Shown here piece after piece: positions 1 to 56,176 of a stretch of 56,176 bases of DNA. A program made the translations under genes and the position numbers. Source of the stretch: a virus; IMG/VR virus record IMGVR_UViG_3300048925_000598, positions 1 to 56,176 of that record; one strand, written 5' to 3'. The notes under the pieces are model-generated. The model ran no database searches, was not told where the DNA came from, and saw nothing but the letters and a program-made list of their open reading frames with translations. Every line of letters begins with the position of its first letter. Within the stretch, counting starts at the first letter, position 1.

Positions 1-534
1 ATGAGCATCTTCGTTGCCAATGCTTTGGCGCTGGCGCCTCGTCTGATCGGGATGAAGCTCCTGGTTGACGGCGTCGGCGGGACTATCGTGGAGACGGAGG
101 CCTATCGTCCGGATGATCCGGCCTCGCACAGCTTCCGCGGCCTCACCAAGACCAACGCGGCCTTGTTCGGGCTCCCTGGCCATGCGTACGTCTACCGGTC
201 CCATGGCCTGCACTGGTGCTTCAATGTCGTGGCGGAAAAGCACAGCGCGGTGCTGGTGCGCGCTCTGGCGCCCGAATTCGGCATCGACCAAATGATCGCT
301 CGGCGGGGGACCATGACCGGCCTGTGCAACGGGCCCGGTCGCCTCACGCAGGCGCTGGGGATCGACGGCTCCCACGATGGTCTGCCGCTCGACAAGCCGC
401 CGTTCGAGTTTCTCGACAGGGTCGAGGAGCCGGACCTTATCAAGGGGCCGCGCATCGGCATCACGAAGGCGATGACGGAACCCTGGCGGTTCGGATTGGC
501 GGGGTCTCCTTACCTGAGCAAGCCGTTCGGCTAG
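1..534 (+). CDS. mpg: 3-methyladenine DNA glycosylase, AAG/Mpg family (5' end probably cut by the window)
   Basis: A base-excision repair enzyme of the AAG/Mpg family, which removes alkylated purines from DNA in the cytoplasm. The protein shows family hallmarks: IVETEAY near residues 29-35, with the glutamate expected to activate water; the segment HAYVYRSHGLHWCFN near 61-75; and NGPGRLTQALGI near 110-121. At 177 residues it is somewhat shorter than the usual 190-200. Sequence before the first Met resembles the middle of the usual N-terminus, so the true start probably lies before position 1. It is a chromosomal housekeeping gene, not phage, and marks the left flank of the prophage. The family call is secure; the start is not. 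Confidence 0.9.
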   Translation: MSIFVANALALAPRLIGMKLLVDGVGGTIVETEAYRPDDPASHSFRGLTKTNAALFGLPGHAYVYRSHGLHWCFNVVAEKHSAVLVRALAPEFGIDQMIARRGTMTGLCNGPGRLTQALGIDGSHDGLPLDKPPFEFLDRVEEPDLIKGPRIGITKAMTEPWRFGLAGSPYLSKPFG

Positions 535-543
535 CCGAACGGC
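522..543 (+). terminator. Perfect hairpin over the glycosylase stop codon, possible terminator
   Basis: GCCGTTCGG (522-530) and CCGAACGGC (535-543) form a 9-bp perfect stem around a CTAG loop that contains the stop codon TAG (532-534). There is no run of T residues after the stem, so it is either a weak factor-dependent end or a structure protecting the transcript 3' end. Confidence 0.35.
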
Positions 544-716
544 TCAGTCGGCCCCGCGTGATCCGAGCGTCCTGCCAAGCCTCCGGCGTGCGCGTCGAGG
601 ATCCTGCTCCACGCGTGTGCCGCGACGGAGCGGGGGACGGTGCGGTGCGGCCTGTTGGCGTGCCGGAATGCTTTTGCTAGTTTCCGCCCGCGCACCGCGC
701 CGCCGCAAGGCCGGTC

Positions 717-792
717 GGGCCTGTAGCTCAATGGTTAGAGCCGACCGCTCATAACGGTCTGGTTGCAGGTTCGAGTCCTGCCGGGCCCACCA
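717..792 (+). tRNA. tRNA with CAT anticodon (elongator Met or lysidine-type Ile2)
   Basis: All cloverleaf parts can be read. The acceptor stem is GGGCCTG/CGGGCCC (717-723 with 782-788). The D arm is GCTC/GAGC and the anticodon stem is GACCG/CGGTC around CTCATAA. The T arm is GCAGG/CCTGC around TTCGAGT. It ends with discriminator A (789) and an encoded CCA (790-792), 76 nt in all. The paired first base and the lack of three G-C pairs in the anticodon stem exclude the initiator. CAT alone does not separate elongator tRNA-Met from tRNA-Ile2 with a modified C. The 3' end lies 61 bases from the integrase stop codon, the usual position of a phage attachment site. Confidence 0.95.
768..792 (+). other. 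attL: Putative attL core in the 3' end of the tRNA
   Basis: Tyrosine integrases commonly recombine in the T arm and acceptor 3' strand of a tRNA gene and restore the tRNA sequence. Here the integrase gene begins its 3' end just downstream, and all sequence to the right is phage. The exact core cannot be fixed because the matching attR copy is not in the window. Position and tRNA adjacency are seen; the attachment role is inferred. Confidence 0.5.
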
Positions 793-853
793 ATTATTTC
801 AATGACTTGAGGCATCTTTTACGGTCTTCCCTCGGGTTGCGTTGAACCTGAAA

Positions 854-1876
854 TCAGCTGGAAGCGACGATCCGTGGCTTAGTGAAGTCCAGCGACGCGG
901 CGGCCTTACGGAGATGCTGAGGCGAGAATCGCGCATAGACGCGCCGCGTGATCCTGCTGTCCTCATGGCCGAGGTACTGGGCGATCTCTTCCATGTCGAC
1001 GCCGTCCTCTGCCATCCACACGGCGGCCGTGTGCCGAAGAACATGCGGGCTTACGCCTGTCAGCCCAGCCCCCTTCACCGCGGCGTTGAAGCCTGTCTTG
1101 ATCGATGCAACCGGCTCACCATTCCATTCGACCACGTGATCCGTCCTCGCGCCGGCACGCGCCTCTTGCAGGGCGGCCATCAACGTCGAATTAATCGGCA
1201 CCGTCGCCCGTCCTTTCCGGGTCGACGACTCTGGAAGAGCCAATCGGATCTGCTCCCGGTGGAATTCGATGCGGTTCCACGTGAGGTCCAGAACCGCCCC
1301 CACGCGCGCGGCAGTCGTCAGCAAAAGGATGATCGCCAATCGGATATGCGGCGCGACCGCCGCATCCAAAAGCCGGTTGGCCTCGTCGCGTGTCAGAAAG
1401 CGTTCCTTCGGCTTTGGCTTCGAAGGGCGTTCAATCCGGGGCGCATGCTCGATCAGCTTGTTGCCGGCCGCCCAGACCATGACGGTGCGCAGGTGACCCA
1501 TCTCGGTCCAGATTGTCCCGTCCGCGGTTGCCCCGCGCTTTCCTGTGACGCGGCGCTTGCGCACATACTCGCGACAGAGTTCGACCGTGATGTGCTTGGG
1601 CTCCAAATGGCCAAAGGTAGGCTTCAGGAACGGCCATTCGAACCCCATGGAGCGCGTGACGCGCCTGCCTTCCTTTTCCTTCAGGTAGGCATCCCATAGC
1701 TCCTGCACGGTTACGCCGTCGTGCTTGGTGAGCCCGAGGACGAAGGACGCTTTGGCTCGCTCGGCCTCCTGGCGAGTGCTCGCCTCAAGGCGGAAGCGTT
1801 TCCGTTTCCCGTCTTCCCACCATGAGACGACCCATCTGTCATTGAGCCGCCCGAGCTTATATTCTGGGTCTGGCAT
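854..1876 (-). CDS. int: Tyrosine-family site-specific integrase
   Basis: A 340-residue phage integrase that joins attP and attB. The C-terminal catalytic domain (about 160-325) carries the expected residues: Arg191 in TTAARVGAV, Lys221 in TRKGRATV, His278 and Arg281 in HVLRH, His304 in YLGHED, and the nucleophile Tyr314 in RRVYARF. An N-terminal arm-binding region and a core-binding SAM-like segment precede it. The start at 1876 is supported by a GGAGGA ribosome site inside the upstream gene. The first 166 bases overlap the 3' end of the excisionase-like gene in another frame, so the two are probably coupled. All catalytic residues are present, so activity is expected. Confidence 0.96.
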   Translation of the reverse strand: MPDPEYKLGRLNDRWVVSWWEDGKRKRFRLEASTRQEAERAKASFVLGLTKHDGVTVQELWDAYLKEKEGRRVTRSMGFEWPFLKPTFGHLEPKHITVELCREYVRKRRVTGKRGATADGTIWTEMGHLRTVMVWAAGNKLIEHAPRIERPSKPKPKERFLTRDEANRLLDAAVAPHIRLAIILLLTTAARVGAVLDLTWNRIEFHREQIRLALPESSTRKGRATVPINSTLMAALQEARAGARTDHVVEWNGEPVASIKTGFNAAVKGAGLTGVSPHVLRHTAAVWMAEDGVDMEEIAQYLGHEDSRITRRVYARFSPQHLRKAAASLDFTKPRIVASS

Positions 1877-2058
1877 CGCTCGTATTCCTCCACCGCAGAA
1901 GCGGGAATCCTAAGCAGGCGCCCACCGAGCCGGAAGTGGCCAAGCTGACCGTCCCGGATTAAATTGCGGACGTGCTTCTCGGAGCAGCCCCACCGCTCCG
2001 CTACCTGCTTCGGTACCAGCGGGCGGTCGACGTTCATGTTTTCGGCTGTGAGGCTCAT
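1711..2058 (-). CDS. Excisionase-like MerR/HTH_17 DNA-binding protein
   Basis: A 115-residue protein whose residues 12-62 (from LVPKQVAERWGCSEKHV to IPASAVEEY) form a winged helix-turn-helix of the HTH_17/excisionase type. Such proteins next to an integrase usually act as recombination directionality factors. The start at 2058 is preferred over the GTG at 2076 because it overlaps the stop of the upstream gene as ATGA and follows a purine-rich stretch. The last 50 or so residues are Ser/Gly/Pro/Arg-rich and come entirely from sequence that also encodes the integrase N-terminus in another frame. That tail may therefore be a by-product of the overlap rather than a folded domain. Confidence 0.8.
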   Translation of the reverse strand: MSLTAENMNVDRPLVPKQVAERWGCSEKHVRNLIRDGQLGHFRLGGRLLRIPASAVEEYERCQTQNISSGGSMTDGSSHGGKTGNGNASALRRALARRPSEPKRPSSSGSPSTTA

Positions 2059-2180
2059 GGCGTCCACCACCCCCACCCGACAAGCCAGTCGATCCAGCCA
2101 CCTCTCAGCGCTTCAATGATGAGCAGGATAGGGATGGCGAAGACGAGGCCGATGGGGTCGAATCTGCGAGGGTACCTCAT
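2055..2180 (-). CDS. 41-residue single-pass membrane protein
   Basis: A small gene of 42 codons starting MRYPRRFDPIG. It has a basic N-terminus, one hydrophobic helix (GLVFAIPILLIIEAL, about residues 11-25) and a tryptophan-rich C-terminal tail. Its ATG overlaps the stop of the upstream 90-residue gene, and its stop overlaps the ATG of the excisionase-like gene, both as ATGA. This tight packing is the main evidence that it is translated. No homologue is recognised; a membrane-associated accessory role is possible. Confidence 0.65.
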   Translation of the reverse strand: MRYPRRFDPIGLVFAIPILLIIEALRGGWIDWLVGWGWWTP

Positions 2181-2449
2181 CGTGCCGCCTCATCAGCGAG
2201 GGCGGGGGCTGCTTCCCCGATCGTCTTTGCCTCGGGATCAATGCCAAGCTCGCGGCAAAGCCGGAACGAGTAAGTCGACCCCAGTCCGAACAATTCGCTG
2301 GCCAGCACCCAGTTTGGCGAGCGCTGGAATTTTCGCTTGCAGATGCGCCGGGCGTTCCTGAGGATGAGATGGAAGCTCCTGTTCGCCATGCATTCGTTGA
2401 AGCGGGCAGTTTCGACCGCCGCCCTCTCCTCGTCGGACAGCAAGGTCAT
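2177..2449 (-). CDS. Conserved-looking phage protein, 90 residues, function unknown
   Basis: A basic, mostly helical protein (MTLLSDEERAAVETARF...) with an Arg/Lys-rich stretch near residues 31-43 and no membrane segment or recognised motif. Both ends are fused to neighbours by ATGA overlaps: the methyltransferase stop upstream and the 41-residue membrane gene downstream. It therefore sits firmly within the leftward operon. The basic centre could contact nucleic acid, but that is a guess. Confidence 0.65.
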   Translation of the reverse strand: MTLLSDEERAAVETARFNECMANRSFHLILRNARRICKRKFQRSPNWVLASELFGLGSTYSFRLCRELGIDPEAKTIGEAAPALADEAAR

Positions 2450-3225
2450 GGCGTGGGCTCCCTGTGCGCGGCAAGGATCGCCTGGCCGATCAGCTCGGGA
2501 ATCTGCGGGACGACGGAATTGCCAATGGCCTTCAGTCTGGCAACGTCCAATTTGGAGGGAGCCCCATTAACCACTCGCTCCACATCGGGTTCGGAACCCC
2601 ACCAAGCCAACGATCCAGGGACACGCTCTTGTTCGTCTCGAAGTTCAGCGCCTCCACCGAGGTGCAGTTGCGGCGGATGTGGTCGGATGAAGTCGGCGTA
2701 GGAACGGAATGCGTCGCCTTCCCGGTGAGCGATGATCCAGAGCCGGTCACGACGGTGAGGCGCGCCAACATGGGCAGCGGGTATGCAATGCCACTCCGCA
2801 TCATAGCGGATCTCAGAGAGTGCCCCGAGAAGCGTTTCCAATCCGCGAGACCGAAGCTTTGAGACATTCTCAAGGATGACGACCCTTGGACGAAGCTCGC
2901 TGATAAGACGCATGGCATGGCGCCACAACCCGGTGCGCTCCCCGTCGATCCCCGAGCCTCGCCCTGCGATGGAGACGTCCTGGCAGGGGAAGCCGCCGCA
3001 GATAGCGTCAACGGCAATTCCGTCTGCTGCGAGTCGGACGGCAGTGAGTTCTCTGACATCTTCATAGATCGGAGTATCCGGCCAGTGCTTGCGAAGGACG
3101 CGGCGGGGGAAGGGCTCGATCTCGCAGAAGGCGACGGTCTTGAAGCCTCCGGAGCGTTCCAAGCCGAGCGAGAAGGCCCCGATGCCGCTGAACAGGTCGA
3201 GGAGGCGAAGGGGCTCACTCGGCAT
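2446..3225 (-). CDS. Orphan DNA (cytosine-5-)-methyltransferase
   Basis: A C5-cytosine methyltransferase that transfers a methyl group from S-adenosylmethionine. Motif I is DLFSGIGAFSLGLE (10-23) and motif IV is GGFPCQDVS with catalytic Cys81. Motif VI is ENV (119-121), motif VIII is HRRDRLWI (157-164) and motif X is IGNSVVPQIPELIG (234-247). At 259 residues it is shorter than most family members, mainly because the target-recognition region (about 165-230) is small. No restriction endonuclease lies nearby, so it is an orphan phage enzyme, probably protecting phage DNA from host restriction. It overlaps the upstream gene by 11 bases and the downstream gene as ATGA. Confidence 0.94.
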   Translation of the reverse strand: MPSEPLRLLDLFSGIGAFSLGLERSGGFKTVAFCEIEPFPRRVLRKHWPDTPIYEDVRELTAVRLAADGIAVDAICGGFPCQDVSIAGRGSGIDGERTGLWRHAMRLISELRPRVVILENVSKLRSRGLETLLGALSEIRYDAEWHCIPAAHVGAPHRRDRLWIIAHREGDAFRSYADFIRPHPPQLHLGGGAELRDEQERVPGSLAWWGSEPDVERVVNGAPSKLDVARLKAIGNSVVPQIPELIGQAILAAHREPTP

Positions 3226-4996
3226 CGACCCCTCCCATCTCAGGAGCGGCCGGGGCGCTCAGGGCGGCACGAACCCTTGTCAACGCATCCTCGACGAGAC
3301 CCGGCGTTTCGTGTGCCGTATCTGGAGTGCTCGCGTCCGGCATCCGAATAAAGCCGAGCGCGCGGCCGTTGGTGATGAACTGATCGGCACGCTCTAATGC
3401 CGCCTCGGCTGTACGCAGCGCACCTAAGGCCCCCGCCAGCTTCGCCTCGGCAGCGGTGAGCCTATCTTCCAGATCTGTCGAGCTCGCCTGCTGTGGATTG
3501 CCGCACGCCTTGTCGTACAGGTTGAGGTAGTATTGAGCCGCGCGGTCGGCCTTTTCAACCTCCCCCCTCAACCCTTCAATGGTCTCGCCGTCCTTGTCCC
3601 GCGAGGTCTTGAGCTGCGTGTGGGCCTTCTGGAGGTCTTTGAGGCGGGTGGCGGCTTCGTCTCGCTCTTGGTCGATCACGTCGAGCAGGCTCTCGAAGCA
3701 GTCCCGAGGATGCGACCCGGTGTTGCCGGCCAGGATGCTGGCGCGCCAGCGGTCCCACTGCTGCATGGTCTCTTCGGACAGGTATGGCTTACGGAGCCGC
3801 CCCACCAGATCATCCTGCGCCACGCCGGGGGAGGGCTGGGGCTTCAACTCGTGCAGTTTCTGGTCGGCGCAAGTCAAACAGATATAGCCGCCGAGCCAGT
3901 CGACGCGCAGAGGGGTGGTTTTGAGCTCGCCGCAGCAACCGCAATTGGTTTGTTGTGCGTCAGCCACCCCGCTGGCGTCGGCTGCGGGTGGGGAGAGTGC
4001 GGACAGGATGCGACGCTCATAATCTGCTTGGGCAGCAGCTTTGGCGTCGGCCAAGGCGAGATACTCTTCCGCCGAATCGTCATCATCGCTCAACGGCCGC
4101 TCGCCGGGCATCCAATACGAGGCCGTCTCCGTATCGAAGCGAATATAATACTGGCACATCTCGGTGCCATGCCCGAGCCACGCAGTGCCTTCCGGCCCGT
4201 CAGGCTGCTCCCACTCCAGCGGCTTGACCTTCACCCGTACAGGCTCAGCCGGGGCGGCGGGGCGGGCCTTGAGTGCATCGGCAAGTAGATTGGCCGTGCG
4301 CTCAGACATGCATCGAGCGATCGGAATAAATGGCGTCGACGTCTCGTCATCGATACCCCATCCGTCCCAAAGCCTGAAAACGCGAAGCGAGGCCGCCCCC
4401 ACAGGCTCAGCCGGGGCGGCTGGGCGGGCCTTGAGGGCGGCTGCGATGGCGCGCGCATCTTGTTCACGCCAGACCCGGCAAACCTCGCGGCCTTCGCTAA
4501 GCGAGACGACGCCATAGTCGCAGCAGTCAGCCGGCGTGTCCTTGCAGATGCGTGCCTCGTATGGCCCGCTTGTCTCAGGGCGCACCACCACATCATCGGG
4601 CAGGGCCGGCATCTCGGGGCGGAACAACGGGAACACATCTGGCGGCGTCAGATCGCGAATGGCGTTGTAGACTTCCAGCGCGCATTGGCCGGAGTTCCAT
4701 TCGTCGACCCCGTAGAATTCTGGCAGTTGGCAAGCCCTGACGCGCGCCGCTTCTGGCAGGCTGTTCCAATCAGGTAGGGCCGCGGCCGCCGGCACCTCGA
4801 GGGCAGGCCACTCAGCGTCGCATGCTAGGCAACGTTTGCCGCCGTGCTCATCATATCGATGATGCGAGGGGTGGCACCCGCACAAGTCAGCCGGCACCTC
4901 GGGCGTGGGCGTGTTCATGGCTGCGCGCTCTTTGTCTCGTCTGATGGCTTGGCCAAAGGTGGTCCGCTCGGAGCGGCTGAGAAGGTCGTTGCTCAT
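3215..4996 (-). CDS. Mosaic Ea22-like phage early protein with two zinc-ribbon segments and a coiled coil
   Basis: A 593-residue modular protein without one recognisable catalytic domain. In order it has a Cys pair and CxxC near 39-59 (LCGC... CLAC), then a Cys-rich stretch. Two copies follow of a short module ending in ALKARPAAPAEPV; their DNA forms a 35-bp direct repeat. A CxxC/CxxC ribbon (CGCCGEL... CLTC) comes next, then a coiled coil rich in Glu, Arg and Lys, and a low-complexity C-terminus. The layout resembles the mosaic Ea22-type proteins of lambdoid early regions, which vary by module exchange. The start at 4996 overlaps the upstream stop as ATGA. Function unknown. Confidence 0.75.
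   Translation of the reverse strand: MSNDLLSRSERTTFGQAIRRDKERAAMNTPTPEVPADLCGCHPSHHRYDEHGGKRCLACDAEWPALEVPAAAALPDWNSLPEAARVRACQLPEFYGVDEWNSGQCALEVYNAIRDLTPPDVFPLFRPEMPALPDDVVVRPETSGPYEARICKDTPADCCDYGVVSLSEGREVCRVWREQDARAIAAALKARPAAPAEPVGAASLRVFRLWDGWGIDDETSTPFIPIARCMSERTANLLADALKARPAAPAEPVRVKVKPLEWEQPDGPEGTAWLGHGTEMCQYYIRFDTETASYWMPGERPLSDDDDSAEEYLALADAKAAAQADYERRILSALSPPAADASGVADAQQTNCGCCGELKTTPLRVDWLGGYICLTCADQKLHELKPQPSPGVAQDDLVGRLRKPYLSEETMQQWDRWRASILAGNTGSHPRDCFESLLDVIDQERDEAATRLKDLQKAHTQLKTSRDKDGETIEGLRGEVEKADRAAQYYLNLYDKACGNPQQASSTDLEDRLTAAEAKLAGALGALRTAEAALERADQFITNGRALGFIRMPDASTPDTAHETPGLVEDALTRVRAALSAPAAPEMGGVDAE
4239..4273. repeat. 35-bp direct repeat, copy 1
   Basis: This copy differs from the one at 4401-4435 by a single base. 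Both encode the peptide ALKARPAAPAEPV on the minus strand. The spacing between repeat starts is 162 bases, exactly 54 codons, so recombination between copies would add or remove a module without shifting the frame. Confidence 0.9.
4401..4435. repeat. 35-bp direct repeat, copy 2
   Basis: Second copy of the repeat at 4239-4273, with one mismatch (T instead of G at its 21st base). It lies within the same mosaic early gene and in the same reading frame. Confidence 0.9.
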
Positions 4997-5259
4997 TGGC
5001 CCACCCCTCCCGTTTCTGGCTGCGCGGGGGCGGTTGCTTCTTCCGCCTTCTTTCGGTCAATGGCGCCCTGATAAACGCAGTAGGAAACCCAGCCTATAAT
5101 TAAAGTAACAAAGAAGAGCGCGAGCGACTTCCAATTATTGCCGTTAATCAAAGCCCCTGCCGCGCCAATAGCACTATGGAGCGCATAAACGGCAGACATC
5201 CCGGAAAACCATGCGCACTGCAAAGACGATGGCATATACACGTCGCTGTCACGGCTCAT
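4993..5259 (-). CDS. Small membrane protein, two predicted helices
   Basis: An 88-residue protein with two hydrophobic stretches: residues about 18-38 (FSGMSAVYALHSAIGAAGAL) and about 46-66 (ALFFVTLIIGWVSYCVYQGA). A charged C-terminal tail of about 20 residues follows. It ends as ATGA with the mosaic protein gene. Its first bases overlap a 27-codon reading frame. No homologue is recognised; it is an inner-membrane protein of the early leftward operon, possibly acting on host or superinfecting phage. Confidence 0.65.
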   Translation of the reverse strand: MSRDSDVYMPSSLQCAWFSGMSAVYALHSAIGAAGALINGNNWKSLALFFVTLIIGWVSYCVYQGAIDRKKAEEATAPAQPETGGVGQ

Positions 5260-5332
5260 CGCGGGCTCCTGTCGGGATTATCTGCACGTAGACGGCCTCG
5301 GTGGCGGTGATGCGGCTATTGCGCGGGCTCAT
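5249..5332 (-). CDS. Possible 27-residue peptide bridging two membrane-protein genes
   Basis: The frame starts MSPRNSRITATEAVYVQ. Its ATG overlaps the stop of the 83-residue gene as ATGA, and its stop lies 11 bases inside the next gene. It fills what would otherwise be a 69-base gap, which suggests a coupling peptide or a real small gene. Nothing else supports it. Confidence 0.35.
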   Translation of the reverse strand: MSPRNSRITATEAVYVQIIPTGARDEP

Positions 5333-5580
5333 CGCACATCACCCACGCGGTGTTCGGTGGTGTCGGGCTCGGGGGCCGGGGTGCGGGTGGCCAGCCATTC
5401 CGGAAGGATGATGAAGGCCGCGACGGACAGGCCGGAGCCGACGACCGCGGCGAGAGCCAGAACCTTGATGTCGATGCCGGTCACGCTACAGGCGGCGCAT
5501 AAGCCCGCGCTGATGAGCGCTGTAGCGCCAAGGCCGAATGCTAGGGAAACGGCGGCTTCACGGAAAGGGCGGGGCACCAT
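5329..5580 (-). CDS. Small membrane protein, two predicted helices
   Basis: An 83-residue protein with two hydrophobic segments, roughly residues 9-31 (VSLAFGLGATALISAGLCAAC) and 38-62 (IKVLALAAVVGSGLSVAAF). The charged C-terminus is predicted cytoplasmic. It starts 3 bases after the stop of the Lar-like gene. It is a second membrane protein in the same operon; no family is recognised. Confidence 0.6.
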   Translation of the reverse strand: MVPRPFREAAVSLAFGLGATALISAGLCAACSVTGIDIKVLALAAVVGSGLSVAAFIILPEWLATRTPAPEPDTTEHRVGDVR

Positions 5581-5583
5581 CGC

Positions 5584-5895
5584 TCAGCCCTCCGCAGTCT
5601 TGGCGAGGGACAATGCCAGCCGTTCAACGGCCACTCGGCTACCGTCGGTGTCCTGAATGTAGCCGCGGCCGTCTTTCATCGAGCCGACGCGGTATTCAAG
5701 AAGGAGGTCGATCGCCCCCACGAGGTCAGCTATCAGCGCCTCTCTGGGCCGGGCATTCCATTCGGCGACGCTTCCTGCTGACCCGCCGCAATCATCGCAT
5801 GCCGGGCCGCTGACGCCGTCACCGCGTAGCCAACCTTTCGGGTCAATGCTTGTGCCATTACAGAAAGGGCAGGGGAGAAGTTCAGGCTTGCCCAT
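5584..5895 (-). CDS. Lar-like zinc-ribbon protein (restriction alleviation family)
   Basis: A 103-residue protein beginning MGKPELLPCPFCNG. The pattern LLPCPFC ... CDDCGG ... EWNARP is that of Lar and related phage zinc ribbons, with two CxxC pairs and a closing W-N. Lar of the Rac prophage reduces type I restriction of incoming DNA; whether this member does so is an inference. The start at 5895 is chosen because GGGAG lies 7 bases upstream and the zinc ribbon starts there. The C-terminal half is helical and unassigned. Confidence 0.72.
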   Translation of the reverse strand: MGKPELLPCPFCNGTSIDPKGWLRGDGVSGPACDDCGGSAGSVAEWNARPREALIADLVGAIDLLLEYRVGSMKDGRGYIQDTDGSRVAVERLALSLAKTAEG

Positions 5896-5933
5896 GATGG
5901 GGCTCCCAATGAAGAGATGAGCGGGTGGGGCGG

Positions 5934-6125
5934 CTACTTGTTCTTCTTCGGGTCTCGCGGGTCGACATAACCGTCGACGCGGCATCTTTGGCCGGGCAGA
6001 AGAATTGAAGCGTGAGCGTTAGGCCGAACGCTGTAACAGCGGGGGCATTCGACGCCGACGCGCTGGCGGTAGTCCTTCCGGGCGTCTCTCTTATCTCGAT
6101 AGAAGTCACCCATCTCGCCCATCAC
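5934..6125 (-). CDS. Small zinc-ribbon phage protein
   Basis: A 63-residue basic protein with CPRC (27-30) and a later lone Cys near 48, in a form common among phages of alphaproteobacteria (GDFYRDKRDARKDYRQR then the ribbon). Its first ATG overlaps the stop of the upstream gene (6122-6125). Met2 or Met5 could be the used start. Probably a nucleic-acid or protein-contact module of the early operon; function unknown. Confidence 0.6.
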   Translation of the reverse strand: MMGEMGDFYRDKRDARKDYRQRVGVECPRCYSVRPNAHASILLPGQRCRVDGYVDPRDPKKNK

Positions 6126-6472
6126 GCCGCCCTCATGTTGGTTGAAGTCCGGTAGGTGCCGTGCTCCACCCGGTCACTCACGGGCAGCGAGACGCCCTGA
6201 TCCTTCGCGACCGTCTCGAACAGGCTGGCGTCGGCTTCGGCCTGCTTCTTGATCTGGTCGGCGATGTATCCCCACAGGCTCGGCGAATAGTTCTCAAGCA
6301 TCGGGATGCGGCGGCCGTCGATATAGATGCGCTCGACCGAGAGGAACGGATCGGCATTGCCGTCGTCGTCCTCAATCGTGCAGTCGAGTTCGACATCGAG
6401 ATGGTTGGCCACATGCCCGTCAGGAAGACGAAGCTCGGCGCAGAAGGGGTAGAGGTCGCGCTTGTTGCTCAT
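6122..6472 (-). CDS. Phage protein of unknown function, 116 residues
   Basis: An acidic, soluble protein starting MSNKRDLYPFCAEL with a beta-rich first half (ELRLPDGHVANHLDVELDC, then VERIYIDGRRIP) and a helical second half. No membrane segment or known motif. It lies second in the leftward operon from the left operator and overlaps the next gene by 4 bases. Confidence 0.6.
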   Translation of the reverse strand: MSNKRDLYPFCAELRLPDGHVANHLDVELDCTIEDDDGNADPFLSVERIYIDGRRIPMLENYSPSLWGYIADQIKKQAEADASLFETVAKDQGVSLPVSDRVEHGTYRTSTNMRAA

Positions 6473-6504
6473 GGCTCAGTTCGTCCTCTGGAGGAGGGGC
6501 TGGT

Positions 6505-6690
6505 TCAGGCGGCGTCGAAAAGCTTGACGATTTTGTCGACCAGCTTTCGCTCGTGCATCGGGCCTTTGATGACCCACTCGCCGGGGGCATTGCGCGCCGG
6601 GCGGATCTGCACTCCGAAACGAGCGTGCGACTGGAGATCCGCGACCTGATCTTCGCGGATTGTGATGATGTGCTTGTACTGTTCACTCAT
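6505..6690 (-). CDS. First gene of the leftward early operon, 61 residues, unknown
   Basis: A small basic protein starting MSEQYKHIITIREDQV. The start at 6690 is supported by AGGGGA and GAGG just upstream; the ATG 15 bases earlier has no ribosome site. It is the first clear gene downstream of the predicted PL promoter. In lambda-like phages this position often holds an antiterminator or recombination regulator. The high Lys/Arg content would fit RNA or DNA binding, but there is no family match. Confidence 0.6.
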   Translation of the reverse strand: MSEQYKHIITIREDQVADLQSHARFGVQIRPARNAPGEWVIKGPMHERKLVDKIVKLFDAA

Positions 6691-6980
6691 CCTCAGTCCC
6701 CTCACATCGCGCCGTGGGTGGCGCCTGGGCTGCTGTGTTCTGTGAACAGGGAGAAACCGCGAGGCCTCTATCCCCGGGAAATTCTCGCTACACTTTGGCA
6801 GTAGCCGCCTCTGAGCTCTTTTATTACCGACTGTCTCAGTTCGTCGGGCCGTGCTTTTTCATCAACATGTAATGGCTTGCTATCTGGCGAAGTCCGCTAC
6901 TTGTTCATCTCGCATCTCCATCGTTGGTCCACTTGGACTTGGAAACGGCTGCGGCCTCGTTCTCGCCGTGCGCCGTGTCA
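6691..6980 (-). other. Long untranslated leader of the leftward early transcript
   Basis: About 290 bases separate the predicted PL start from the first convincing gene. On the minus strand there are only very short frames (13 codons starting MEMRDEQV, and 10 codons starting MLMKKHG), and no frame combines a start codon with protein-like composition. No long hairpin was found by eye. Such a leader would suit antitermination or attenuation, but no nut-like box was recognised. Confidence 0.4.
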
Positions 6981-6988
6981 ACGCTTAT

Positions 6989-7074
6989 GTTGTAACGCCA
7001 TGCGTGACATGTCGTCAAGCACAATCGTCACGCCTGACGTGACAAATATTGAGTGTTGTCACGCGGGGCGGGAA
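6989..7074 (-). promoter_or_regulatory. Left operator array and PL promoter (OL/PL)
   Basis: Two strong 17-bp sites of the form GTCACG-N5-CGTGAC lie at 7027-7043 (perfect) and 6992-7008 (one mismatch). A poor third site starts with a complete half at 7058-7063. On the minus strand, TTGACG (7018-7013) and TACAAC (6994-6989), 18 bases apart, form a promoter whose -10 lies at the edge of the second site. Bound repressor would cover the promoter of the leftward operon. The arrangement is repeated, facing the other way, at 7723-7777. Confidence 0.75.
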
Positions 7075-7086
7075 TCGGCCAAGAAG

Positions 7087-7311
7087 TTATCGGGGATGTC
7101 TTGCGCGCCAATCGCGCACGGCTGCTAAGCCGGTATCACGCGAATGGGGGAGCGTGTTGCCGTCATCGTCGATGAGGCCGGCCTCGATCAGTGCGGCCAC
7201 GATCTGCCAGACGCGCTCCACGTAACCGGCGTCTTCCTCGGGTGTGCCGGGGTTTTTGAGGCAGTCGGCTTCACATATGGCGCGAGCGCGCGCCTCGATA
7301 TTGCTGAGCAA
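7087..7311 (-). CDS. Phage protein downstream of the repressor, 74 residues
   Basis: An acidic protein, MLSNIEARARAICEAD..., with helices and no membrane segment. It begins 15 bases after the repressor stop and ends 12 bases before the left operator array, so it is probably co-transcribed with the repressor in the lysogen. That is the position of exclusion genes such as rexAB in lambda, but no sequence likeness is seen. Expression during lysogeny is the main inference. Confidence 0.55.
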   Translation of the reverse strand: MLSNIEARARAICEADCLKNPGTPEEDAGYVERVWQIVAALIEAGLIDDDGNTLPHSRDTGLAAVRDWRARHPR

Positions 7312-7326
7312 GGCATTGTGCCCCTG

Positions 7327-7689
7327 CTATGCCCTGCCGGGCTTCTTTCTCACAGACGGCAGGCCGCGGATGATGGCCGTTACGGTTGCGCGGTCTTTCT
7401 CTTTTATAAGTTCCACGAGGTCGACGATTTCCGCCTCGTCTAGCGCCCCATCCTTGAACGGGTCGACCGTCAGGAGCTGTGTCACTGACGCATTAAGCGC
7501 CACGGACAAAGCCTCCAGGATCTCCTGCGTATAAGGCTGCTCGAATTTCTCGATGCGCTGGATATTGGCGTGCGACGTGAGCGGCTCGCCTGGCGCCTTC
7601 TCCATCATCCCGGCGAGCTTGCGAAGCGACAGCCGCCGCCGCAGACGCCACTGCTTGATGAAATGCTCGCCGAGTTCTCTGTCAGCCAT
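7327..7689 (-). CDS. XRE-family prophage repressor (CI-like, short form)
   Basis: A 120-residue DNA-binding protein. Residues about 11-72 form an XRE helix-turn-helix (WRLRRRLSLRKLAGMM ... SHANIQRIEKFEQPYTQEIL), followed by an acidic linker and a short helical C-terminus that may dimerise. It has no S24 peptidase domain, so RecA-stimulated self-cleavage is not expected. The start at 7689 keeps a complete HTH; the upstream frame to 7734 would run through the operator. It is divergent from the Cro-like gene and flanked by operator arrays on both sides, which identifies it as the likely lysogeny repressor. Confidence 0.8.
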   Translation of the reverse strand: MADRELGEHFIKQWRLRRRLSLRKLAGMMEKAPGEPLTSHANIQRIEKFEQPYTQEILEALSVALNASVTQLLTVDPFKDGALDEAEIVDLVELIKEKDRATVTAIIRGLPSVRKKPGRA

Positions 7690-7722
7690 GCTGCCAGAGT
7701 ACCGCGAAGCCGTATCGCCGTG

Positions 7723-7777
7723 GTCACGCCTCACGTGACACTTTGTGCTTGCGCGATGTCACGTCAAGCGTTACAAA
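7723..7777 (+). promoter_or_regulatory. Right operator array and PR promoter (OR/PR)
   Basis: A perfect site GTCACG-CCTCA-CGTGAC (7723-7739) and a one-mismatch site GTCACG-TCAAG-CGTTAC (7758-7774) are separated by exactly 18 bases, the same order and spacing as in the left array. On the plus strand TTGCGC (7749-7754), a 17-base spacer and TACAAA (7772-7777) form PR. The repressor promoter must also start in this region, but no convincing -35/-10 pair was found for it. Confidence 0.78.
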
Positions 7778-7783
7778 CGGCTT

Positions 7784-7999
7784 ATGACAACGACGCACCC
7801 CCTCATCCTGTACACCGAGCGCACGGGCAAGACGGTCAGCCAGATAGCCAAGGCGGCCGGCTGTAGCCGTATGACCCTCTACCGCCTGGTGAAGGGTGAG
7901 CAGAACGCGACGATCGATCTGCTTCAGCGCGTCAGCGCCGCAACGGACGGTGCCGTTACGACAAGCGACTTGCTCCCAGCCGAACAGGTGCGCGCATGA
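7784..7999 (+). CDS. Cro-like HTH protein
   Basis: A 71-residue protein with a helix-turn-helix at about 17-41 (TVSQIAKAAGCSRMTLYRLVKG). Its size and divergence from the repressor match Cro of lambdoid switches, which competes for the shared operators and favours lytic growth. The ATG at 7784 lies 7 bases after the predicted -10 hexamer and has no ribosome site, so the transcript may be leaderless. An upstream start at 7745 would lie within the operators and is disfavoured. Confidence 0.78.
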   Translation: MTTTHPLILYTERTGKTVSQIAKAAGCSRMTLYRLVKGEQNATIDLLQRVSAATDGAVTTSDLLPAEQVRA

Positions 8000-8004
8000 C
8001 GCGG

Positions 8005-8274
8005 CTAGGGTCTGGGCTTGAAGGGGAGAACCTCGCAGGTCGTGGCGAGAGCATCGCGGCTCTGCTCCGTCATATCGACCGCACAGTGATACGGGGCGAC
8101 GATCTTGGCCACGATGACTTTTTCGTAGAGCGCTGTGCCGGGGACATGCTGCTGTGTGCAGAGAACGAACCGGACCATGTCCCCAACAATCTCGATGTCG
8201 GCAATTTCGGTCGCAAAAATGTCCTTCACTGGAACCGGTTCCACAACCGGCCAGCCCTCGGCAACCCGTCGCAT
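8005..8274 (-). CDS. Phage protein of unknown function, convergent with cro
   Basis: An 89-residue, beta-rich protein (IFATEIADIEIVGDMVRFVLC ... VIVAKIVAPYHCAVDM). Its pattern recalls short proteins often seen in alphaproteobacterial prophages that contain a VVAKLV-type strand. The start at 8274 follows GGGGG with 7-base spacing. It runs towards cro and ends 5 bases beyond the cro stop, so the two transcripts would overlap at their 3' ends. Function unknown. Confidence 0.6.
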   Translation of the reverse strand: MRRVAEGWPVVEPVPVKDIFATEIADIEIVGDMVRFVLCTQQHVPGTALYEKVIVAKIVAPYHCAVDMTEQSRDALATTCEVLPFKPRP

Positions 8275-8474
8275 GGTTTCGCCCCCGGTCAGCAGACAAC
8301 GTTAGCTGACGAAAGGAAAACTTACAGACATTCTTATGAATTGCACAATCACATGTGTGCGTCACAACCTTCACGCCCTCGTGTTGATGCAACGCCACAA
8401 GTAGTTGGCAAATCGATTCAATTTCTGATTGTGGATGCGGTTGCAGCCCCCACCCAGCACGTGGGAGGCGGGCG
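8275..8474. other. Intergenic region between divergent small genes
   Basis: AT-richer than its surroundings. It contains an 8-bp palindrome CACATGTG (8350-8357) and a CACG-CCCT-CGTG inverted repeat, but no copy of the 17-bp repressor operator with correct spacing. It must hold promoters for the genes on either side; none could be fixed by eye. Confidence 0.4.
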
Positions 8475-8795
8475 GTGAGCTACGGCTTCAACTCAGAAGA
8501 AACCAGGACTGCACGCAAGGCGCACAAGTGCGAGCACTGCCGGAAGCCGATCGATATCGGCGCCAAATATCGGCGCTCCGCGGGCGTCTTCGAGGGCGGT
8601 TTCTATTGTTGGAAAGAGCACTCCGACTGTCACGAAGCGTGGGAAACGCTAAATTTCAGTCGAGATCAACGCGACCTCGACGGTTGGGAAGGGGCGCTAC
8701 CGCTTTATCTCGACGATCATGAGCCAGAAGACCGCTTGTGGATGCGCGAGGAGTTCCCCGCTGTAGCCGCCCGTCTTGGCTGGGAGGCCGCATGA
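8475..8795 (+). CDS. Zinc-finger phage protein
   Basis: A 106-residue protein with a treble-clef-like arrangement: CEHCRKPIDIGAKY at about residues 18-31, then YCWKEHSDCHEAW near 44-56. It starts with GTG at 8475 after GGGAGG with 6-base spacing. The C-terminal part is acidic and tryptophan-rich. This form is common among small phage genes whose role is unknown. It stands alone on the plus strand between leftward genes. Confidence 0.65.
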   Translation: MSYGFNSEETRTARKAHKCEHCRKPIDIGAKYRRSAGVFEGGFYCWKEHSDCHEAWETLNFSRDQRDLDGWEGALPLYLDDHEPEDRLWMREEFPAVAARLGWEAA

Positions 8796-8857
8796 TGTCG
8801 GTCTCCATCCTCTCCGCTGCCCCCGCAGGTAGCCGCGAGCGCGCGCCGGCCGTTGGC

Positions 8858-9073
8858 CTACCGCCCCCCTTGGGCCACGGTCGGCGTCGCGCGCTCCCTC
8901 TCGACATAGCGCCTCGCAAGCCGCGCCACGGCTCTGAGCGTGTGGCTAAGACCGGGCCGGTCGACCTGATAGTTCGCTTCGGCCTCGATAATTCCGATGG
9001 CCCTGTCCGCGCTACCGTCTGCCAGGACGATTGCGGCCAGAACGAAGGCTTGAGCCTGAACGTCGATCTGCAT
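8858..9073 (-). CDS. Phage protein of unknown function, 71 residues
   Basis: A helical protein starting MQIDVQAQAFVLAAIVLADG, hydrophobic at the N-terminus but probably soluble, with a basic C-terminal half (HTLRAVARLARRYVERER). It starts at the base after the stop of the gene upstream, so the pair is probably co-translated. Both run leftward against the main rightward early operon. Composition and tight spacing support the frame over the competing plus-strand frame. Confidence 0.5.
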   Translation of the reverse strand: MQIDVQAQAFVLAAIVLADGSADRAIGIIEAEANYQVDRPGLSHTLRAVARLARRYVERERATPTVAQGGR

Positions 9074-9289
9074 TCACTTCTGCCTCTTGCTGAGGATATC
9101 CCGCACGATCGCGCCCGCCAGAGCGCCGATGTGCACCGTCTTTCTGATCCGGCCAAGGCCTCCCCCGGCCGGTGCCTCGCGGCCCGTCTCGCTAACGCTG
9201 ATGGCGGGCCGCTCTTTCTTCACCGTGAAATCTCCATGTCCGTTGCTTCCAGTGTTCGCAATAGAACACGGGGTATCTGGATATGGCAT
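9074..9289 (-). CDS. Small basic phage protein, start uncertain
   Basis: Up to 71 residues; the ATG at 9289 has little ribosome site. A GTG at 9223, preceded by GGAG at 8 bases, would give a 50-residue protein and leave room for divergent promoters before 9307. The C-terminal half, GLGRIRKTVHIGALAGAIV, looks like a helix with basic residues on one face. No family recognised. Confidence 0.45.
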   Translation of the reverse strand: MPYPDTPCSIANTGSNGHGDFTVKKERPAISVSETGREAPAGGGLGRIRKTVHIGALAGAIVRDILSKRQK

Positions 9290-9672
9290 CCATCGAGGAT
9301 GGACAAGTGAGCCACGTAGAGTTCACCACTGACGAAGATTACGCGGCCTATTTGATAGGGCGTCTTGAGAAAGGCGCCGCCGAAAGGTCGGGACGTTCTC
9401 GCCAGGAAGTGCGACCGGAGCTTGCCCGAAACATCGGGATAGCGCCGGGAACAATCGAAAATCTTCTTCGGAAGCGCATCAAGGCGATCACAACCAATGT
9501 CTACGACGCAATCGTCGCGGCCGCAGACCGCGAGCTGCGCCGCGAGATCGGACGCCTCGAACATGAGCGGACGATCCTTGCGGCGAAAGGTGGGCGCGCT
9601 GCTCGCGTCGACCTTGGGAAGGTGGATGCGCATCTTGCGGCGGCGCGTGAAGCGCTCGGAAAGGAGGGATGA
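9283..9672 (+). CDS. Helix-turn-helix phage protein, first gene of the rightward early operon
   Basis: A 129-residue protein. Residues about 43-66 (VRPELARNIGIAPGTIENLLRK) look like a DNA-binding helix-turn-helix, followed by a long charged helix (ADRELRREIGRLEHERTIL). Similar alphaproteobacterial phage proteins are annotated only as hypothetical or DNA-binding. A GTG at 9307 (after GAGGATGG) gives a 121-residue alternative and removes the overlap with the divergent gene. It may regulate the operon it opens. Confidence 0.65.
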   Translation: MASIEDGQVSHVEFTTDEDYAAYLIGRLEKGAAERSGRSRQEVRPELARNIGIAPGTIENLLRKRIKAITTNVYDAIVAAADRELRREIGRLEHERTILAAKGGRAARVDLGKVDAHLAAAREALGKEG

Positions 9673-10205
9673 CGATGAGGCCCCGCCCGATCCGGATCGA
9701 AGGTGATCATGCCTACGTCCCCCTTACCCAAGGACTTGAGGCCGTGATCGATGCTGAGGACGTTCCCCTCGTTGAGGGCCGGAACTGGTTCACATGGAAG
9801 AACTCCAGAGGCCGCGTCTACGCGCAGCGCCAATCGCGCTTGGATGGGCCCGGTAAGCAACGACAGCGGGTTCTGCCGATGCACCGAGTAATCGTGGATG
9901 CGCCGGACGACATGTTCGTTGATCACATAGACGGCGACGGCCTGAACAATAGACGGTCGAACCTCCGAATAGTGACCAATGCACAAAACATGCAAAACCG
10001 TGGGAAGCCAAGCAACAACACCTCTGGATACAAAGGTGTCAGCAAGAACCGGACAAGGTGGGAGGCTGTAATTCGGGCCCACGGCCGGGTCAAGTATCTT
10101 GGAAGTTTTGGCAGCGCGCTTGAGGCGCATCAAGCATACCTCGCGGAGGCAGCTGTCCTCCATGGAGAGTACATGAATGGAGGTGACAATGCTCGCCCCG
10201 AATGA
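9669..10205 (+). CDS. HNH endonuclease with AP2-type DNA-binding domain
   Basis: A 178-residue protein built like free-standing phage HNH homing nucleases. The HNH_3-type core includes His72, then VDHIDGDGLNNRRSNLRIVT (84-103) with the paired D-H and the conserved Asn. After it comes an AP2 domain, about 118-165 (SGYKGVSKNRTRWEAVIR ... YLGSFGSALEAHQAY). Such proteins nick specific phage DNA and often spread as mobile genes. It overlaps the gene before it by 4 bases and the gapR-like gene by 17, so it is well embedded in the operon. Confidence 0.9.
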   Translation: MTMRPRPIRIEGDHAYVPLTQGLEAVIDAEDVPLVEGRNWFTWKNSRGRVYAQRQSRLDGPGKQRQRVLPMHRVIVDAPDDMFVDHIDGDGLNNRRSNLRIVTNAQNMQNRGKPSNNTSGYKGVSKNRTRWEAVIRAHGRVKYLGSFGSALEAHQAYLAEAAVLHGEYMNGGDNARPE

Positions 10206-10467
10206 CCAGCCACTCTCCGATGCCGCCGCCGGCTTCGCGAAAGATCAGTTGAAGTCCTTCATCGAGCGAGTCGAGCGCTTGGAGGAGGAGATCAAGGCTT
10301 TGAACGCGGACAAGCGCGACATCTTCGCTGAGGCGAAGGGTAACGGCTTCGACGTGAAGGCCCTGAAAACCATCCTGCAAATCCGTAGGCAAGACGCCGA
10401 TCAGCGCGCCGAGCAGGAGGCGCTGGTTGATCTGTATTTGCAAGCACTTGGCATGGTTGGCGCCTAG
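10189..10467 (+). CDS. gapR: GapR-family (DUF2312) nucleoid-associated protein
   Basis: A 92-residue protein with the GapR signature: AGFAKDQLKSFIERVERLEEEIKAL, then EAKGNGFDVKALKTIL and EQEALVDLYLQALG. In Caulobacter, GapR binds overtwisted, AT-rich DNA ahead of moving polymerases and replication forks and helps topoisomerases. A phage copy could bind its own replicating genome or compete with the host protein; that is an inference. The start at 10189 has a GGAGG site 5 bases upstream. The length equals that of chromosomal family members. Confidence 0.88.
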   Translation: MLAPNDQPLSDAAAGFAKDQLKSFIERVERLEEEIKALNADKRDIFAEAKGNGFDVKALKTILQIRRQDADQRAEQEALVDLYLQALGMVGA

Positions 10468-10475
10468 CGCCCTCG

Positions 10476-10489
10476 CGTGCACGTGCACG
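10476..10489. promoter_or_regulatory. 14-bp perfect palindrome upstream of the ERF gene
   Basis: CGTGCACGTGCACG reads the same on both strands. It is placed 9 bases after the gapR stop and 82 bases before the ERF start. It could bind a dimeric regulator. It also contains two tandem GTGCAC units, so a chance simple repeat is possible. Confidence 0.3.
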
Positions 10490-10571
10490 AGACACCGCGG
10501 CGCGGGCTGATCGGCCGCCCAGCTTGCGGGATGAAACGCAATCGCCAGGCGGCCTTCACAGGAACGAAGCA

Positions 10572-11318
10572 ATGAATACTCGAAATCAGGGCGCGGTAGC
10601 AATCCAGCCCGAAGGCGGTCCACCGGAAGTCCAGATCGACCCGGTGCTCAACATGATCGAGCGCGCCGCTCGCGACGCCTCGGTCGATATCGACAAAATG
10701 GAACGCCTGCTGGCCATGCGGGAACGCGAGTTCGTTCGTGTCGCCGAAATGGCATTCAACTCCGCCATGAAGTCGGCACAGGCCGAAATGCCTCAGGTGG
10801 TCCGCGACGCCAAGAACGATCAGACAAGATCGCTGTACGCCAAGTATGAGACGATCAGCGAGGCTATCCAGCCGGTCATCACCAAGCACGGCTTCTTTCT
10901 CTCCTTCGGCGAGGACGATTGCCCGAAAGAGAACCACATCCGCATCGTCTGCGACGTGGGACACGAAGGCGGCCACACCCGGCGCTATCACGCGGATATC
11001 CCGATCGACAACGTCGGCATGAAGGGCAACGCCAACAAGACGGCGACGCACGCCTACGGCTCCACCAAGAGCTACGGCAAGCGCTACCTGAAATGCGACA
11101 TCTTCGATGTGGCGGTGAAGAGCCAGGACGACGACGGCAATGCCGCCGGCTCCGAGGTAGTGACGGCGGATCAGGTGGGCACGCTGGTCGAATTGCTCGA
11201 TAGCGTCGGCGCACCCAAGGACAAGTTCCTTGAATGGGCCAAGGTCGAGCGCCTCGCCGATATCCCCGCCAAGCATTTCCAGAAGTGCGTCGCCGCCATC
11301 AACTCGTACCAGGGGTGA
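10572..11318 (+). CDS. erf: ERF-family single-strand annealing recombinase
   Basis: A 248-residue protein of the ERF superfamily, which anneals complementary single strands in phage recombination and circularisation. The core (about 50-170) contains FNSAMKSAQAEMPQVVRDA, the tyrosine-rich YAKYETISEAIQPV, and later GSTKSYGKRYLKC. The start at 10572 has AGGA upstream; the longer frame from 10524 adds a non-conserved leader. The next gene is a YqaJ exonuclease, so the two form an exonuclease/annealing pair as in other phages. Confidence 0.9.
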   Translation: MNTRNQGAVAIQPEGGPPEVQIDPVLNMIERAARDASVDIDKMERLLAMREREFVRVAEMAFNSAMKSAQAEMPQVVRDAKNDQTRSLYAKYETISEAIQPVITKHGFFLSFGEDDCPKENHIRIVCDVGHEGGHTRRYHADIPIDNVGMKGNANKTATHAYGSTKSYGKRYLKCDIFDVAVKSQDDDGNAAGSEVVTADQVGTLVELLDSVGAPKDKFLEWAKVERLADIPAKHFQKCVAAINSYQG

Positions 11319-11323
11319 GCGCC

Positions 11324-12049
11324 ATGGAAGTGTTCACCTTCGAACAGAATTCGCCGGAATGGTATGCGGCTCGCGCCGGCATCCCGACTGCGTCAGAATT
11401 TTCGACGGTCCTTGCCGAGCCCAGAGCGGACGGCACACTGTCGCAGGGAGTCGTTGACGCAATGGTCAAGAGCGGCTGTTCCGCGGCGCAGCTTGCGGCG
11501 GCGGTGAAGGCCGCGAAGCGAAAGAACAGCAGCCCATCAGCAACCCGTCGCGCCTACATGCTCAAGCTCGCCGGGGAGATCATCACCGGCCTACCGTCCG
11601 AGAATTACTCCAATCAGGCCATGGATCGCGGGCACGTCATGGAGCCGGAGGCGCGCGACCTGTATGCCTTCACGCATCGCGCAGATCCGCAGCTCGTCGG
11701 CTTCATCCGCAACGGCGACAAGGGCGCCAGCCCTGATAGCCTGATCGGCGACGCCGGTATGCTGGAGATCAAAACCAAGGCGCCGCACCTTCTGATCGAA
11801 TGCCTGCTTCGCGACGAATTCCCGCCGGAGCACAAGGCGCAGTGCCAGGGCGCCCTATGGGTGGCCGAGCGCGAGTGGATCGACATCGCGGTCTATTGGC
11901 CTGGAATGCCGCTGTTCGTGAAGCGTGCCGGCCGTGACGAGCCGTACATCGCCAAGCTCTCCGACGCCGTCGACCAGTTCAACGCCGAACTGGCGGAAGT
12001 CGTCGAGCGCGTGCGCGGCTACGGTAAGCAAGCGCGGGAGGCGGCATAG
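11324..12049 (+). CDS. YqaJ-type lambda exonuclease family protein
   Basis: A 241-residue PD-(D/E)XK nuclease that resects double-stranded ends to give single strands to the ERF partner. Active-site residues are visible: Asp138 in GASPDSLIG, then Glu148-x-Lys150 in MLEIKTK, with an upstream Glu in RGHVMEPEAR (near 103-111). The start at 11324 gives the conserved opening FTFEQNSPEWYAARAGIPTA. It begins 5 bases after the ERF gene. Confidence 0.93.
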   Translation: MEVFTFEQNSPEWYAARAGIPTASEFSTVLAEPRADGTLSQGVVDAMVKSGCSAAQLAAAVKAAKRKNSSPSATRRAYMLKLAGEIITGLPSENYSNQAMDRGHVMEPEARDLYAFTHRADPQLVGFIRNGDKGASPDSLIGDAGMLEIKTKAPHLLIECLLRDEFPPEHKAQCQGALWVAEREWIDIAVYWPGMPLFVKRAGRDEPYIAKLSDAVDQFNAELAEVVERVRGYGKQAREAA

Positions 12050-12051
12050 CC

Positions 12052-12489
12052 ATGTCCCGCTTCCTCGCCGTCAAGCAGCTCGGCGTTCTCCGCCCGGTCG
12101 ATGAACAGGGCGAGGAAGCCATTCGCCACCTAAAGCACGGCGCGATTGTCGAGATCGAGGTGAAGTCCAAGCGTCGGATCAAACACCACCGGCTCTATTG
12201 GGCGCTCATATCGAAGGTTTGGGAGAACATCGATCACGATGATTACCCGACCGCCGAGAACCTGTCCGACACCGTCAAGCTCTGCGTCGGCGTGCGGGAG
12301 CAGCTGATCCTCCCGGATGGCTCCTTCAGCTTCAAGCCGGGCTCCATCGCCTTCCACAAGATGGACCAGGGCGACTTCAACGAATTCTACGACCGCGTCT
12401 GCGACTTGCTTGCGCGCCGGTTCCTGCCGGGCGTGACGAACGAGGAGCTTAAGCACGAGGTCGAACTGATGATTGGAGCGGCAGCGTGA
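12052..12489 (+). CDS. DUF1367-family phage recombination-region protein
   Basis: A 145-residue protein of the DUF1367 type: IKHHRLYWALISKVWENID near 43-61, then the region LSDTVKLCVGVREQL and SFSFKPGSIAFHKMDQGDF. Members sit in phage recombination regions near NinB-like or exonuclease genes, as here, and their function is not established. It starts 2 bases after the exonuclease stop and overlaps the next GTG start. Confidence 0.75.
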   Translation: MSRFLAVKQLGVLRPVDEQGEEAIRHLKHGAIVEIEVKSKRRIKHHRLYWALISKVWENIDHDDYPTAENLSDTVKLCVGVREQLILPDGSFSFKPGSIAFHKMDQGDFNEFYDRVCDLLARRFLPGVTNEELKHEVELMIGAAA

Positions 12490-13208
12490 GGAACGAAGTC
12501 ACCGACGTAGTTATGACCGAACTTGAGGCGAACGGCCTTCATGGGCGGCTGGAACACCGCAGCAAGCACCTCGCTATCGTCTGGGAGCAGGCCGGCAAGT
12601 CTCACCAGTATATCTGCCCCGCGACGCCGAGCGACGTCCGCGCCCGGATCAATGCCCGCGGCGATATCCGCCGCATCATTCGTGGTATTTCGTCCGGCGA
12701 ACCCGACACTAGTAACGTCATTCTGCTGCCGCAGCTCCGCGTTGAGGGTGACGCCGCCCTTACGAATAGCCGCCACGTGGCCGAAGCTTTCGACAAGCGG
12801 CACGACCACGTTGTGCGCGATATCGATAACCTACTGAAATCATTGGACTCCCCAGAATTGGGGGGCCGCCTGTTCCGGCAAGCGATGGTCCCTGATGGGT
12901 CCGGCATCGACCGTCGCACCTTCGACATGACCAAGCAGGGGTTCATGCTGCTGGCCATGGGCTTCACCGGCTCCAAGGCGATCCGGTTCAAGCTTTCCTT
13001 TATCGACGCTTTCGAGGCGCTGGAGCGCGTCGTGTTGACCGGCGGGATGTCCGACGCGCTCGCCAATGCCGCTGGGCGCATCGCCAAGCTGGAAGGCGAG
13101 ATAGAGGCGGTCACGGACCTTCTGTTGGAGGCGCCTGCGCCCGCGCCGGCCCGCAAGGCGCAGATCATTCGTCCGTCCCTGATGCGCAAGCTTCGGAGGA
13201 TGGCATGA
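12486..13208 (+). CDS. Rha-family phage regulatory protein with extra N-terminal domain
   Basis: A 240-residue protein. Residues about 90-180 match the Rha/pRha domain (SRHVAEAFDKRHDHVVRDID ... FDMTKQGFMLLAMGFTG ... KFIDAFEALE-type ending), a family of phage regulators often paired with antirepressor domains. The first 80 residues form a separate small domain (LHGRLEHRSKHLAIVWEQ), and the tail has a coiled segment plus basic end. The GTG start overlaps the upstream stop. Because the repressor here lacks a cleavable domain, an antirepressor-like role is attractive but unproven. Confidence 0.82.
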   Translation: MRNEVTDVVMTELEANGLHGRLEHRSKHLAIVWEQAGKSHQYICPATPSDVRARINARGDIRRIIRGISSGEPDTSNVILLPQLRVEGDAALTNSRHVAEAFDKRHDHVVRDIDNLLKSLDSPELGGRLFRQAMVPDGSGIDRRTFDMTKQGFMLLAMGFTGSKAIRFKLSFIDAFEALERVVLTGGMSDALANAAGRIAKLEGEIEAVTDLLLEAPAPAPARKAQIIRPSLMRKLRRMA

Positions 13209-13540
13209 GGCGCGAATTCAGCAAATCCGTCCGTGTCGCCGCATGGGAGCGCAGCAATGGGCAGTGCGAAGCCTGCACCCGCAAGCTGTTCCCCGGCGAT
13301 ATCCACTACGACCACCGCATTCCCGACGCGCTCGGCGGCGAGCCGACGCTCGAGAATTGCGATGTGCTCTGCCGGTCCTGCCATGGGCTCAAGACCACCA
13401 AGGCGGATGTCCCGACCATAGCGAAGGCCAAGCGCATCTACGCGAAGCACATCGGCGCCGACAAGGGGCGATCCAAGTTCGCGTGCTCTCGCGATTCCAA
13501 GTTCCGCAAAAAGCTCAATGGAACGGTGGAGCTACGATGA
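13205..13540 (+). CDS. HNH endonuclease
   Basis: A 111-residue HNH nuclease with a structural zinc: CEACTRKLFPG (Cys21, Cys24), the catalytic segment HYDHRIPDALGGEPTLENC (about 34-52), and CRSCH (about 56-60). A positively charged C-terminus may bind DNA. It lies between the Rha-like and RusA genes and overlaps both by 4 bases, so it is a fixed part of the operon and not a recent insertion. Confidence 0.9.
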   Translation: MRREFSKSVRVAAWERSNGQCEACTRKLFPGDIHYDHRIPDALGGEPTLENCDVLCRSCHGLKTTKADVPTIAKAKRIYAKHIGADKGRSKFACSRDSKFRKKLNGTVELR

Positions 13541-13917
13541 TCACCTTGCATCTGCCGTTCCCGCCGTCAGTGAACCGCATCTATACCCGCGGCCGAAATG
13601 GGCAGGTGCGCCGCGCGCCGCGCTACATGACCTGGCGCAATGCCGCCCATGGCGAGTTCCTCGTTCAGGAAGGCCACAAGGGGCTGAAGATCGGTGGGCA
13701 TTTCAACGCGGTCGTCATCTTCGACGAAGCGCGCCGCGGCCGCTCGGATCTGGACAACCGCCTGAAGGCGCTCCTCGACTTCCTCCAGAAAGACGCCCGC
13801 GTCATCGCCAACGACAAGGACGCGGATTCCATCTCGACACGCTGGGGCTACGCGCCGGCCGGGTGCACCGTGCACCTGACGCCTGTCGCGGTCCCGCTTT
13901 CCATCGCAGCGGAGTGA
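13537..13917 (+). CDS. rusA: RusA-family Holliday junction resolvase
   Basis: A 126-residue homologue of RusA, a dimeric Mg-dependent nuclease that resolves four-way junctions. The family pattern is visible: LHLPFPPSVNRIY at the start, then the acidic site RSDLDNRLKALLDFLQKD (about 68-85) and NDKD near 90-93. The start at 13537 overlaps the HNH stop. It completes a phage recombination set with ERF and YqaJ proteins. Confidence 0.92.
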   Translation: MITLHLPFPPSVNRIYTRGRNGQVRRAPRYMTWRNAAHGEFLVQEGHKGLKIGGHFNAVVIFDEARRGRSDLDNRLKALLDFLQKDARVIANDKDADSISTRWGYAPAGCTVHLTPVAVPLSIAAE

Positions 13918-13920
13918 CCG

Positions 13921-14223
13921 ATGTCGGAACGTTCCGAGAATCTCGCCTATGCCGCGCAACTGTTGGCCGAGTCCGGTCACCGGAAGAACGGCCCGCTCTA
14001 TGCCGGCGTGATGCTTTCCAACGGCAGCATCATGATTTTGGAGATCCGCAGCCGCCGTCGGGCTCGCCAGCCCGCTTCGCGCCGGCTTGAGGAGGCCGTG
14101 AAGTCTCGCGGGTTCGGCTTCGCATCCTGCACCACCAAGGGCGAGATATTCAGCACGCTTGGTGCTGCCGGCGCGCTCCGCTCGTCTCCGCTGACAGTCG
14201 AATATGCGGAGGCCGCGGAATGA
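13921..14223 (+). CDS. Phage protein of unknown function, 100 residues
   Basis: A basic protein starting MSERSENLAYAAQLLAESG with an Arg-rich centre (IRSRRRARQPASRR) and beta-prone ends. It starts 3 bases after rusA and overlaps the next gene as ATGA. The basic centre suggests nucleic-acid contact; no family recognised. Confidence 0.55.
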   Translation: MSERSENLAYAAQLLAESGHRKNGPLYAGVMLSNGSIMILEIRSRRRARQPASRRLEEAVKSRGFGFASCTTKGEIFSTLGAAGALRSSPLTVEYAEAAE

Positions 14224-14900
14224 GCGAGACATACAGCCAACCCACGATTCCACGCCTCGCCTGGCAGGATAGAAACCAGCCCAAGCCGCGCCTGCGTGTC
14301 GTCGAACAGAAGCAGCCCGTCACCGATCGCCCTCCCGGCCGTTGCGAGTTGGTATTCGAAGACGAGCAGATCGGCGACATCAATGCCGTGCTCCGCCACC
14401 AGCGGGAGATCCGCCAGCGGTTGTTTGGCGAGCCGGGGCGCCCCGTCATCAACCGAGCCCGCCTGCGTAAGCCGCAGGAGAGGAAGACCGTCCTTTACCG
14501 GATGAAATTCGGGCCGTTTGCGGCGAAGCCACCAGCGCCCTGCAAGATCAAGCTCTACCCGTATGTGTTTGGTCCCAATCTTGGCAGGGATTGGATTGTA
14601 ATCGAGCCTAAAGTGACAATGGCGGCGATAATCGATGCCGTATGCGCGGTGTACTTCATAGGCAAGCTGGATCTCCTATCCCATAGGCGCACAAGAAATC
14701 TGACGATGCCTCGCCAAGTGGCGATGTATATTGCCCGCGTGTATACAGAAATGAGCTTTCCTCAGATCGCAAGATTGCTGGGGAAAGAGGATCATACGAC
14801 TGCGATACACGGTTATTCCCAGATAAAATCACGAGTCGGAAACGACGCGCAACTTGCGTCGCAGATCGCGACTGTCAAATCCATGGCGGGGATCAAATGA
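14220..14900 (+). CDS. Protein with DnaA domain IV-like (origin-binding) C-terminus
   Basis: A 226-residue protein. Residues about 132-208 resemble the DNA-binding domain of DnaA: an N-terminal helix, RRTRNLTMPRQVAMYIAR, SFPQIARLLG and the signature DHTTAIHGYSQI (191-202), which in DnaA contacts the DnaA box. There is no AAA+ domain. The N-terminal half is Pro/Arg-rich and unassigned. Phage proteins with only this domain may mark the phage origin or regulate host initiation. The signature is seen; the role is inferred. Confidence 0.82.
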   Translation: MSETYSQPTIPRLAWQDRNQPKPRLRVVEQKQPVTDRPPGRCELVFEDEQIGDINAVLRHQREIRQRLFGEPGRPVINRARLRKPQERKTVLYRMKFGPFAAKPPAPCKIKLYPYVFGPNLGRDWIVIEPKVTMAAIIDAVCAVYFIGKLDLLSHRRTRNLTMPRQVAMYIARVYTEMSFPQIARLLGKEDHTTAIHGYSQIKSRVGNDAQLASQIATVKSMAGIK

Positions 14901-15097
14901 GCATAAAAGGCCTCATGCTTCGCCGTGTCATTGAACTTGCCGAATGCGGGAAGCAGCCGGATGAAATCGCGGCTTCGATAAAAATGTCTGAGCGCGCCGT
15001 ACGCAACACCATGGCGATGTACCACATCAAGGTGCACAAGCCATATCTCGGCCCGCCGCGCCCTGATATCCGCAAGCTGATGGGAGGCCGGCCATGA
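14897..15097 (+). CDS. Small HTH protein (sigma-region-4-like)
   Basis: A 66-residue protein, MSIKGLMLRRVIELAECG..., with a helix-turn-helix at about 20-43 (PDEIAASIKMSERAVRNTMAMY) like those in sigma factors and resolvases. It overlaps both neighbours by 4 bases. It is probably a small regulator or an accessory DNA-binding protein of replication. Confidence 0.62.
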   Translation: MSIKGLMLRRVIELAECGKQPDEIAASIKMSERAVRNTMAMYHIKVHKPYLGPPRPDIRKLMGGRP

Positions 15098-15360
15098 GCC
15101 GCTCCACCATCACCCAGATGCAGAGCGCGCTGACGACCTTGGTGGACATGCGCGCCTCCGACCGCCTTCACCAATGCAAGGCGCTGAAGCTGTCCGAGTC
15201 TCAGTTGCTCGGCCATCAGATCAAGGACGCGCGCGACTTCGTGGCGGCTCTCGCGCGGCACCCAGAGCTAGTCCAGGCGATCCTTCGTGGGGAGAAGCTC
15301 GTCCCTGCCAGCATGGCTATCCACGCCGCACAGCAGATGGCCAACGAGGGCATGGAATGA
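15094..15360 (+). CDS. Phage protein of unknown function, 88 residues
   Basis: A helical, soluble protein starting MSRSTITQMQSALTTLVDM. It overlaps the gene before and the MT-A70 gene after by 4 bases each. No cysteine cluster, membrane segment or known motif. Confidence 0.55.
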   Translation: MSRSTITQMQSALTTLVDMRASDRLHQCKALKLSESQLLGHQIKDARDFVAALARHPELVQAILRGEKLVPASMAIHAAQQMANEGME

Positions 15361-15959
15361 GCACGTGGCCCTTTGGCAATCTCCAGATGTTTGGGTTCGA
15401 CCTTGTCGACGTCGACCCGCCATGGCCGTTCGAACTGTACTCGGCCAAGGGCGATGAGAAGTCGGCATCGGCTCAGTACAAGGTCATGACACTCGACGAT
15501 ATCGCGGCGCTTCCGGTCGGCGATCTGCTCGCCCCCGGAGGAATGGTCATCATGTGGACGACGTGGCCTTTGGTGGCCATCGGCGCCCATGTGCGTGTCA
15601 TCCAGGGCTGGGGTCTACGCGCCGTGACGGGCGGAGGCTGGGCCAAGCGGACGGCCTCCGGAAAGCTGCGGTGGGGCACCGGCTATGCCGCGCGCTCGCT
15701 GCACGAGCCCTACATCATCGCCACGCTCCCCGGCACCGCGTGGAACGGCGCTTCATTCCCCAACATCGTTGAGACGATGGAGGCCGATTCGCTCGACGGC
15801 TTGGCGCGCGAGCATTCCCGCAAGCCGGACGAGTTCTATGCGCGCTGCGAAGCCGCGTGGCCCGATGCCCGGCGTGCGTCGTTGTTCAGTCGGCAGTCCC
15901 GGCCGGGCTGGACGGTGTGGGGCGATGAGGCCACCAAGTTCGATGGGGTGGCCGCATGA
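15357..15959 (+). CDS. MT-A70 family adenine-N6 DNA methyltransferase
   Basis: A 200-residue methyltransferase. The catalytic motif DVDPPWPF (about 18-25) has the DPPW form of the MT-A70 family. It is followed by GGMVIMWTTWPLV, the region ARSLHEPYIIATLPG, and HSRKPDEFYARCEAAWPDA, which are typical of phage members. It probably methylates adenine in DNA to protect the phage genome or to mark its origin. No cognate endonuclease is nearby. With the cytosine methylase near 2446 it makes a second orphan modification enzyme in the same phage. Confidence 0.9.
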   Translation: MSTWPFGNLQMFGFDLVDVDPPWPFELYSAKGDEKSASAQYKVMTLDDIAALPVGDLLAPGGMVIMWTTWPLVAIGAHVRVIQGWGLRAVTGGGWAKRTASGKLRWGTGYAARSLHEPYIIATLPGTAWNGASFPNIVETMEADSLDGLAREHSRKPDEFYARCEAAWPDARRASLFSRQSRPGWTVWGDEATKFDGVAA

Positions 15960-16777
15960 GCCGTTGGTTCCGCTTCTACGATGGGGCGCTCGACGACCCG
16001 AAGGTGCAGCGTCTTGAGCCGAAGCTGTTCAAGACCTGGGTCAACCTTCTTTGTGTGGCGTCCCGCCATGAGGGCCGTCTGCCACCTCTCGTCGACCTCG
16101 CCTTCGCGCTGAGAATGAGCGAAGCGGATGCCTCTAAGGCATTGAGCGCTCTTTCAGATGTGGGCCTCGTCGACGAGACGGAAGAGGCATTCGAGCCCCA
16201 TAATTGGTCAGGCCGGCAACACAAGAGTGACGACAGCAACGAGAGGGTGAAACGTTACAGGGACAAGAGGCGTAACGCCGATGTAACGGTGGCGGTAACG
16301 CCCCCAGAGACAGATACAGAAGTAGAGGCAGAGAAGAAAGATTCCGAAGCTGTCGCTTCGGGCGCAGTCGCGCCGATTGCCGAGCCTGTCTATGCGGACG
16401 CCAAGCACGAACTATGGGCCGAAGGCGTCTTGCTGCTAGGCCAACTTGGTCTCAACGAGGCGAAGGCCCGGCAGATGATCGGCCGTTGGTGCCGCGACAC
16501 TGGCAACGACTATGCCGGCGTGATGACCGCGATCCAGCAAGCGCGAGACCAGAGGCCGCCGGGCGACATCGTCGGCTGGATAACCCGCGCTCTACCCACG
16601 AAGGCCAATCATGAACGCAATCGCCAAACGAGACCACCAAACGCCCACGACACCATCTTTGCCGCAGTGGGTGAACTCCTCGATGGCCTGCCTGATGGAG
16701 GTCGACGGGAAGCCGGCGCTTCCGGAGCGATTGACGCTGAGCGAGACGGAACGGGCGTATATCGCCTCTCAGGTTGA
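15956..16777 (+). CDS. Replisome-organiser-like (winged helix) replication protein
   Basis: A 273-residue protein. The first 100 residues (SRWFRFYDGALDDPKVQRL ... FALRMSEADASKALSAL ... LVDE) match the N-terminal winged-helix domain of phage replisome organisers and helicase loaders. An acidic linker follows (about 105-140), then a DnaD/DnaT-like helical region (WAEGVLLLGQLGLNEAKARQ). In related phages this is the origin or helicase-loading protein. Its last 167 bases are overlapped in another frame by the next gene. Confidence 0.75.
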   Translation: MSRWFRFYDGALDDPKVQRLEPKLFKTWVNLLCVASRHEGRLPPLVDLAFALRMSEADASKALSALSDVGLVDETEEAFEPHNWSGRQHKSDDSNERVKRYRDKRRNADVTVAVTPPETDTEVEAEKKDSEAVASGAVAPIAEPVYADAKHELWAEGVLLLGQLGLNEAKARQMIGRWCRDTGNDYAGVMTAIQQARDQRPPGDIVGWITRALPTKANHERNRQTRPPNAHDTIFAAVGELLDGLPDGGRREAGASGAIDAERDGTGVYRLSG

Positions 16778-17237
16778 GCGGCTGCGGGAGACGATGCAGC
16801 CGGCGAGCGAGCGGGAAATCCTGTTCGAGTTCACCGCCCTGATGGCGGACCACGCGCAGCAGCCTCTGTCGCAGCAGGTCGCCAAGTCCCGCGCCATCAG
16901 CTTCGTCGACACACTGAGCGATCTGCCGGCATGGGCAATCCAGGGTGCGACCCGGCGCTGGAGGCGAGGGGAGGGCGAGGGCAACCATTCCTTTGCGCCG
17001 AACGCCTCTCAGATCCGGCCACTAGCCGAACTGGAGACGCTGCCGACGAGGGCGATGATCGAGAAGCTTCGCCGGCTACTGGTGGCAGTCCCGCTGAAGC
17101 ACCAAGCGCCGCACGACCGGGCGAAGCTGGCGACGAAGTTCGGCGATCTTGCGTCCAAGCTCGAAGGCAAGATCCGCGACGAGAAAACCCGCACGGCTCA
17201 ATACCAAGACGAGACCTCCCGCAAGACCCCCGCATAG
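16611..17237 (+). CDS. Replication-associated phage protein, 208 residues, out-of-frame overlap at its start
   Basis: A helical, charged protein with LTLSETERAYIASQVERLRE near 41-60 and a long basic C-terminus. The ATG at 16611 has AAGG 7 bases upstream, but using it means the first 55 residues share DNA with the C-terminus of the preceding gene. Starts at 16683 or 16695 would reduce the overlap to 95 or 83 bases. By position it may be a helicase-loading or primosome partner; no motif confirms that. Confidence 0.6.
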   Translation: MNAIAKRDHQTPTTPSLPQWVNSSMACLMEVDGKPALPERLTLSETERAYIASQVERLRETMQPASEREILFEFTALMADHAQQPLSQQVAKSRAISFVDTLSDLPAWAIQGATRRWRRGEGEGNHSFAPNASQIRPLAELETLPTRAMIEKLRRLLVAVPLKHQAPHDRAKLATKFGDLASKLEGKIRDEKTRTAQYQDETSRKTPA

Positions 17238-17265
17238 CCCCAACCGATATGGCGAGGATGGACCG

Positions 17266-17640
17266 ATGAGCAGTGAGATGAAGCTTTCATTCGAGAGCCT
17301 GCGCGACGCGAACACTGAGCGTCAGGCCGTGTGGTGCCCCGAGCAAGTGCCGGACCTGTCGTTCCGAGGCGTAGAGCTCGCTGGTGAGGTTGGCGAGGCT
17401 CTCAACGTCATCAAGAAGCTTGAGCGCGAGCGGCTCGGCTGGAGGGGTTCCCGTGCCACGCTCGCCGATCTCGCCGACGAATTGGCCGATGTGGTGATCT
17501 GCGCCGATCTGGCCGCAATTTCCGCCGGCATTGATCTTGGCGAGGCTGTTCGGCGGAAGTTCAACGCCACCTCCCGGAAGGTCGGCATCCCCGTGCTGTT
17601 GTCCCATGTCCAGCCCGCGGAGCCCCACCATGACCAGTGA
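17266..17640 (+). CDS. MazG-like nucleotide pyrophosphohydrolase
   Basis: A 124-residue all-alpha NTP pyrophosphatase-like protein. The metal-binding pattern is visible as ELAGEVGEALN (about 37-47) and LADELADVVICADLAA (about 68-83), the E-xx-E ... E-xx-D arrangement of the family. Phage MazG proteins hydrolyse non-canonical or regulatory nucleotides. The start at 17266 follows GAGGATGG. The gene lies 28 bases after the previous stop and overlaps the next start. Confidence 0.82.
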   Translation: MSSEMKLSFESLRDANTERQAVWCPEQVPDLSFRGVELAGEVGEALNVIKKLERERLGWRGSRATLADLADELADVVICADLAAISAGIDLGEAVRRKFNATSRKVGIPVLLSHVQPAEPHHDQ

Positions 17641-17836
17641 AGCGGGGCGTAACAGGCCAACCGAGACGCTGCATACATGGACGCACGACTGCTACATGTG
17701 CGGCGAGAGTTTTACGGGGGAAGCACATCATGCGGTTTGCGGGGTCTGTTATCGGAGAGCCTTAGCGGTGCTCACGGGCCGCAAATCTGATGAAGACACC
17801 CCCGCCGACGCCGCCCTTTCCGAGGAGGGGCGGTAG
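17630..17836 (+). CDS. Small zinc-finger phage protein
   Basis: A 68-residue protein with CYMCGESF (about 21-28) and CGVCYRR (about 37-43), the two CxxC pairs of a treble-clef or ribbon, between polar tails. It starts inside the MazG-like gene and ends one base before the next gene. Function unknown. Confidence 0.62.
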   Translation: MTSEAGRNRPTETLHTWTHDCYMCGESFTGEAHHAVCGVCYRRALAVLTGRKSDEDTPADAALSEEGR

Positions 17837-18097
17837 ATGGCTGACATCATGCTTCAACGGGTGGCGCGAGCGATCTGCGCCGAGCGGAACTCTGATGACT
17901 GCCGGTTGGGTTGCACCCAGGATACCGGCTGCCTCCAAAATAAATTCACTAGAGCCGATGATGAGTTTGGCTATGCGCGATGGGGCGTCGGCGCCATGAG
18001 CGAGCCATCGCCAGCAGTTCTCGCCATCGTGGATACCGACACTTGGCGCGCGCTAGTCGATGCAATCCTGAAGGAAGGCTTGGCCGATGCCCAGTAA
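17837..18097 (+). CDS. Phage protein of unknown function, 86 residues
   Basis: It begins MADIMLQRVARAICAER, an opening often seen in small accessory genes of phages (the VARAI motif). A cysteine-rich segment (CRLGCTQDTGC, about 22-32) follows. The start directly follows the previous stop. The 3' end overlaps the next gene by 11 bases. Confidence 0.6.
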   Translation: MADIMLQRVARAICAERNSDDCRLGCTQDTGCLQNKFTRADDEFGYARWGVGAMSEPSPAVLAIVDTDTWRALVDAILKEGLADAQ

Positions 18098-18743
18098 GCG
18101 CTCCCCTCTCACCGACTACCTCGCCAAGCAGGGTAGGGCGACAAACCGCCAGCGCGCCCCGTACACGGCCGTTCATGACCGCAGGGCTACGGGTCTTCCA
18201 AAGGGAGCCATCGGGGTTGAAGACGTGGTCGCCGATCCGTACCCAGATCCGAACACGGGGATCCATGGGCGCATCACCGTAACCAGGAATGTCCGCGGCG
18301 ACGCGCTCGGGCAGCTCAAGGCCCGCGGGCAGGTTGATGATGCGCAGTACCAAGCCGGCCGAGAATTCCAGAAGCATTACGAAGGTGCGGAGATCGGCGC
18401 CTTGAAGGCGGCAAATCCGATGAAAGAGCCTGTAGACGGTGGCGGCGGAATAGTTGAGGTCCTTACGGATCGCCAGCGGATCGCAGTCAAGAAACTAGCT
18501 CAAGCTCGTCGAGACCTCGGCGCCGAAGGAACAAAGCTCGTCAATGAGATCCTCGGCGAGGGTTGGAGCATCGAGATGTCAGCCAGGGATCGTAATGCCA
18601 AGACTACCCGCGATGTCGAATTTTGGGGAAAGCGCTTTCGCGAGTGCCTCAATACGCTCGCGGTGGCGTATGGTTTTTCTCAGCGGTCGTTGACCCCACG
18701 GGTCGAATGTGATTCAACTCTAGCGTCGGAGAAATCATGCTGA
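18087..18743 (+). CDS. Phage protein resembling DUF6456-type putative regulators
   Basis: A 218-residue protein. After a basic N-terminus (SPLTDYLAKQGRATNRQRAP), residues about 70-110 (NVRGDALGQLKARGQVDDAQYQAGREFQ) and 125-200 (LTDRQRIAVKKLAQARRDLG ... GKRFRECLNTLAVAYG) follow the layout of a family seen in alphaproteobacterial phages and sometimes annotated as DUF6456. The placement just upstream of the packaging genes would suit a late-gene regulator. The family link is from memory of the pattern and is tentative. Confidence 0.6.
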   Translation: MPSKRSPLTDYLAKQGRATNRQRAPYTAVHDRRATGLPKGAIGVEDVVADPYPDPNTGIHGRITVTRNVRGDALGQLKARGQVDDAQYQAGREFQKHYEGAEIGALKAANPMKEPVDGGGGIVEVLTDRQRIAVKKLAQARRDLGAEGTKLVNEILGEGWSIEMSARDRNAKTTRDVEFWGKRFRECLNTLAVAYGFSQRSLTPRVECDSTLASEKSC

Positions 18744-19348
18744 TTCGTCCGCATCAGTTCGGCAAGGAACGTGTCCACGGGCGCATCTTCGACCCGCTGA
18801 ACGCAGCCCCATTCCAGAAATTCAAATGCGAGCGTTGCCGCCGGGATCTGCCGGAAGATCAATATGGCGTCGTCTCATGGTCTGACAAGCTGCCGAAGGG
18901 TAGGGGCGAGGCAGTCTTACTGCACACGATGTGCTTCACGTGCCGGAAGCAGCTTTATGGTCAGTGGGTCAAACACCCGCTGTACAATCCTAGCCTTGAC
19001 CGCTTCTTTGTGAAGCTTTGCACGTCGTCCAGAGCGAGCGCAAAATCTCGCGGTATAATGTTTCTGGTGGACAAGGACGACATCCTTGGCCTTTACCTTG
19101 AACAGGATGCCAAGTGTGCCATCACGGGAATGGGCTTGAAGTGGGGCGGTGAGCGAGGCGGTCAGAGGAACGACCGGGCGTGGTTGAGGCCAAGCATTGA
19201 CCGCATAGACAGCGGCGGGAACTATGCCCGCGGCAACATTCATATCGTTGCTCAGGCTGTGAACCTGATGAAGTCGGATCTGCCTTTGGAAGTTTTCTAT
19301 GGGCTTTGCGACACGATCTCTGGCCGCCGACTTGCTGGGGATATATGA
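18737..19348 (+). CDS. HNH/treble-clef endonuclease-like protein
   Basis: A 203-residue protein. It carries CERC ... (about 31-34) and CFTC (about 67-70), then a nuclease-like core: CAITGMGL (about 126-133), PSIDRIDSGGNYARGNIHIV (about 152-171) and AVNLMKSDLPLE. The D-R-I-D-S ... N-I-H-I-V ... N-x-M-K order is typical of a phage HNH group. It overlaps the gene before by 7 bases. It is the third HNH-type gene in this region. Confidence 0.75.
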   Translation: MLIRPHQFGKERVHGRIFDPLNAAPFQKFKCERCRRDLPEDQYGVVSWSDKLPKGRGEAVLLHTMCFTCRKQLYGQWVKHPLYNPSLDRFFVKLCTSSRASAKSRGIMFLVDKDDILGLYLEQDAKCAITGMGLKWGGERGGQRNDRAWLRPSIDRIDSGGNYARGNIHIVAQAVNLMKSDLPLEVFYGLCDTISGRRLAGDI

Positions 19349-19732
19349 TTCGATAACATGTGATTTTCGCGACCGGAACACACCAATCCTGACAATTCGC
19401 GGGGATGCCCGCAATGAGTTCCTGTGGCGGCGCTGATGGAAGCGCAGTAGGCCGTTTCGTCTGGCACGGCGTAAGCTGGGATCGAAGCCCTGGCCAAGCC
19501 GCTAACAATCCCGGTAGACGCTCTTGGAGCGTTCGACTTCGACGCACGGGAAGAAAAGCCAGAGCCGGTATCAAGCCCGGCCCGCAGGATCAGTTTCGAC
19601 GCGGCGATGTGGATCAGAGACACATAGCTCTTGGGCAAAGAGCGACGCAAAGTCCCAGCGTCATCAGTCGGTAGCGTGCGCGCGATCCGGCCCGCGTCGA
19701 AAGCCTTACCCGAGAGGGTGGAGAGAGTGAGC
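19349..19732. other. 384-base region with no secure gene, possible decayed frame
   Basis: Three overlapping frames look partly protein-like: a plus-strand frame from 19405 to 19674, a minus-strand frame from 19734 to 19297, and a plus-strand stretch reading EALAKPLTIPVDALGAF that lacks a start codon and follows two in-frame stops. None has a good ribosome site or homologue known to me. It may be the remnant of a small gene or a regulatory gap before the late-side genes. Confidence 0.4.
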
Positions 19733-19876
19733 ATGGCCTATTTGCTCTGGTTGGCGCTTCTCTCGCCCGACATATCGCGAATGGCCATTCTCCCGCAGGG
19801 ATTCGACATCCACCACCCCGCCGAGCCGCGCACCAACCGCCGTGGCAGACGACGGGCCAAGGCAATGAAGGCGTGA
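19733..19876 (+). CDS. 47-residue phage protein
   Basis: It starts MAYLLWLALLSPDIS after GGAGAG at a good distance. The N-terminus is hydrophobic and the C-terminus strongly basic (RTNRRGRRRAKAMKA). It overlaps the next GTG start by 4 bases, which supports translation. Function unknown. Confidence 0.5.
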   Translation: MAYLLWLALLSPDISRMAILPQGFDIHHPAEPRTNRRGRRRAKAMKA

Positions 19877-20127
19877 CCCCCAAGCTCGTCCGCCTCACCA
19901 CTCGCCCTGACGAGCAATCCAAAGACTGCGCTGCTGTTCTCCGCGAGGCCCTGGCAAGAGCCAGGAAGGGCTCAACGATCGCCATAGCCGTAGCCGAGAT
20001 ACAGCGAGACGGCACAGCGCTCGCTCAGGTCTCGAACAGGATGGAACGATCTGCCCTGATAGGCGCGGTCTCCATCCTCCACGCCCGCCTGGTCAAAGAA
20101 ATCCTCGATGAGGATGAGGGAGAGTGA
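19873..20127 (+). CDS. Phage protein of unknown function, 84 residues
   Basis: It starts with GTG overlapping the previous stop. The body (CAAVLREALARARKGSTIAIAVAEIQ, then RSALIGAVSILHARLVKEIL) is a pattern I recall from many alphaproteobacterial prophages near late-side genes, always of unknown function. It ends with an ATG overlap to the next small gene. Confidence 0.6.
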   Translation: MTPKLVRLTTRPDEQSKDCAAVLREALARARKGSTIAIAVAEIQRDGTALAQVSNRMERSALIGAVSILHARLVKEILDEDEGE

Positions 20128-20303
20128 TGGCAGAATGGAAATTCCTTCTGCCCCAAATCATCGCGTGCGTCGTCACGCTATTCATCATTGATCGGAGAAC
20201 GGCAATGAGGCTTATGGCCCGCGGTTGCATCTTAGTCGGCAATTTCTTCCACTGGTGCGCAGGTGTACGGGATACGATCCTGACGCGTGAGAACGTGGTC
20301 TGA
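20127..20303 (+). CDS. 58-residue single-pass membrane protein
   Basis: It starts MAEWKFLLPQIIACVVTLFI. One hydrophobic helix (about 6-21) is followed by a basic loop and a weaker hydrophobic stretch near 33-44. Its ATG overlaps the upstream TGA, and its stop lies 4 bases before the TerS gene, which supports a real gene. Confidence 0.6.
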   Translation: MAEWKFLLPQIIACVVTLFIIDRRTAMRLMARGCILVGNFFHWCAGVRDTILTRENVV

Positions 20304-20307
20304 GCCG

Positions 20308-20793
20308 ATGCCCGCAGGCCGCCCGACCAAGTACAAGCCGGAGTATGCGACACAAGCCGCAAAGCTCTGTCAGATGGGCGCCACGGACATCGAGATCGCC
20401 GATTTCTTCGAGGTAGACGTTCGCACCATCTACGAATGGCGCAATGTCCACGAGGAATTTTCTCAGGCAGTCATCGCGGGAAAGGAGAATGCTGACGCTC
20501 GTGTCGAGCGCGCATTCTTCAATCGAGCCGTGGGCTACACCTTCGAGAGCGAGAAGATATTCCAACACCAGGGCGGGGTTATCCGTGCCCCGGTGCGCGA
20601 GCATGTGCCGCCAGATCCGGGCGCGGCCTTGAACTGGTTGAAGAACCGCAAATCTGCCGACTGGCGCGACAAGCAGGACGTCGAGCACACCGGCAAGGAT
20701 GGCGCCCCGCTGATCCCCGAGTCCACGATGACCCCGGTTGAGATAGCCCGGTGGATCATGGTGGGGCTCAAGAGCGGCGAGAAGGCCGAGTAG
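20308..20793 (+). CDS. terS: Terminase small subunit
   Basis: A 161-residue protein that recognises the packaging site and delivers DNA to the large subunit. The opening GRPTKYKPEYATQAAKLCQM and the helix-turn-helix DIEIADFFEVDVRTIYEWRN (about 31-50) are typical of TerS. PPDPGAALNWLKNRKSADWR near 104-123 is also characteristic. The start at 20308 gives this standard N-terminus; the frame upstream adds seven residues. Confidence 0.9.
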   Translation: MPAGRPTKYKPEYATQAAKLCQMGATDIEIADFFEVDVRTIYEWRNVHEEFSQAVIAGKENADARVERAFFNRAVGYTFESEKIFQHQGGVIRAPVREHVPPDPGAALNWLKNRKSADWRDKQDVEHTGKDGAPLIPESTMTPVEIARWIMVGLKSGEKAE

Positions 20794-20844
20794 CCGCAAC
20801 CAATTGATGCTATGGTCTATTGGCGCTCATAGGAACCCGTTCAG

Positions 20845-21063
20845 ATGCTAGCTCTCGCGTTCAACCCGGACAAGATTTCTCGGTCGACTACGCGAGCACA
20901 GTGGGCCGAAATCCACCGTTGGAAGCGGGTAGTTGAGAAGAAGTTGCAGGCTGAAACGCTGCGACAGATAGAGAACCTGTCAATTTACGGCAGCACTCAC
21001 CCTGAGTTGGCTATGCGGATCGCGGATCGCATTGTTGACCCGCCGATGATGATCTACCCCTGA
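20845..21063 (+). CDS. Phage protein of unknown function, 72 residues
   Basis: A basic, helical protein starting MLALAFNPDKISRSTTRAQW after AGGA. It lies between TerS and a structured non-coding element. No motif recognised; a packaging-region accessory role is possible. Confidence 0.5.
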   Translation: MLALAFNPDKISRSTTRAQWAEIHRWKRVVEKKLQAETLRQIENLSIYGSTHPELAMRIADRIVDPPMMIYP

Positions 21064-21072
21064 GTCTCATGG

Positions 21073-21146
21073 CCTATTATAGGTTGAGTGGCGCGCATCA
21101 AGTGGCGCCATAACCGGGGTTAGTACCACTCACAAGTTGAAATAGG
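21073..21146 (+). promoter_or_regulatory. Branched fold in non-coding DNA next to the terminase genes
   Basis: Nested inverted repeats are seen. The outer stem is CCTAT (21073-21077) with ATAGG (21142-21146). The main stem is TGAGTGG (21085-21091) with CCACTCA (21126-21132). Inside it are two hairpins: GCGC (21093-21096) with GCGC (21105-21108), and TAAC (21111-21114) with GTTA (21119-21122). The result looks like a three-way junction. It may be a packaging (cos/pac) recognition site, an RNA processing signal or a cis-regulator of the virion operon. CCTATTATAGG can alternatively close on itself. Confidence 0.5.
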
Positions 21147-21229
21147 CACTCTGGAGGCATCCGGAGCGCTTTCTGCCGCCCGACCCTCGGGCAAATCCAC
21201 TAGCAACAGCAACAGCAAGGATGTCTCCC

Positions 21230-21754
21230 ATGCCGATCCCCACCAAGTCCCACATCTCGCTGCACGGCAATCGCTTCCAGCTTTCCCGCAAGGCCCCGTC
21301 GCGCCTGTTCCTCGATGGCATCGAGGCGGTGCCGGCTGTGGTTGAGGGCCTCATCACCTCGGCGCAGATGCTGGCGTTGAATGCCACCCCGGTGACGCTG
21401 GTGGCCGCGCCTGGAGCTGGCCGCGCGCTGATCCTCGAGCGCATGCAGCTCTGGCTTGACTACAACAGCGCGGCCTATGCGGGCATCGCTGCCGGCGAGG
21501 ACATCTCCATCAAGTACACCGACGGCTCCGGCGCCGCTGTGGCGGGTGTTGAGGCGACCGGGTTCCTCGATGCGACTGCCGACGCGTTCCGGTGGGTGAA
21601 GGGCTACAACGCCGCTTCGTCCGTGTCCGACTTCACCCCGACCGCCAATGCGGCGCTGGTGATCCAGATGCTGACGGGTGAAATCACCACCGGCAATTCT
21701 CCGCTGCGTTATCGCCTCTGGTATCGGAACGTCGAACTGGCGTGGCCGATCTGA
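21230..21754 (+). CDS. Putative virion (decoration or head-associated) protein
   Basis: A 174-residue beta-rich protein with VTLVAAPGAGRALILERMQLW near 51-71, EDISIKYTDGSGAAVAGVEAT near 93-113 and LRYRLWYRNVEL at the end. This pattern resembles small beta-sandwich head or decoration proteins in phage late operons. The start at 21230 has AAGGA 8 bases upstream; 21221 is an alternative. It opens the late operon together with TerL. Confidence 0.55.
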   Translation: MPIPTKSHISLHGNRFQLSRKAPSRLFLDGIEAVPAVVEGLITSAQMLALNATPVTLVAAPGAGRALILERMQLWLDYNSAAYAGIAAGEDISIKYTDGSGAAVAGVEATGFLDATADAFRWVKGYNAASSVSDFTPTANAALVIQMLTGEITTGNSPLRYRLWYRNVELAWPI

Positions 21755-21768
21755 TCGAGGGCATCGCC

Positions 21769-22104
21769 ATGAAAGAGCTTCACGGCACTCGCATGGACTT
21801 CGCGAACGACATCGCCACCTCGCTTTGGACCGATGGCACCGCAACGGTGCACAACCGGAAGACGGGCGAGGTGACGGAGTTGGATGAGTACCCGGCGAAG
21901 AAGGGCAAGCATGCTCATCGGGCCGCCCCGCCTTTGATCGCGCCGGCAGATATGGTTGACGGCCCCCTCATTCCGGGCGGCGTCACATGGGTTCCGGACA
22001 ATACCGACGAGCCGGTCCTGATTGAGCCTGCTCCCGAACCTGATCCGCCGCCGGTCAAGGTCAAAGGAAAGCCCGGCCGCAAGCCGAAGGTCCAGACGTC
22101 CTAA
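21769..22104 (+). CDS. Phage protein of unknown function with Pro-rich tail
   Basis: A 111-residue protein starting MKELHGTRMDFANDIATSLW after GAGGG. The first 50 residues could form a small beta domain (ATVHNRKTGEVTELDEY). The rest is Pro/Lys-rich and probably disordered. It ends 3 bases before TerL. A GTG at 21742 is an alternative start. Confidence 0.5.
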   Translation: MKELHGTRMDFANDIATSLWTDGTATVHNRKTGEVTELDEYPAKKGKHAHRAAPPLIAPADMVDGPLIPGGVTWVPDNTDEPVLIEPAPEPDPPPVKVKGKPGRKPKVQTS

Positions 22105-22107
22105 TCG

Positions 22108-23715
22108 ATGTCCGCCCTCTCCGAACTGATAGCGAGCATCGAGGCTGCTGACGCCCCGTCTCGCCAGAAGGCAGAGGAGATAGCCCGCAAGATTAAGGGC
22201 GACAAGGTCTGGAGCCCGAACGACGGCCCACAATGGGATGCCTATTTCTCAGAGGCCGACGAAATCCTCTATGGCGGCACGGCAGGCGGCGGCAAGAGCG
22301 ATCTACTGCTCGGACTGGCGCTTACCGCCCATGAGAAGACGATCATCTTTCGCCGGCAGTATGGCGACCTTCGATCCCTGGTTGATCGCTCGGTCGAAAT
22401 TGTCGGGCATTCCAACGGGCTGAATCGTCAGAACCTCGTCTTCCGCGTCGGTGGCCGGATGATCGAGTTCGGCGCGATGCAGCACGAGGACGACAAGCAG
22501 AACTACAAGGGCCGCCCGCACGATCTGGTGGCCTTTGACGAGTTGAGCGACTTCTCTGCCGCGCAATATGAGTTTGTCATTGGCTGGAACCGCTCGGCGA
22601 CGCCGGGCCAGCGCTGCCGCATCGTGTCGGCATCCAACCCGCCGACCAATGTTGATGGCCTCTGGATCGTGCGCCGTTGGGGGCCATGGCTTGATCCCGC
22701 GCATCCTCGCCCGGCGGTGTCTGGTGAGCTTCGCTGGTTCACCGCGATTAACGGGGTGGATACCGAGGTCGACGGGCCCGAGCCGATCTATGACGAGACG
22801 ATCGAGCGCTATATCTCGCCGCGCTCGCGTACCTTCATCAGGGCCGGCCTCGCCGATAATCCGGATCTGGACCGCACCGATTACGCCGCTCGTCTGGCGG
22901 CAATGCCTGAGCCCTACCGCACCGCCTATCTGCAAGGCCGCTTCGACGTCAGCCTGAAGGACGACGAGCGCCAGCTAATCCCGACCCGCTGGATTGTCGA
23001 GGCGCAAGCCCGCTGGACCGATGCCCAGCCTGACCAGATCCCGATGACGTCCATTGGGTGCGATCCGAACGGCGGCGGGCGTGATCGATGCATCCTGGCT
23101 CCACGATGGGGCGGCTGGTACGCGCCGTTGATCGAGGTGAAGGACGTCAAGATCGACGACGCCAGTGCGGTCGCTGCCGCCATCTTCCGCATTCTTCGGA
23201 ATGGTGCTCCGATCGTGATGGACTACGGCGGCGGCTATGGCGGCAATCCGGCTAGCCTGCTGAAGTCCAACAACCTCACGGTGAAGCGCTACAACGGTGC
23301 CGATGCCGGGGTTGGCAAGACCCACGACGCAGCCAAGCTTAGCTTCACCAACAAGCGGGCTGAGGCCCACTGGAGATTTCGTGAAGCGCTCGACCCATCA
23401 CGGCCGGGCGGCTCCCATGTGTGCCTGCCTCCGGATGACGAACTTAGGGCGGACCTTGCCGCGCCGCGGTTCGAAATCACCCGGCAGGGCATCAAGATTG
23501 AATCCAAGGACGATATCCGTGACCGCATTGGCCGATCCCCGGACAAGGGCGACGCGGTGGTGATGGCGTGGACCATAGGCGACCAGCTTTCGCAGGCCGC
23601 GATCCTGGCACGGAACGGCAGCGTGCATCTCGGAACGGCTCCCGGCCCGATGGGCGCGGTGATGCAGAAGCAGGGTGTGCAGCTTGGCTACGCGCACATG
23701 AAAAGGAAACGCTGA
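22108..23715 (+). CDS. terL: Terminase large subunit
   Basis: A 535-residue packaging motor and nuclease. The Walker A motif is YGGTAGGGKSDL (about 55-66) and Walker B is LVAFDELSD with Asp144-Glu145. A coupling segment, SASNPPTNVDG, lies near 174-184. The C-terminal RNase H-like nuclease has the expected acidic residues: Asp319 in IGCDPNGGG, Asp372 in VMDYGGG and Asp482 in KGDAVVMA. The length is normal for a podovirus terminase. It starts after a 3-base gap and overlaps the next gene as TGATG. Confidence 0.96.
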   Translation: MSALSELIASIEAADAPSRQKAEEIARKIKGDKVWSPNDGPQWDAYFSEADEILYGGTAGGGKSDLLLGLALTAHEKTIIFRRQYGDLRSLVDRSVEIVGHSNGLNRQNLVFRVGGRMIEFGAMQHEDDKQNYKGRPHDLVAFDELSDFSAAQYEFVIGWNRSATPGQRCRIVSASNPPTNVDGLWIVRRWGPWLDPAHPRPAVSGELRWFTAINGVDTEVDGPEPIYDETIERYISPRSRTFIRAGLADNPDLDRTDYAARLAAMPEPYRTAYLQGRFDVSLKDDERQLIPTRWIVEAQARWTDAQPDQIPMTSIGCDPNGGGRDRCILAPRWGGWYAPLIEVKDVKIDDASAVAAAIFRILRNGAPIVMDYGGGYGGNPASLLKSNNLTVKRYNGADAGVGKTHDAAKLSFTNKRAEAHWRFREALDPSRPGGSHVCLPPDDELRADLAAPRFEITRQGIKIESKDDIRDRIGRSPDKGDAVVMAWTIGDQLSQAAILARNGSVHLGTAPGPMGAVMQKQGVQLGYAHMKRKR

Positions 23716-23930
23716 TGAGCGGTCTGTTCGGTTCGAAGATGCCGAAGCCTCAGCCGGTTACCCGCATGCCCGACGAGCAGGATCCGGCTTTGCGCCGCGC
23801 TCGCCGTGCGGAGACGGAAAGTCTGATCGCGCGGTCGACGGCTGAACGGGCGAAGTCGATGTCGCGGGATACGATCCCCGGCGCTGCCTCTGCCACGCCC
23901 TACACCGCCAAGACGCTGAGCGGGGCTTGA
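23715..23930 (+). CDS. Small phage protein between terminase and portal
   Basis: A 71-residue protein starting MSGLFGSKMPKPQPVTRMPD, rich in Arg, Ala and Ser, with an RRARRAETESLIARSTAERA helix. Proteins of this sort lie between terL and portal in many phages with short tails. The start overlaps the TerL stop. Probably structural or assembly-related; unproven. Confidence 0.6.
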   Translation: MSGLFGSKMPKPQPVTRMPDEQDPALRRARRAETESLIARSTAERAKSMSRDTIPGAASATPYTAKTLSGA

Positions 23931-23932
23931 GC

Positions 23933-24142
23933 ATGTTCTCGTGGCCCTACTACTTCAATGACATCGCTGTCATTCAGAAGAAGCTGGATGCCATGCGCGC
24001 CTCGAATGAGATCATCGCGAGGCTTCGAATGGCAGAAGATATAGCGCGCGAACTTGCTGCCAATGAGAAGCGTCGAGCTTTCCTTGAGGCGGCGCTGTAC
24101 TTCAAACCTTCGCGTGATTGTGTTGTGGAGCGTCGCCACTAA
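23933..24142 (+). CDS. Phage protein of unknown function, 69 residues
   Basis: It starts MFSWPYYFNDIAVIQKKLDA and is mostly a charged helix. A TTG at 23927 is another possible start, overlapping the previous stop. It ends as TAATG with the portal gene, so it is co-translated with it. Confidence 0.5.
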   Translation: MFSWPYYFNDIAVIQKKLDAMRASNEIIARLRMAEDIARELAANEKRRAFLEAALYFKPSRDCVVERRH

Positions 24143-25827
24143 TGGCCGAACCCTCCGAGCGCGCAAAGCAGATCATCGCCATAGGCGACGGCCTGTTCAG
24201 CAAGCGCATGTCCATGGAAACGCTGTGGCAGGATATCGCCTGGCATTTCTATCCCGAGCGCGCCGACTTCACGACCATCCGCTCACCCGGACAGGAATTC
24301 GCCGACCACCTGATGACGTCCTATCCGGTCATGCTGCGGCGTGATCTGGCCAATTCGTTCGAGGCCATGCTGCGCCCGAGCGGGCGGGAATGGTTCGAGC
24401 TATCCACGGGCCGCGAGGAGATCGATGAGCAGGACGATGTGGCAGCGTGGCTGGATCGCGCCAAAGGCATCGTCCGCCGGGCTATCTATCAGAAGCGGGC
24501 CAAGTTCGCCCGCACCATGAAGCAATTCGACCACGACTTCGCGACCTTCGGGAACGCGGTCATCACGGTCGAGCCGCATCCATCCGGTACGCCCGGCGTT
24601 CTGTTCCAAGACTGGCATCTGCGTGATGTCGCATGGGGTGAGGGCGCCAACCGGGACATCGAGATCATCGCCCGCCGCACCAAGATGACGGCGCGTGGCC
24701 TCATCTCGCTGTTCAAGGACAAGGTTGCCGACGAGGTCAAGAAGGCCGCCGAGCGCGACCCGTACTGCGAGTTCGAGTGCTATTCGATCGTGTGCCCGGC
24801 TGAGGTCTGGGACTACTCGCCATCGGGCAAGGTCGAGACCAAGCGAGCGGCGGCACGGCGCAAGGAGGCATTCCCGTGGATGTCTCTCTATGTCGACCGC
24901 GCCCACAACCACGTCATGTCAGAGGTGCCGATCAGGCGGAATCCCTATGTGATCCCGCGCTGGCAGCTTACCTCGCAATCGGTCTACGCCTATTCGCCGG
25001 CCACCATCTGCGGCCTGCCGGATGCACGCCTGATCCAGTCGATGACGCGCACCATGCTGGAAGCGTCGGAGAAAGCCGTCGACCCGCCATTGGTCGCCCA
25101 AGGCGAGGCTCTCCGAGGCGGCGTGCAACTGTTTGCCGGCGGCATCACCTATGTCGACCCGGACTATGACGAGCGTACCGGCGAGGCGCTCCGGCCTCTG
25201 TTCAATACCCAGGCATTCGAGATGCCGGAGAACACCTATGAGCGGCAGTTGGCATTGCTCAAGGAGGTTTTCTACCTCAACAAGCTGACGCTGCCCGAGA
25301 CCGGCGATATGACCGCCTATGAGGTGTCGAAGCGGGTCGAGGAATATGTCCGCGCCGCATTGCCATTGCTTGGGCCGGTCGGCGACGAGCATGCCATGGT
25401 GGTCGACAAGACGCTGGATATCGCGCTTGAGAACCGCGCCTTCGGGCCAGACGACCAGATCCCCGAGGCCCTTCGTGGCCGGGATATCGAGGTCGCCACC
25501 AAGTCGCCGCTTCAGGATGCCCTCGACGAGCTGAAGGCCACCAAGTTCCAGCTTGGCCTCCAGACTGTGGTCGGCCCGGCCATGCAGATTGACCCGACCG
25601 CCGCCGGCAACGTCGACACTCGCCGCACGGTTCGGGATTCGCTCCGCGGCATCGGCTGGGATGAAGACTGGCTGGTCACTGAAGACGAGATGGATGCGGC
25701 CGAGGCCAAGGCCAATGAGGAAGCGGCGCTTCGCAAGACTGCTGAGATGGCGAACGCAGGCGCCGCGACCGTCACCAATATCTCTGACGCCGCGATGGCC
25801 GCGAAACAGGCGGGCATAGCGCAGTGA
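24142..25827 (+). CDS. Portal (head-to-tail connector) protein, podovirus type
   Basis: A 561-residue protein of the T7-like head-to-tail connector family that forms the dodecameric ring at the portal vertex. Typical segments are WQDIAWHFYPERADF near 25-39, the MLRPSGREWFELS region near 76-88, and DWHLRDVAWGEGANRDIEII near 157-176. Near the C-terminus is the PLLGPVGDEH segment with a helical end. Its size and motifs point to a short-tailed phage. Confidence 0.94.
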   Translation: MAEPSERAKQIIAIGDGLFSKRMSMETLWQDIAWHFYPERADFTTIRSPGQEFADHLMTSYPVMLRRDLANSFEAMLRPSGREWFELSTGREEIDEQDDVAAWLDRAKGIVRRAIYQKRAKFARTMKQFDHDFATFGNAVITVEPHPSGTPGVLFQDWHLRDVAWGEGANRDIEIIARRTKMTARGLISLFKDKVADEVKKAAERDPYCEFECYSIVCPAEVWDYSPSGKVETKRAAARRKEAFPWMSLYVDRAHNHVMSEVPIRRNPYVIPRWQLTSQSVYAYSPATICGLPDARLIQSMTRTMLEASEKAVDPPLVAQGEALRGGVQLFAGGITYVDPDYDERTGEALRPLFNTQAFEMPENTYERQLALLKEVFYLNKLTLPETGDMTAYEVSKRVEEYVRAALPLLGPVGDEHAMVVDKTLDIALENRAFGPDDQIPEALRGRDIEVATKSPLQDALDELKATKFQLGLQTVVGPAMQIDPTAAGNVDTRRTVRDSLRGIGWDEDWLVTEDEMDAAEAKANEEAALRKTAEMANAGAATVTNISDAAMAAKQAGIAQ

Positions 25828-26186
25828 AGAAGCCCCGCCAGCCTAAAGCCGCGACGCCGACCCCCGCCGTGCGTCGCATGACGATGCCGAGCGTGGTGCC
25901 CGGCATCCTGCACAAGAACCCTGACGACCCGGTCCATGTCACCAAGGCCGAGCATATGGCGCTCAAGGCACTGGAGCAGGGCGCCGCGAGCAAGGAGCAG
26001 CAGACGCTCGTGCTTCGCTGGTTCGTCGCCAAGGCCTGCCGCTTCTACGACGTCTCCTCCCCGCGTCATGGCCAGGACGGGATGGTCTTCATGGAAGGCC
26101 GCCGGTTCGTTGGTCAGCAGACGCTGCAAATCCTGTCCGCCCCCGTCGCGGACGATCCCGATCAACCCCCCTCTGTTGGTGGATGA
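25824..26186 (+). CDS. Bbp19-like phage head-region protein
   Basis: A 120-residue protein starting with GTG, which overlaps the portal stop. After a basic N-terminus, a helical part has EHMALKALEQGAASKEQQT and VFMEGRRFVGQQTLQIL. The EGRRFVG-QIL pattern recalls Bbp19-type proteins that lie between portal and scaffold in BPP-1-like phages. The resemblance is partial. Probably a head or connector component. Confidence 0.55.
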   Translation: MKKPRQPKAATPTPAVRRMTMPSVVPGILHKNPDDPVHVTKAEHMALKALEQGAASKEQQTLVLRWFVAKACRFYDVSSPRHGQDGMVFMEGRRFVGQQTLQILSAPVADDPDQPPSVGG

Positions 26187-27169
26187 ATATGTCCCTGGTT
26201 GATGCTGCCGTTCCGTCTGCGCCTGTCGCGCCGCCCCCGACCGTCATGGCCGACCCGCCGCCGGTTCCTGCTCCCGTCGTCGCTCCCGTGCCGCCCGCTG
26301 ACCCCGTGGCGCCGCCCGTCGCGGCCGACCCGGTTGTGCCGCCTGCGGCTGATCCCCCTGCTGACCCGCCGGCCGCGCCCATGGACTGGGCCGCCCGTCG
26401 TGCCGAGATGGCCGCTGGGGATGCCGGGCTCCTCAAGATCATGGAGCGCTACTCCGACGAGAAGGCCTTTGCGAAAGCCCACAAGCAGCTCGTCGACAAG
26501 CAGCTATCCGGCGAACTGAAATCCGCAAAGCCCCCGGCCAATGCTACCGAGGAGCAGATGGCGGTCTGGCGCAAGCAGGCCGGCGTTCCCGATAGCCCCG
26601 AAGGCTATGAACTGGAGATGCCGAAGGGCTTCAAGCCCACGGATGAAATCACTGCGGTCCTCGACGACTTCAAGAAGCACGCTCACAAGTCGAACATGCC
26701 TGCCGAAGTCGTGAAGGCGAGCGCGGAATGGTACCTCGCCAAGGAAGCCGCCACGCTCCAGGCCCGCGCCGAACAGGACACGGCGTTTCAGGAGACGGCA
26801 GAGGAAACCCTGCGCTCGCAGTGGGGCTCCGAATACAAGCAGAACATGGCCGCCGTGAAATCCATGTTTGGCGGTAACGAGGAAATCTTCGGCCTCCTGA
26901 TGGCTGGCCGGGCTGCCGATGGCAGCGTGATCGGCGATAACCCGAAGCTGCTCTCGTTCATGCTGAACCTTGGCCTGTCGGCAAATCCGAATATTCGCCA
27001 GTATGCCGGTGACGGTCGCATGACCGAAACCAGTGTCGTCGCCGAGCTGAAAGAGATTGGCGCGCTGATTCAGGATGGGTCGCAGAAGTATTACGGCGAT
27101 CCTGAAAAGCAGAAGCGTTTCAGAGACTTGGCCGCATTCGCTGATGCGCGCGGCCTGAAGTGGAATTAA
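26183..27169 (+). CDS. Capsid scaffold/assembly protein
   Basis: A 328-residue protein. The first 65 residues are a low-complexity Pro/Val/Ala stretch (repeated VAPP, DPPA-like units). The rest is charged and helical (EQMAVWRKQAGVPDSPEGYE; DEITAVLDDFKKHAHKSNMP), typical of scaffold proteins placed directly before the major capsid gene. Such proteins guide procapsid assembly and leave the head. A second ATG at 26189 may be used. Confidence 0.82.
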   Translation: MNMSLVDAAVPSAPVAPPPTVMADPPPVPAPVVAPVPPADPVAPPVAADPVVPPAADPPADPPAAPMDWAARRAEMAAGDAGLLKIMERYSDEKAFAKAHKQLVDKQLSGELKSAKPPANATEEQMAVWRKQAGVPDSPEGYELEMPKGFKPTDEITAVLDDFKKHAHKSNMPAEVVKASAEWYLAKEAATLQARAEQDTAFQETAEETLRSQWGSEYKQNMAAVKSMFGGNEEIFGLLMAGRAADGSVIGDNPKLLSFMLNLGLSANPNIRQYAGDGRMTETSVVAELKEIGALIQDGSQKYYGDPEKQKRFRDLAAFADARGLKWN

Positions 27170-27254
27170 TCTTCTATATCGCTTGACGACCTGCAGCAAA
27201 TCAGCTAAGGCTGAAAGTGCGTAGGACTACAGATTTACGCGCCGCACTATGAGC

Positions 27255-27272
27255 AGCAACGCTTACGTTGTT
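27255..27272 (+). promoter_or_regulatory. Small hairpin in the scaffold-capsid gap
   Basis: AGCAACG and CGTTGTT (one G-T pair) close a CTTA loop within the 202-base gap between the scaffold and capsid genes. There is no T run, so it is not a normal terminator. It may adjust capsid mRNA stability, since the capsid must be made in excess. Confidence 0.3.
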
Positions 27273-27371
27273 CCGGCCCCGTCCTCGTGACGACCACCCC
27301 GGATATACGGCCAAGCGACCACCCTGTCTCTCGCGGATGATCCCAATCATCTTGAGATACAGGAGCCAGTC

Positions 27372-28223
27372 ATGGCCGAAACTGCTGATATGGTTGCCTA
27401 TCGTCAGGAATGGGTGCTCGCTTTCCAGCGTCGCCAGTCCCTGATCCGGCAGACCGTCACCACCGAAGCGCAGACCAACGGCAACAGCGCCGTCTTCGCG
27501 GTCACCGGCAACAATGCCGACATCGCGGTCACCCGCACCATCAACGGCATGATCCCCTACAATGCCGTGACCAATAACCAGTACACCGCCGTGCTGGCCG
27601 AAAAGCATGCGCCGTATTCGACCACGGCCTACAACTTCTTCGCCGCCCAGGCGGATATGCGCCGCGCTCTCCAGATCCAGGGTGTCGCCACCATCAACCG
27701 TGAGGTTGACTCCGCGATCATCACCGAACTGGGCAATGCGACGCAGGACGCCAATTCATCCACTGCCGAGGGTTCGCTGGACCTGACCGTCACCGCCCGC
27801 ACGATCCTGCTGAACAATCAGGTCGAGCTGGACGGCCAGATCACCTTCCTGATCACCCCGGCCTATGAAGCCTACATGCTTCAGACCCCGGAGTTCGCAA
27901 ACTCCCAGTGGCGCTCCTCGACGCCGCTCAATGAGCCGCAGGCCAACCCGGTCTCTGGCAACATGTACACCTATGCCGGCCTGAAGTGGATCGTCCACAA
28001 CGGCCTGCCCGGCATCGGGACCAATGCCGAGAAGTGCTACATGTACCATCGCTCGGCCATCGGCCATGCGATCCGCAACGGCGACCCGCAGACCTCCGCG
28101 GGTTACTGGGACATGCAGCAGACCTACTGGTTCAACGGCACCGTCTTCCACGGCGCCAAGCTGCTTCAGAACAGCGGCGTCGTCGTCGTCACCCACGACG
28201 GCTCGGCGTTCGTCGCCACCTGA
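27372..28223 (+). CDS. Major capsid protein (HK97 fold likely)
   Basis: A 283-residue protein starting MAETADMVAYRQEWVLAFQ. The sequence TVTTEAQTNGNSAVFAVTGN near 29-48, the central region with NREVDSAIITELGNAT, and the C-terminal strands (WFNGTVFHGAKLLQNSGVVVVTH) resemble capsid proteins of BPP-1-like and related podoviruses, which adopt the HK97 fold. Position after the scaffold supports the call. A ribosome site (AGGAG) lies just upstream. Confidence 0.88.
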   Translation: MAETADMVAYRQEWVLAFQRRQSLIRQTVTTEAQTNGNSAVFAVTGNNADIAVTRTINGMIPYNAVTNNQYTAVLAEKHAPYSTTAYNFFAAQADMRRALQIQGVATINREVDSAIITELGNATQDANSSTAEGSLDLTVTARTILLNNQVELDGQITFLITPAYEAYMLQTPEFANSQWRSSTPLNEPQANPVSGNMYTYAGLKWIVHNGLPGIGTNAEKCYMYHRSAIGHAIRNGDPQTSAGYWDMQQTYWFNGTVFHGAKLLQNSGVVVVTHDGSAFVAT

Positions 28224-28238
28224 TAGGAGAGCGCAAAC

Positions 28239-28496
28239 ATGTCCTATGCCACCACCAACCCCCCGAAGCTCATGGTACCCACCATCGGCGGCGGCACCCA
28301 GCTCTGGAGCTATACTTCCGCCGACGCCCGTACCACGGTCGAAGGCGCGAGCTACTTCAGCAATGCGAAGCAACTCGGCATGCGCGTCGGCGATACCGTC
28401 GTCGTGGTCTACACCACGGGCTACGTCACCACGATCCATTCCGTGGCGTCGATGTCCGGCAATGCGGCAACGATAAACGCCGCCGTCCTCGCCTGA
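28239..28496 (+). CDS. Small virion protein following the capsid gene
   Basis: An 85-residue beta-rich protein, MSYATTNPPKLMVPTIGGGTQ then WSYTSADARTTVEG. I recall proteins with this opening (NPPKL ... LWSYTSADA ... YFSN ... MRVGD) next to capsid genes in several phages. It probably coats or decorates the head. It follows 15 bases after the capsid stop and precedes a terminator. Confidence 0.6.
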   Translation: MSYATTNPPKLMVPTIGGGTQLWSYTSADARTTVEGASYFSNAKQLGMRVGDTVVVVYTTGYVTTIHSVASMSGNAATINAAVLA

Positions 28497-28522
28497 TCGA
28501 CCCCCACATCATCAAAACAGAG

Positions 28523-28550
28523 CGGGCGCCTTCGGGTGCCCGTTTCCATT
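28523..28550 (+). terminator. Rho-independent terminator after the capsid pair
   Basis: CGGGCGCC (28523-28530) and GGTGCCCG (28535-28542) make an 8-bp stem with one G-T pair around a stable TTCG tetraloop, followed by TTTCCATTT. The interrupted T run suggests partial termination. That would raise capsid transcript relative to tail genes. Confidence 0.7.
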
Positions 28551-28563
28551 TATGGAGACGTCC

Positions 28564-29016
28564 ATGTTCCGCGCGCCTTCGCCGGTCGACATGCAGTTAC
28601 GCGACCACGCCGTGAACACCTGGCTTGTCAAGGTCGACGGCACGGTCACCGCGGAATCGATCGCCTCGCAGCGCTTCTGGCAGAACCTCTCGACCAAGCT
28701 GAAGCCTGGCGATGAGGTGACCATCTGGTGCCCAGATAATGACGGCATCGACATCACCGTCCGGCTGCTTTCGGTCGACCGCGGCGCCGTGAAGCACCGC
28801 ACGCTGCGAAGCTTCGTCCGTGACGAAGACCCCCGGAAGGTCGAAAGCATCCCCGGCCCCGAGGGCATGTTCATCGTCAAGCCTAATGGTCCGAACGGTC
28901 ACTCCATCGTCAACCGCTTCAATCTCGAACCTGTCGAGGCCGGCATTCGGCTCAAGGTCGACGCGCAGGCGAAGTGCGACGAGATGAACCGCAAAGCCCA
29001 GTCGGCGGCGGCGTAG
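28564..29016 (+). CDS. Phage protein of unknown function before the tail genes
   Basis: A 150-residue beta-rich protein starting MFRAPSPVDMQLRDHAVNTW after GGAGA. There are strands around KLKPGDEVTIWCPDNDGID and an acidic/basic C-terminus. It is located between capsid and tail-tube genes, so a connector or head-completion role is possible. No family recognised. Confidence 0.55.
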   Translation: MFRAPSPVDMQLRDHAVNTWLVKVDGTVTAESIASQRFWQNLSTKLKPGDEVTIWCPDNDGIDITVRLLSVDRGAVKHRTLRSFVRDEDPRKVESIPGPEGMFIVKPNGPNGHSIVNRFNLEPVEAGIRLKVDAQAKCDEMNRKAQSAAA

Positions 29017-29020
29017 AGCC

Positions 29021-29668
29021 ATGGCTGACCGCCTGTCGATCATGAACGTAGCCTTGGGCGAGGTCGAGCAGACCACGCTCGGCTCGTTGACCGATCCGAG
29101 GGGCGGCGAAGCCTTGCGCCTGCTCAACCGGAACTGGGACCGCTGTGTTGCCTCCATGCTGGAGGCCGGCGGCTGGAACTTCGCGCTGCGCACCATTCGC
29201 ATCGAGCCGGACCCGGACGTGACCACTTCGTTCGGCTACCAGTACGCCTTCACCAAGCCCGACGACTGGGTTCGCACTCAGAACGTCGCGATGGATGAAT
29301 ATCTCCGCCAGTCGATCCGCGCCTACAAGGATCAGATCGGCTGGTGGTTCTGCGACATCACCCCGATCTATGTCCACTACGTGTCGAGCGGCGACAGCTA
29401 CGGCATGAACATCGGGGCGTGGACGCAGTCTTTCGCCGATGCGCTGGCCTATAAGCTGGCGATGGCAATCGCCCCGAAAGTCACCACTAGCGAGAACATC
29501 CGCGACCGCATCACCAAGACCGCCAAGAAGTCATTGCTCGATGCCTTGAGCCTCGACGCCGCCAACCAACCTTCCGATCCGATGCCGAATTCGTCGTGGG
29601 TCCGCTCGCGGAATCGATGGGGCAATCGAGGCCGAAGCGGGCCTGACGGCTCATCGTGGGGCCTCTGA
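29021..29668 (+). CDS. Tail tubular protein A-like
   Basis: A 215-residue protein starting MADRLSIMNVALGEVEQTTL. Its body (GGEALRLLNRNWDRCVASML, then the aromatic-rich YQYAFTKPDDWVRT) is typical of T7-gp11-like adaptor proteins that connect the portal to the nozzle in short-tailed phages. It ends 3 bases before the tail tubular B gene. Confidence 0.88.
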   Translation: MADRLSIMNVALGEVEQTTLGSLTDPRGGEALRLLNRNWDRCVASMLEAGGWNFALRTIRIEPDPDVTTSFGYQYAFTKPDDWVRTQNVAMDEYLRQSIRAYKDQIGWWFCDITPIYVHYVSSGDSYGMNIGAWTQSFADALAYKLAMAIAPKVTTSENIRDRITKTAKKSLLDALSLDAANQPSDPMPNSSWVRSRNRWGNRGRSGPDGSSWGL

Positions 29669-29671
29669 CAA

Positions 29672-32419
29672 ATGGCCTATAACAACGCGCCGCTTCTCGC
29701 CCTGACCGGCGGGGAGGTGTCGACCAACGCACTGGCGCGTGTCGATCTGGAGCGCATGCGCCTGTCGGCGGAACTCCAGCGCAACTGGATGCCCCGCGCG
29801 CTTGGCCCGATGATGATGCGGCCGGGGCTGGAGTATGTCGGGACCACGAAGGGTAATGCGCGGGCAAAGTTCTTCCCATTCATCTATTCCGCCTCGGACA
29901 AGGCCGCCTTCGAGTTCTCCGATGCCGTGCTGCGGATCTGGCGCGGCACGCCGCTGGCACCAATCCAGCGCGGTTCGGTGTCGACCGCCTTCACCAATGG
30001 CAACTTCGCCTCTGGCACGGGCTGGAATACGCAGACTGCGGGCGGCGGCGCGGTCTCCTATGCGACCAACCTGCTCACGCTCTCGGCGCCGGGCAGGGGT
30101 GGCTACAGCCGGACCTATCAGGCATTGACGGTCTCGGTAGGGGATCAAGGCGATCCGCACGGCCACCGCATCCGCATCCTGAACGGGCCAGTGCTGCTTC
30201 GTATCGGTTCGACCATCGGGGGGCAGGAGTACATTCGCGAAACACCGCTGGAGACCGGCTATCACAGTCTGGAGTTCACGCCGACCGGCGGGACGTACTA
30301 TGTCCAGTTCGAGAACCGGGATCAGCGCGACAAGACGGTGCATTCGATATCCGTCGAGGCCGCGGGGGTCGTTGAGATCACTTCGCCCTACGCTTTGGCG
30401 AACCTTTCCTCGATCCGCGTCGCGCAGACCGGCGACCTCGTCTATCTGGCCTGCGAGGGGCTGAAGCCGCACGTGATCGAACGGCGTTCGCAGACGTCGT
30501 TCTCGCTGGTGGAGTTCCGCCCGGCCGACGGGCCTTTTTCCAAGGCCAGGACTGCAAAGGTACGGTTGAAGCCGTCGGTTGCTGAGGGGAACGGGACGCT
30601 TCGCAGCGACTTCAATTTCTTCACTCCGGGTCATGTCGGAGCGATCTTCGAGCTGTTCCACGAAGGCTACGGCACGACGTTCCGCCTCGGGGCGGAGCAG
30701 ACCTTCACGGACCCGATCCGGGTTACCGGAACATCGGGCGATTCCCATAACGACCGCAACTGGAGCTACATCATATCCGGGACGTGGTCCGGTACATTGA
30801 GGGTCAGTCGATCATTCGATGATGAAGACGCTGGCTACAAGGATTTCCGTCGGCAAGACAACTCATCGACCATCCCCATCACCTCGAACATGTCGGCCGT
30901 GAATGTCGACAGCGACCAGAATACGATCGCCTTCTACCGTATCGGGTTCAATTCCGGCTCCTACACCTCGGGCGTCGCCTCGATCCAGATGACCTACGAT
31001 GGCGGCGGCGGAACGGGGCGCTGCCGGGTGACGGGGTACACCTCCCCAACGCAGGTCAGCATGGAGGTGCTGGAGCCCTTCACCAACGTCAACTATACCG
31101 ACGACTGGAAAGAGGGCACATGGTCGGACGTGCAGGGCTGGCCCTCTGCTGTCGGTCTCTCTGAAGGCCGGGTTTTCTGGGGGCTTCAGGAGCAACTTGT
31201 CGGCTCGGTGTCGGACATAGCGGATAGCTATGACATCGATATCGAGGGCGATTCCGCTTCCATCCAGCGCACCGTTTCAACCGGGGCCATCGATCGCATC
31301 AATTGGATATTGGGCCTTCAGCGCCTGGTGGTTGGTACCGACGGTTCAGAGAACACGATCCGCTCGTCATCGCTTGATGAGCCGCTGACGCCGACGGCCT
31401 TCACCGTTCGCGAGGCCAGCACGCAAGGATCGGTCTCGAATGTGCCGGCGCTCAAGGTTGATACCTTCGGCGTCTATGTCCAGAAGTCCAATGCCAGGGT
31501 CTACCGGCTGGCCTATTCGTCGGACGTGCAGGATTACGCCTCGCAGGATCTGACCAAGTTGAACGACCAGATCCTGAACATGGGCGTGGTCGCCATGGCG
31601 GCGCAGCGCCAGCCCGACACCCGCATCCATGTGATCCGCACCGACGGAAAGGCCGCGGTCTTCTTGACCGACTTCATTGAGGAGGTCGATTGCTGGGTGA
31701 CGGTCGAGACTGATGGTGTGGTTGAGGACGTCTTCGTCCTCCCCGGCCAGGTCGAGGACGAGGTCTATTATGTGGTGAACCGGGCCATAAACGGCGGGAC
31801 GGTTCGCTATGTCGAGAAATGGGCCTTGGAAAGCGAGGCGGTGAACGGCGCGGTCAACAAGATCGCGGATAGCTGCATCACCTATACCGGGGTCGCGACC
31901 ACTTCCATTCCCGCCGCGCATCTCGAAGGTGCCGACGTCGTAGTGTGGGCCAATGGCGCCTGCCTCGCGGACGGGCTTACGGATAGCCAGGGGAATATCA
32001 CCAAGCCCTTGATGACGGTTGCCGGCGGCGTTGTGACCCTCGCCAACGCGGCAACAAATGTCACTGTCGGTCTGCCCTACAAGGCGCGCTACAAGTCGAC
32101 CAAGTTGGCCTATGGCGGCACGCTCGGGACGGCCTTGCTCCAGAGAAAACGCATCGTCAGCATCGGCTTTATCCTCGCGGATGCGCATATCGATGCCCTG
32201 CGCTATGGCCCGGATTTCAACACGCTCGACCCCATGCGGGGCGTCGAATTGGATGAAACGCAGCCCGACAACATGGTCTACGGCACCTATGATGCCGATG
32301 CCGCAATCGGGCCCGGTGGCTGGGGGACGGATTCGCGCATCTGCCTCGAAGCCAATGCGCCCTATGGCGTGAAGGTTTTGGGCGTCGTCGTTGGTCTCAC
32401 GACGGCCGAGCGCACCTGA
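29672..32419 (+). CDS. Tail tubular protein B-like (nozzle)
   Basis: A 915-residue beta-rich protein. The N-terminus (NAPLLALTGGEVSTNALARV, then LQRNWMPRALGPMMMRPG) is characteristic of phage tail nozzle proteins. Large insertion domains (about 110-330) look like carbohydrate-binding or beta-sandwich folds, and the region WPSAVGLSEGRVFWGLQEQL is a conserved core. It forms the lower part of the short tail and may contact host surface sugars. It is longer than T7 gp12 (about 790). Confidence 0.87.
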   Translation: MAYNNAPLLALTGGEVSTNALARVDLERMRLSAELQRNWMPRALGPMMMRPGLEYVGTTKGNARAKFFPFIYSASDKAAFEFSDAVLRIWRGTPLAPIQRGSVSTAFTNGNFASGTGWNTQTAGGGAVSYATNLLTLSAPGRGGYSRTYQALTVSVGDQGDPHGHRIRILNGPVLLRIGSTIGGQEYIRETPLETGYHSLEFTPTGGTYYVQFENRDQRDKTVHSISVEAAGVVEITSPYALANLSSIRVAQTGDLVYLACEGLKPHVIERRSQTSFSLVEFRPADGPFSKARTAKVRLKPSVAEGNGTLRSDFNFFTPGHVGAIFELFHEGYGTTFRLGAEQTFTDPIRVTGTSGDSHNDRNWSYIISGTWSGTLRVSRSFDDEDAGYKDFRRQDNSSTIPITSNMSAVNVDSDQNTIAFYRIGFNSGSYTSGVASIQMTYDGGGGTGRCRVTGYTSPTQVSMEVLEPFTNVNYTDDWKEGTWSDVQGWPSAVGLSEGRVFWGLQEQLVGSVSDIADSYDIDIEGDSASIQRTVSTGAIDRINWILGLQRLVVGTDGSENTIRSSSLDEPLTPTAFTVREASTQGSVSNVPALKVDTFGVYVQKSNARVYRLAYSSDVQDYASQDLTKLNDQILNMGVVAMAAQRQPDTRIHVIRTDGKAAVFLTDFIEEVDCWVTVETDGVVEDVFVLPGQVEDEVYYVVNRAINGGTVRYVEKWALESEAVNGAVNKIADSCITYTGVATTSIPAAHLEGADVVVWANGACLADGLTDSQGNITKPLMTVAGGVVTLANAATNVTVGLPYKARYKSTKLAYGGTLGTALLQRKRIVSIGFILADAHIDALRYGPDFNTLDPMRGVELDETQPDNMVYGTYDADAAIGPGGWGTDSRICLEANAPYGVKVLGVVVGLTTAERT

Positions 32420-32784
32420 TGATGGATATCCGCCTCGCCACCAGGGATGAACTCGCGTCATTCCTCGGCAAGCCTGTCGACGGGTTCGACGTCGTGGCCG
32501 TGATCGGCCGCGTCGGTGATTACGTGGTGGGTGTCGGCGGGTTCTCCTACGACGCTTCGGGCGAGGTCGTGGCCTGGTGCCAGATCCGGCCGGAAGCTCG
32601 CCTGTTCAAGTTCGCCATACACCGGACGGCCAAGATGATGCTCGCGCATGCTCGCACGGCAGGGGAAACGCGCATCGTGGCTGAACGCAACTCCCTCATT
32701 CCCGGCGCCGGCCGCTGGCTGGAATCGCTGGGCTTCCGCCCCGATCCCGAGAGCCCGCGCATGTATGTCTGGGAGCCGAACTGA
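32419..32784 (+). CDS. GNAT-fold phage protein in the internal-virion operon
   Basis: A 121-residue protein of GNAT acetyltransferase shape, with a conserved-looking core HARTAGETRIVAERNSLIPG and a C-terminal LGFRPDPESPRMYVWEPN. Podoviruses often encode such a protein next to internal virion proteins; T7 gp13 has a similar fold. Whether it transfers acetyl groups is not shown. The start overlaps the tail tubular B stop; ATG codons at 32419 and 32422 are both possible. Confidence 0.7.
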   Translation: MMDIRLATRDELASFLGKPVDGFDVVAVIGRVGDYVVGVGGFSYDASGEVVAWCQIRPEARLFKFAIHRTAKMMLAHARTAGETRIVAERNSLIPGAGRWLESLGFRPDPESPRMYVWEPN

Positions 32785-33245
32785 TGGCTGGGCTGGAGGC
32801 ATTGGGGGCTGTTGTCGAATCCGTTGGAACGCTGGTCGGCGGGTCGCAGGAGAACAAGGCGAAGCAGTTCGAGGCGCAGCAATATGTGACGGAAGGCAAG
32901 CAGCAGTTTGCCGCCTCGCAGCGTACAGCCGAGGAGACGCAGCGCCAGAAGGAAAGCCTGATCTCGTCTCAGATCGCCGCTGGCGCCAAGTCCGGCTTTG
33001 GCGGGGCCACCGATACCTCGACGCTCAACGCAATCGGCGATGTCGAGCAGGAGGGCACGCTGCGGCAGTTGTCGGATATCTACGAGGGCAAGGAACGTCA
33101 GAGGGGCATGAACAACAAGGCCAAGGCGGCCCGCTTCGAAGGCAAGAACGCGCAGCTCGCATCCTACTATGACGCCGCCGGCACGCTCGCGAGCGGGCTC
33201 GGGAAGGCCGGCAAGGATGCCAATTGGGCGAGCATGTTCGGCTGA
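32784..33245 (+). CDS. Internal virion protein (gp14-like)
   Basis: A 153-residue protein with a hydrophobic Gly-rich start (MAGLEALGAVVESVGTLVGG), a long charged helix (residues 23-70, rich in Gln, Glu and Lys) and a Gly/Ala C-terminus. Size, composition and placement correspond to internal virion protein B of T7-like phages, which forms an outer-membrane channel during DNA ejection. It overlaps both neighbours. Confidence 0.72.
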   Translation: MAGLEALGAVVESVGTLVGGSQENKAKQFEAQQYVTEGKQQFAASQRTAEETQRQKESLISSQIAAGAKSGFGGATDTSTLNAIGDVEQEGTLRQLSDIYEGKERQRGMNNKAKAARFEGKNAQLASYYDAAGTLASGLGKAGKDANWASMFG

Positions 33246-35728
33246 TGGCACGCATTCCTGACGTTCGGGATCTAGGCCCACGTGGCCCTATTCGTGTCGG
33301 GGCGGCTATCGCCACGATCGACAATGCTGGGGCAGTGGGGCGCGCCGCTGCGCGGTTTGGCCAGCGCGTCGCCGATGTCGGAGAGCAGTACCGGCACGAT
33401 CAGGAAACTCTCGAGAATGTCGAGACCAGCAAAAACCTAACGACGTTCCTCGACGGGCAAGGCGCCAAGCAGATCGAGAGCGAGCGCGGCGCCGATCCGA
33501 CTGGGAAGGACTTCGTCAAGGGGCGCATGCAGGCGTTCGACAAGGATGCCGGCGATTTCCTGAAGAACGTCTCCCCACGTCTTCGGCCGGTCATTGATGC
33601 CAAGCTCCAGGCGGCTCGAGGTGATTATTCGCTCAAGTCGCTCGGCTTCGAATTGAAGCAGCGGGACGGCTATTACCGCACTGAGGCCGGCAAGATGGGT
33701 GAGCGGGCGCAGGCCGGTATCCTGGCTGATCCCGACAACGCTTCCGGCTATGAGAAGGATTTCCGCACGTTCGTCGATGAAACCGGCCTGCCGGACACCG
33801 ACAAGACCGCGTTAAAGGAAAAGGCAGGCGACGTTTTCAGGCAGGCCCGCGTTCGCGGTCTCGTCGATGCGGGCCGTGATGCCGAAGCTTATGGAGCAGC
33901 GGGCGGCGCGGGCGATACCAAGACCCAGACCAAGGCCCTACTGCGCCGTTTCGAGGGCTTCAAGGAGACGCCGTATTACGACGTGAACGCTCACCGCGCG
34001 GGCTACGGCTCCGACACCACCACGCTGCCTGATGGCACTGTGGTCAGCGTCACGGCGGACACCAAGGTCTCGCGTGATGATGCGGAGCGGGATCTGGACC
34101 GCCGCGTTGGCGAGTTCCAAGGCAAGGTTCGCGGACAGGTCGGGCCGGAGAAGTTCGACGCGCTCCCGGCCAATGTGCAGGCCGTGCTGAATAGCGTCGG
34201 CTACAACTATGGGGAACTGCCGGCTGGTGTCGCCGCTGCGGCCAAGACTGGTGACCCTCAGCAGATCGCGGCGGCCATTCGCGCCCGCGGTAGTGACAAT
34301 GAGGGCGTGAATGCCAAGCGGCGCAATGCCGAGGCAGACTATGTGCTTGCCGGCACGGATCGCATGGTAGGGGAGGAGACCGCAGGCGACTATACCGAGA
34401 AACTGATCGCCGATCGCAATGCGCGCGAGCGGCGCGCGGATGCGACCGTTGCCGCTCAACTGGCGGCGAACAACAAGGCCAAGGTCAACCAACTCGAACT
34501 CGACGTGCTCGATGGCAAGGCTGGCGTGACGGATGTCGATGACGCCCGCCAGGCTGGATGGCTGACAGATGCTACGGATGTCGGCCGAATCCAGACCGCG
34601 ATTAACAAGCGCAATGAGGAGACGGGCGCTCTTGCTCGTGTGACGAGTGGGCGGCCGTTGAACCAGTTCAATGCGGACGACAAGAAGGCTGTCGGGAGTG
34701 CCTACACCGGATTGATCCGCGGCGGGGCTGATCCGTTGCAGGCGTTGGATACGGTGTATTCCAAGACCGGCATTCTCCCGCAGGAAGCGGTGCAGGGACT
34801 GCGAGGCGCCATGGTGCGTCCCGATACGGCCGAACAGGGGCTGCAACTCGCGTCGGCCCTGATGATCAAGACGCCGAACGTGTTCGATGGCTATGACGGC
34901 GGCGAGGGGATCGCGCGGGATGCGGTCGCGTTCCAGCACTATGTCGAACTCGGTGTTCCGCCGCAGGAAGCCGCCGGGCGCGTCCTCACGATGAATTCGC
35001 CTGAATACAAGTCGAAGGTGAAGCTCTCCGACGCCGAGATGGCGGATTATCGGAAGACCATCAAGCCCGAGACCGTGCAGAATGCCTTTGGCCTCGCGCC
35101 GTGGCTTGGTTCGAATACCCCGCTCGGCTTCGATGGGCAGCAGCAGCGCGCAATCGTCCAGGATTTTGCGGACATTGCGGCCGATGAATTCCGCAGGACC
35201 GGAGACGCTTCGCTCGCGAACGACTATGCCGCCAGGGAGCTAAAGCGGGTCTATGGCACAACCAATGCCGCCGGCCAGCAGACCTTCGTGAAGTATCCGC
35301 CGGAGCAGGCCAAGGGCTATCCGCCGGTTCGGGATGAGAATGGTGAGCCCACGCAGGCCTATATCTATGATCAAGCCGCGGCCGAGGCCTCCAAGTTCAC
35401 CGGGAAGGAAGTGAAGGCAGGCGACGTTGTTCTGGCTCACATCCCGAACGTGACGTCTCGCGATTGGAATTCTGGCGCCCCGCCGCGGTATCGGCTGATG
35501 TGGCTGGATCGATCGCAAAATCCGCCGCGTCTCGAAAGCGTACCGGACCAAGCATTCGTTGCTGACCCGGCCGCAGGTCAGAAGGCGTGGGACGACAAGT
35601 ATGCCGAAGCTATGCGCACTGGGAAGCCAATCGAGAAGGACCGCGGCATCCTCGGCAACATGCTGTACAATGTGGCCGCCGATCGGAAGGTCAACATCAT
35701 GACCGGCCAATCCTTGGGGAATGAGTGA
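33245..35728 (+). CDS. Large internal virion protein with GH24-type lysozyme domain
   Basis: An 827-residue protein thought to be ejected with the genome and to open the peptidoglycan. Residues about 228-375 form a phage-lysozyme-like domain: catalytic Glu237 in RRFEGFKETPYYD, Asp246, then GYGSDTTTLPDGT. The residue matching the usual catalytic Thr appears to be Ala252, which is odd. Most of the rest is helical. It lies in the place of T7 gp15/gp16-type genes. The start at 33245 overlaps the upstream stop. Confidence 0.85.
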   Translation: MARIPDVRDLGPRGPIRVGAAIATIDNAGAVGRAAARFGQRVADVGEQYRHDQETLENVETSKNLTTFLDGQGAKQIESERGADPTGKDFVKGRMQAFDKDAGDFLKNVSPRLRPVIDAKLQAARGDYSLKSLGFELKQRDGYYRTEAGKMGERAQAGILADPDNASGYEKDFRTFVDETGLPDTDKTALKEKAGDVFRQARVRGLVDAGRDAEAYGAAGGAGDTKTQTKALLRRFEGFKETPYYDVNAHRAGYGSDTTTLPDGTVVSVTADTKVSRDDAERDLDRRVGEFQGKVRGQVGPEKFDALPANVQAVLNSVGYNYGELPAGVAAAAKTGDPQQIAAAIRARGSDNEGVNAKRRNAEADYVLAGTDRMVGEETAGDYTEKLIADRNARERRADATVAAQLAANNKAKVNQLELDVLDGKAGVTDVDDARQAGWLTDATDVGRIQTAINKRNEETGALARVTSGRPLNQFNADDKKAVGSAYTGLIRGGADPLQALDTVYSKTGILPQEAVQGLRGAMVRPDTAEQGLQLASALMIKTPNVFDGYDGGEGIARDAVAFQHYVELGVPPQEAAGRVLTMNSPEYKSKVKLSDAEMADYRKTIKPETVQNAFGLAPWLGSNTPLGFDGQQQRAIVQDFADIAADEFRRTGDASLANDYAARELKRVYGTTNAAGQQTFVKYPPEQAKGYPPVRDENGEPTQAYIYDQAAAEASKFTGKEVKAGDVVLAHIPNVTSRDWNSGAPPRYRLMWLDRSQNPPRLESVPDQAFVADPAAGQKAWDDKYAEAMRTGKPIEKDRGILGNMLYNVAADRKVNIMTGQSLGNE

Positions 35729-38700
35729 TGCCGCTCGTTCCAGTCGGATATGACCAGCTTGCCGCGATCCCGCGACTAGATATTCCGAGAGAGCCGGTAA
35801 CACCGGATGAGCAATCGGCAGCGGAAGCTGCCCGCCCTTCGCTGGGCGACACTATCGCCGCCTCGTTCCGAAGTCAGAATGAGGTTGCGTCCGTCATCAG
35901 CCGTGCGGACATCCCTGACCCGTCTCAGGTCGAGGATGGGTTTAATGTGTACGCATACAATAAGGGAACCTCATACGAGGCTGAGGACGCCTTCGACGAT
36001 GTGCATAACCAGCGCGCGGCTGATGCGCTGAGACGCCAGGTCGATCAAGAACGCGAGGACAACAAAACCCGAGCAGCGTCCGGTTGGGTAGGGGTGGCGT
36101 CCGACATCGGTGCGGGTCTTTTCTCGCCGACGATCCTGCTGCCCGGCGGCGCAGTCTACAAGGGCGCCAAGACGGGATACTCGATCGCCAAAACCGCTGC
36201 GACCACTGCTGGCGCCGCTATCGCTGGAGCTGCCGTCCAAGAGGGTGTGCTTCAAGCTTCGCAGGAAACGCGCTCAGCAGAGGAAACCGCGTTCACGCTT
36301 GGCGCCAGCGCGCTGTTGGGCGGGTTCATTGGCGGCGGAACCGCTGCAATCCTGTCCCGAGCTGAGCGCAAGGCGGCAGAGAGGGCGGTTGCCAGCCTCA
36401 CTGGCGAGACGGCCCCATTCGGCGCATCCGGCGGCGCGGCTGCGGTGTCTGATATCGGGGTTGGCGACCTGGACATTTCCGGCCGCGCGGCGAGCGCCGT
36501 AGCTGGGGCAACATCGCAGCTAAATCCGGTGCTGCGTTTGAACACCTCGCCGTCGCTGAGCGCGAGGCTTTACGGCCAGCAGCTCGGCGAGAACAGCCTT
36601 TATCAGGCCGGTAATGATCTCGGTATCACGGCCGGTCCATCAGTCGAGCGTCTTGCCAAGCAGACCTTTGAAGGCCGCATCTATCGTGCGGAGCGCGGTC
36701 TCGACGAGGATTTCCGTGCCATGCGCAAGGCCGGGATCAATATGACCCGGACTGACTTCGAAGAGGCTGTCGGGCGCGCCATGAGGCACGAGGATGTTGG
36801 TGACAATGAATTCGTGTCTCGCTCGGCCTCGCGGTATCGATCCGAGCTGATCGAGCCGTACAAGGCCGAGGGCATACAGGCCGAATTGCTGCCTGAGAAC
36901 GTGAAAACGGACACTGCGGACAGCTATCTGCATCGAGCTTGGGATTTCCAGCGGCTTACCGCCGGCGAGACCAAGTTCAAGGATATCGTCAAGGGCTGGG
37001 CGGGCGACAACGCCAAGATCGAGGTCGACCGTCTTCAGGAAACCGCCACCCGCCGCTCGGCTCGCATCGATCAGGAAATAGCTGATCTGAAGATGTCGCC
37101 GGAGGATCGCCGGCTTGCTCTTTGGCATATTGATGCAGCGTTGAAAGATGGTGGTCTAGCCCCGCAGGACGCCGCGCGGTTGAAGCAACAGCGGCGCCGC
37201 ATCCGGTTCAATATCGCGGGCTCCTCGGATGAGATCAGCCGTCTTAATCAGCGGCTGGTCGAGACGGATGAGGACAATATTGGGCGCCTACGTCGCATGT
37301 CGGCCGGCGTTCGAAATATTGAAACCAAGGTCGACCGGCTCGACCCGGCCGATTATGCCGCCGCGATCACTGATCTGAATGGCCAGTTCAATGAGATCCT
37401 CAGTCGCAGCAATGCCGCCAATGACCGGCTGAAGCGTTTCTTGGAGCGCTCCGAAGGGGGCGACGTTGCCGATAGATTGGTCCGCGAACAAAGCGCCGAG
37501 GCTGGGCGTATCGAAGATCTGAACCGCATCGCCCGGCGCCTAGACGATATGGAATCGGTTGACCCGGAAGAGGCTATAGCCGAACTGCGGAAGCTAATCG
37601 ATGATCGCCTGGAGGAGACGCTACAGCGGGTCACCAAGGCCAACGAAGAGGCGGCCCGCATCAAGGAGCGGATCGAGCAGCTAAATCCAGAACGGCTGGA
37701 GGCGCGGATCAAGGATCTGGAGACGCGGAAGCGCGACATCTCCGACCGCCTTAAGGAGCGGGTCGATCTGAAATTCGATGCGCCGAATGCCTATGCCGCT
37801 TATGCAAAGGAGGTCGCTGATCTTGTCTATGACAAGCTGACCGGCCGCGCTAATGACGGGTCGTTGGCAGGCTTGAGCATTACGATGGGGCCTCGCGGGC
37901 CATTGAAGGAGCGCACCTTCAATATCCCAGATGCCTTGGTCGAGGATTTCCTGAACAACAACATTGTCGAGGTCGGTCGACGGTATGGGCGCCTTATGAG
38001 CGCCGACGTGGAACTGACGAGACGCTTTGGCAATATTGACCTGCGCGACCAGCGGGCGAAGGTGACGGACGAATACCGATCCCTGCGCGAGCGCGCGGCG
38101 CAGGCGAATTCTCTCGCTGAGCTTCGGGAGATCACCGGCAAGGGGTTCAAGGTGGAGGGGTTGCGCGAGAGAGCGGGCATCGCCAACACCATTGAGCGCC
38201 AGCGTGAACTTGCACTTGAACATCTGGCGGGGCGCGAGAAATCCGACCTTGCCGACCTTGATGGGCTTCGAGACCTGATCCGCGGCAACTACGGAAACAA
38301 CAACCCGGATGCCCTCTGGAGCCGGGTGACACGGGCGGCAGCACAGTTCAACTATCTGCGCCTGATGGGTGGCGTAGTGGTCGCGTCGCTTGGCGACATC
38401 TACCGGCCCGCGATGGTGCATGGCCTGGCGCCGTTCCTTCAGGATGGCATTCGGCCGCTGCTGACCGCCGCCGGCCGAGCGGCGCGCGGGATGTCGATCG
38501 AGGAAGCCCGCCGCTTCGGCTTGGTTGTCGAGCGCTATACCCAAGGCCGACTGGCGACCTTCGCGGAGATTGGCGACCCGTATAAGCGAGGCACCTCAGT
38601 CGAGCGGTTGCTTGAGAACGGCACGCGAGTCGGCTCGCGCTGGAACGGAATTCTGCTCTGGACCGATGCCATGAAGGGCATCAGCTCGGTGATATCTCAG

Positions 38701-39537
38701 AACCGGATCATCCGCGGGCTGAAGGGGGAGGGGGATACTCGGTTCCTGGCCTATCTCGGCCTCAACCCGGAAATGCGCGCGAGGATCAAGGATCAGCTTG
38801 GCGCCCACGCCGAGGAACTGGACGGGGTATGGATCGCGCATTCTGATCGCTGGACCGACACCGAAGCGGCCAGGCACTACGGCGCCGCGCTCGGAAAGGA
38901 CGTTGACAGCGTCATCACGACGAAGTCGGTCGGAGATGTGCCCCTATTTGCCAACACACCGACCGGGCGGCTGTTGCTCCAGTTTAAGTCGTTCGCGCTC
39001 GCCTCCCATCAAAAGGTTCTGCTGCGTGGCCTACAGGAGAGCCCGACCAACTTCATATCGGGCATGGTCGGGATGTCCGCGCTCGGCATGCTCGCGGCCT
39101 ATGCAAGGGCTTGGCGGGGCGGCGAAGATCGCATGAAGCGCTTCAGCGAGGCCGCTGAGAATCCCGGCTATTTGATTGGCGAAGCCCTCGACCTCACGGG
39201 TATATTTGCGGTACCCATGGAGGCTGCGAACACGTTTGAGAAGGTGGCCGGCGTCAATCCCGTGAAGGATCCATTGAAGCGCATGTTCCCCGGCACCAGC
39301 CAGGCGGGCTCGTCGTTGCGGTATCAATCGCGCGGCGTGGCCTCGACCTTCCTTGGACCGTCGGCCGGCCTGATCGATGTCGCGTCTGAGGTTGCCAAAC
39401 TTTCGGCCATGACCGCAGCGGGCGAAGCGACCACCGGGCAGAAGAAACGCCTTGCAGATCAGGCGGTGCAACTCGTGCCCTATTACAGCTATCCGGGCAT
39501 GCGCGAGATGGTGAACCTCTTGAGGAGTGGCGATTGA
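35728..39537 (+). CDS. Giant internal virion protein
   Basis: A 1269-residue protein. The N-terminal third has two hydrophobic Gly/Ala-rich segments (about 150-215, AAIAGAAVQEG and LGASALLGGFIGGGTAAIL). The middle (about 430-760) is a long coiled coil rich in Glu, Arg, Asp and Leu. The C-terminal part has a membrane-prone stretch (ISGMVGMSALGMLAAYARAW). Size and helical nature match gp16-like ejection proteins that span the periplasm in podoviruses. No enzymatic motif is recognised. Confidence 0.8.
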   Translation: MPLVPVGYDQLAAIPRLDIPREPVTPDEQSAAEAARPSLGDTIAASFRSQNEVASVISRADIPDPSQVEDGFNVYAYNKGTSYEAEDAFDDVHNQRAADALRRQVDQEREDNKTRAASGWVGVASDIGAGLFSPTILLPGGAVYKGAKTGYSIAKTAATTAGAAIAGAAVQEGVLQASQETRSAEETAFTLGASALLGGFIGGGTAAILSRAERKAAERAVASLTGETAPFGASGGAAAVSDIGVGDLDISGRAASAVAGATSQLNPVLRLNTSPSLSARLYGQQLGENSLYQAGNDLGITAGPSVERLAKQTFEGRIYRAERGLDEDFRAMRKAGINMTRTDFEEAVGRAMRHEDVGDNEFVSRSASRYRSELIEPYKAEGIQAELLPENVKTDTADSYLHRAWDFQRLTAGETKFKDIVKGWAGDNAKIEVDRLQETATRRSARIDQEIADLKMSPEDRRLALWHIDAALKDGGLAPQDAARLKQQRRRIRFNIAGSSDEISRLNQRLVETDEDNIGRLRRMSAGVRNIETKVDRLDPADYAAAITDLNGQFNEILSRSNAANDRLKRFLERSEGGDVADRLVREQSAEAGRIEDLNRIARRLDDMESVDPEEAIAELRKLIDDRLEETLQRVTKANEEAARIKERIEQLNPERLEARIKDLETRKRDISDRLKERVDLKFDAPNAYAAYAKEVADLVYDKLTGRANDGSLAGLSITMGPRGPLKERTFNIPDALVEDFLNNNIVEVGRRYGRLMSADVELTRRFGNIDLRDQRAKVTDEYRSLRERAAQANSLAELREITGKGFKVEGLRERAGIANTIERQRELALEHLAGREKSDLADLDGLRDLIRGNYGNNNPDALWSRVTRAAAQFNYLRLMGGVVVASLGDIYRPAMVHGLAPFLQDGIRPLLTAAGRAARGMSIEEARRFGLVVERYTQGRLATFAEIGDPYKRGTSVERLLENGTRVGSRWNGILLWTDAMKGISSVISQNRIIRGLKGEGDTRFLAYLGLNPEMRARIKDQLGAHAEELDGVWIAHSDRWTDTEAARHYGAALGKDVDSVITTKSVGDVPLFANTPTGRLLLQFKSFALASHQKVLLRGLQESPTNFISGMVGMSALGMLAAYARAWRGGEDRMKRFSEAAENPGYLIGEALDLTGIFAVPMEAANTFEKVAGVNPVKDPLKRMFPGTSQAGSSLRYQSRGVASTFLGPSAGLIDVASEVAKLSAMTAAGEATTGQKKRLADQAVQLVPYYSYPGMREMVNLLRSGD

Positions 39538-39743
39538 GATTGATCGCTCTCGTCTTGGCTTTGGCCTGGACCGGATACGTCCTGCGTGAGTCGTGGCGAT
39601 CAGGGGAGCTTAGCCTGAAGGGCGGCGCGATCCTGGCCGGATGTTTCATCTTGGTCAGCGTCCTTGCCTACCAATCGCGCGGCTATGTGTCGGACGACGT
39701 GCCGGCGACTTGTGGAAGCGGCCCGACTTCGTACGAGTGCTAG
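39534..39743 (+). CDS. Small two-helix membrane protein
   Basis: A 69-residue protein starting with TTG that overlaps the giant virion protein stop. Hydrophobic residues cover about 3-17 (LIALVLALAWTGYVL) and 30-46 (GAILAGCFILVSVLAY). The last codons meet the convergent leftward gene. It may be the final gene of the virion operon; function unknown. Confidence 0.5.
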   Translation: MRLIALVLALAWTGYVLRESWRSGELSLKGGAILAGCFILVSVLAYQSRGYVSDDVPATCGSGPTSYEC

Positions 39744-40150
39744 CGGTTAAAGGACTCGGTCATCTCTTGCGCATAGCGGCAAAGGTCGTCACTCGGTGGG
39801 GTTCGCCCGAGGTTGTCGACGGAAAGTGCGGCAATGCCTTGGAGAACCGCTGACCCGACTGGTGTTCCAGCATCTGCGGACATGACGAACTGGACGGAGG
39901 TGTTGAGCCGGTCCTGCTTCAGATTGTTCGATCCCTTGTGGCATGGCCCGACGAAGACCCAAGTGACGATAGTCTCCTCGGCGAATGACCGCTCCTTGCC
40001 TGTGAGCTTGTTCGCTTTGAATATTGCGTCGAGCCGGCCCTCATAGGACCGAACCATCTCGGTGTAGCTGAGCGTGACGAGACCGGCCGGCGCGGAGGCG
40101 GTGAGGCCGTAAAACAGCGCAGCAGCGAGTAGGATGTTCCGACCTCGCAT
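39740..40150 (-). CDS. Exported protein, candidate moron gene 2
   Basis: A 136-residue protein with a clear signal peptide (MRGRNILLAAALFYGLTASAPA). The mature domain has two widely spaced cysteines (one in VGPCHKGS, one in DLCRYAQ) that could form a disulfide in the periplasm. It lies on the strand opposite to the surrounding late genes. An AGGTGG site precedes the start. Opposite orientation in a late operon is the hallmark of morons expressed in the lysogen. Function unknown. Confidence 0.65.
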   Translation of the reverse strand: MRGRNILLAAALFYGLTASAPAGLVTLSYTEMVRSYEGRLDAIFKANKLTGKERSFAEETIVTWVFVGPCHKGSNNLKQDRLNTSVQFVMSADAGTPVGSAVLQGIAALSVDNLGRTPPSDDLCRYAQEMTESFNR

Positions 40151-40158
40151 GTGCCCAC

Positions 40159-40347
40159 CTACTGTCTAATCGTGACAAAACACGGGTCGGATCGGTCGCC
40201 GCATGTGCTATTGCGGGAGCCAACGTAGGATATTTCGCCGGAAATATCCCTCTGCCAACTGAGCAGCAGCCATAGCTGAACGATGATCGCGACCAATGCG
40301 ATCATGACGATGACCTCGTAAAATCTGATTTGCGAAAACCACTTCAT
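40159..40347 (-). CDS. Type II membrane protein, candidate moron gene 1
   Basis: A 62-residue protein starting MKWFSQIRFYEVIVMIALVA. One transmembrane helix (about 10-30) is followed by a periplasmic tail with two cysteines (STCGDRSDPC). GGGGAGGGG gives a strong ribosome site before 40347. It is the first of two leftward genes, 8 bases ahead of the exported protein, so they probably work together in the envelope, possibly in superinfection exclusion. Confidence 0.62.
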   Translation of the reverse strand: MKWFSQIRFYEVIVMIALVAIIVQLWLLLSWQRDISGEISYVGSRNSTCGDRSDPCFVTIRQ

Positions 40348-40405
40348 GCCGCCCCTCCCCAAGAGGCCGGCGAGCATATCCGACCCGCACAACCAAGTCG
40401 ACATG

Positions 40406-40433
40406 AAGGCCCTGCTCGCGCGGGGCCTTTTTC
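40406..40433 (+). terminator. Rho-independent terminator before the fibre genes
   Basis: AAGGCCC (40406-40412) pairs with GGGCCTT (40423-40429) around a 10-base loop, followed by more T residues. It faces rightward and would stop transcripts of the virion operon after the moron region, so the fibre genes may need their own promoter or read-through. Confidence 0.72.
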
Positions 40434-40445
40434 TATGAGGCTTCG

Positions 40446-42959
40446 ATGCCATCACCCACCACCAATTTCGAGACCGGCTTTTTGTCGAGTTCGGCGCTCA
40501 AGGAGCCTGTGGCTCTGGCGACGACCGGCAATATCGCGCTCTCGGGGCTGCCGACGATTGACGGCGGTGCGGTTGAGGATGGCCTGCGCGTACTCGCTAT
40601 GGCGCAGTCGGATGCTTCGGAGAATGGCATTTACATCGCGTCCTCTGGCGTCTGGCAGCGGGCATCGGACTTCAACAGCAACTCCGATGTGGTGAAGGGC
40701 ACGAGGGTCTTCGTCACCGACGGCACCGTGAATACCGGCAAGGAGTTCTATGTCGCGTCCGAGAACCCGATTGTGTTGGGATCGACCAACCTCGTGTTCC
40801 TGCCCACGATCAGCGACGAGAACGCGTTCGAGGGATTGGCCGGCGGCACTGATGGCCAGGTTCTGACCAAGCAGAGCGGGACAGACTTCGATTATGGCTG
40901 GGAAACCCCATCCGGTGGAGGCGGTGGCTCGGTCGATAGCGTCAACGGGCTGACGGGGGTTGTTGTCCTCGATGCCGCGGACGTCGGGGCCCGCCCTGAC
41001 ACCTATGTCCCTGCCTTCGCCGACCTCACCAGCAAGCCCACGACGCTTTCGGGCTACGGCATCACCGACGGTCAGCCGCTCGATAGCGACCTGACGGCGA
41101 TTGCCGGCGTCTCAACCACGGGGCTCATCACCCGCACGGCTTCGGGAACGGCGGCGGCGCGGACGCTCACGGCTCCTGCGGCGGGCATCACGATCACCAA
41201 TCCGGCCGGTGTGGCAGGGAACCCAACGTTGGTCTTAGCCAACGATCTGGCGGCAGTCGAGGCCATATCCACCACGGGCTATGTGAAGCGCACCGGCTCG
41301 GAAACTTGGTCGACCGTCACCACGGTTCCCTTCTCGGATCTGTCCAGCACGCCGACCACGCTGAGCGGCTATGGCATCACGGATGCGCAGCCAATCGATG
41401 CGGACCTGTCCGCCATCGGCGCGCTTGCCTCTACGGGCATCCCTGTTCGCACCGCGGCCGATACTTGGGCGCAGCGCACACTGACGGCACCGGCCGCGGG
41501 GCTGACGATCACCAACCCGGCCGGCGTCGCGGGAAATCCGACCTTCGCATTTGCGAATGACCTCTCCGCACTGGAGGCATTGAGCGGCACCGGCTTTGCG
41601 AAGCGGACGGGAACCGACACGTGGTCGCTCTCGGCTTCGATCGACTTGACGTCGGAAGTTACGGGCGATCTGCCGTTCGCCAACATCGCGCAGATCGCAA
41701 CCGCCCGCATCGTCGGTCGCACGACGGCCAGCACGGGCGATATCGAAGCCCTGACCGGGACGCAGGCGACGGCGCTGCTCGATGTCGTCGGAACTGGCAC
41801 CAAGGGGCTCGCCCCCTCTTCGCCGGGCGGCACAACGGCGTTCCTTCGCGCTGACGCCACATGGGCTACCCCACCCGGAGGCGGAGGTGGTGGCGGGGAT
41901 ATGTTCGCCTCGGTTTATGACCCGCAGGCGATAGCAAACGACGCCTTTGCCCGCGCCAACCACACCGGCACGCAGACCGCTTCCACGATATCGGATTTCT
42001 CGACCGCCGCGGATGCTCGGATCAGCGCTGCGGTCGGCGTCTCGGTGCAGGGTCTCGATTCGGATCTCACAAGCTGGGCTGGCGTCACCCGTGCCTCTGG
42101 CTTCGACACCTTCGCTGCGACCCCATCGAGCGCGAACCTCCGGGCGCTGCTGACGGATGAGAGCGGAACTGGCGCGGCCCTGTTCGCTGGGGGCGCTCTG
42201 GGCACCCCGGCATCTGGCACGCTAACCAATGCGACCGGCCTGCCGATTGCCGGCCTCGTTGCCTCGACCTCGACGGCCATTGGCGTCGGAAGCATTGAAC
42301 TCGGGCATGCGACCGATACGAGCCTGACCCGCGTCTCGGCCGGCGTCGTCGCCATCGAAGGATCGAACATTCTCACGGCCGCTACCGGCCAGCCGCTTGA
42401 CGCCGATCTCACCGCCATCGCGGCCCTGTCCGGAACCAACACGATCTACTACCGCTCGGCGGCCAACACATGGACCGCGGTGACCGTAGCCGCGAGCCTC
42501 ACCTTCTCCGGGGGCACCCTATCGGGCACAGCCTCCAGCGCCACGCAGGCAGGCGTTGTCGAACTCGCCACCGATGCCGAGACCATCACCGGCACCGACA
42601 CCACCCGCGCCACGACCCCGGCCAACATCGCCGCCAAGACCTTCAAGGATTTCATATCCGGCATCATCGAGGCGCCGGCCAATGGCGATTATCGGCTGGT
42701 CGTGGACCTTCCCTATGGCCTGACGATCACCGAGACGGTGACGATCTGCGTCAGCGGCACGTGCACGGCGACCTTCAAGATCAACACGACGGCGCTCGGC
42801 GGCACGGCGAATAGCGTGTCCTCGTCAGAGCAGGCTCAAGCGCAGGCTTCGGCCAATGTCGCGGCGGCCGGTGACGATCTGGTGGTGACGATCAGCAGCA
42901 ATTCGAGCTGCGTGCGCATGACGTTCAAGATCGAGTTCACCCGCGCGCTGGGCACCTGA
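40446..42959 (+). CDS. Tail fibre protein 1
   Basis: An 837-residue fibre. Residues about 1-120 (MPSPTTNFETGFLSSSALKE ... SDVVKGTRVFVTDGT) form a conserved virion-attachment domain, shared with fibre 2. The shaft is a run of repeats with LSGYGITDAQPLDADL-like units and TLTAPAAGITITNPAG-like strands. The distal end (after about 720) is a separate beta domain with two cysteines (TICVSGTCTA). It probably binds surface polysaccharide. Confidence 0.88.
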   Translation: MPSPTTNFETGFLSSSALKEPVALATTGNIALSGLPTIDGGAVEDGLRVLAMAQSDASENGIYIASSGVWQRASDFNSNSDVVKGTRVFVTDGTVNTGKEFYVASENPIVLGSTNLVFLPTISDENAFEGLAGGTDGQVLTKQSGTDFDYGWETPSGGGGGSVDSVNGLTGVVVLDAADVGARPDTYVPAFADLTSKPTTLSGYGITDGQPLDSDLTAIAGVSTTGLITRTASGTAAARTLTAPAAGITITNPAGVAGNPTLVLANDLAAVEAISTTGYVKRTGSETWSTVTTVPFSDLSSTPTTLSGYGITDAQPIDADLSAIGALASTGIPVRTAADTWAQRTLTAPAAGLTITNPAGVAGNPTFAFANDLSALEALSGTGFAKRTGTDTWSLSASIDLTSEVTGDLPFANIAQIATARIVGRTTASTGDIEALTGTQATALLDVVGTGTKGLAPSSPGGTTAFLRADATWATPPGGGGGGGDMFASVYDPQAIANDAFARANHTGTQTASTISDFSTAADARISAAVGVSVQGLDSDLTSWAGVTRASGFDTFAATPSSANLRALLTDESGTGAALFAGGALGTPASGTLTNATGLPIAGLVASTSTAIGVGSIELGHATDTSLTRVSAGVVAIEGSNILTAATGQPLDADLTAIAALSGTNTIYYRSAANTWTAVTVAASLTFSGGTLSGTASSATQAGVVELATDAETITGTDTTRATTPANIAAKTFKDFISGIIEAPANGDYRLVVDLPYGLTITETVTICVSGTCTATFKINTTALGGTANSVSSSEQAQAQASANVAAAGDDLVVTISSNSSCVRMTFKIEFTRALGT

Positions 42960-42960
42960 C

Positions 42961-43602
42961 ATGCCGCAGTTTGTCTATATCGACGGTGGCGTCACGCCTC
43001 TCACCTTCTCCTTTGTCGATAGCGCCATCAATACAAATGTGGCGGCCATCACGATCCCCGTAACGGCGCAAGCCGACGATCTTGCGGTTCTTTGCCAGCA
43101 AGCATCGACGCAAGCGACGACCCCAGTCACGCCCTCCGGCTTCACGAACATCGCCAACGTCAATGGAACGACTGCGCCGACGCTTCGGCATATGGTCGAT
43201 TACAAGGTGCTTTCAGCCGGCGATATCAGCGGCGGCTCAATCACCGGCATGGACGGTAGCGCCGATTGGAAGACGCTTCTGATTTTCAGGCCGAACCGGG
43301 CGATCGTGTCGCTCTCTGTGGTGAGCCTGACCGCGATTTGCTCTGACACTGGCGACCCTGGCGCTCAGACCATCACCCCGACCGCCGCCGGAATTCTTAT
43401 TGGGTATACGGGGGCGACGGCGACGGGCACTGCGCCAAGTGGAACATTGGTCACGAACGGCACGCTGGTAGGAAACCCAGGCACAGCCGTACAGCGCACC
43501 TATTACGAAATCCAGAACAGTTCGCCGGCTAGCCGCACCCTCGACATGCCGGACAACGGTAACAGCAACGCCTGCGTCACGTTTGCGCTGCAAGGCACCT
43601 GA
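42961..43602 (+). CDS. Fibre-associated beta-sandwich protein 1
   Basis: A 213-residue, mostly beta protein starting MPQFVYIDGGVTPLTFSFVD. It follows fibre 1 immediately and is similar in layout to the protein after fibre 2: N-terminal strands, a central hydrophobic strand, and CVTFALQGT or FKCAASFG at the end. It may cap the fibre tip or be a separate receptor-binding subunit. The role is inferred from position. Confidence 0.6.
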   Translation: MPQFVYIDGGVTPLTFSFVDSAINTNVAAITIPVTAQADDLAVLCQQASTQATTPVTPSGFTNIANVNGTTAPTLRHMVDYKVLSAGDISGGSITGMDGSADWKTLLIFRPNRAIVSLSVVSLTAICSDTGDPGAQTITPTAAGILIGYTGATATGTAPSGTLVTNGTLVGNPGTAVQRTYYEIQNSSPASRTLDMPDNGNSNACVTFALQGT

Positions 43603-43630
43603 TGCCCTTCCCCCATCCAGCCTCGACCGC

Positions 43631-43653
43631 AGCCGCCTCCGGGCGGCTTTTTC
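43631..43653 (+). terminator. Rho-independent terminator after fibre module 1
   Basis: AGCCGCC (43631-43637) and GGCGGCT (43642-43648) form a 7-bp GC stem around a TCCG loop, followed by TTTTC. The loop and T run are close to ideal. Confidence 0.85.
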
Positions 43654-43667
43654 AATTCGGGTAACCA

Positions 43668-45746
43668 ATGCCATCACCGACGACTAACTTTGAAACGGGC
43701 TTCCTCGCAAGCACCGCGATCAAAGAGCCGTGCACGGCTGCGACTACGGCCAACATCAACCTGTCTGGTCTTCAGACGGTCGATGGCGTGTCGCTCTCGG
43801 CAGGGCTGCGCGTGCTCGTCAAGAACCAGTCGAGCGGCGTCGACAATGGCGTGTGGGTGGTCTCAAGCGGGGCATGGGCGCGCGCGGCCGACTTCAATGC
43901 CAACTCGGATGTCGTCAAGGGCACCCGCATATTCATCACCGACGGCTCGGCCAATGCCGGGCTGGAATACTACGTCACCAGCGCCAATCCCGTTGTCATC
44001 GGGCAGAGCGCGCTCACCTTCGCCGTCGCCGTCACTACGGGTGGCTCGACCGTCCCGCAGAGCCGCAACATCCTCACCACGGAAGGCATCCAGGGCGGCG
44101 GCAATCTCACCGCCGACCGCACCTTCCGGCTCGACGTATCAAACCTTGGTACGCTTCCCAGCTCGATGCCGGATAGCGGGGATTTCTTCCCGCTCTATGA
44201 CCTCTCGGCGGGCACCCACGTCAAGGTCACGTGGGGCAACCTGTCGTCCGCTTTCATCACTTCGGCCCGGCAGGTCAACACCGGTCCCGGCCTGACGGGC
44301 GGCGGCGACCTGTCGGCCAACCGAACCATAGCGCTCAACATCAACGCCCTGTCATCGCCATCATCGGTCGACACCGCGAACGACTATGTCCTGCTCTACA
44401 AGACCTCGTCCGGTGATCACCGGAAGGTTGCGCCGGACCAGTTGTTCGAAGGTGTCACGGTCGATGCGGCGAACCTGACCGGTGGTCCATTCGATGTCGC
44501 GATCAGCCCGAACAGTGGGGTAGCAGCCGGCTCCTATGGCAACGCCTCGACTGTGGCGGCCTTCTCCGTCGATCAATACGGACGGGTGACGTCGGCGGCC
44601 AATACCGCGATATCAATCACCTTCGGCCAGATATCCGACGGCCCCGGCTCACTCGTCGGTCAGGCCAGCAAGTTCTTGCAGGTCAATGGCACTGAAGATG
44701 GCTTTGATTTCGCGGCCGGCGCCTCGGTGTCGGTGTTCACCGATCTTGGTGATGTCCCCGGCTCCTACACCGGATCGGGCGGCCAGTTCCTGCGCGTGAA
44801 AATGACCGAGGACGGGCTGGAGTTCGAGCCCGGCGCTTCGGTAGCGGCCTTCACTGATCTGACCGATGTGCCATCCTCGTACTCCGGATCATCGCACTAT
44901 CTCGTCAAGGTCAACTCCGGCTCGACCGCACTGGAATTCAGCGCGACCGTCCCGACGAACTCGGTGGCCACGGCCGGGCTACAGGACGCCGCAGTCACGC
45001 TGGCAAAGCTGGCAAACCTCGCGCAGGGCACGCTGATCGGCCGGCAATCGTCCGGCTCCGGCGTCCCGCAGGCCATCACGGTTTCGACCGGGCTCGCTTA
45101 TTCCGGGGGCAATCTCCGGCTCGATGTCGATGGCCTGGTGGCGGAGACCAGCATTGACCGCGCGGTGGACACCTTCCCGCTCTGGGATGGCAGCGCGTCG
45201 GCTCTGCGCAAGGCCACCATCGCCAACATGATCGGGGCAAACCTGTCCCAGATTGCCGGGCTGTCCGCGCCCGGTGCCGATCGCATCGTCTTCTACGACT
45301 TCAGCGCGCTCTCCCTAGCATACTTGACCGTCGGCGCGGGGCTCTCGCTATCCGGCACGACGCTTACTGCATCTGCCTCAAACCCGACCATCCCTCTTAT
45401 CGGCGCCTGCTCCGACGAAGTGACCGCGCTCACCACTGGCACGGCGAAGCTCACGTTTCGCATGCCGTTCGCCTTCACCCTGTCCGAGGTGCGGGCATCG
45501 CTGACCACGGCGCAGACTTCGGGAAGCATCGTCACCGTCGACATAAACGAGAACGGCACCACGATCCTCTCGACCAAACTGACCATTGACAACAACGAGA
45601 AGACCTCCACCACGGCCGCCACTCCCGCGGTGATATCCGACACCTCGCTGGCCGATGACGCTGAGATCACCATCGATATCGATCAGGTCGGCGCGGCGAC
45701 CATTGCGAAGGGGCTCAAGGTCTACCTGATCGGGGCCAAGACATGA
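43668..45746 (+). CDS. Tail fibre protein 2, paralogue of fibre 1 at its N-terminus
   Basis: A 692-residue fibre. Its first 120 residues (MPSPTTNFETGFLASTAIKE ... SDVVKGTRIFITDGS) are clearly homologous to those of fibre 1, while the shaft and tip differ. Shaft units such as FTDLGDVPGSYTGSGGQFLR and FTDLTDVPSSYSGSSHYLVK recur three to four times. The tip is a beta domain (residues about 570-692). The same attachment domain with a different tip suggests alternative receptors. Confidence 0.87.
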   Translation: MPSPTTNFETGFLASTAIKEPCTAATTANINLSGLQTVDGVSLSAGLRVLVKNQSSGVDNGVWVVSSGAWARAADFNANSDVVKGTRIFITDGSANAGLEYYVTSANPVVIGQSALTFAVAVTTGGSTVPQSRNILTTEGIQGGGNLTADRTFRLDVSNLGTLPSSMPDSGDFFPLYDLSAGTHVKVTWGNLSSAFITSARQVNTGPGLTGGGDLSANRTIALNINALSSPSSVDTANDYVLLYKTSSGDHRKVAPDQLFEGVTVDAANLTGGPFDVAISPNSGVAAGSYGNASTVAAFSVDQYGRVTSAANTAISITFGQISDGPGSLVGQASKFLQVNGTEDGFDFAAGASVSVFTDLGDVPGSYTGSGGQFLRVKMTEDGLEFEPGASVAAFTDLTDVPSSYSGSSHYLVKVNSGSTALEFSATVPTNSVATAGLQDAAVTLAKLANLAQGTLIGRQSSGSGVPQAITVSTGLAYSGGNLRLDVDGLVAETSIDRAVDTFPLWDGSASALRKATIANMIGANLSQIAGLSAPGADRIVFYDFSALSLAYLTVGAGLSLSGTTLTASASNPTIPLIGACSDEVTALTTGTAKLTFRMPFAFTLSEVRASLTTAQTSGSIVTVDINENGTTILSTKLTIDNNEKTSTTAATPAVISDTSLADDAEITIDIDQVGAATIAKGLKVYLIGAKT

Positions 45747-46396
45747 GCCTGATCATCAACCCTTATGTGTTCACTGCCCCTTCGGCTGGAGCGATCGTAG
45801 AGTTCGTTAACCTGTATCAATTCACTGCCTCTGCGTCGTCGTACATCGCGCCAGCGGTGCCACTTGGGGCGGATGAAGCAAACCGCGTGGTCTTGGTCGG
45901 CCGCATGTCCGAATCTACGGGGTCCACGACAAATGGGGGCCTGACGATAGGCGGGACAGCGGCAACACTTATCACCCCGGCCGGAACGAGTAGCGCAAGT
46001 GGTTATGGGAAGTGCGGTCTCTACTACCGGGTCGTTCCTACTGGAGCCACGGCCGATATTGTCGCCACCTTTGGCAGCACACAAAATGCTTGCGGCCTGG
46101 GGGTGTGGATTCTGAGGAACCTTATCTCTACGGCGCCTTACGACACGGCTGGGTCCAACGGCAACGCCACCGCGCCTATCGTTGTAGACGTTCCGGCGGG
46201 CGGCATCGGTGTTCGTCTCGGCTTCAGCACGGTAAACTTCAGCCCGACGATGTTTGCCGATGTAGATTTCGGCATATCTTTCGACACGCTTGATATCAAG
46301 GGTGAGTCCGAAGCTTTCGCTTCAGCAACCACGGTAACCGCGTCTGACGGTACTAACGCTGGCGCTGGTTTCAAGTGCGCCGCGTCTTTCGGCTAG
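45743..46396 (+). CDS. Fibre-associated beta-sandwich protein 2
   Basis: A 217-residue beta-rich protein starting MSLIINPYVFTAPSAGAIVE, overlapping the fibre 2 stop by 4 bases. Cysteines occur in YGKCGLYYR, NACGLG and KCAASF. Together with the protein after fibre 1 it defines a repeated fibre-plus-partner module. Confidence 0.6.
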   Translation: MSLIINPYVFTAPSAGAIVEFVNLYQFTASASSYIAPAVPLGADEANRVVLVGRMSESTGSTTNGGLTIGGTAATLITPAGTSSASGYGKCGLYYRVVPTGATADIVATFGSTQNACGLGVWILRNLISTAPYDTAGSNGNATAPIVVDVPAGGIGVRLGFSTVNFSPTMFADVDFGISFDTLDIKGESEAFASATTVTASDGTNAGAGFKCAASFG

Positions 46397-46422
46397 CCAA
46401 ATTTCACAGACATCTGCCACCG

Positions 46423-46445
46423 GCCGCCTTCACTGGCGGCTTTTT
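46423..46445 (+). terminator. Rho-independent terminator after fibre module 2
   Basis: GCCGCC (46423-46428) and GGCGGC (46435-46440) form a 6-bp GC stem around TTCACT, followed by TTTTT. The stem sequence is nearly the same as that after module 1. Confidence 0.85.
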
Positions 46446-46469
46446 GTTGCCCAATAAGGAGATGATGAC

Positions 46470-46808
46470 ATGGCAAACGCTTATGTCGAAATAAGTCGTT
46501 CGGTGGCGACCTTGAAAGGCTCCGCCATCCATGGCCGCTGCCTCTTCTCCGAGGTGCTGGCGATCGGCGCTGAAGTCACCGGGACCGCTGTCACGGCGGC
46601 CATGCTCGCCAATGCTGGCAGCGGCGGGGGTGTCGCGCGGATCAGCACCGACGACACGGCTTGCTATGTCGCCATCGGGGCGACCCCTGATGCAGATGCG
46701 GCAACGGCAACGACGCTCACCTCCGCCCGCCGCTATCTCGGCGCGGGTCTGACTGTTGATCTGCCGATCCGCTTCGGCGAGGCGGTCTGCGTCAAGGCCG
46801 TCTCCTGA
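46470..46808 (+). CDS. Phage virion or fibre-region protein, 112 residues
   Basis: A Gly/Ala/Thr-rich beta protein starting MANAYVEISRSVATLKGSAI after AAGGAG, with two cysteines. It overlaps the next gene by one base. It is probably a small structural partner of the hydrolase that follows. I cannot name the family. Confidence 0.5.
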   Translation: MANAYVEISRSVATLKGSAIHGRCLFSEVLAIGAEVTGTAVTAAMLANAGSGGGVARISTDDTACYVAIGATPDADAATATTLTSARRYLGAGLTVDLPIRFGEAVCVKAVS

Positions 46809-49195
46809 TGGGCCGCTTCGGTCTAGGCCTCGGCTTGGGGCTGAGCAGGAGGGGAGGGGGTGGGGGAGGTGGCCCCGCGGCTTCCGCGAAGGTCGTCGGC
46901 CAGTCGTGGATGGGGCGCTCCGCAGCGACCAGCGAGGCTGGGACGGTCACCTATCACCAGACGTTTACGGTTGAGGCGACAGCGCGGAAATTCCGCCTCC
47001 GCTTCCTGAACCAAGACGCCTCCGCGATGACGATCCTCTCCGTGGCCATCGCCGCTTCGAAGCGGCTTGGGACCGGGGCGCAGCAGTACACACCCACTGA
47101 AGCCTACAAGGCGGTGACTTTTTCTGGCGCAGCCGGCGTTGTTGTCCCCGGTGGAAGCTCGACGCTGCTCGGTGGCGTCTGGTCCGATTGGATCGACTAT
47201 GACACCGTGGCGCCGGATGACGGGACAAATCTTCCCGTCATGATGCTCCGAGCCGTGGTTGCGGCGGGTATGCACACGCACAGCTACTATTCGTTCACGC
47301 CTTGGGCCTCGCCGAGCAACTTCAACAATGGCCGCTTCCTCTACACATTCCGAGGCGATGGCGACTTCATAGCTTCTCCCGGATCGTTCCCTGGCACCGT
47401 CTATGACACGCCCTTCGTCATGGGCTTTGAATACGAATGCCTAACCACCAAAAAGGCGGTCACCTTCGCGGCGTTTGGAAACAGCGCAACCGAGGGCGCG
47501 GTCCAGAGCGGTCTTGGGAACTTCGGCAACGCATGGGAGTGGATGACTGTTTCCGCGCTGCGGAACGCCAATCCCGACGTCATCATCGGCTACGTCAATC
47601 ACGGTGTGTCTTCGTCCACGTCCGGCCTGTGGTACGTGCGGTTGCAGGACTACGTCAATGACGGCGGCAAGGTGGATGCCTTCATTTATCCCACTTTTAC
47701 ATCCAACGACGGAACGCCTTCGCCCGCCGGAAACACAGCGCTCCAAGCGAACACCGCGCTAGCATGGGGCGTTATTGATCCAACCGAGAAGCCCGCGATT
47801 TATTGGCCCGGCATCCCAAACACGGGTTTTGCTTGGGACGCTACGACGGACGGTTATCGCCTTGATCAGCGCGCATGGACGCTCGCGCTCGCCCCCGGCC
47901 GTATGGTGGCCGATGTCGAAGCCCTCATTGGTACCGGCGCAACACCGAACCGCCTCATCCCGGCCTATACGACGGACAACACGCACCCCAATGAAGCCGG
48001 TTATGCGGCAATGGTGCCGGGCTTCCAGCCTGGAATGCAGGCGATTATCAACCTCTATAAAACGGCAACTGCGCCCGTCAACACGGTTGGTCCCGTGCTC
48101 TCCGGCAGCGCGAACGTCGGTGAGGTTCTTTCCGTATCGACCGGAACTTGGACTTCCTTGCTTGGAACGGCCCGTATCACCTACCAGTGGCTGCGAAACG
48201 GCACCCCGATTGTCGGAGCGACGGGTACGACTTATTCCATTGTGCCCTCGGACGCTGGAGCCACGATCTCCGTTGCCGTCACTGCAACCAATCTGATCGG
48301 GTCGACTACCGTTGCCATTGCCGGCTCTGGCGCGGTTGGCGCTGCGATCAATCCGACCGTCCTTTTCCAATCGAGCGAACGCGGTCTTTGGATCGATGCC
48401 AGCGACCCGGCCACGCTGCGCCAGACTAACACCGGAACTGCGGTCACGGCTGACGGTCAGACGGACGGCCTCGCCTTGTCGAAGTCACATTGGGGCAACT
48501 TGCCGATGGCGAGCGTCCTCGGCGCCAATATCGACACCAACGGTGATTTCAGCGGCGGCATTGGCACGTGGACTGACGCCAGCACGGCGCCCGGTTCTAT
48601 CGCCGTGGTGTCCAACGCGCTGAACGTCATACATGGCGGCTCAGGCGGCATCGGGCGGGCGCGGAACACCTACACGGTAGTCGTCGGCAAGCGCTACCGA
48701 TTCATCGTCTCGGCGAGCGGCGGCGGTCCAGCGGCTCAGCTCGGCACCGTAGCGGCGGGTGTCCAGTACGGCACCGCCACCCCCGGCACCGAGTTCTTCT
48801 TTGAGGCGACCACAACCACGCTGCATGTGCAGCTCGTCAACACGACGTCCGGCACGACGTCGATCTACGACAACATCTTCATCCAGGAAGTGCCGGGGGT
48901 ACATGCTCGGCAAGCCACGGCTGGTCTCCGGCCGCTGTACCGCTCGGCCGGTTACATCGACCACGATGGGGTGGACGATCTACTGGTGGCGAACTTCGTC
49001 ACCTCGATGGGCTCGGCCTGTACCGTGGCCTATGTGACCGCCAGCGGCGTCACCATCCTGACGGCCCAGACTATCGGCACGACGTTCAATCTGCCGGCCG
49101 CCGACTGGTACCAGATGGTCGTGATCAACCGAGCGCTCACCGGCACCGAGACCACAAACCTCACGGCATGGATGCGCGGCAAGGCCGGCATCTAG
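46808..49195 (+). CDS. Tail protein with SGNH-hydrolase and Ig-like domains
   Basis: A 795-residue protein. After a Gly-rich start, a beta domain (about 35-205) leads to an SGNH/GDSL-type hydrolase. Ser226 is in AAFGNSATEG and the Asp390/His393 pair is in TDNTHPNEAGY, the standard distal motif. An Ig-like domain (about 425-510) and a C-terminal carbohydrate-binding-like domain follow. Such enzymes deacetylate capsular or lipopolysaccharide sugars during adsorption. A lack of the usual Asp in the first motif (GNS instead of GDS) is common in this clan. Confidence 0.8.
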   Translation: MGRFGLGLGLGLSRRGGGGGGGPAASAKVVGQSWMGRSAATSEAGTVTYHQTFTVEATARKFRLRFLNQDASAMTILSVAIAASKRLGTGAQQYTPTEAYKAVTFSGAAGVVVPGGSSTLLGGVWSDWIDYDTVAPDDGTNLPVMMLRAVVAAGMHTHSYYSFTPWASPSNFNNGRFLYTFRGDGDFIASPGSFPGTVYDTPFVMGFEYECLTTKKAVTFAAFGNSATEGAVQSGLGNFGNAWEWMTVSALRNANPDVIIGYVNHGVSSSTSGLWYVRLQDYVNDGGKVDAFIYPTFTSNDGTPSPAGNTALQANTALAWGVIDPTEKPAIYWPGIPNTGFAWDATTDGYRLDQRAWTLALAPGRMVADVEALIGTGATPNRLIPAYTTDNTHPNEAGYAAMVPGFQPGMQAIINLYKTATAPVNTVGPVLSGSANVGEVLSVSTGTWTSLLGTARITYQWLRNGTPIVGATGTTYSIVPSDAGATISVAVTATNLIGSTTVAIAGSGAVGAAINPTVLFQSSERGLWIDASDPATLRQTNTGTAVTADGQTDGLALSKSHWGNLPMASVLGANIDTNGDFSGGIGTWTDASTAPGSIAVVSNALNVIHGGSGGIGRARNTYTVVVGKRYRFIVSASGGGPAAQLGTVAAGVQYGTATPGTEFFFEATTTTLHVQLVNTTSGTTSIYDNIFIQEVPGVHARQATAGLRPLYRSAGYIDHDGVDDLLVANFVTSMGSACTVAYVTASGVTILTAQTIGTTFNLPAADWYQMVVINRALTGTETTNLTAWMRGKAGI

Positions 49196-49224
49196 CCCTC
49201 CCTCCCCACACCCCGGAGCCCGCC

Positions 49225-49377
49225 ATGTCGACGCTTCTGATCATCATCCTGATCTTGCTGCTGGTCGGCGCTCTCCCGCGATGGGGCTACAGCAGCGGGT
49301 GGGGCTTCGGCCCCTCCGGCATCGTCGGCATCCTCCTGGTCGTGCTGATCATCATGCTGCTGACGGGGCGTCTGTAG
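49225..49377 (+). CDS. DUF3309-family two-helix membrane protein
   Basis: A 50-residue protein, MSTLLIIILILLLVGALPRW, with a glycine-rich turn (YSSGWGFGPSG) and a second helix (IVGILLVVLIIMLL). This is the DUF3309 pattern, found widely in alphaproteobacterial chromosomes with unknown function. Its place at the head of the lysis genes suggests a holin-like or membrane-accessory role, not demonstrated. Confidence 0.75.
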   Translation: MSTLLIIILILLLVGALPRWGYSSGWGFGPSGIVGILLVVLIIMLLTGRL

Positions 49378-49381
49378 CGCT

Positions 49382-49735
49382 GTGTCGGACGAGCCCGTCA
49401 CGCTGAAGGAACATATCCTCGCGCTTCTGGCGCAGATGGACCTTCGGCTGACGGCTGCAATCCTCGCCGCCAAAGAGGCCGTGAGCAAGGCCGAGACTGC
49501 CACGGAGAAGCGGTTCGAGAGCGTCAACGAGTTCCGGCAGACGCTATCCGACCAGGCAAAGAACTTCGTCTCTCGGATCGAATACGACGCCCTTCAGCGG
49601 CAAGTGACTGAGCTGAAGGACCGGTTCAACACGACCGAGGGCCGCACGAGCGGGCTTAGCCTCGGCTGGGGCATCCTCCTTTCCGTCATCACCGCGGCCG
49701 GCATCCTCGTCACGGTCTTCCTGAAGCTGAACTGA
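49382..49735 (+). CDS. Holin candidate: coiled coil plus C-terminal membrane helix
   Basis: A 117-residue protein starting with GTG. Residues 1-80 form a coiled coil (EKRFESVNEFRQTLSDQA), then a C-terminal helix (LGWGILLSVITAAGILVTVF) enters the membrane. Phage proteins of this shape next to endolysin genes are often proposed as holins. It lies 27 bases before the endolysin. Confidence 0.6.
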   Translation: MSDEPVTLKEHILALLAQMDLRLTAAILAAKEAVSKAETATEKRFESVNEFRQTLSDQAKNFVSRIEYDALQRQVTELKDRFNTTEGRTSGLSLGWGILLSVITAAGILVTVFLKLN

Positions 49736-49761
49736 CCTTCCCCGACAATCTGGAGATATTC

Positions 49762-50943
49762 ATGGTCGCCATTACGGTTGAGCAGTTGAAGCGGCTTGCG
49801 CCGAACGGCCGGGCGGACATTCTGCGGGCCGTCGCTGATGGCGGGGCAGTCCTCGACAGCTACGGCATCAACACGCCGCTCCGCATCTGCCATTTCCTCG
49901 CCCAGGTCGCTCATGAAAGCGCGGGGTTCAGGACCACCAAGGAATACGCCTCTGGCGCGGCCTATGAGGGGCGGAAGAATCTCGGCAATACCCAGCCCGG
50001 CGACGGCAAGAGGTACAAGGGCAGGGGGCTGATCCAGCTCACCGGCCGGGCCAACTATCGCACCTACGGCAAGCGGCTGGGCATCGATCTTGAGGGAGAC
50101 CCGGCGCAGGCCGAGGAGCCGGCGCTCTCGCTCCAGATCGCCTGCGAGTACTGGAAGGCGAACAACCTCAACGTTCTTGCCGACAAGGACGATGTCGCCG
50201 GCATTACCCGGAAAATCAACGGCGGATACAACGGGCTCGACGACCGGAAGAAATATCTCGCAAAGGCGAAGACGATGTGGGGTGTCCCGGTTGTTCCCAA
50301 GGCGCCTCCTGTGGTCAAACCGTCCGCCACCCCGCTTCAGGTGCAGTCCGACCCCGACAAGGCCGTCATGGTCGAAGGCTACAGCAAGGAAGTCGTCGAG
50401 AGCGCGCAGAAGACGCTGGCCTCCAAGGGCTACGATCCCGGCATCATCGACGGCAAGTATGGCTCCGGCACCATCGGTGCCATCAGCAAGGCGCAGGCCG
50501 AGAACGGCGCCCCGGTCACCGGCAAGCTCGATGACGCCACGCTGGCGCTGATCGCCTCGATGCCGCAGCGGCCCATCTCTGACGCCCGCAAGGCAGTCAC
50601 TACCGAGACGCTGCGCGAGGCCAAGAGCACGACCGTGGCCGCCGCTGACAAGGGCAGTTGGTGGTCCAAGGTCACCATATGGGCGGGCGGGCTGCTAACC
50701 GGCGGCAAGGTGGCGAACGATACCGGCGCGCTCGACGGCGTGCAGACGCTGCTCGGTCAAGGGCAGCAGGTTCGGGAGGTGGTCACGACCGGCATCGACC
50801 TCGGCGGCTGGGTGCAGGCAGCCGTCCTGCAATTCTGGCCCGTGGCCGTACTCGGCGCGGGCATCGCGGCGTTCTTCGCCTTCAAGAAGATCAAGACGGT
50901 TCGGACTGAGGCGGTGCGCCAAGGCGCCGATGTGTCCGGATGA
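49762..50943 (+). CDS. Endolysin: GH19-type muramidase with peptidoglycan-binding domain and C-terminal membrane helix
   Basis: A 393-residue lysin. Residues 1-175 match the GH19 chitinase-like phage lysin domain: AQVAHESAGF with catalytic Glu52, then YKGRGLIQLTGRANY (85-99). Residues about 203-266 form a PG_binding_1 domain (EVVESAQKTLASKGYDPGII). The C-terminus ends in a transmembrane helix (AAVLQFWPVAVLGAGIAAFF, about 351-370), which is unusual for a soluble endolysin and may anchor it or help timing. No signal peptide at the N-terminus. Confidence 0.92.
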   Translation: MVAITVEQLKRLAPNGRADILRAVADGGAVLDSYGINTPLRICHFLAQVAHESAGFRTTKEYASGAAYEGRKNLGNTQPGDGKRYKGRGLIQLTGRANYRTYGKRLGIDLEGDPAQAEEPALSLQIACEYWKANNLNVLADKDDVAGITRKINGGYNGLDDRKKYLAKAKTMWGVPVVPKAPPVVKPSATPLQVQSDPDKAVMVEGYSKEVVESAQKTLASKGYDPGIIDGKYGSGTIGAISKAQAENGAPVTGKLDDATLALIASMPQRPISDARKAVTTETLREAKSTTVAAADKGSWWSKVTIWAGGLLTGGKVANDTGALDGVQTLLGQGQQVREVVTTGIDLGGWVQAAVLQFWPVAVLGAGIAAFFAFKKIKTVRTEAVRQGADVSG

Positions 50944-51386
50944 TTTTCACATCGCTCCTTTCGTTCGCCTTCTCGCCGATCGGCCGCTGGATCGCAGGCG
51001 CGGCGGCCATCATCGCCGTGCTGCTCTCGCTCGGCCTCTACTTCGATCACAAGGGTGCGTCACGCATCCAGGCCCGCTGGGACGCTGCCAATCGTGCGGC
51101 GGCGGTCGCAGCGCAGCGCCGGGACGAACAGGCAGCAATCACGGTCGGGCAGGGCTCCAGCCAGCAGCTCGAAGCCGCCCAGCAAACCATCAACGAGTTG
51201 TCGCAAACGAGGGATGAATATGCCGAACAGCTCGATGCGGCTGAGGCCGCCCGTCAAAAGGCAGAGGACAAGCTGCGGGACAAGAAGTGCCCGGCGCCAG
51301 CTCGCCGTGGGGCTCCTGTGCTTGATCAGCGTGGGGTTGACAGCCTGCGCGCACCAGCAGTCCGGAACGCCCAGCCTAAGCGTTAA
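50940..51386 (+). CDS. Inner-membrane spanin (Rz-like)
   Basis: A 148-residue protein with an N-terminal transmembrane helix (WIAGAAAIIAVLLSLGLYF, about 17-35) and a long periplasmic coiled coil (QQLEAAQQTINELSQTRDEY). This is the usual i-spanin form. The start overlaps the endolysin stop. The o-spanin gene begins inside it in the +1 frame, as in lambda Rz/Rz1. Confidence 0.82.
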   Translation: MIFTSLLSFAFSPIGRWIAGAAAIIAVLLSLGLYFDHKGASRIQARWDAANRAAAVAAQRRDEQAAITVGQGSSQQLEAAQQTINELSQTRDEYAEQLDAAEAARQKAEDKLRDKKCPAPARRGAPVLDQRGVDSLRAPAVRNAQPKR

Positions 51387-51570
51387 TGTCCCACCGGCAC
51401 CGCCGGTCTGCAATCGCCCGGCACCCGTCCAGCGCAAGCCGGGTGTCGCCGTGGACTACCGACTTGCCAAGAGCCTTGCAGGTGAACGTGACGCCGCCCT
51501 GCTGCGCCTCGACGGATGCCGCGAGGGCTGGAATTCGATGTCGGCCAGGTATCGAACAGCAAAGCCATGA
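51220..51570 (+). CDS. Outer-membrane lipoprotein spanin (Rz1-like)
   Basis: A 116-residue protein in the +1 frame of the i-spanin gene. A basic N-region and a hydrophobic stretch lead to the lipobox LTAC with lipidated Cys43. The mature part begins AHQQSGTPSLSVNVPPAPPV and is proline-rich, as expected for Rz1. The first 167 bases overlap the Rz-like gene. The start at 51220 has GAGGG 6 bases upstream. Together with Rz it fuses the two membranes at lysis. Confidence 0.82.
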   Translation: MPNSSMRLRPPVKRQRTSCGTRSARRQLAVGLLCLISVGLTACAHQQSGTPSLSVNVPPAPPVCNRPAPVQRKPGVAVDYRLAKSLAGERDAALLRLDGCREGWNSMSARYRTAKP

Positions 51571-51699
51571 CGTGCCGTGGACTGGTGGTACTGCGGCCGA
51601 TTGTGGCGCGCGCGACAGCTTGGTGAGAGCAGATGCAAGACCCCATAAAGGAATCGGGCTCGCCATGCAGGCGGCCGCCAACGATAGCGCGATGAGAAA

Positions 51700-52041
51700 G
51701 TGGAAGCGCTTGCAAAGGCCCTCCTTGAGGGTGGGCCGCCGTTCTATCTCGCCATCGCCTCGATCTTTCTCAACATGGGGCTTTTGTATTTCATCCGGAC
51801 GATCCTCAAGGATACCCGGTCGGAAAACCGCGATCTAATCGAAGCCCTGATCCGCTCAACCGACGCCATAGATGCGTCGAGTGATACCCGCGATGAGATA
51901 CTGGATCTCGTCCGAACCATGCAGCATGGGCAGGAAATGTCCTTCGCGAAGAACGAGAGCATGCTCTCGGAAATCAAGAGCCAGGGCGCAAAGATCGAGA
52001 CCCTTCTCACGATCTCCACCCGCAGAACGTGGGATGCGTGA
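51700..52041 (+). CDS. Membrane protein with coiled coil, lysis-region
   Basis: A 113-residue protein starting with GTG. An N-terminal membrane helix (FYLAIASIFLNMGLLYFI, about 15-32) is followed by charged helices. The layout resembles holin-like or tail-region membrane proteins. It ends as TGATG with the next gene. Between 51571 and 51699 only very short frames are seen, including a 23-codon GTG frame at 51580. Confidence 0.55.
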   Translation: MEALAKALLEGGPPFYLAIASIFLNMGLLYFIRTILKDTRSENRDLIEALIRSTDAIDASSDTRDEILDLVRTMQHGQEMSFAKNESMLSEIKSQGAKIETLLTISTRRTWDA

Positions 52042-52232
52042 TGTTGTTTCGTCAGATCCTCAATCTGCTCAGGGGCAAGCGGCCGCCCGAGCTTCAGCAG
52101 GCCGTGGATGCACATCGGCGCGCTGTCGAGCGCAGCGTCCGGGATGCCCATTGGATGGCGCACGTTGCGCGGGACGCCCGACTGAACGTCCGTTCAGCGA
52201 TTGAAAGTGTCGACCGTAGCTGGGAACGCTAA
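52041..52232 (+). CDS. Phage protein of unknown function, 63 residues
   Basis: A basic helical protein, MLFRQILNLLRGKRPPELQQ, with HRRAVERSVRDAHWMAHVAR. Its start and stop overlap the neighbours, which supports translation. No family recognised. Confidence 0.5.
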   Translation: MLFRQILNLLRGKRPPELQQAVDAHRRAVERSVRDAHWMAHVARDARLNVRSAIESVDRSWER

Positions 52233-52744
52233 TGAATACTGGCATCGCATTTCCTCGGCCGCGCACGCTCCTGCTGCTGAATGTGCTCCTGATCATCTCG
52301 TTCTGGATCGGCATTCCAGACTGGATACCGGAGTGGATCGCTATCGCTATCCAGAGCGTTCGCGCGTCGGTGGCGCTCATGGTGGTCATCATCTATGGCT
52401 GGTCGATCGTCCGCATCTTGCGCGAGAATGATGCCGACCCATCGCACGGGCTGGTCATCGGAATTTTCCTCGCGTTCTTCGCGGATATCGTGGGGTCCGC
52501 CTACGGGATGGCCTGGCGCTGGAACGGCCGCCCTCCCGACTGGCCCATGATGGGCTTCTGGCAGTTCCCCGCCTACCTCACGACCATAGCCGCCATCCAC
52601 CACATCGCAGTTCCGAACGCAATCAACGGCAAGATCCCGCGGCGCCGGATCATCTGGCTGGGGGTAGCTTTCGGGCTCGCCTGCCTTATCGCAGGCATGG
52701 TGATTGGGTCGCAGCTCGCGCGCATGGGGATTGTGCCAGTATGA
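52232..52744 (+). CDS. Multi-pass membrane protein
   Basis: A 170-residue protein with about four or five hydrophobic segments: about 13-30, 38-60, 72-90, 112-130 and 140-165. There is a conserved-looking loop with His-His (IHHIAVPNAINGK). It may be a host-membrane protein made late or in the lysogen. Function unknown. Confidence 0.55.
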   Translation: MNTGIAFPRPRTLLLLNVLLIISFWIGIPDWIPEWIAIAIQSVRASVALMVVIIYGWSIVRILRENDADPSHGLVIGIFLAFFADIVGSAYGMAWRWNGRPPDWPMMGFWQFPAYLTTIAAIHHIAVPNAINGKIPRRRIIWLGVAFGLACLIAGMVIGSQLARMGIVPV

Positions 52745-52908
52745 CCCCACCACCCTCGATCCATCCCCACCTCAACTTCATCGCCGTGACGCACGAGCAT
52801 ATTCAGGTCAACGGGACAGCGGACGATCTGAAGGTGCTGGTGCAGAAGATACTGGAGGCGCTTCGGGATGCTGGAGCGCTGGCTCCTGTGGATTGGCTGG
52901 ACGTGTGA
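52741..52908 (+). CDS. 55-residue phage protein, last rightward gene of the late region
   Basis: It starts MTPPPSIHPHLNFIAVTHEH with the ATG overlapping the upstream stop by 4 bases. A helix near 29-46 (LKVLVQKILEALRDAGALAP) ends in an acidic tail. The overlap supports it; no family recognised. Confidence 0.5.
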   Translation: MTPPPSIHPHLNFIAVTHEHIQVNGTADDLKVLVQKILEALRDAGALAPVDWLDV

Positions 52909-52915
52909 GGGGCAT

Positions 52916-53146
52916 TTAGGCCAAGGGGAAGACCTTCGTGGGCTCAGGATCGAGGGTGGCGACCCCATCGGGGGTGTCCGGTAGATCAATGACGACCTTT
53001 ACGAGGGAGCTCACCGGTGGCCGGTCGATCCCCATCACGCGAAGTGCCTCGACCCCGGGATCGACGCCATCAATCTCGGCCTTTAGAACCGCCTTTCGCA
53101 TCGTAGCGAAGGCCCTATGGTTGCAGTGCAAAATGTACTGATCCAT
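52916..53146 (-). CDS. Phage protein of unknown function, last gene of the right-hand leftward operon
   Basis: A 76-residue protein starting MDQYILHCNHRAFATMRKAV. The start at 53146 is preceded by GGAGAGGG; a longer frame to 53365 has unlikely composition. It converges with the late region, 8 bases from its last gene. Confidence 0.55.
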   Translation of the reverse strand: MDQYILHCNHRAFATMRKAVLKAEIDGVDPGVEALRVMGIDRPPVSSLVKVVIDLPDTPDGVATLDPEPTKVFPLA

Positions 53147-53226
53147 CACCCTCTCCATTCCCCAGCTTCGGCCGCTCGGCCAAAGGGCCTGCCGGTGCCT
53201 GACCGGCGTTCCCCAGACTGTAGCTT

Positions 53227-53261
53227 GCCCGCTCTCCTGAAAATGGAGGGCGGGCCTTTTT
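53227..53261 (+). terminator. Strong rightward Rho-independent terminator
   Basis: GCCCGCTCTCC (53227-53237) and GGAGGGCGGGC (53245-53255) make an 11-bp stem with one G-T pair around TGAAAAT, followed by CTTTTTG. It would end late transcripts that have run past the last rightward gene, 320 bases away, and prevents deeper antisense reading into the leftward operon. Confidence 0.88.
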
Positions 53262-53262
53262 G

Positions 53263-53496
53263 CTATCGCCGGCTCAGGTCGGCAATCATGCCATCCAGTG
53301 CGCTCGGCCGCATAGCATCTTCCATGCGCCAGCCGAGTTCCCATGCCGCGTTCTTGGCCGACCATTCCTCGACCGTTTCGCCCGTCTTAACAGGCAAGTT
53401 TTCAGCCTTCAGATACGGATTGTCGAAGACGGAGCGGCCAAGCGCTCGCGCGTTGGCGCCCTGCTTCTGTAGGTCGAGGCTCTCTTGCTCGGTCAT
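53263..53496 (-). CDS. Rmf/CrpP-like small phage protein
   Basis: A 77-residue protein. The pattern ARALGRSVFDNPYL ... EEWSAKNAAWELGWRMEDA resembles the ribosome modulation factor/CrpP family, with the NPY segment, a Trp near the middle and a terminal W-x-x-GW. Members bind ribosomes or modify antibiotics, but many phage copies are unstudied. The likeness is weak. Confidence 0.5.
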   Translation of the reverse strand: MTEQESLDLQKQGANARALGRSVFDNPYLKAENLPVKTGETVEEWSAKNAAWELGWRMEDAMRPSALDGMIADLSRR

Positions 53497-53511
53497 GGTC
53501 GACCCTGTCTA

Positions 53512-53736
53512 TCACTTGGCGCCGCTGGTCTCACTCGTTGAGGCCGGCGGCGCTGCTTTCGTTTCGAACATCGCCACTGCCTCCCTGACACATGTCTCGC
53601 AGTAATCCGCGGCCTCATATTCGCCGATGGTGACGAGCCTATCTGACTGCTGATAGCAGCCGTGGCAACTCAGTTTGGCCCCCGCGTCTGCGACTAGGAG
53701 CCTGACATATTTGGGCCGGAAGGACATGGCGCTCAC
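53512..53736 (-). CDS. Small zinc-ribbon phage protein
   Basis: A 74-residue protein with CHGC (about 24-27) and CETC (about 46-49), two CxxC pairs as in small zinc ribbons. A polar tail rich in Pro, Ser and Thr follows. The ATG overlaps the upstream gene by 4 bases. Function unknown. Confidence 0.6.
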   Translation of the reverse strand: MSAMSFRPKYVRLLVADAGAKLSCHGCYQQSDRLVTIGEYEAADYCETCVREAVAMFETKAAPPASTSETSGAK

Positions 53737-53936
53737 TTCCCCCTCCTATGCTCTGCCAGTGCGGCGCGGCCGGCGTCTTCCAGCGCCCAACCCTTCTTGC
53801 CGTATCGAGCGAGGCCGGCCTTGCGGAGCTTCTGACGAGCCTGGTTCTGCTCCTCGGTGCCGCAGGGCAATCCTCTCCTGAAGGTCGGGCCGACCCGCTC
53901 CAACGCTTCGAGGAATTGATATTGTTCGGCGTCCAT
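53733..53936 (-). CDS. Phage protein of unknown function, winged-helix-like
   Basis: A 67-residue protein starting MDAEQYQFLEALERVGP with a possible winged-helix core (QARQKLRKAGLARYGKKGWA) and a basic end. GGAGGG just upstream supports 53936; 53939 is an alternative. Its start overlaps the upstream stop. Confidence 0.55.
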   Translation of the reverse strand: MDAEQYQFLEALERVGPTFRRGLPCGTEEQNQARQKLRKAGLARYGKKGWALEDAGRAALAEHRRGK

Positions 53937-54199
53937 CATCCCTCCTTCTCCTCTATGAGAGCGGAGGGGGTGGCCAGCCAATCAGCAAAAACGTACCAAG
54001 GGTCGCCGGGCTCGGCGCCGTATTCATCATCCTCGCCGTCCTGGTCAGGATCGAAGCCACCAGGCTTCGGGACGATGAGCCCGAGTTTCTCGGCGGCGTC
54101 CTGAACAACGTCGCCATTCTCACAGCCCTCCCAAGCTTCGCGGATGCGCGCGCGGGCAAACTCTTTGAGACTTTCTAACTGTTCAGCTGTGAGGCCCAT
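53936..54199 (-). CDS. Acidic phage protein, 87 residues
   Basis: It starts MGLTAEQLESLKEFARARIR, then an acidic middle (DPDQDGEDDEYGAEPGDPWY) with a YVFADWL end. I recall similar accessory proteins from alphaproteobacterial phages, without known function. The start at 54199 overlaps the last codon of the split gene as TGATG; AGGAG lies upstream in that gene's surviving 3' end, so the insertion kept this coupling signal. Confidence 0.55.
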   Translation of the reverse strand: MGLTAEQLESLKEFARARIREAWEGCENGDVVQDAAEKLGLIVPKPGGFDPDQDGEDDEYGAEPGDPWYVFADWLATPSALIEEKEG

Positions 54200-54248
54200 C
54201 ACTCCATCTCCTTCTGTAGATATTTGGTGCTTCCCCTTGCGAACGCAG

Positions 54249-54271
54249 TGCCGAATGGTAGAATCTCGGCA
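54249..54271 (+). promoter_or_regulatory. Hairpin at the left side of the tnpB element, touching its start codon
   Basis: TGCCGA (54249-54254) pairs with TCGGCA (54266-54271) around 11 bases. The last base of the stem is the first base of the tnpB ATG. It may be the left-end hairpin of an IS200/IS605-type element, a translation block, or both. Confidence 0.5.
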
Positions 54272-55470
54272 TGATTCATCGCGGTTTCCGCTTTCGTCTC
54301 TATCCCACAGATGAGCAGCAGGCCGCGTTTCGGCACTTCTCTGGAGTGTGCCGTCTGGTCTATAATCTTGCTCTTGAGCAGCGCCGCGATTGGAACAAGC
54401 AATACGTAGCCGCTACCGGACGGCCGCTGAATTTCTGCCAGCAGTCCAGCGAGCTTACTCAGCTGCGCGTCGAGTTCGATTTCATCGCCGCGGTTACGCG
54501 TACATGTCTCCAAGAATCGCTGCGCGATCTGGACACGGCCTTTCGGAAGTTCTTCTCCGGGCGCGCCAGATATCCGACCCCGAGAAAAAAGGGTGTCGAT
54601 GACCGGTTTCGTTTCATGGGGAGGGAGATCGGCCTTCGATCTCTCAACGCCAAGTGGGGGTGCGTTCGTCTGCCGAAGATCGGTTGGATAAAATTCCGCC
54701 AGTCGCGCGCACTCCGCGGAGAAATCAAAACCGTCACCATCTCCTATGACGCGCTTGGGTGGCACGTATCGTTCGGGTGCGCGATTGAACACGAGCCGCC
54801 TACGAATATCTGCCCGTCTGTTGGCATTGACCGCGGCGTGGCCCAGACCCTCACCTTCTCTACCGGAGAGAGCCTTTCGATCCCCGCCAGCCTTGAGACG
54901 ATAGATCGGCGCTATCGGAATGCGCAGCGCACGCTTTCCCGCCGTAAACGGGGGTCTAAGCGCCGGCTGAAAGCACTCCGTCGGGTAGCTTCCATCAGCG
55001 CCAGGCGTGCGCGCGTGCGCCTTGATTGGCAGCACAAGGCATCGGCGGGCATAGTTGGCCGCTTCGGCACTGTGGTGCTGGAGGACCTGAAGGTTAAAAG
55101 GATGACGGCTGCAGGCGTCGGTACCGGTGCCGGCCAGAAGGCGGGTCTCAACCGCGGAATCCTGAACCAGGGATGGAGCGCCTTCGCGACGCTGCTTGCC
55201 TACAAGCTTGAAGAACGCGGGGGAGGGCTCATTCTCGTCGATCCCGCCTATACCTCGCAGACGTGTTCGGAATGCGGAGTCGTGGACAGGGAGAGCCGCA
55301 AGAGCCAAGCGGTTTTCGCCTGCCAGCATTGCGGCTTCCGTGCCCATGCCGACCACAACGCTGCGATCAACATCTTGCGCCGGAACACGGCGTCTATGCG
55401 CGTGGAGGGGGTGCCTTTTGCCCCCTATGAAACGCGAACTGTAAACGCCGCTCGCGCGGCGGGATGTTAA
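54271..55470 (+). CDS. tnpB: TnpB, RNA-guided nuclease of an IS200/IS605-type element
   Basis: A 399-residue TnpB, the Cas12-like nuclease guided by an RNA made from the element's 3' end. An N-terminal helix-turn-helix (about 1-50) leads to a RuvC nuclease with Asp187 in GIDRGV, Glu271 in VLEDLKV and Asp361 in ADHNAAINIL. The zinc ribbon has CSEC (332-335) and CQHC (351-354). All catalytic residues are intact and the length is normal. No TnpA transposase gene lies in the window, so the element cannot move on its own. No proper ribosome site precedes the ATG. Confidence 0.93.
   Translation: MIHRGFRFRLYPTDEQQAAFRHFSGVCRLVYNLALEQRRDWNKQYVAATGRPLNFCQQSSELTQLRVEFDFIAAVTRTCLQESLRDLDTAFRKFFSGRARYPTPRKKGVDDRFRFMGREIGLRSLNAKWGCVRLPKIGWIKFRQSRALRGEIKTVTISYDALGWHVSFGCAIEHEPPTNICPSVGIDRGVAQTLTFSTGESLSIPASLETIDRRYRNAQRTLSRRKRGSKRRLKALRRVASISARRARVRLDWQHKASAGIVGRFGTVVLEDLKVKRMTAAGVGTGAGQKAGLNRGILNQGWSAFATLLAYKLEERGGGLILVDPAYTSQTCSECGVVDRESRKSQAVFACQHCGFRAHADHNAAINILRRNTASMRVEGVPFAPYETRTVNAARAAGC
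55446..55461 (+). ncRNA. Right-end hairpin, expected part of the TnpB guide (omega) RNA
   Basis: CGCCGC (55446-55451) and GCGGCG (55456-55461) form a 6-bp stem with a TCGC loop within the last codons of tnpB. In known systems the scaffold of the guide RNA comes from the 3' end of tnpB and the right end, and the guide is the sequence just past the element. The RNA limits cannot be set by eye. Confidence 0.45.
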
Positions 55471-55528
55471 CTGTTCATCAGGAGGGGTTGTTGTCCGCTC
55501 AGTCTCGGCGGCCACCCTCTCGATCATG

Positions 55529-56176
55529 TCAGGCTTGTTCATGGGGTGCTCCTGCATTGGTCCCGACATCCTTCAGAGCCGCATCGCGAGCGGCGTTGAG
55601 TTCGGCCATGGCGTCGTGCGATCCGCCGGGGCGGTCGGGATGCCGTTCTTTCGACAGACGGCGATATGCGGCGTCTATGTTCTCGGCAACGACCGGGCCG
55701 CTGGTGATAATGCCGAGCACATCTCGCCATGGACGCTTGGCGCCGGGCGGCGGCAATGCGGCAAAGCCGGTGAACATCTCGGCTACCGACGCGACCCCGT
55801 GGCGCTCAATCTTCCTCGTCGCCTCGATATGCGCAGCCACCGCCGCGATATTGTCAGCCACTCGGTCATAGGTGTCGCACGGCATGCAATGCGGCTTACC
55901 GGCGAGTTGAAAATAGACGGCTACGCCGGGGTCAATCGGCTCCGACTGCCCGCTGCGCGGGAGACCGTTGAGCTTCAATTCGAGGTTCGAGGACAGGACC
56001 GGTAGGCGGGCGCCTAGCGCCGCCAGTTCGCCCTGAAGCCGAGTGACCGCCTCGCTGATCGTCAGCTTGGTCTTGGAGCCGGTTCGACCCGTTGTGCCGA
56101 ATGACGCTGATTTACGCAGCGTCTTGCGCGGGCGTCCGGCAGGCCATTGAAGAGGATAGGCCTGGGTCTCGCTCAC
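55529..56176 (-). CDS. Phage J-domain protein (DnaJ-like), at the window edge
   Basis: A 215-residue protein beginning with GTG at the edge (SETQAYPLQWPAGRPRKT), an opening common in alphaproteobacterial phages, so it is probably complete. The C-terminus (about 148-205) is a J domain: WRDVLGIITSG ... IDAAYRRLSKERHPDRPGG with the HPD motif that stimulates Hsp70 ATPase. The middle part has conserved VLSSNLELKLNGLPR and DPGVAVYFQLAGKPH. It may recruit host DnaK for phage replication or assembly. Confidence 0.85.
   Translation of the reverse strand: MSETQAYPLQWPAGRPRKTLRKSASFGTTGRTGSKTKLTISEAVTRLQGELAALGARLPVLSSNLELKLNGLPRSGQSEPIDPGVAVYFQLAGKPHCMPCDTYDRVADNIAAVAAHIEATRKIERHGVASVAEMFTGFAALPPPGAKRPWRDVLGIITSGPVVAENIDAAYRRLSKERHPDRPGGSHDAMAELNAARDAALKDVGTNAGAPHEQA

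What the first reader, a model, noticed from the sequence alone, without database searches (positions are those of the whole stretch)
54199..55542. tnpB element inserted in a phage gene could target uninterrupted siblings
TnpB is intact (RuvC Asp187, Glu271, Asp361; zinc ribbon) and sits inside a small accessory gene. In the known mechanism the guide is the sequence just beyond the right end, here the 5' part of the split gene. A superinfecting relative carrying the intact gene would hold the matching target, so the element could act as a homing or superinfection-exclusion device. No tnpA is present, so keeping tnpB needs another reason.
Basis: partly seen in the sequence, partly recalled or inferred. 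Interest (0 to 1): 0.75.

Follow-up and report, generated by a model that had tools for sequence, protein, structure and literature searches.

The report
Immobile RNA-guided nuclease in a phage
A temperate bacterial virus carries an intact RNA-guided DNA cutter (TnpB), left from a jumping gene that has lost its jumping parts, and its built-in guide points at the viral gene it interrupts; it could therefore cut relatives with the uninterrupted gene, but no such relative is in the databases and nobody has tested it.

Summary
tnpB (54271-55470, +) is full length, with RuvC residues D187/E271/D361 and all four zinc cysteines intact, and the record has no tnpA. Comparison with relatives fixes the right end at GATGTTAA (55470), so the guide is 55471 onward, antisense to codons 18-24 of a small minus-strand gene. 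The omega-RNA core helix is kept and covaries across relatives; tnpB keeps its own leaderless promoter.

New here: this copy shows neither TnpA-type end hairpin. A left-end model that finds held-out mobile relatives finds nothing at this locus, and the right-end hairpin is shortened. The same loss recurs among phage copies (at least 6 label changes on the tree) while catalysis stays intact, and dN/dS is about 0.09-0.16 in one wholly end-less clade.

The sibling-targeting idea follows from published TnpB biochemistry and plasmid gene-drive work, but is untested here: no uninterrupted sibling or guide target was found in IMG/VR, phage or plasmid collections. That the element splits one gene is plausible (TCAC motif, in-frame 112-aa join) but unproven.

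Verdict: a real, probably functional, immobilised tnpB cassette. Homing or exclusion of siblings is the best explanation, not demonstrated.

The parts
54271..55470 (+). tnpB, RNA-guided nuclease, 399 aa, RuvC D187/E271/D361 and CxxC...CxxC zinc ribbon intact
54237..54264 (+). promoter TTGCGA-16-TAGAAT; the tnpB start codon lies 7 nt downstream, so the message would be leaderless; the same arrangement is seen by eye in relatives L021, L022 and L071
   Evidence: 2 found in the region, 0.5 expected; sequences
55399..55470 (+). 3' part of the omega-RNA scaffold: core helix CGCG 55399-55402 / CGCG 55433-55436, short terminal hairpin 55446-55461, conserved tip GGATGTTAA 55462-55470 (right end)
55471..55490 (+). 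guide CTGTTCATCAGGAGGGGTTG (about 16-20 nt), antisense to codons 18-24 of the interrupted gene
   Evidence: right-end boundary from relatives; guide rule from PMC8612924
55471..55542 (-). 5' part of the interrupted small gene, MNKPDMIERVAAETERTTTPPDEQ; start codon overlaps the DnaJ-like gene
54199..54202 (+). candidate target/transposon-adjacent motif TCAC; left ends of relatives follow TCAT or TCAC
54203..54236 (+). left stretch without the left-end hairpin seen in mobile relatives; the exact left junction is either 54202/54203 or lies in 54216-54236
53936..54202 (-). 88-aa ORF: either the 3' part of the interrupted gene or a separate gene with its own ribosome site
   Evidence: no family match
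55529..56176 (-). neighbouring DnaJ-like phage gene (phrog_9210), upstream in the accessory operon

Best explanation
This is an immobilised IS200/IS605-type tnpB cassette in a temperate phage, probably of alphaproteobacteria. It keeps the promoter, nuclease gene, omega-RNA scaffold and right-end tip (shown by sequence) and has lost tnpA and both detectable TnpA hairpins (shown by model search). It should make an omega-RNA whose guide is the first 16-20 nt right of 55470 (inferred from the ISDra2 mechanism). TnpB should cut DNA carrying TCAY followed by that sequence, that is, alleles of the phage gene without the insertion (inferred). In mixed infection, or in a lysogen met by a relative, the cut would either destroy the relative or be repaired by copying the cassette into it (inferred; the phage carries a YqaJ/RecE-like exonuclease that could help). 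Retention through this drive or exclusion explains why the nuclease stays intact after mobility is gone.
For: Intact nuclease and zinc ribbon. Right end and guide defined by more than 25 relatives. Core omega-RNA helix covaries: 15 distinct combinations, 80% paired versus 61% in shuffles, 0 of 5000 as high, although four rows of one clade do not fit this register; the window pairs CGCG/CGCG. Promoter kept. Left-end model R1 finds held-out mobile copies L050 (67 bits) and L056 (45 bits), but at the window locus its best score is 6.5 bits with filters off. Right-end TnpA-type hairpin in 12 of 13 copies with a left end but 2 of 23 without, Fisher p 9e-7. Left end or tnpA kept in 11 of 14 plasmid copies but 9 of 32 viral ones, p 0.003. 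At least 6 independent changes of left-end state on the tree. dN/dS 0.09-0.16 within the wholly end-less clade L055/L057/L059/L063. Natural parallel: the guide of phage copy L059 matches 18/18 nt in phage L063, exactly at the right-end boundary, and L063 lacks the insertion there. Temperate phage: integrase and exonuclease. TnpB homing and plasmid gene drive are published.
Against: No sibling, empty site or guide target was found. No RNA or cleavage data. The target motif is inferred from relatives, and in the L059/L063 pair the bases before the match are GTCCC, not TCAY, so cutting there is not assured. The right-end hairpin differs from mobile relatives, so scaffold activity is assumed. The window branch itself has no close relative to test for selection after loss of the ends; window-L021 dN/dS 0.24 rests on dS about 1.1.
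Confidence: 0.5

Rival explanations
1. Decaying insertion-sequence remnant: tnpB landed in a dispensable accessory gene, lost its ends recently and is kept only because too little time has passed.
For: No sibling with an empty site is known; accessory location; left end absent.
Against: Open frame, all catalytic residues, promoter and paired core helix are intact; in other end-less phage lineages the nuclease stays under purifying selection.
Confidence: 0.27
2. Still a mobile tnpB-only element (IS1341-like) with diverged ends, moved in trans by a host TnpA: target TCAC at 54199-54202, element 54203-55470.
For: TCAC is the only TCAY between 54121 and 54275 and gives an in-frame join of the flanks; the 68-bp distance from TCAC to tnpB is of the order of the about 92 bp in tnpB-only relatives.
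Against: Neither end carries the TnpA-type hairpin that mobile relatives share between left and right ends; no tnpA in the record; a TCAY plus frame match by chance has a probability of about 0.1 by my estimate.
Confidence: 0.18
3. Repurposed guide system with another target, such as RNA-guided regulation or defence, as in phage TldR.
For: Phages do carry domesticated TnpB relatives with guides (TldR, PMC13418256).
Against: TldRs are nuclease-dead; here D187/E271/D361 are intact. The guide matches nothing else in the window even with 3 mismatches, and the host genome is not known.
Confidence: 0.05

Closest known systems
ISDra2 TnpB (IS200/IS605), structures 8bf8, 8ex9, 8exa
   Same: Same domain order and RuvC triad, zinc ribbon, guide taken from the right-flank DNA; phmmer E 8e-36 over residues 3-372
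   Different: ISDra2 has tnpA, both end hairpins and TTGAT; here no tnpA, no TnpA-type hairpins, motif inferred as TCAY
IS605-type element of Methylovirgula sp. HY1 plasmid pHY1 (L021)
   Same: Closest TnpB found (66%); same right-end tip GATGTTAA and promoter layout
   Different: Divergent tnpA and canonical left and right hairpins present
tnpB of Komagataeibacter phages phiKX1/phiKX2 (L027)
   Same: Phage-borne, tnpB-only, same right-end family
   Different: 50% identity; both end hairpins kept, so potentially mobile in trans
IS200/IS605 TnpB gene drive on plasmids (PMC11870625)
   Same: Proposed mode of action: cleavage of copies lacking the insertion
   Different: Shown for plasmids and an IS; not shown for phages or for an end-less cassette
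TldR phage RNA-guided repressors (PMC13418256)
   Same: Phage-borne TnpB descendant with guide
   Different: Nuclease-dead there, nuclease residues intact here

Membership tests
TnpB RNA-guided nuclease | Family model match over the whole protein | tested here: met
   NF040570 guided_TnpB 267 bits, cut-off 100; three Pfam domains
TnpB RNA-guided nuclease | RuvC D-E-D triad and zinc ribbon | tested here: met
   D187, E271, D361 and four Cys invariant; aligned to ISDra2 TnpB
TnpB RNA-guided nuclease | Omega-RNA scaffold at the 3' end of tnpB, adjoining the guide | tested here: met
   Covarying core helix and conserved tip in relatives and window; expression not tested
TnpB RNA-guided nuclease | RNA-guided, motif-dependent DNA cleavage | not testable with these tools
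   Needs biochemistry or plasmid interference
Mobile IS200/IS605 or IS1341-type element | tnpA in cis (IS605) or none (IS1341) | tested here: met
   No Y1_Tnp in the record: fits IS1341-type only
Mobile IS200/IS605 or IS1341-type element | Left-end TnpA hairpin next to the target motif | tested here: not met
   Model R1, filters off, best 6.5 bits near tnpB; no strong hairpin
Mobile IS200/IS605 or IS1341-type element | Right-end TnpA hairpin | tested here: not met
   Replaced by a shorter GC hairpin; no R1 hit at the window right end
Mobile IS200/IS605 or IS1341-type element | Insertion 3' of the family target motif with a clean empty site | tested here: inconclusive
   TCAC present and join in frame; no empty-site sibling found
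Homing or superinfection-exclusion device | Relative holding target plus motif, cut by TnpB | tested here: inconclusive
   No relative found for this phage; parallel pair L059/L063 holds the target but not TCAY
TldR | Inactivated RuvC | tested here: not met
   Triad intact

The most novel reading that the evidence does not exclude
Phages of this lineage repeatedly turn tnpB into a non-transposing but nuclease-active, self-programming weapon: the cassette keeps only promoter, tnpB and omega-RNA, is guided by its own insertion site, and spreads by cutting and converting, or excluding, sibling phages.
Probability: 0.3. Interest if true: 0.75.

Novelty: new variant of a known kind. Interest (0 to 1): 0.52.

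Why it matters
Lone tnpB genes are common and why they persist is an open question. Here is a phage clade in which loss of the transposition ends and retention of the nuclease can be scored copy by copy, with a predicted target written beside each copy. If end-less phage tnpB cassettes cut uninterrupted siblings, they would be RNA-guided counterparts of phage homing endonucleases, and a plausible step between transposon nucleases and antiviral Cas12.

Tried and rejected
Chance or GC artefact: rejected for tnpB (family scores, invariant residues). The 456-aa minus-strand ORF 54199-55569 is rejected as an antisense artefact of a GC-rich gene.

The 10-bp repeat TAACTGTTCA (54179 and 55468) as a target duplication: rejected, because half of it is the conserved right-end tip and the other half is flank, and IS200/IS605 elements make no duplication (general knowledge).

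Damage by the 6-residue gap relative to close relatives (just after G284): not supported, because ISDra2 TnpB is also shorter there.

Rfam: no omega-RNA family matched. Empty-site searches with the 88-aa ORF, the DnaJ-like gene, the terminase (best 54%), the guide and the degenerate intact-gene pattern all gave no sibling. The predicted empty site of phage phiKX1 also gave 0 hits. The genome-contig scan with tnpB found only relatives of about 30% identity. The 24-aa fragment was too short for a relative search. No structure was predicted, because sequence membership was already clear.

Full report
What is there. The window is the whole of one IMG/VR virus record of 56,176 bases. Its tyrosine integrase (854-1876), YqaJ/RecE-like exonuclease (11234-12049), terminase, head-tail adaptor, major head and podovirus-like internal virion genes mark a temperate tailed phage. 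Near its right end a minus-strand accessory operon runs from a DnaJ-like gene (55529-56176, phrog_9210) through small genes of no known family. A plus-strand tnpB (54271-55470) interrupts that operon.

The protein. tnpB encodes 399 aa and matches the guided_TnpB model at 267 bits (cut-off 100) and three Pfam domains. The nearest relatives are on Rhizobiales and other alphaproteobacterial plasmids (66% Methylovirgula, 62% Rhizobium) and in viral contigs (up to 64%). D187, E271, D361 and the four zinc cysteines are invariant and align with ISDra2 TnpB.

Right end and guide. In relatives the element ends in a hairpin followed by GATGTTAA, after which the flanks are unrelated. That puts the right end here at 55470 and the guide at CTGTTCATCAGGAGGGGTTG, antisense to codons 18-24 (TTPPDEQ) of the small gene that begins at 55542. 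The omega-RNA core upstream forms a helix that changes by compensation between copies (CGCA/UGCG, AUCG/CGAU, GACG/CGUC, CUCG/CGAG, UUCG/CGAA; window CGCG/CGCG). Over 15 distinct combinations 80% of positions pair, against 61% in shuffles, and 0 of 5000 shuffles reach that. Shuffling does not remove relatedness, and four rows of one clade (L055, L057, L059, L063) do not fit this register. By itself the window stretch folds only modestly better than shuffled sequence (z -1.9).

Promoter. TTGCGA, 16 nt, TAGAAT at 54237-54264 places transcription at or next to the start codon. L021, L022 and L071 have the same layout (read by eye). The cassette therefore still carries what it needs to be expressed.

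Lost ends. In mobile relatives the left end follows TCAT or TCAC and carries a hairpin with a TTCAG-type loop; the right end carries the same kind of hairpin. A covariance model of the left end (R1) finds the two mobile copies left out of its training, L050 at 67 bits and L056 at 45 bits, and also picks up most canonical right-end hairpins. It finds nothing at the window locus: with filters off over 53700-54300 the best score is 6.5 bits, and its stray hits elsewhere in the window are weak and far away. The window right end has a short GC hairpin in place of the canonical one. So neither TnpA recognition hairpin is detectable, and no Y1 transposase is encoded. A strongly diverged left end cannot be fully excluded.

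Is that unusual? In this clade a left end or tnpA is kept by 11 of 14 plasmid copies but only 9 of 32 viral copies (Fisher p 0.003). Right-end hairpins go with left ends: 12 of 13 against 2 of 23 (p 9e-7). These tests treat copies as independent, which they are not fully. On the tree the left-end label needs 8 changes, at least 6 of them forced by well-supported branches, so loss has happened many times. All 57 relatives whose catalytic residues were checked keep D-E-D. In the clade L055/L057/L059/L063, where no member has a left end, pairwise dN/dS is 0.09-0.16, and in these comparisons the shared stretch starts at about the tnpB start codon. This argues that the nuclease is kept after transposition is lost, provided the loss predates their split. 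For the window itself the test is weak: dN/dS 0.24 against L021 with dS about 1.1.

Does it split a gene? Two readings remain. (A) The element is 54203-55470, inserted after TCAC; the joined flanks then read MNKPDMIERVAAETERTTTPPDEQ-VMGLTAEQLESLKEF... as one 112-aa protein. The Val codon GTG followed by A is what a TCAC motif demands. TCAC is the only such motif between 54121 and 54275, but a motif in frame would turn up by chance about one time in ten (my estimate). (B) The 88-aa ORF is a separate gene with its own ribosome site (AAGGAG at 54209-54214, like its operon neighbours); the left junction lies in 54216-54236, and the left end plus the rest of the interrupted gene were deleted. I lean slightly to B. 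In both readings the guide is the same.

Can it target siblings? By published rules TnpB with this guide should cut TCAY plus guide (PMC8612924), and a TnpB gene drive against copies lacking the IS is reported for plasmids (PMC11870625). For this phage no sibling is available: the guide has no exact match in IMG/VR, none of note in INPHARED or PLSDB, one chance-level 13/14 match in 43 related records, and the predicted intact gene is not found. The tools may withhold near-identical records. A parallel case exists: the guide of L059 matches L063 for 18 of 18 nt starting exactly at the right-end boundary, and 27 nt left of the L059 insertion region match the sequence just before it, so L063 holds the uninterrupted counterpart. 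The bases before the match are GTCCC rather than TCAY, so cleavage there is uncertain.

Most likely mechanism. Shown: intact nuclease gene, promoter, scaffold, guide position, lost mobility parts, recurrence in phages. Inferred: omega-RNA production, TCAY-dependent cutting, and either conversion or elimination of siblings during mixed infection or superinfection. A transient remnant is the main rival.

Novelty. TnpB, its homing role and its drive on plasmids are known; lone tnpB genes are known. I found no paper in the held library on nuclease-intact phage tnpB cassettes that have lost both end hairpins, but most subscription papers are missing from that library. I therefore call it a new variant of a known kind, with moderate interest that would rise if cleavage of siblings were shown.

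Noticed in passing
L059:1052-2759 and L063:3495-3538: Two phage records in which the L059 tnpB region (with an HTH gene) sits in a stretch that is uninterrupted in L063; 27 nt and 18 nt flank matches meet at one point in L063. A natural pair for testing guide and motif.
   Followed up: partly
L052, L053, L058, L061, L069, L075, L078: End-less viral tnpB copies whose right end reads GGGGATGTTAA or GGGGATGCTGA-like after a short hairpin, as in the window; may be a subtype with a shortened omega-RNA end.
   Followed up: partly
L050:1-56: The viral contig starts exactly at the first base of an IS605-type left end, probably an assembly break at a repeated insertion sequence.
   Followed up: no
window 2446-3225 and 15174-15959: Two DNA methyltransferases (C5-cytosine and MT-A70 type) in one phage.
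   Followed up: no
window 35725-39537: 1270-aa internal virion protein with endolysin domain match, in a phage that also carries an integrase.
   Followed up: no
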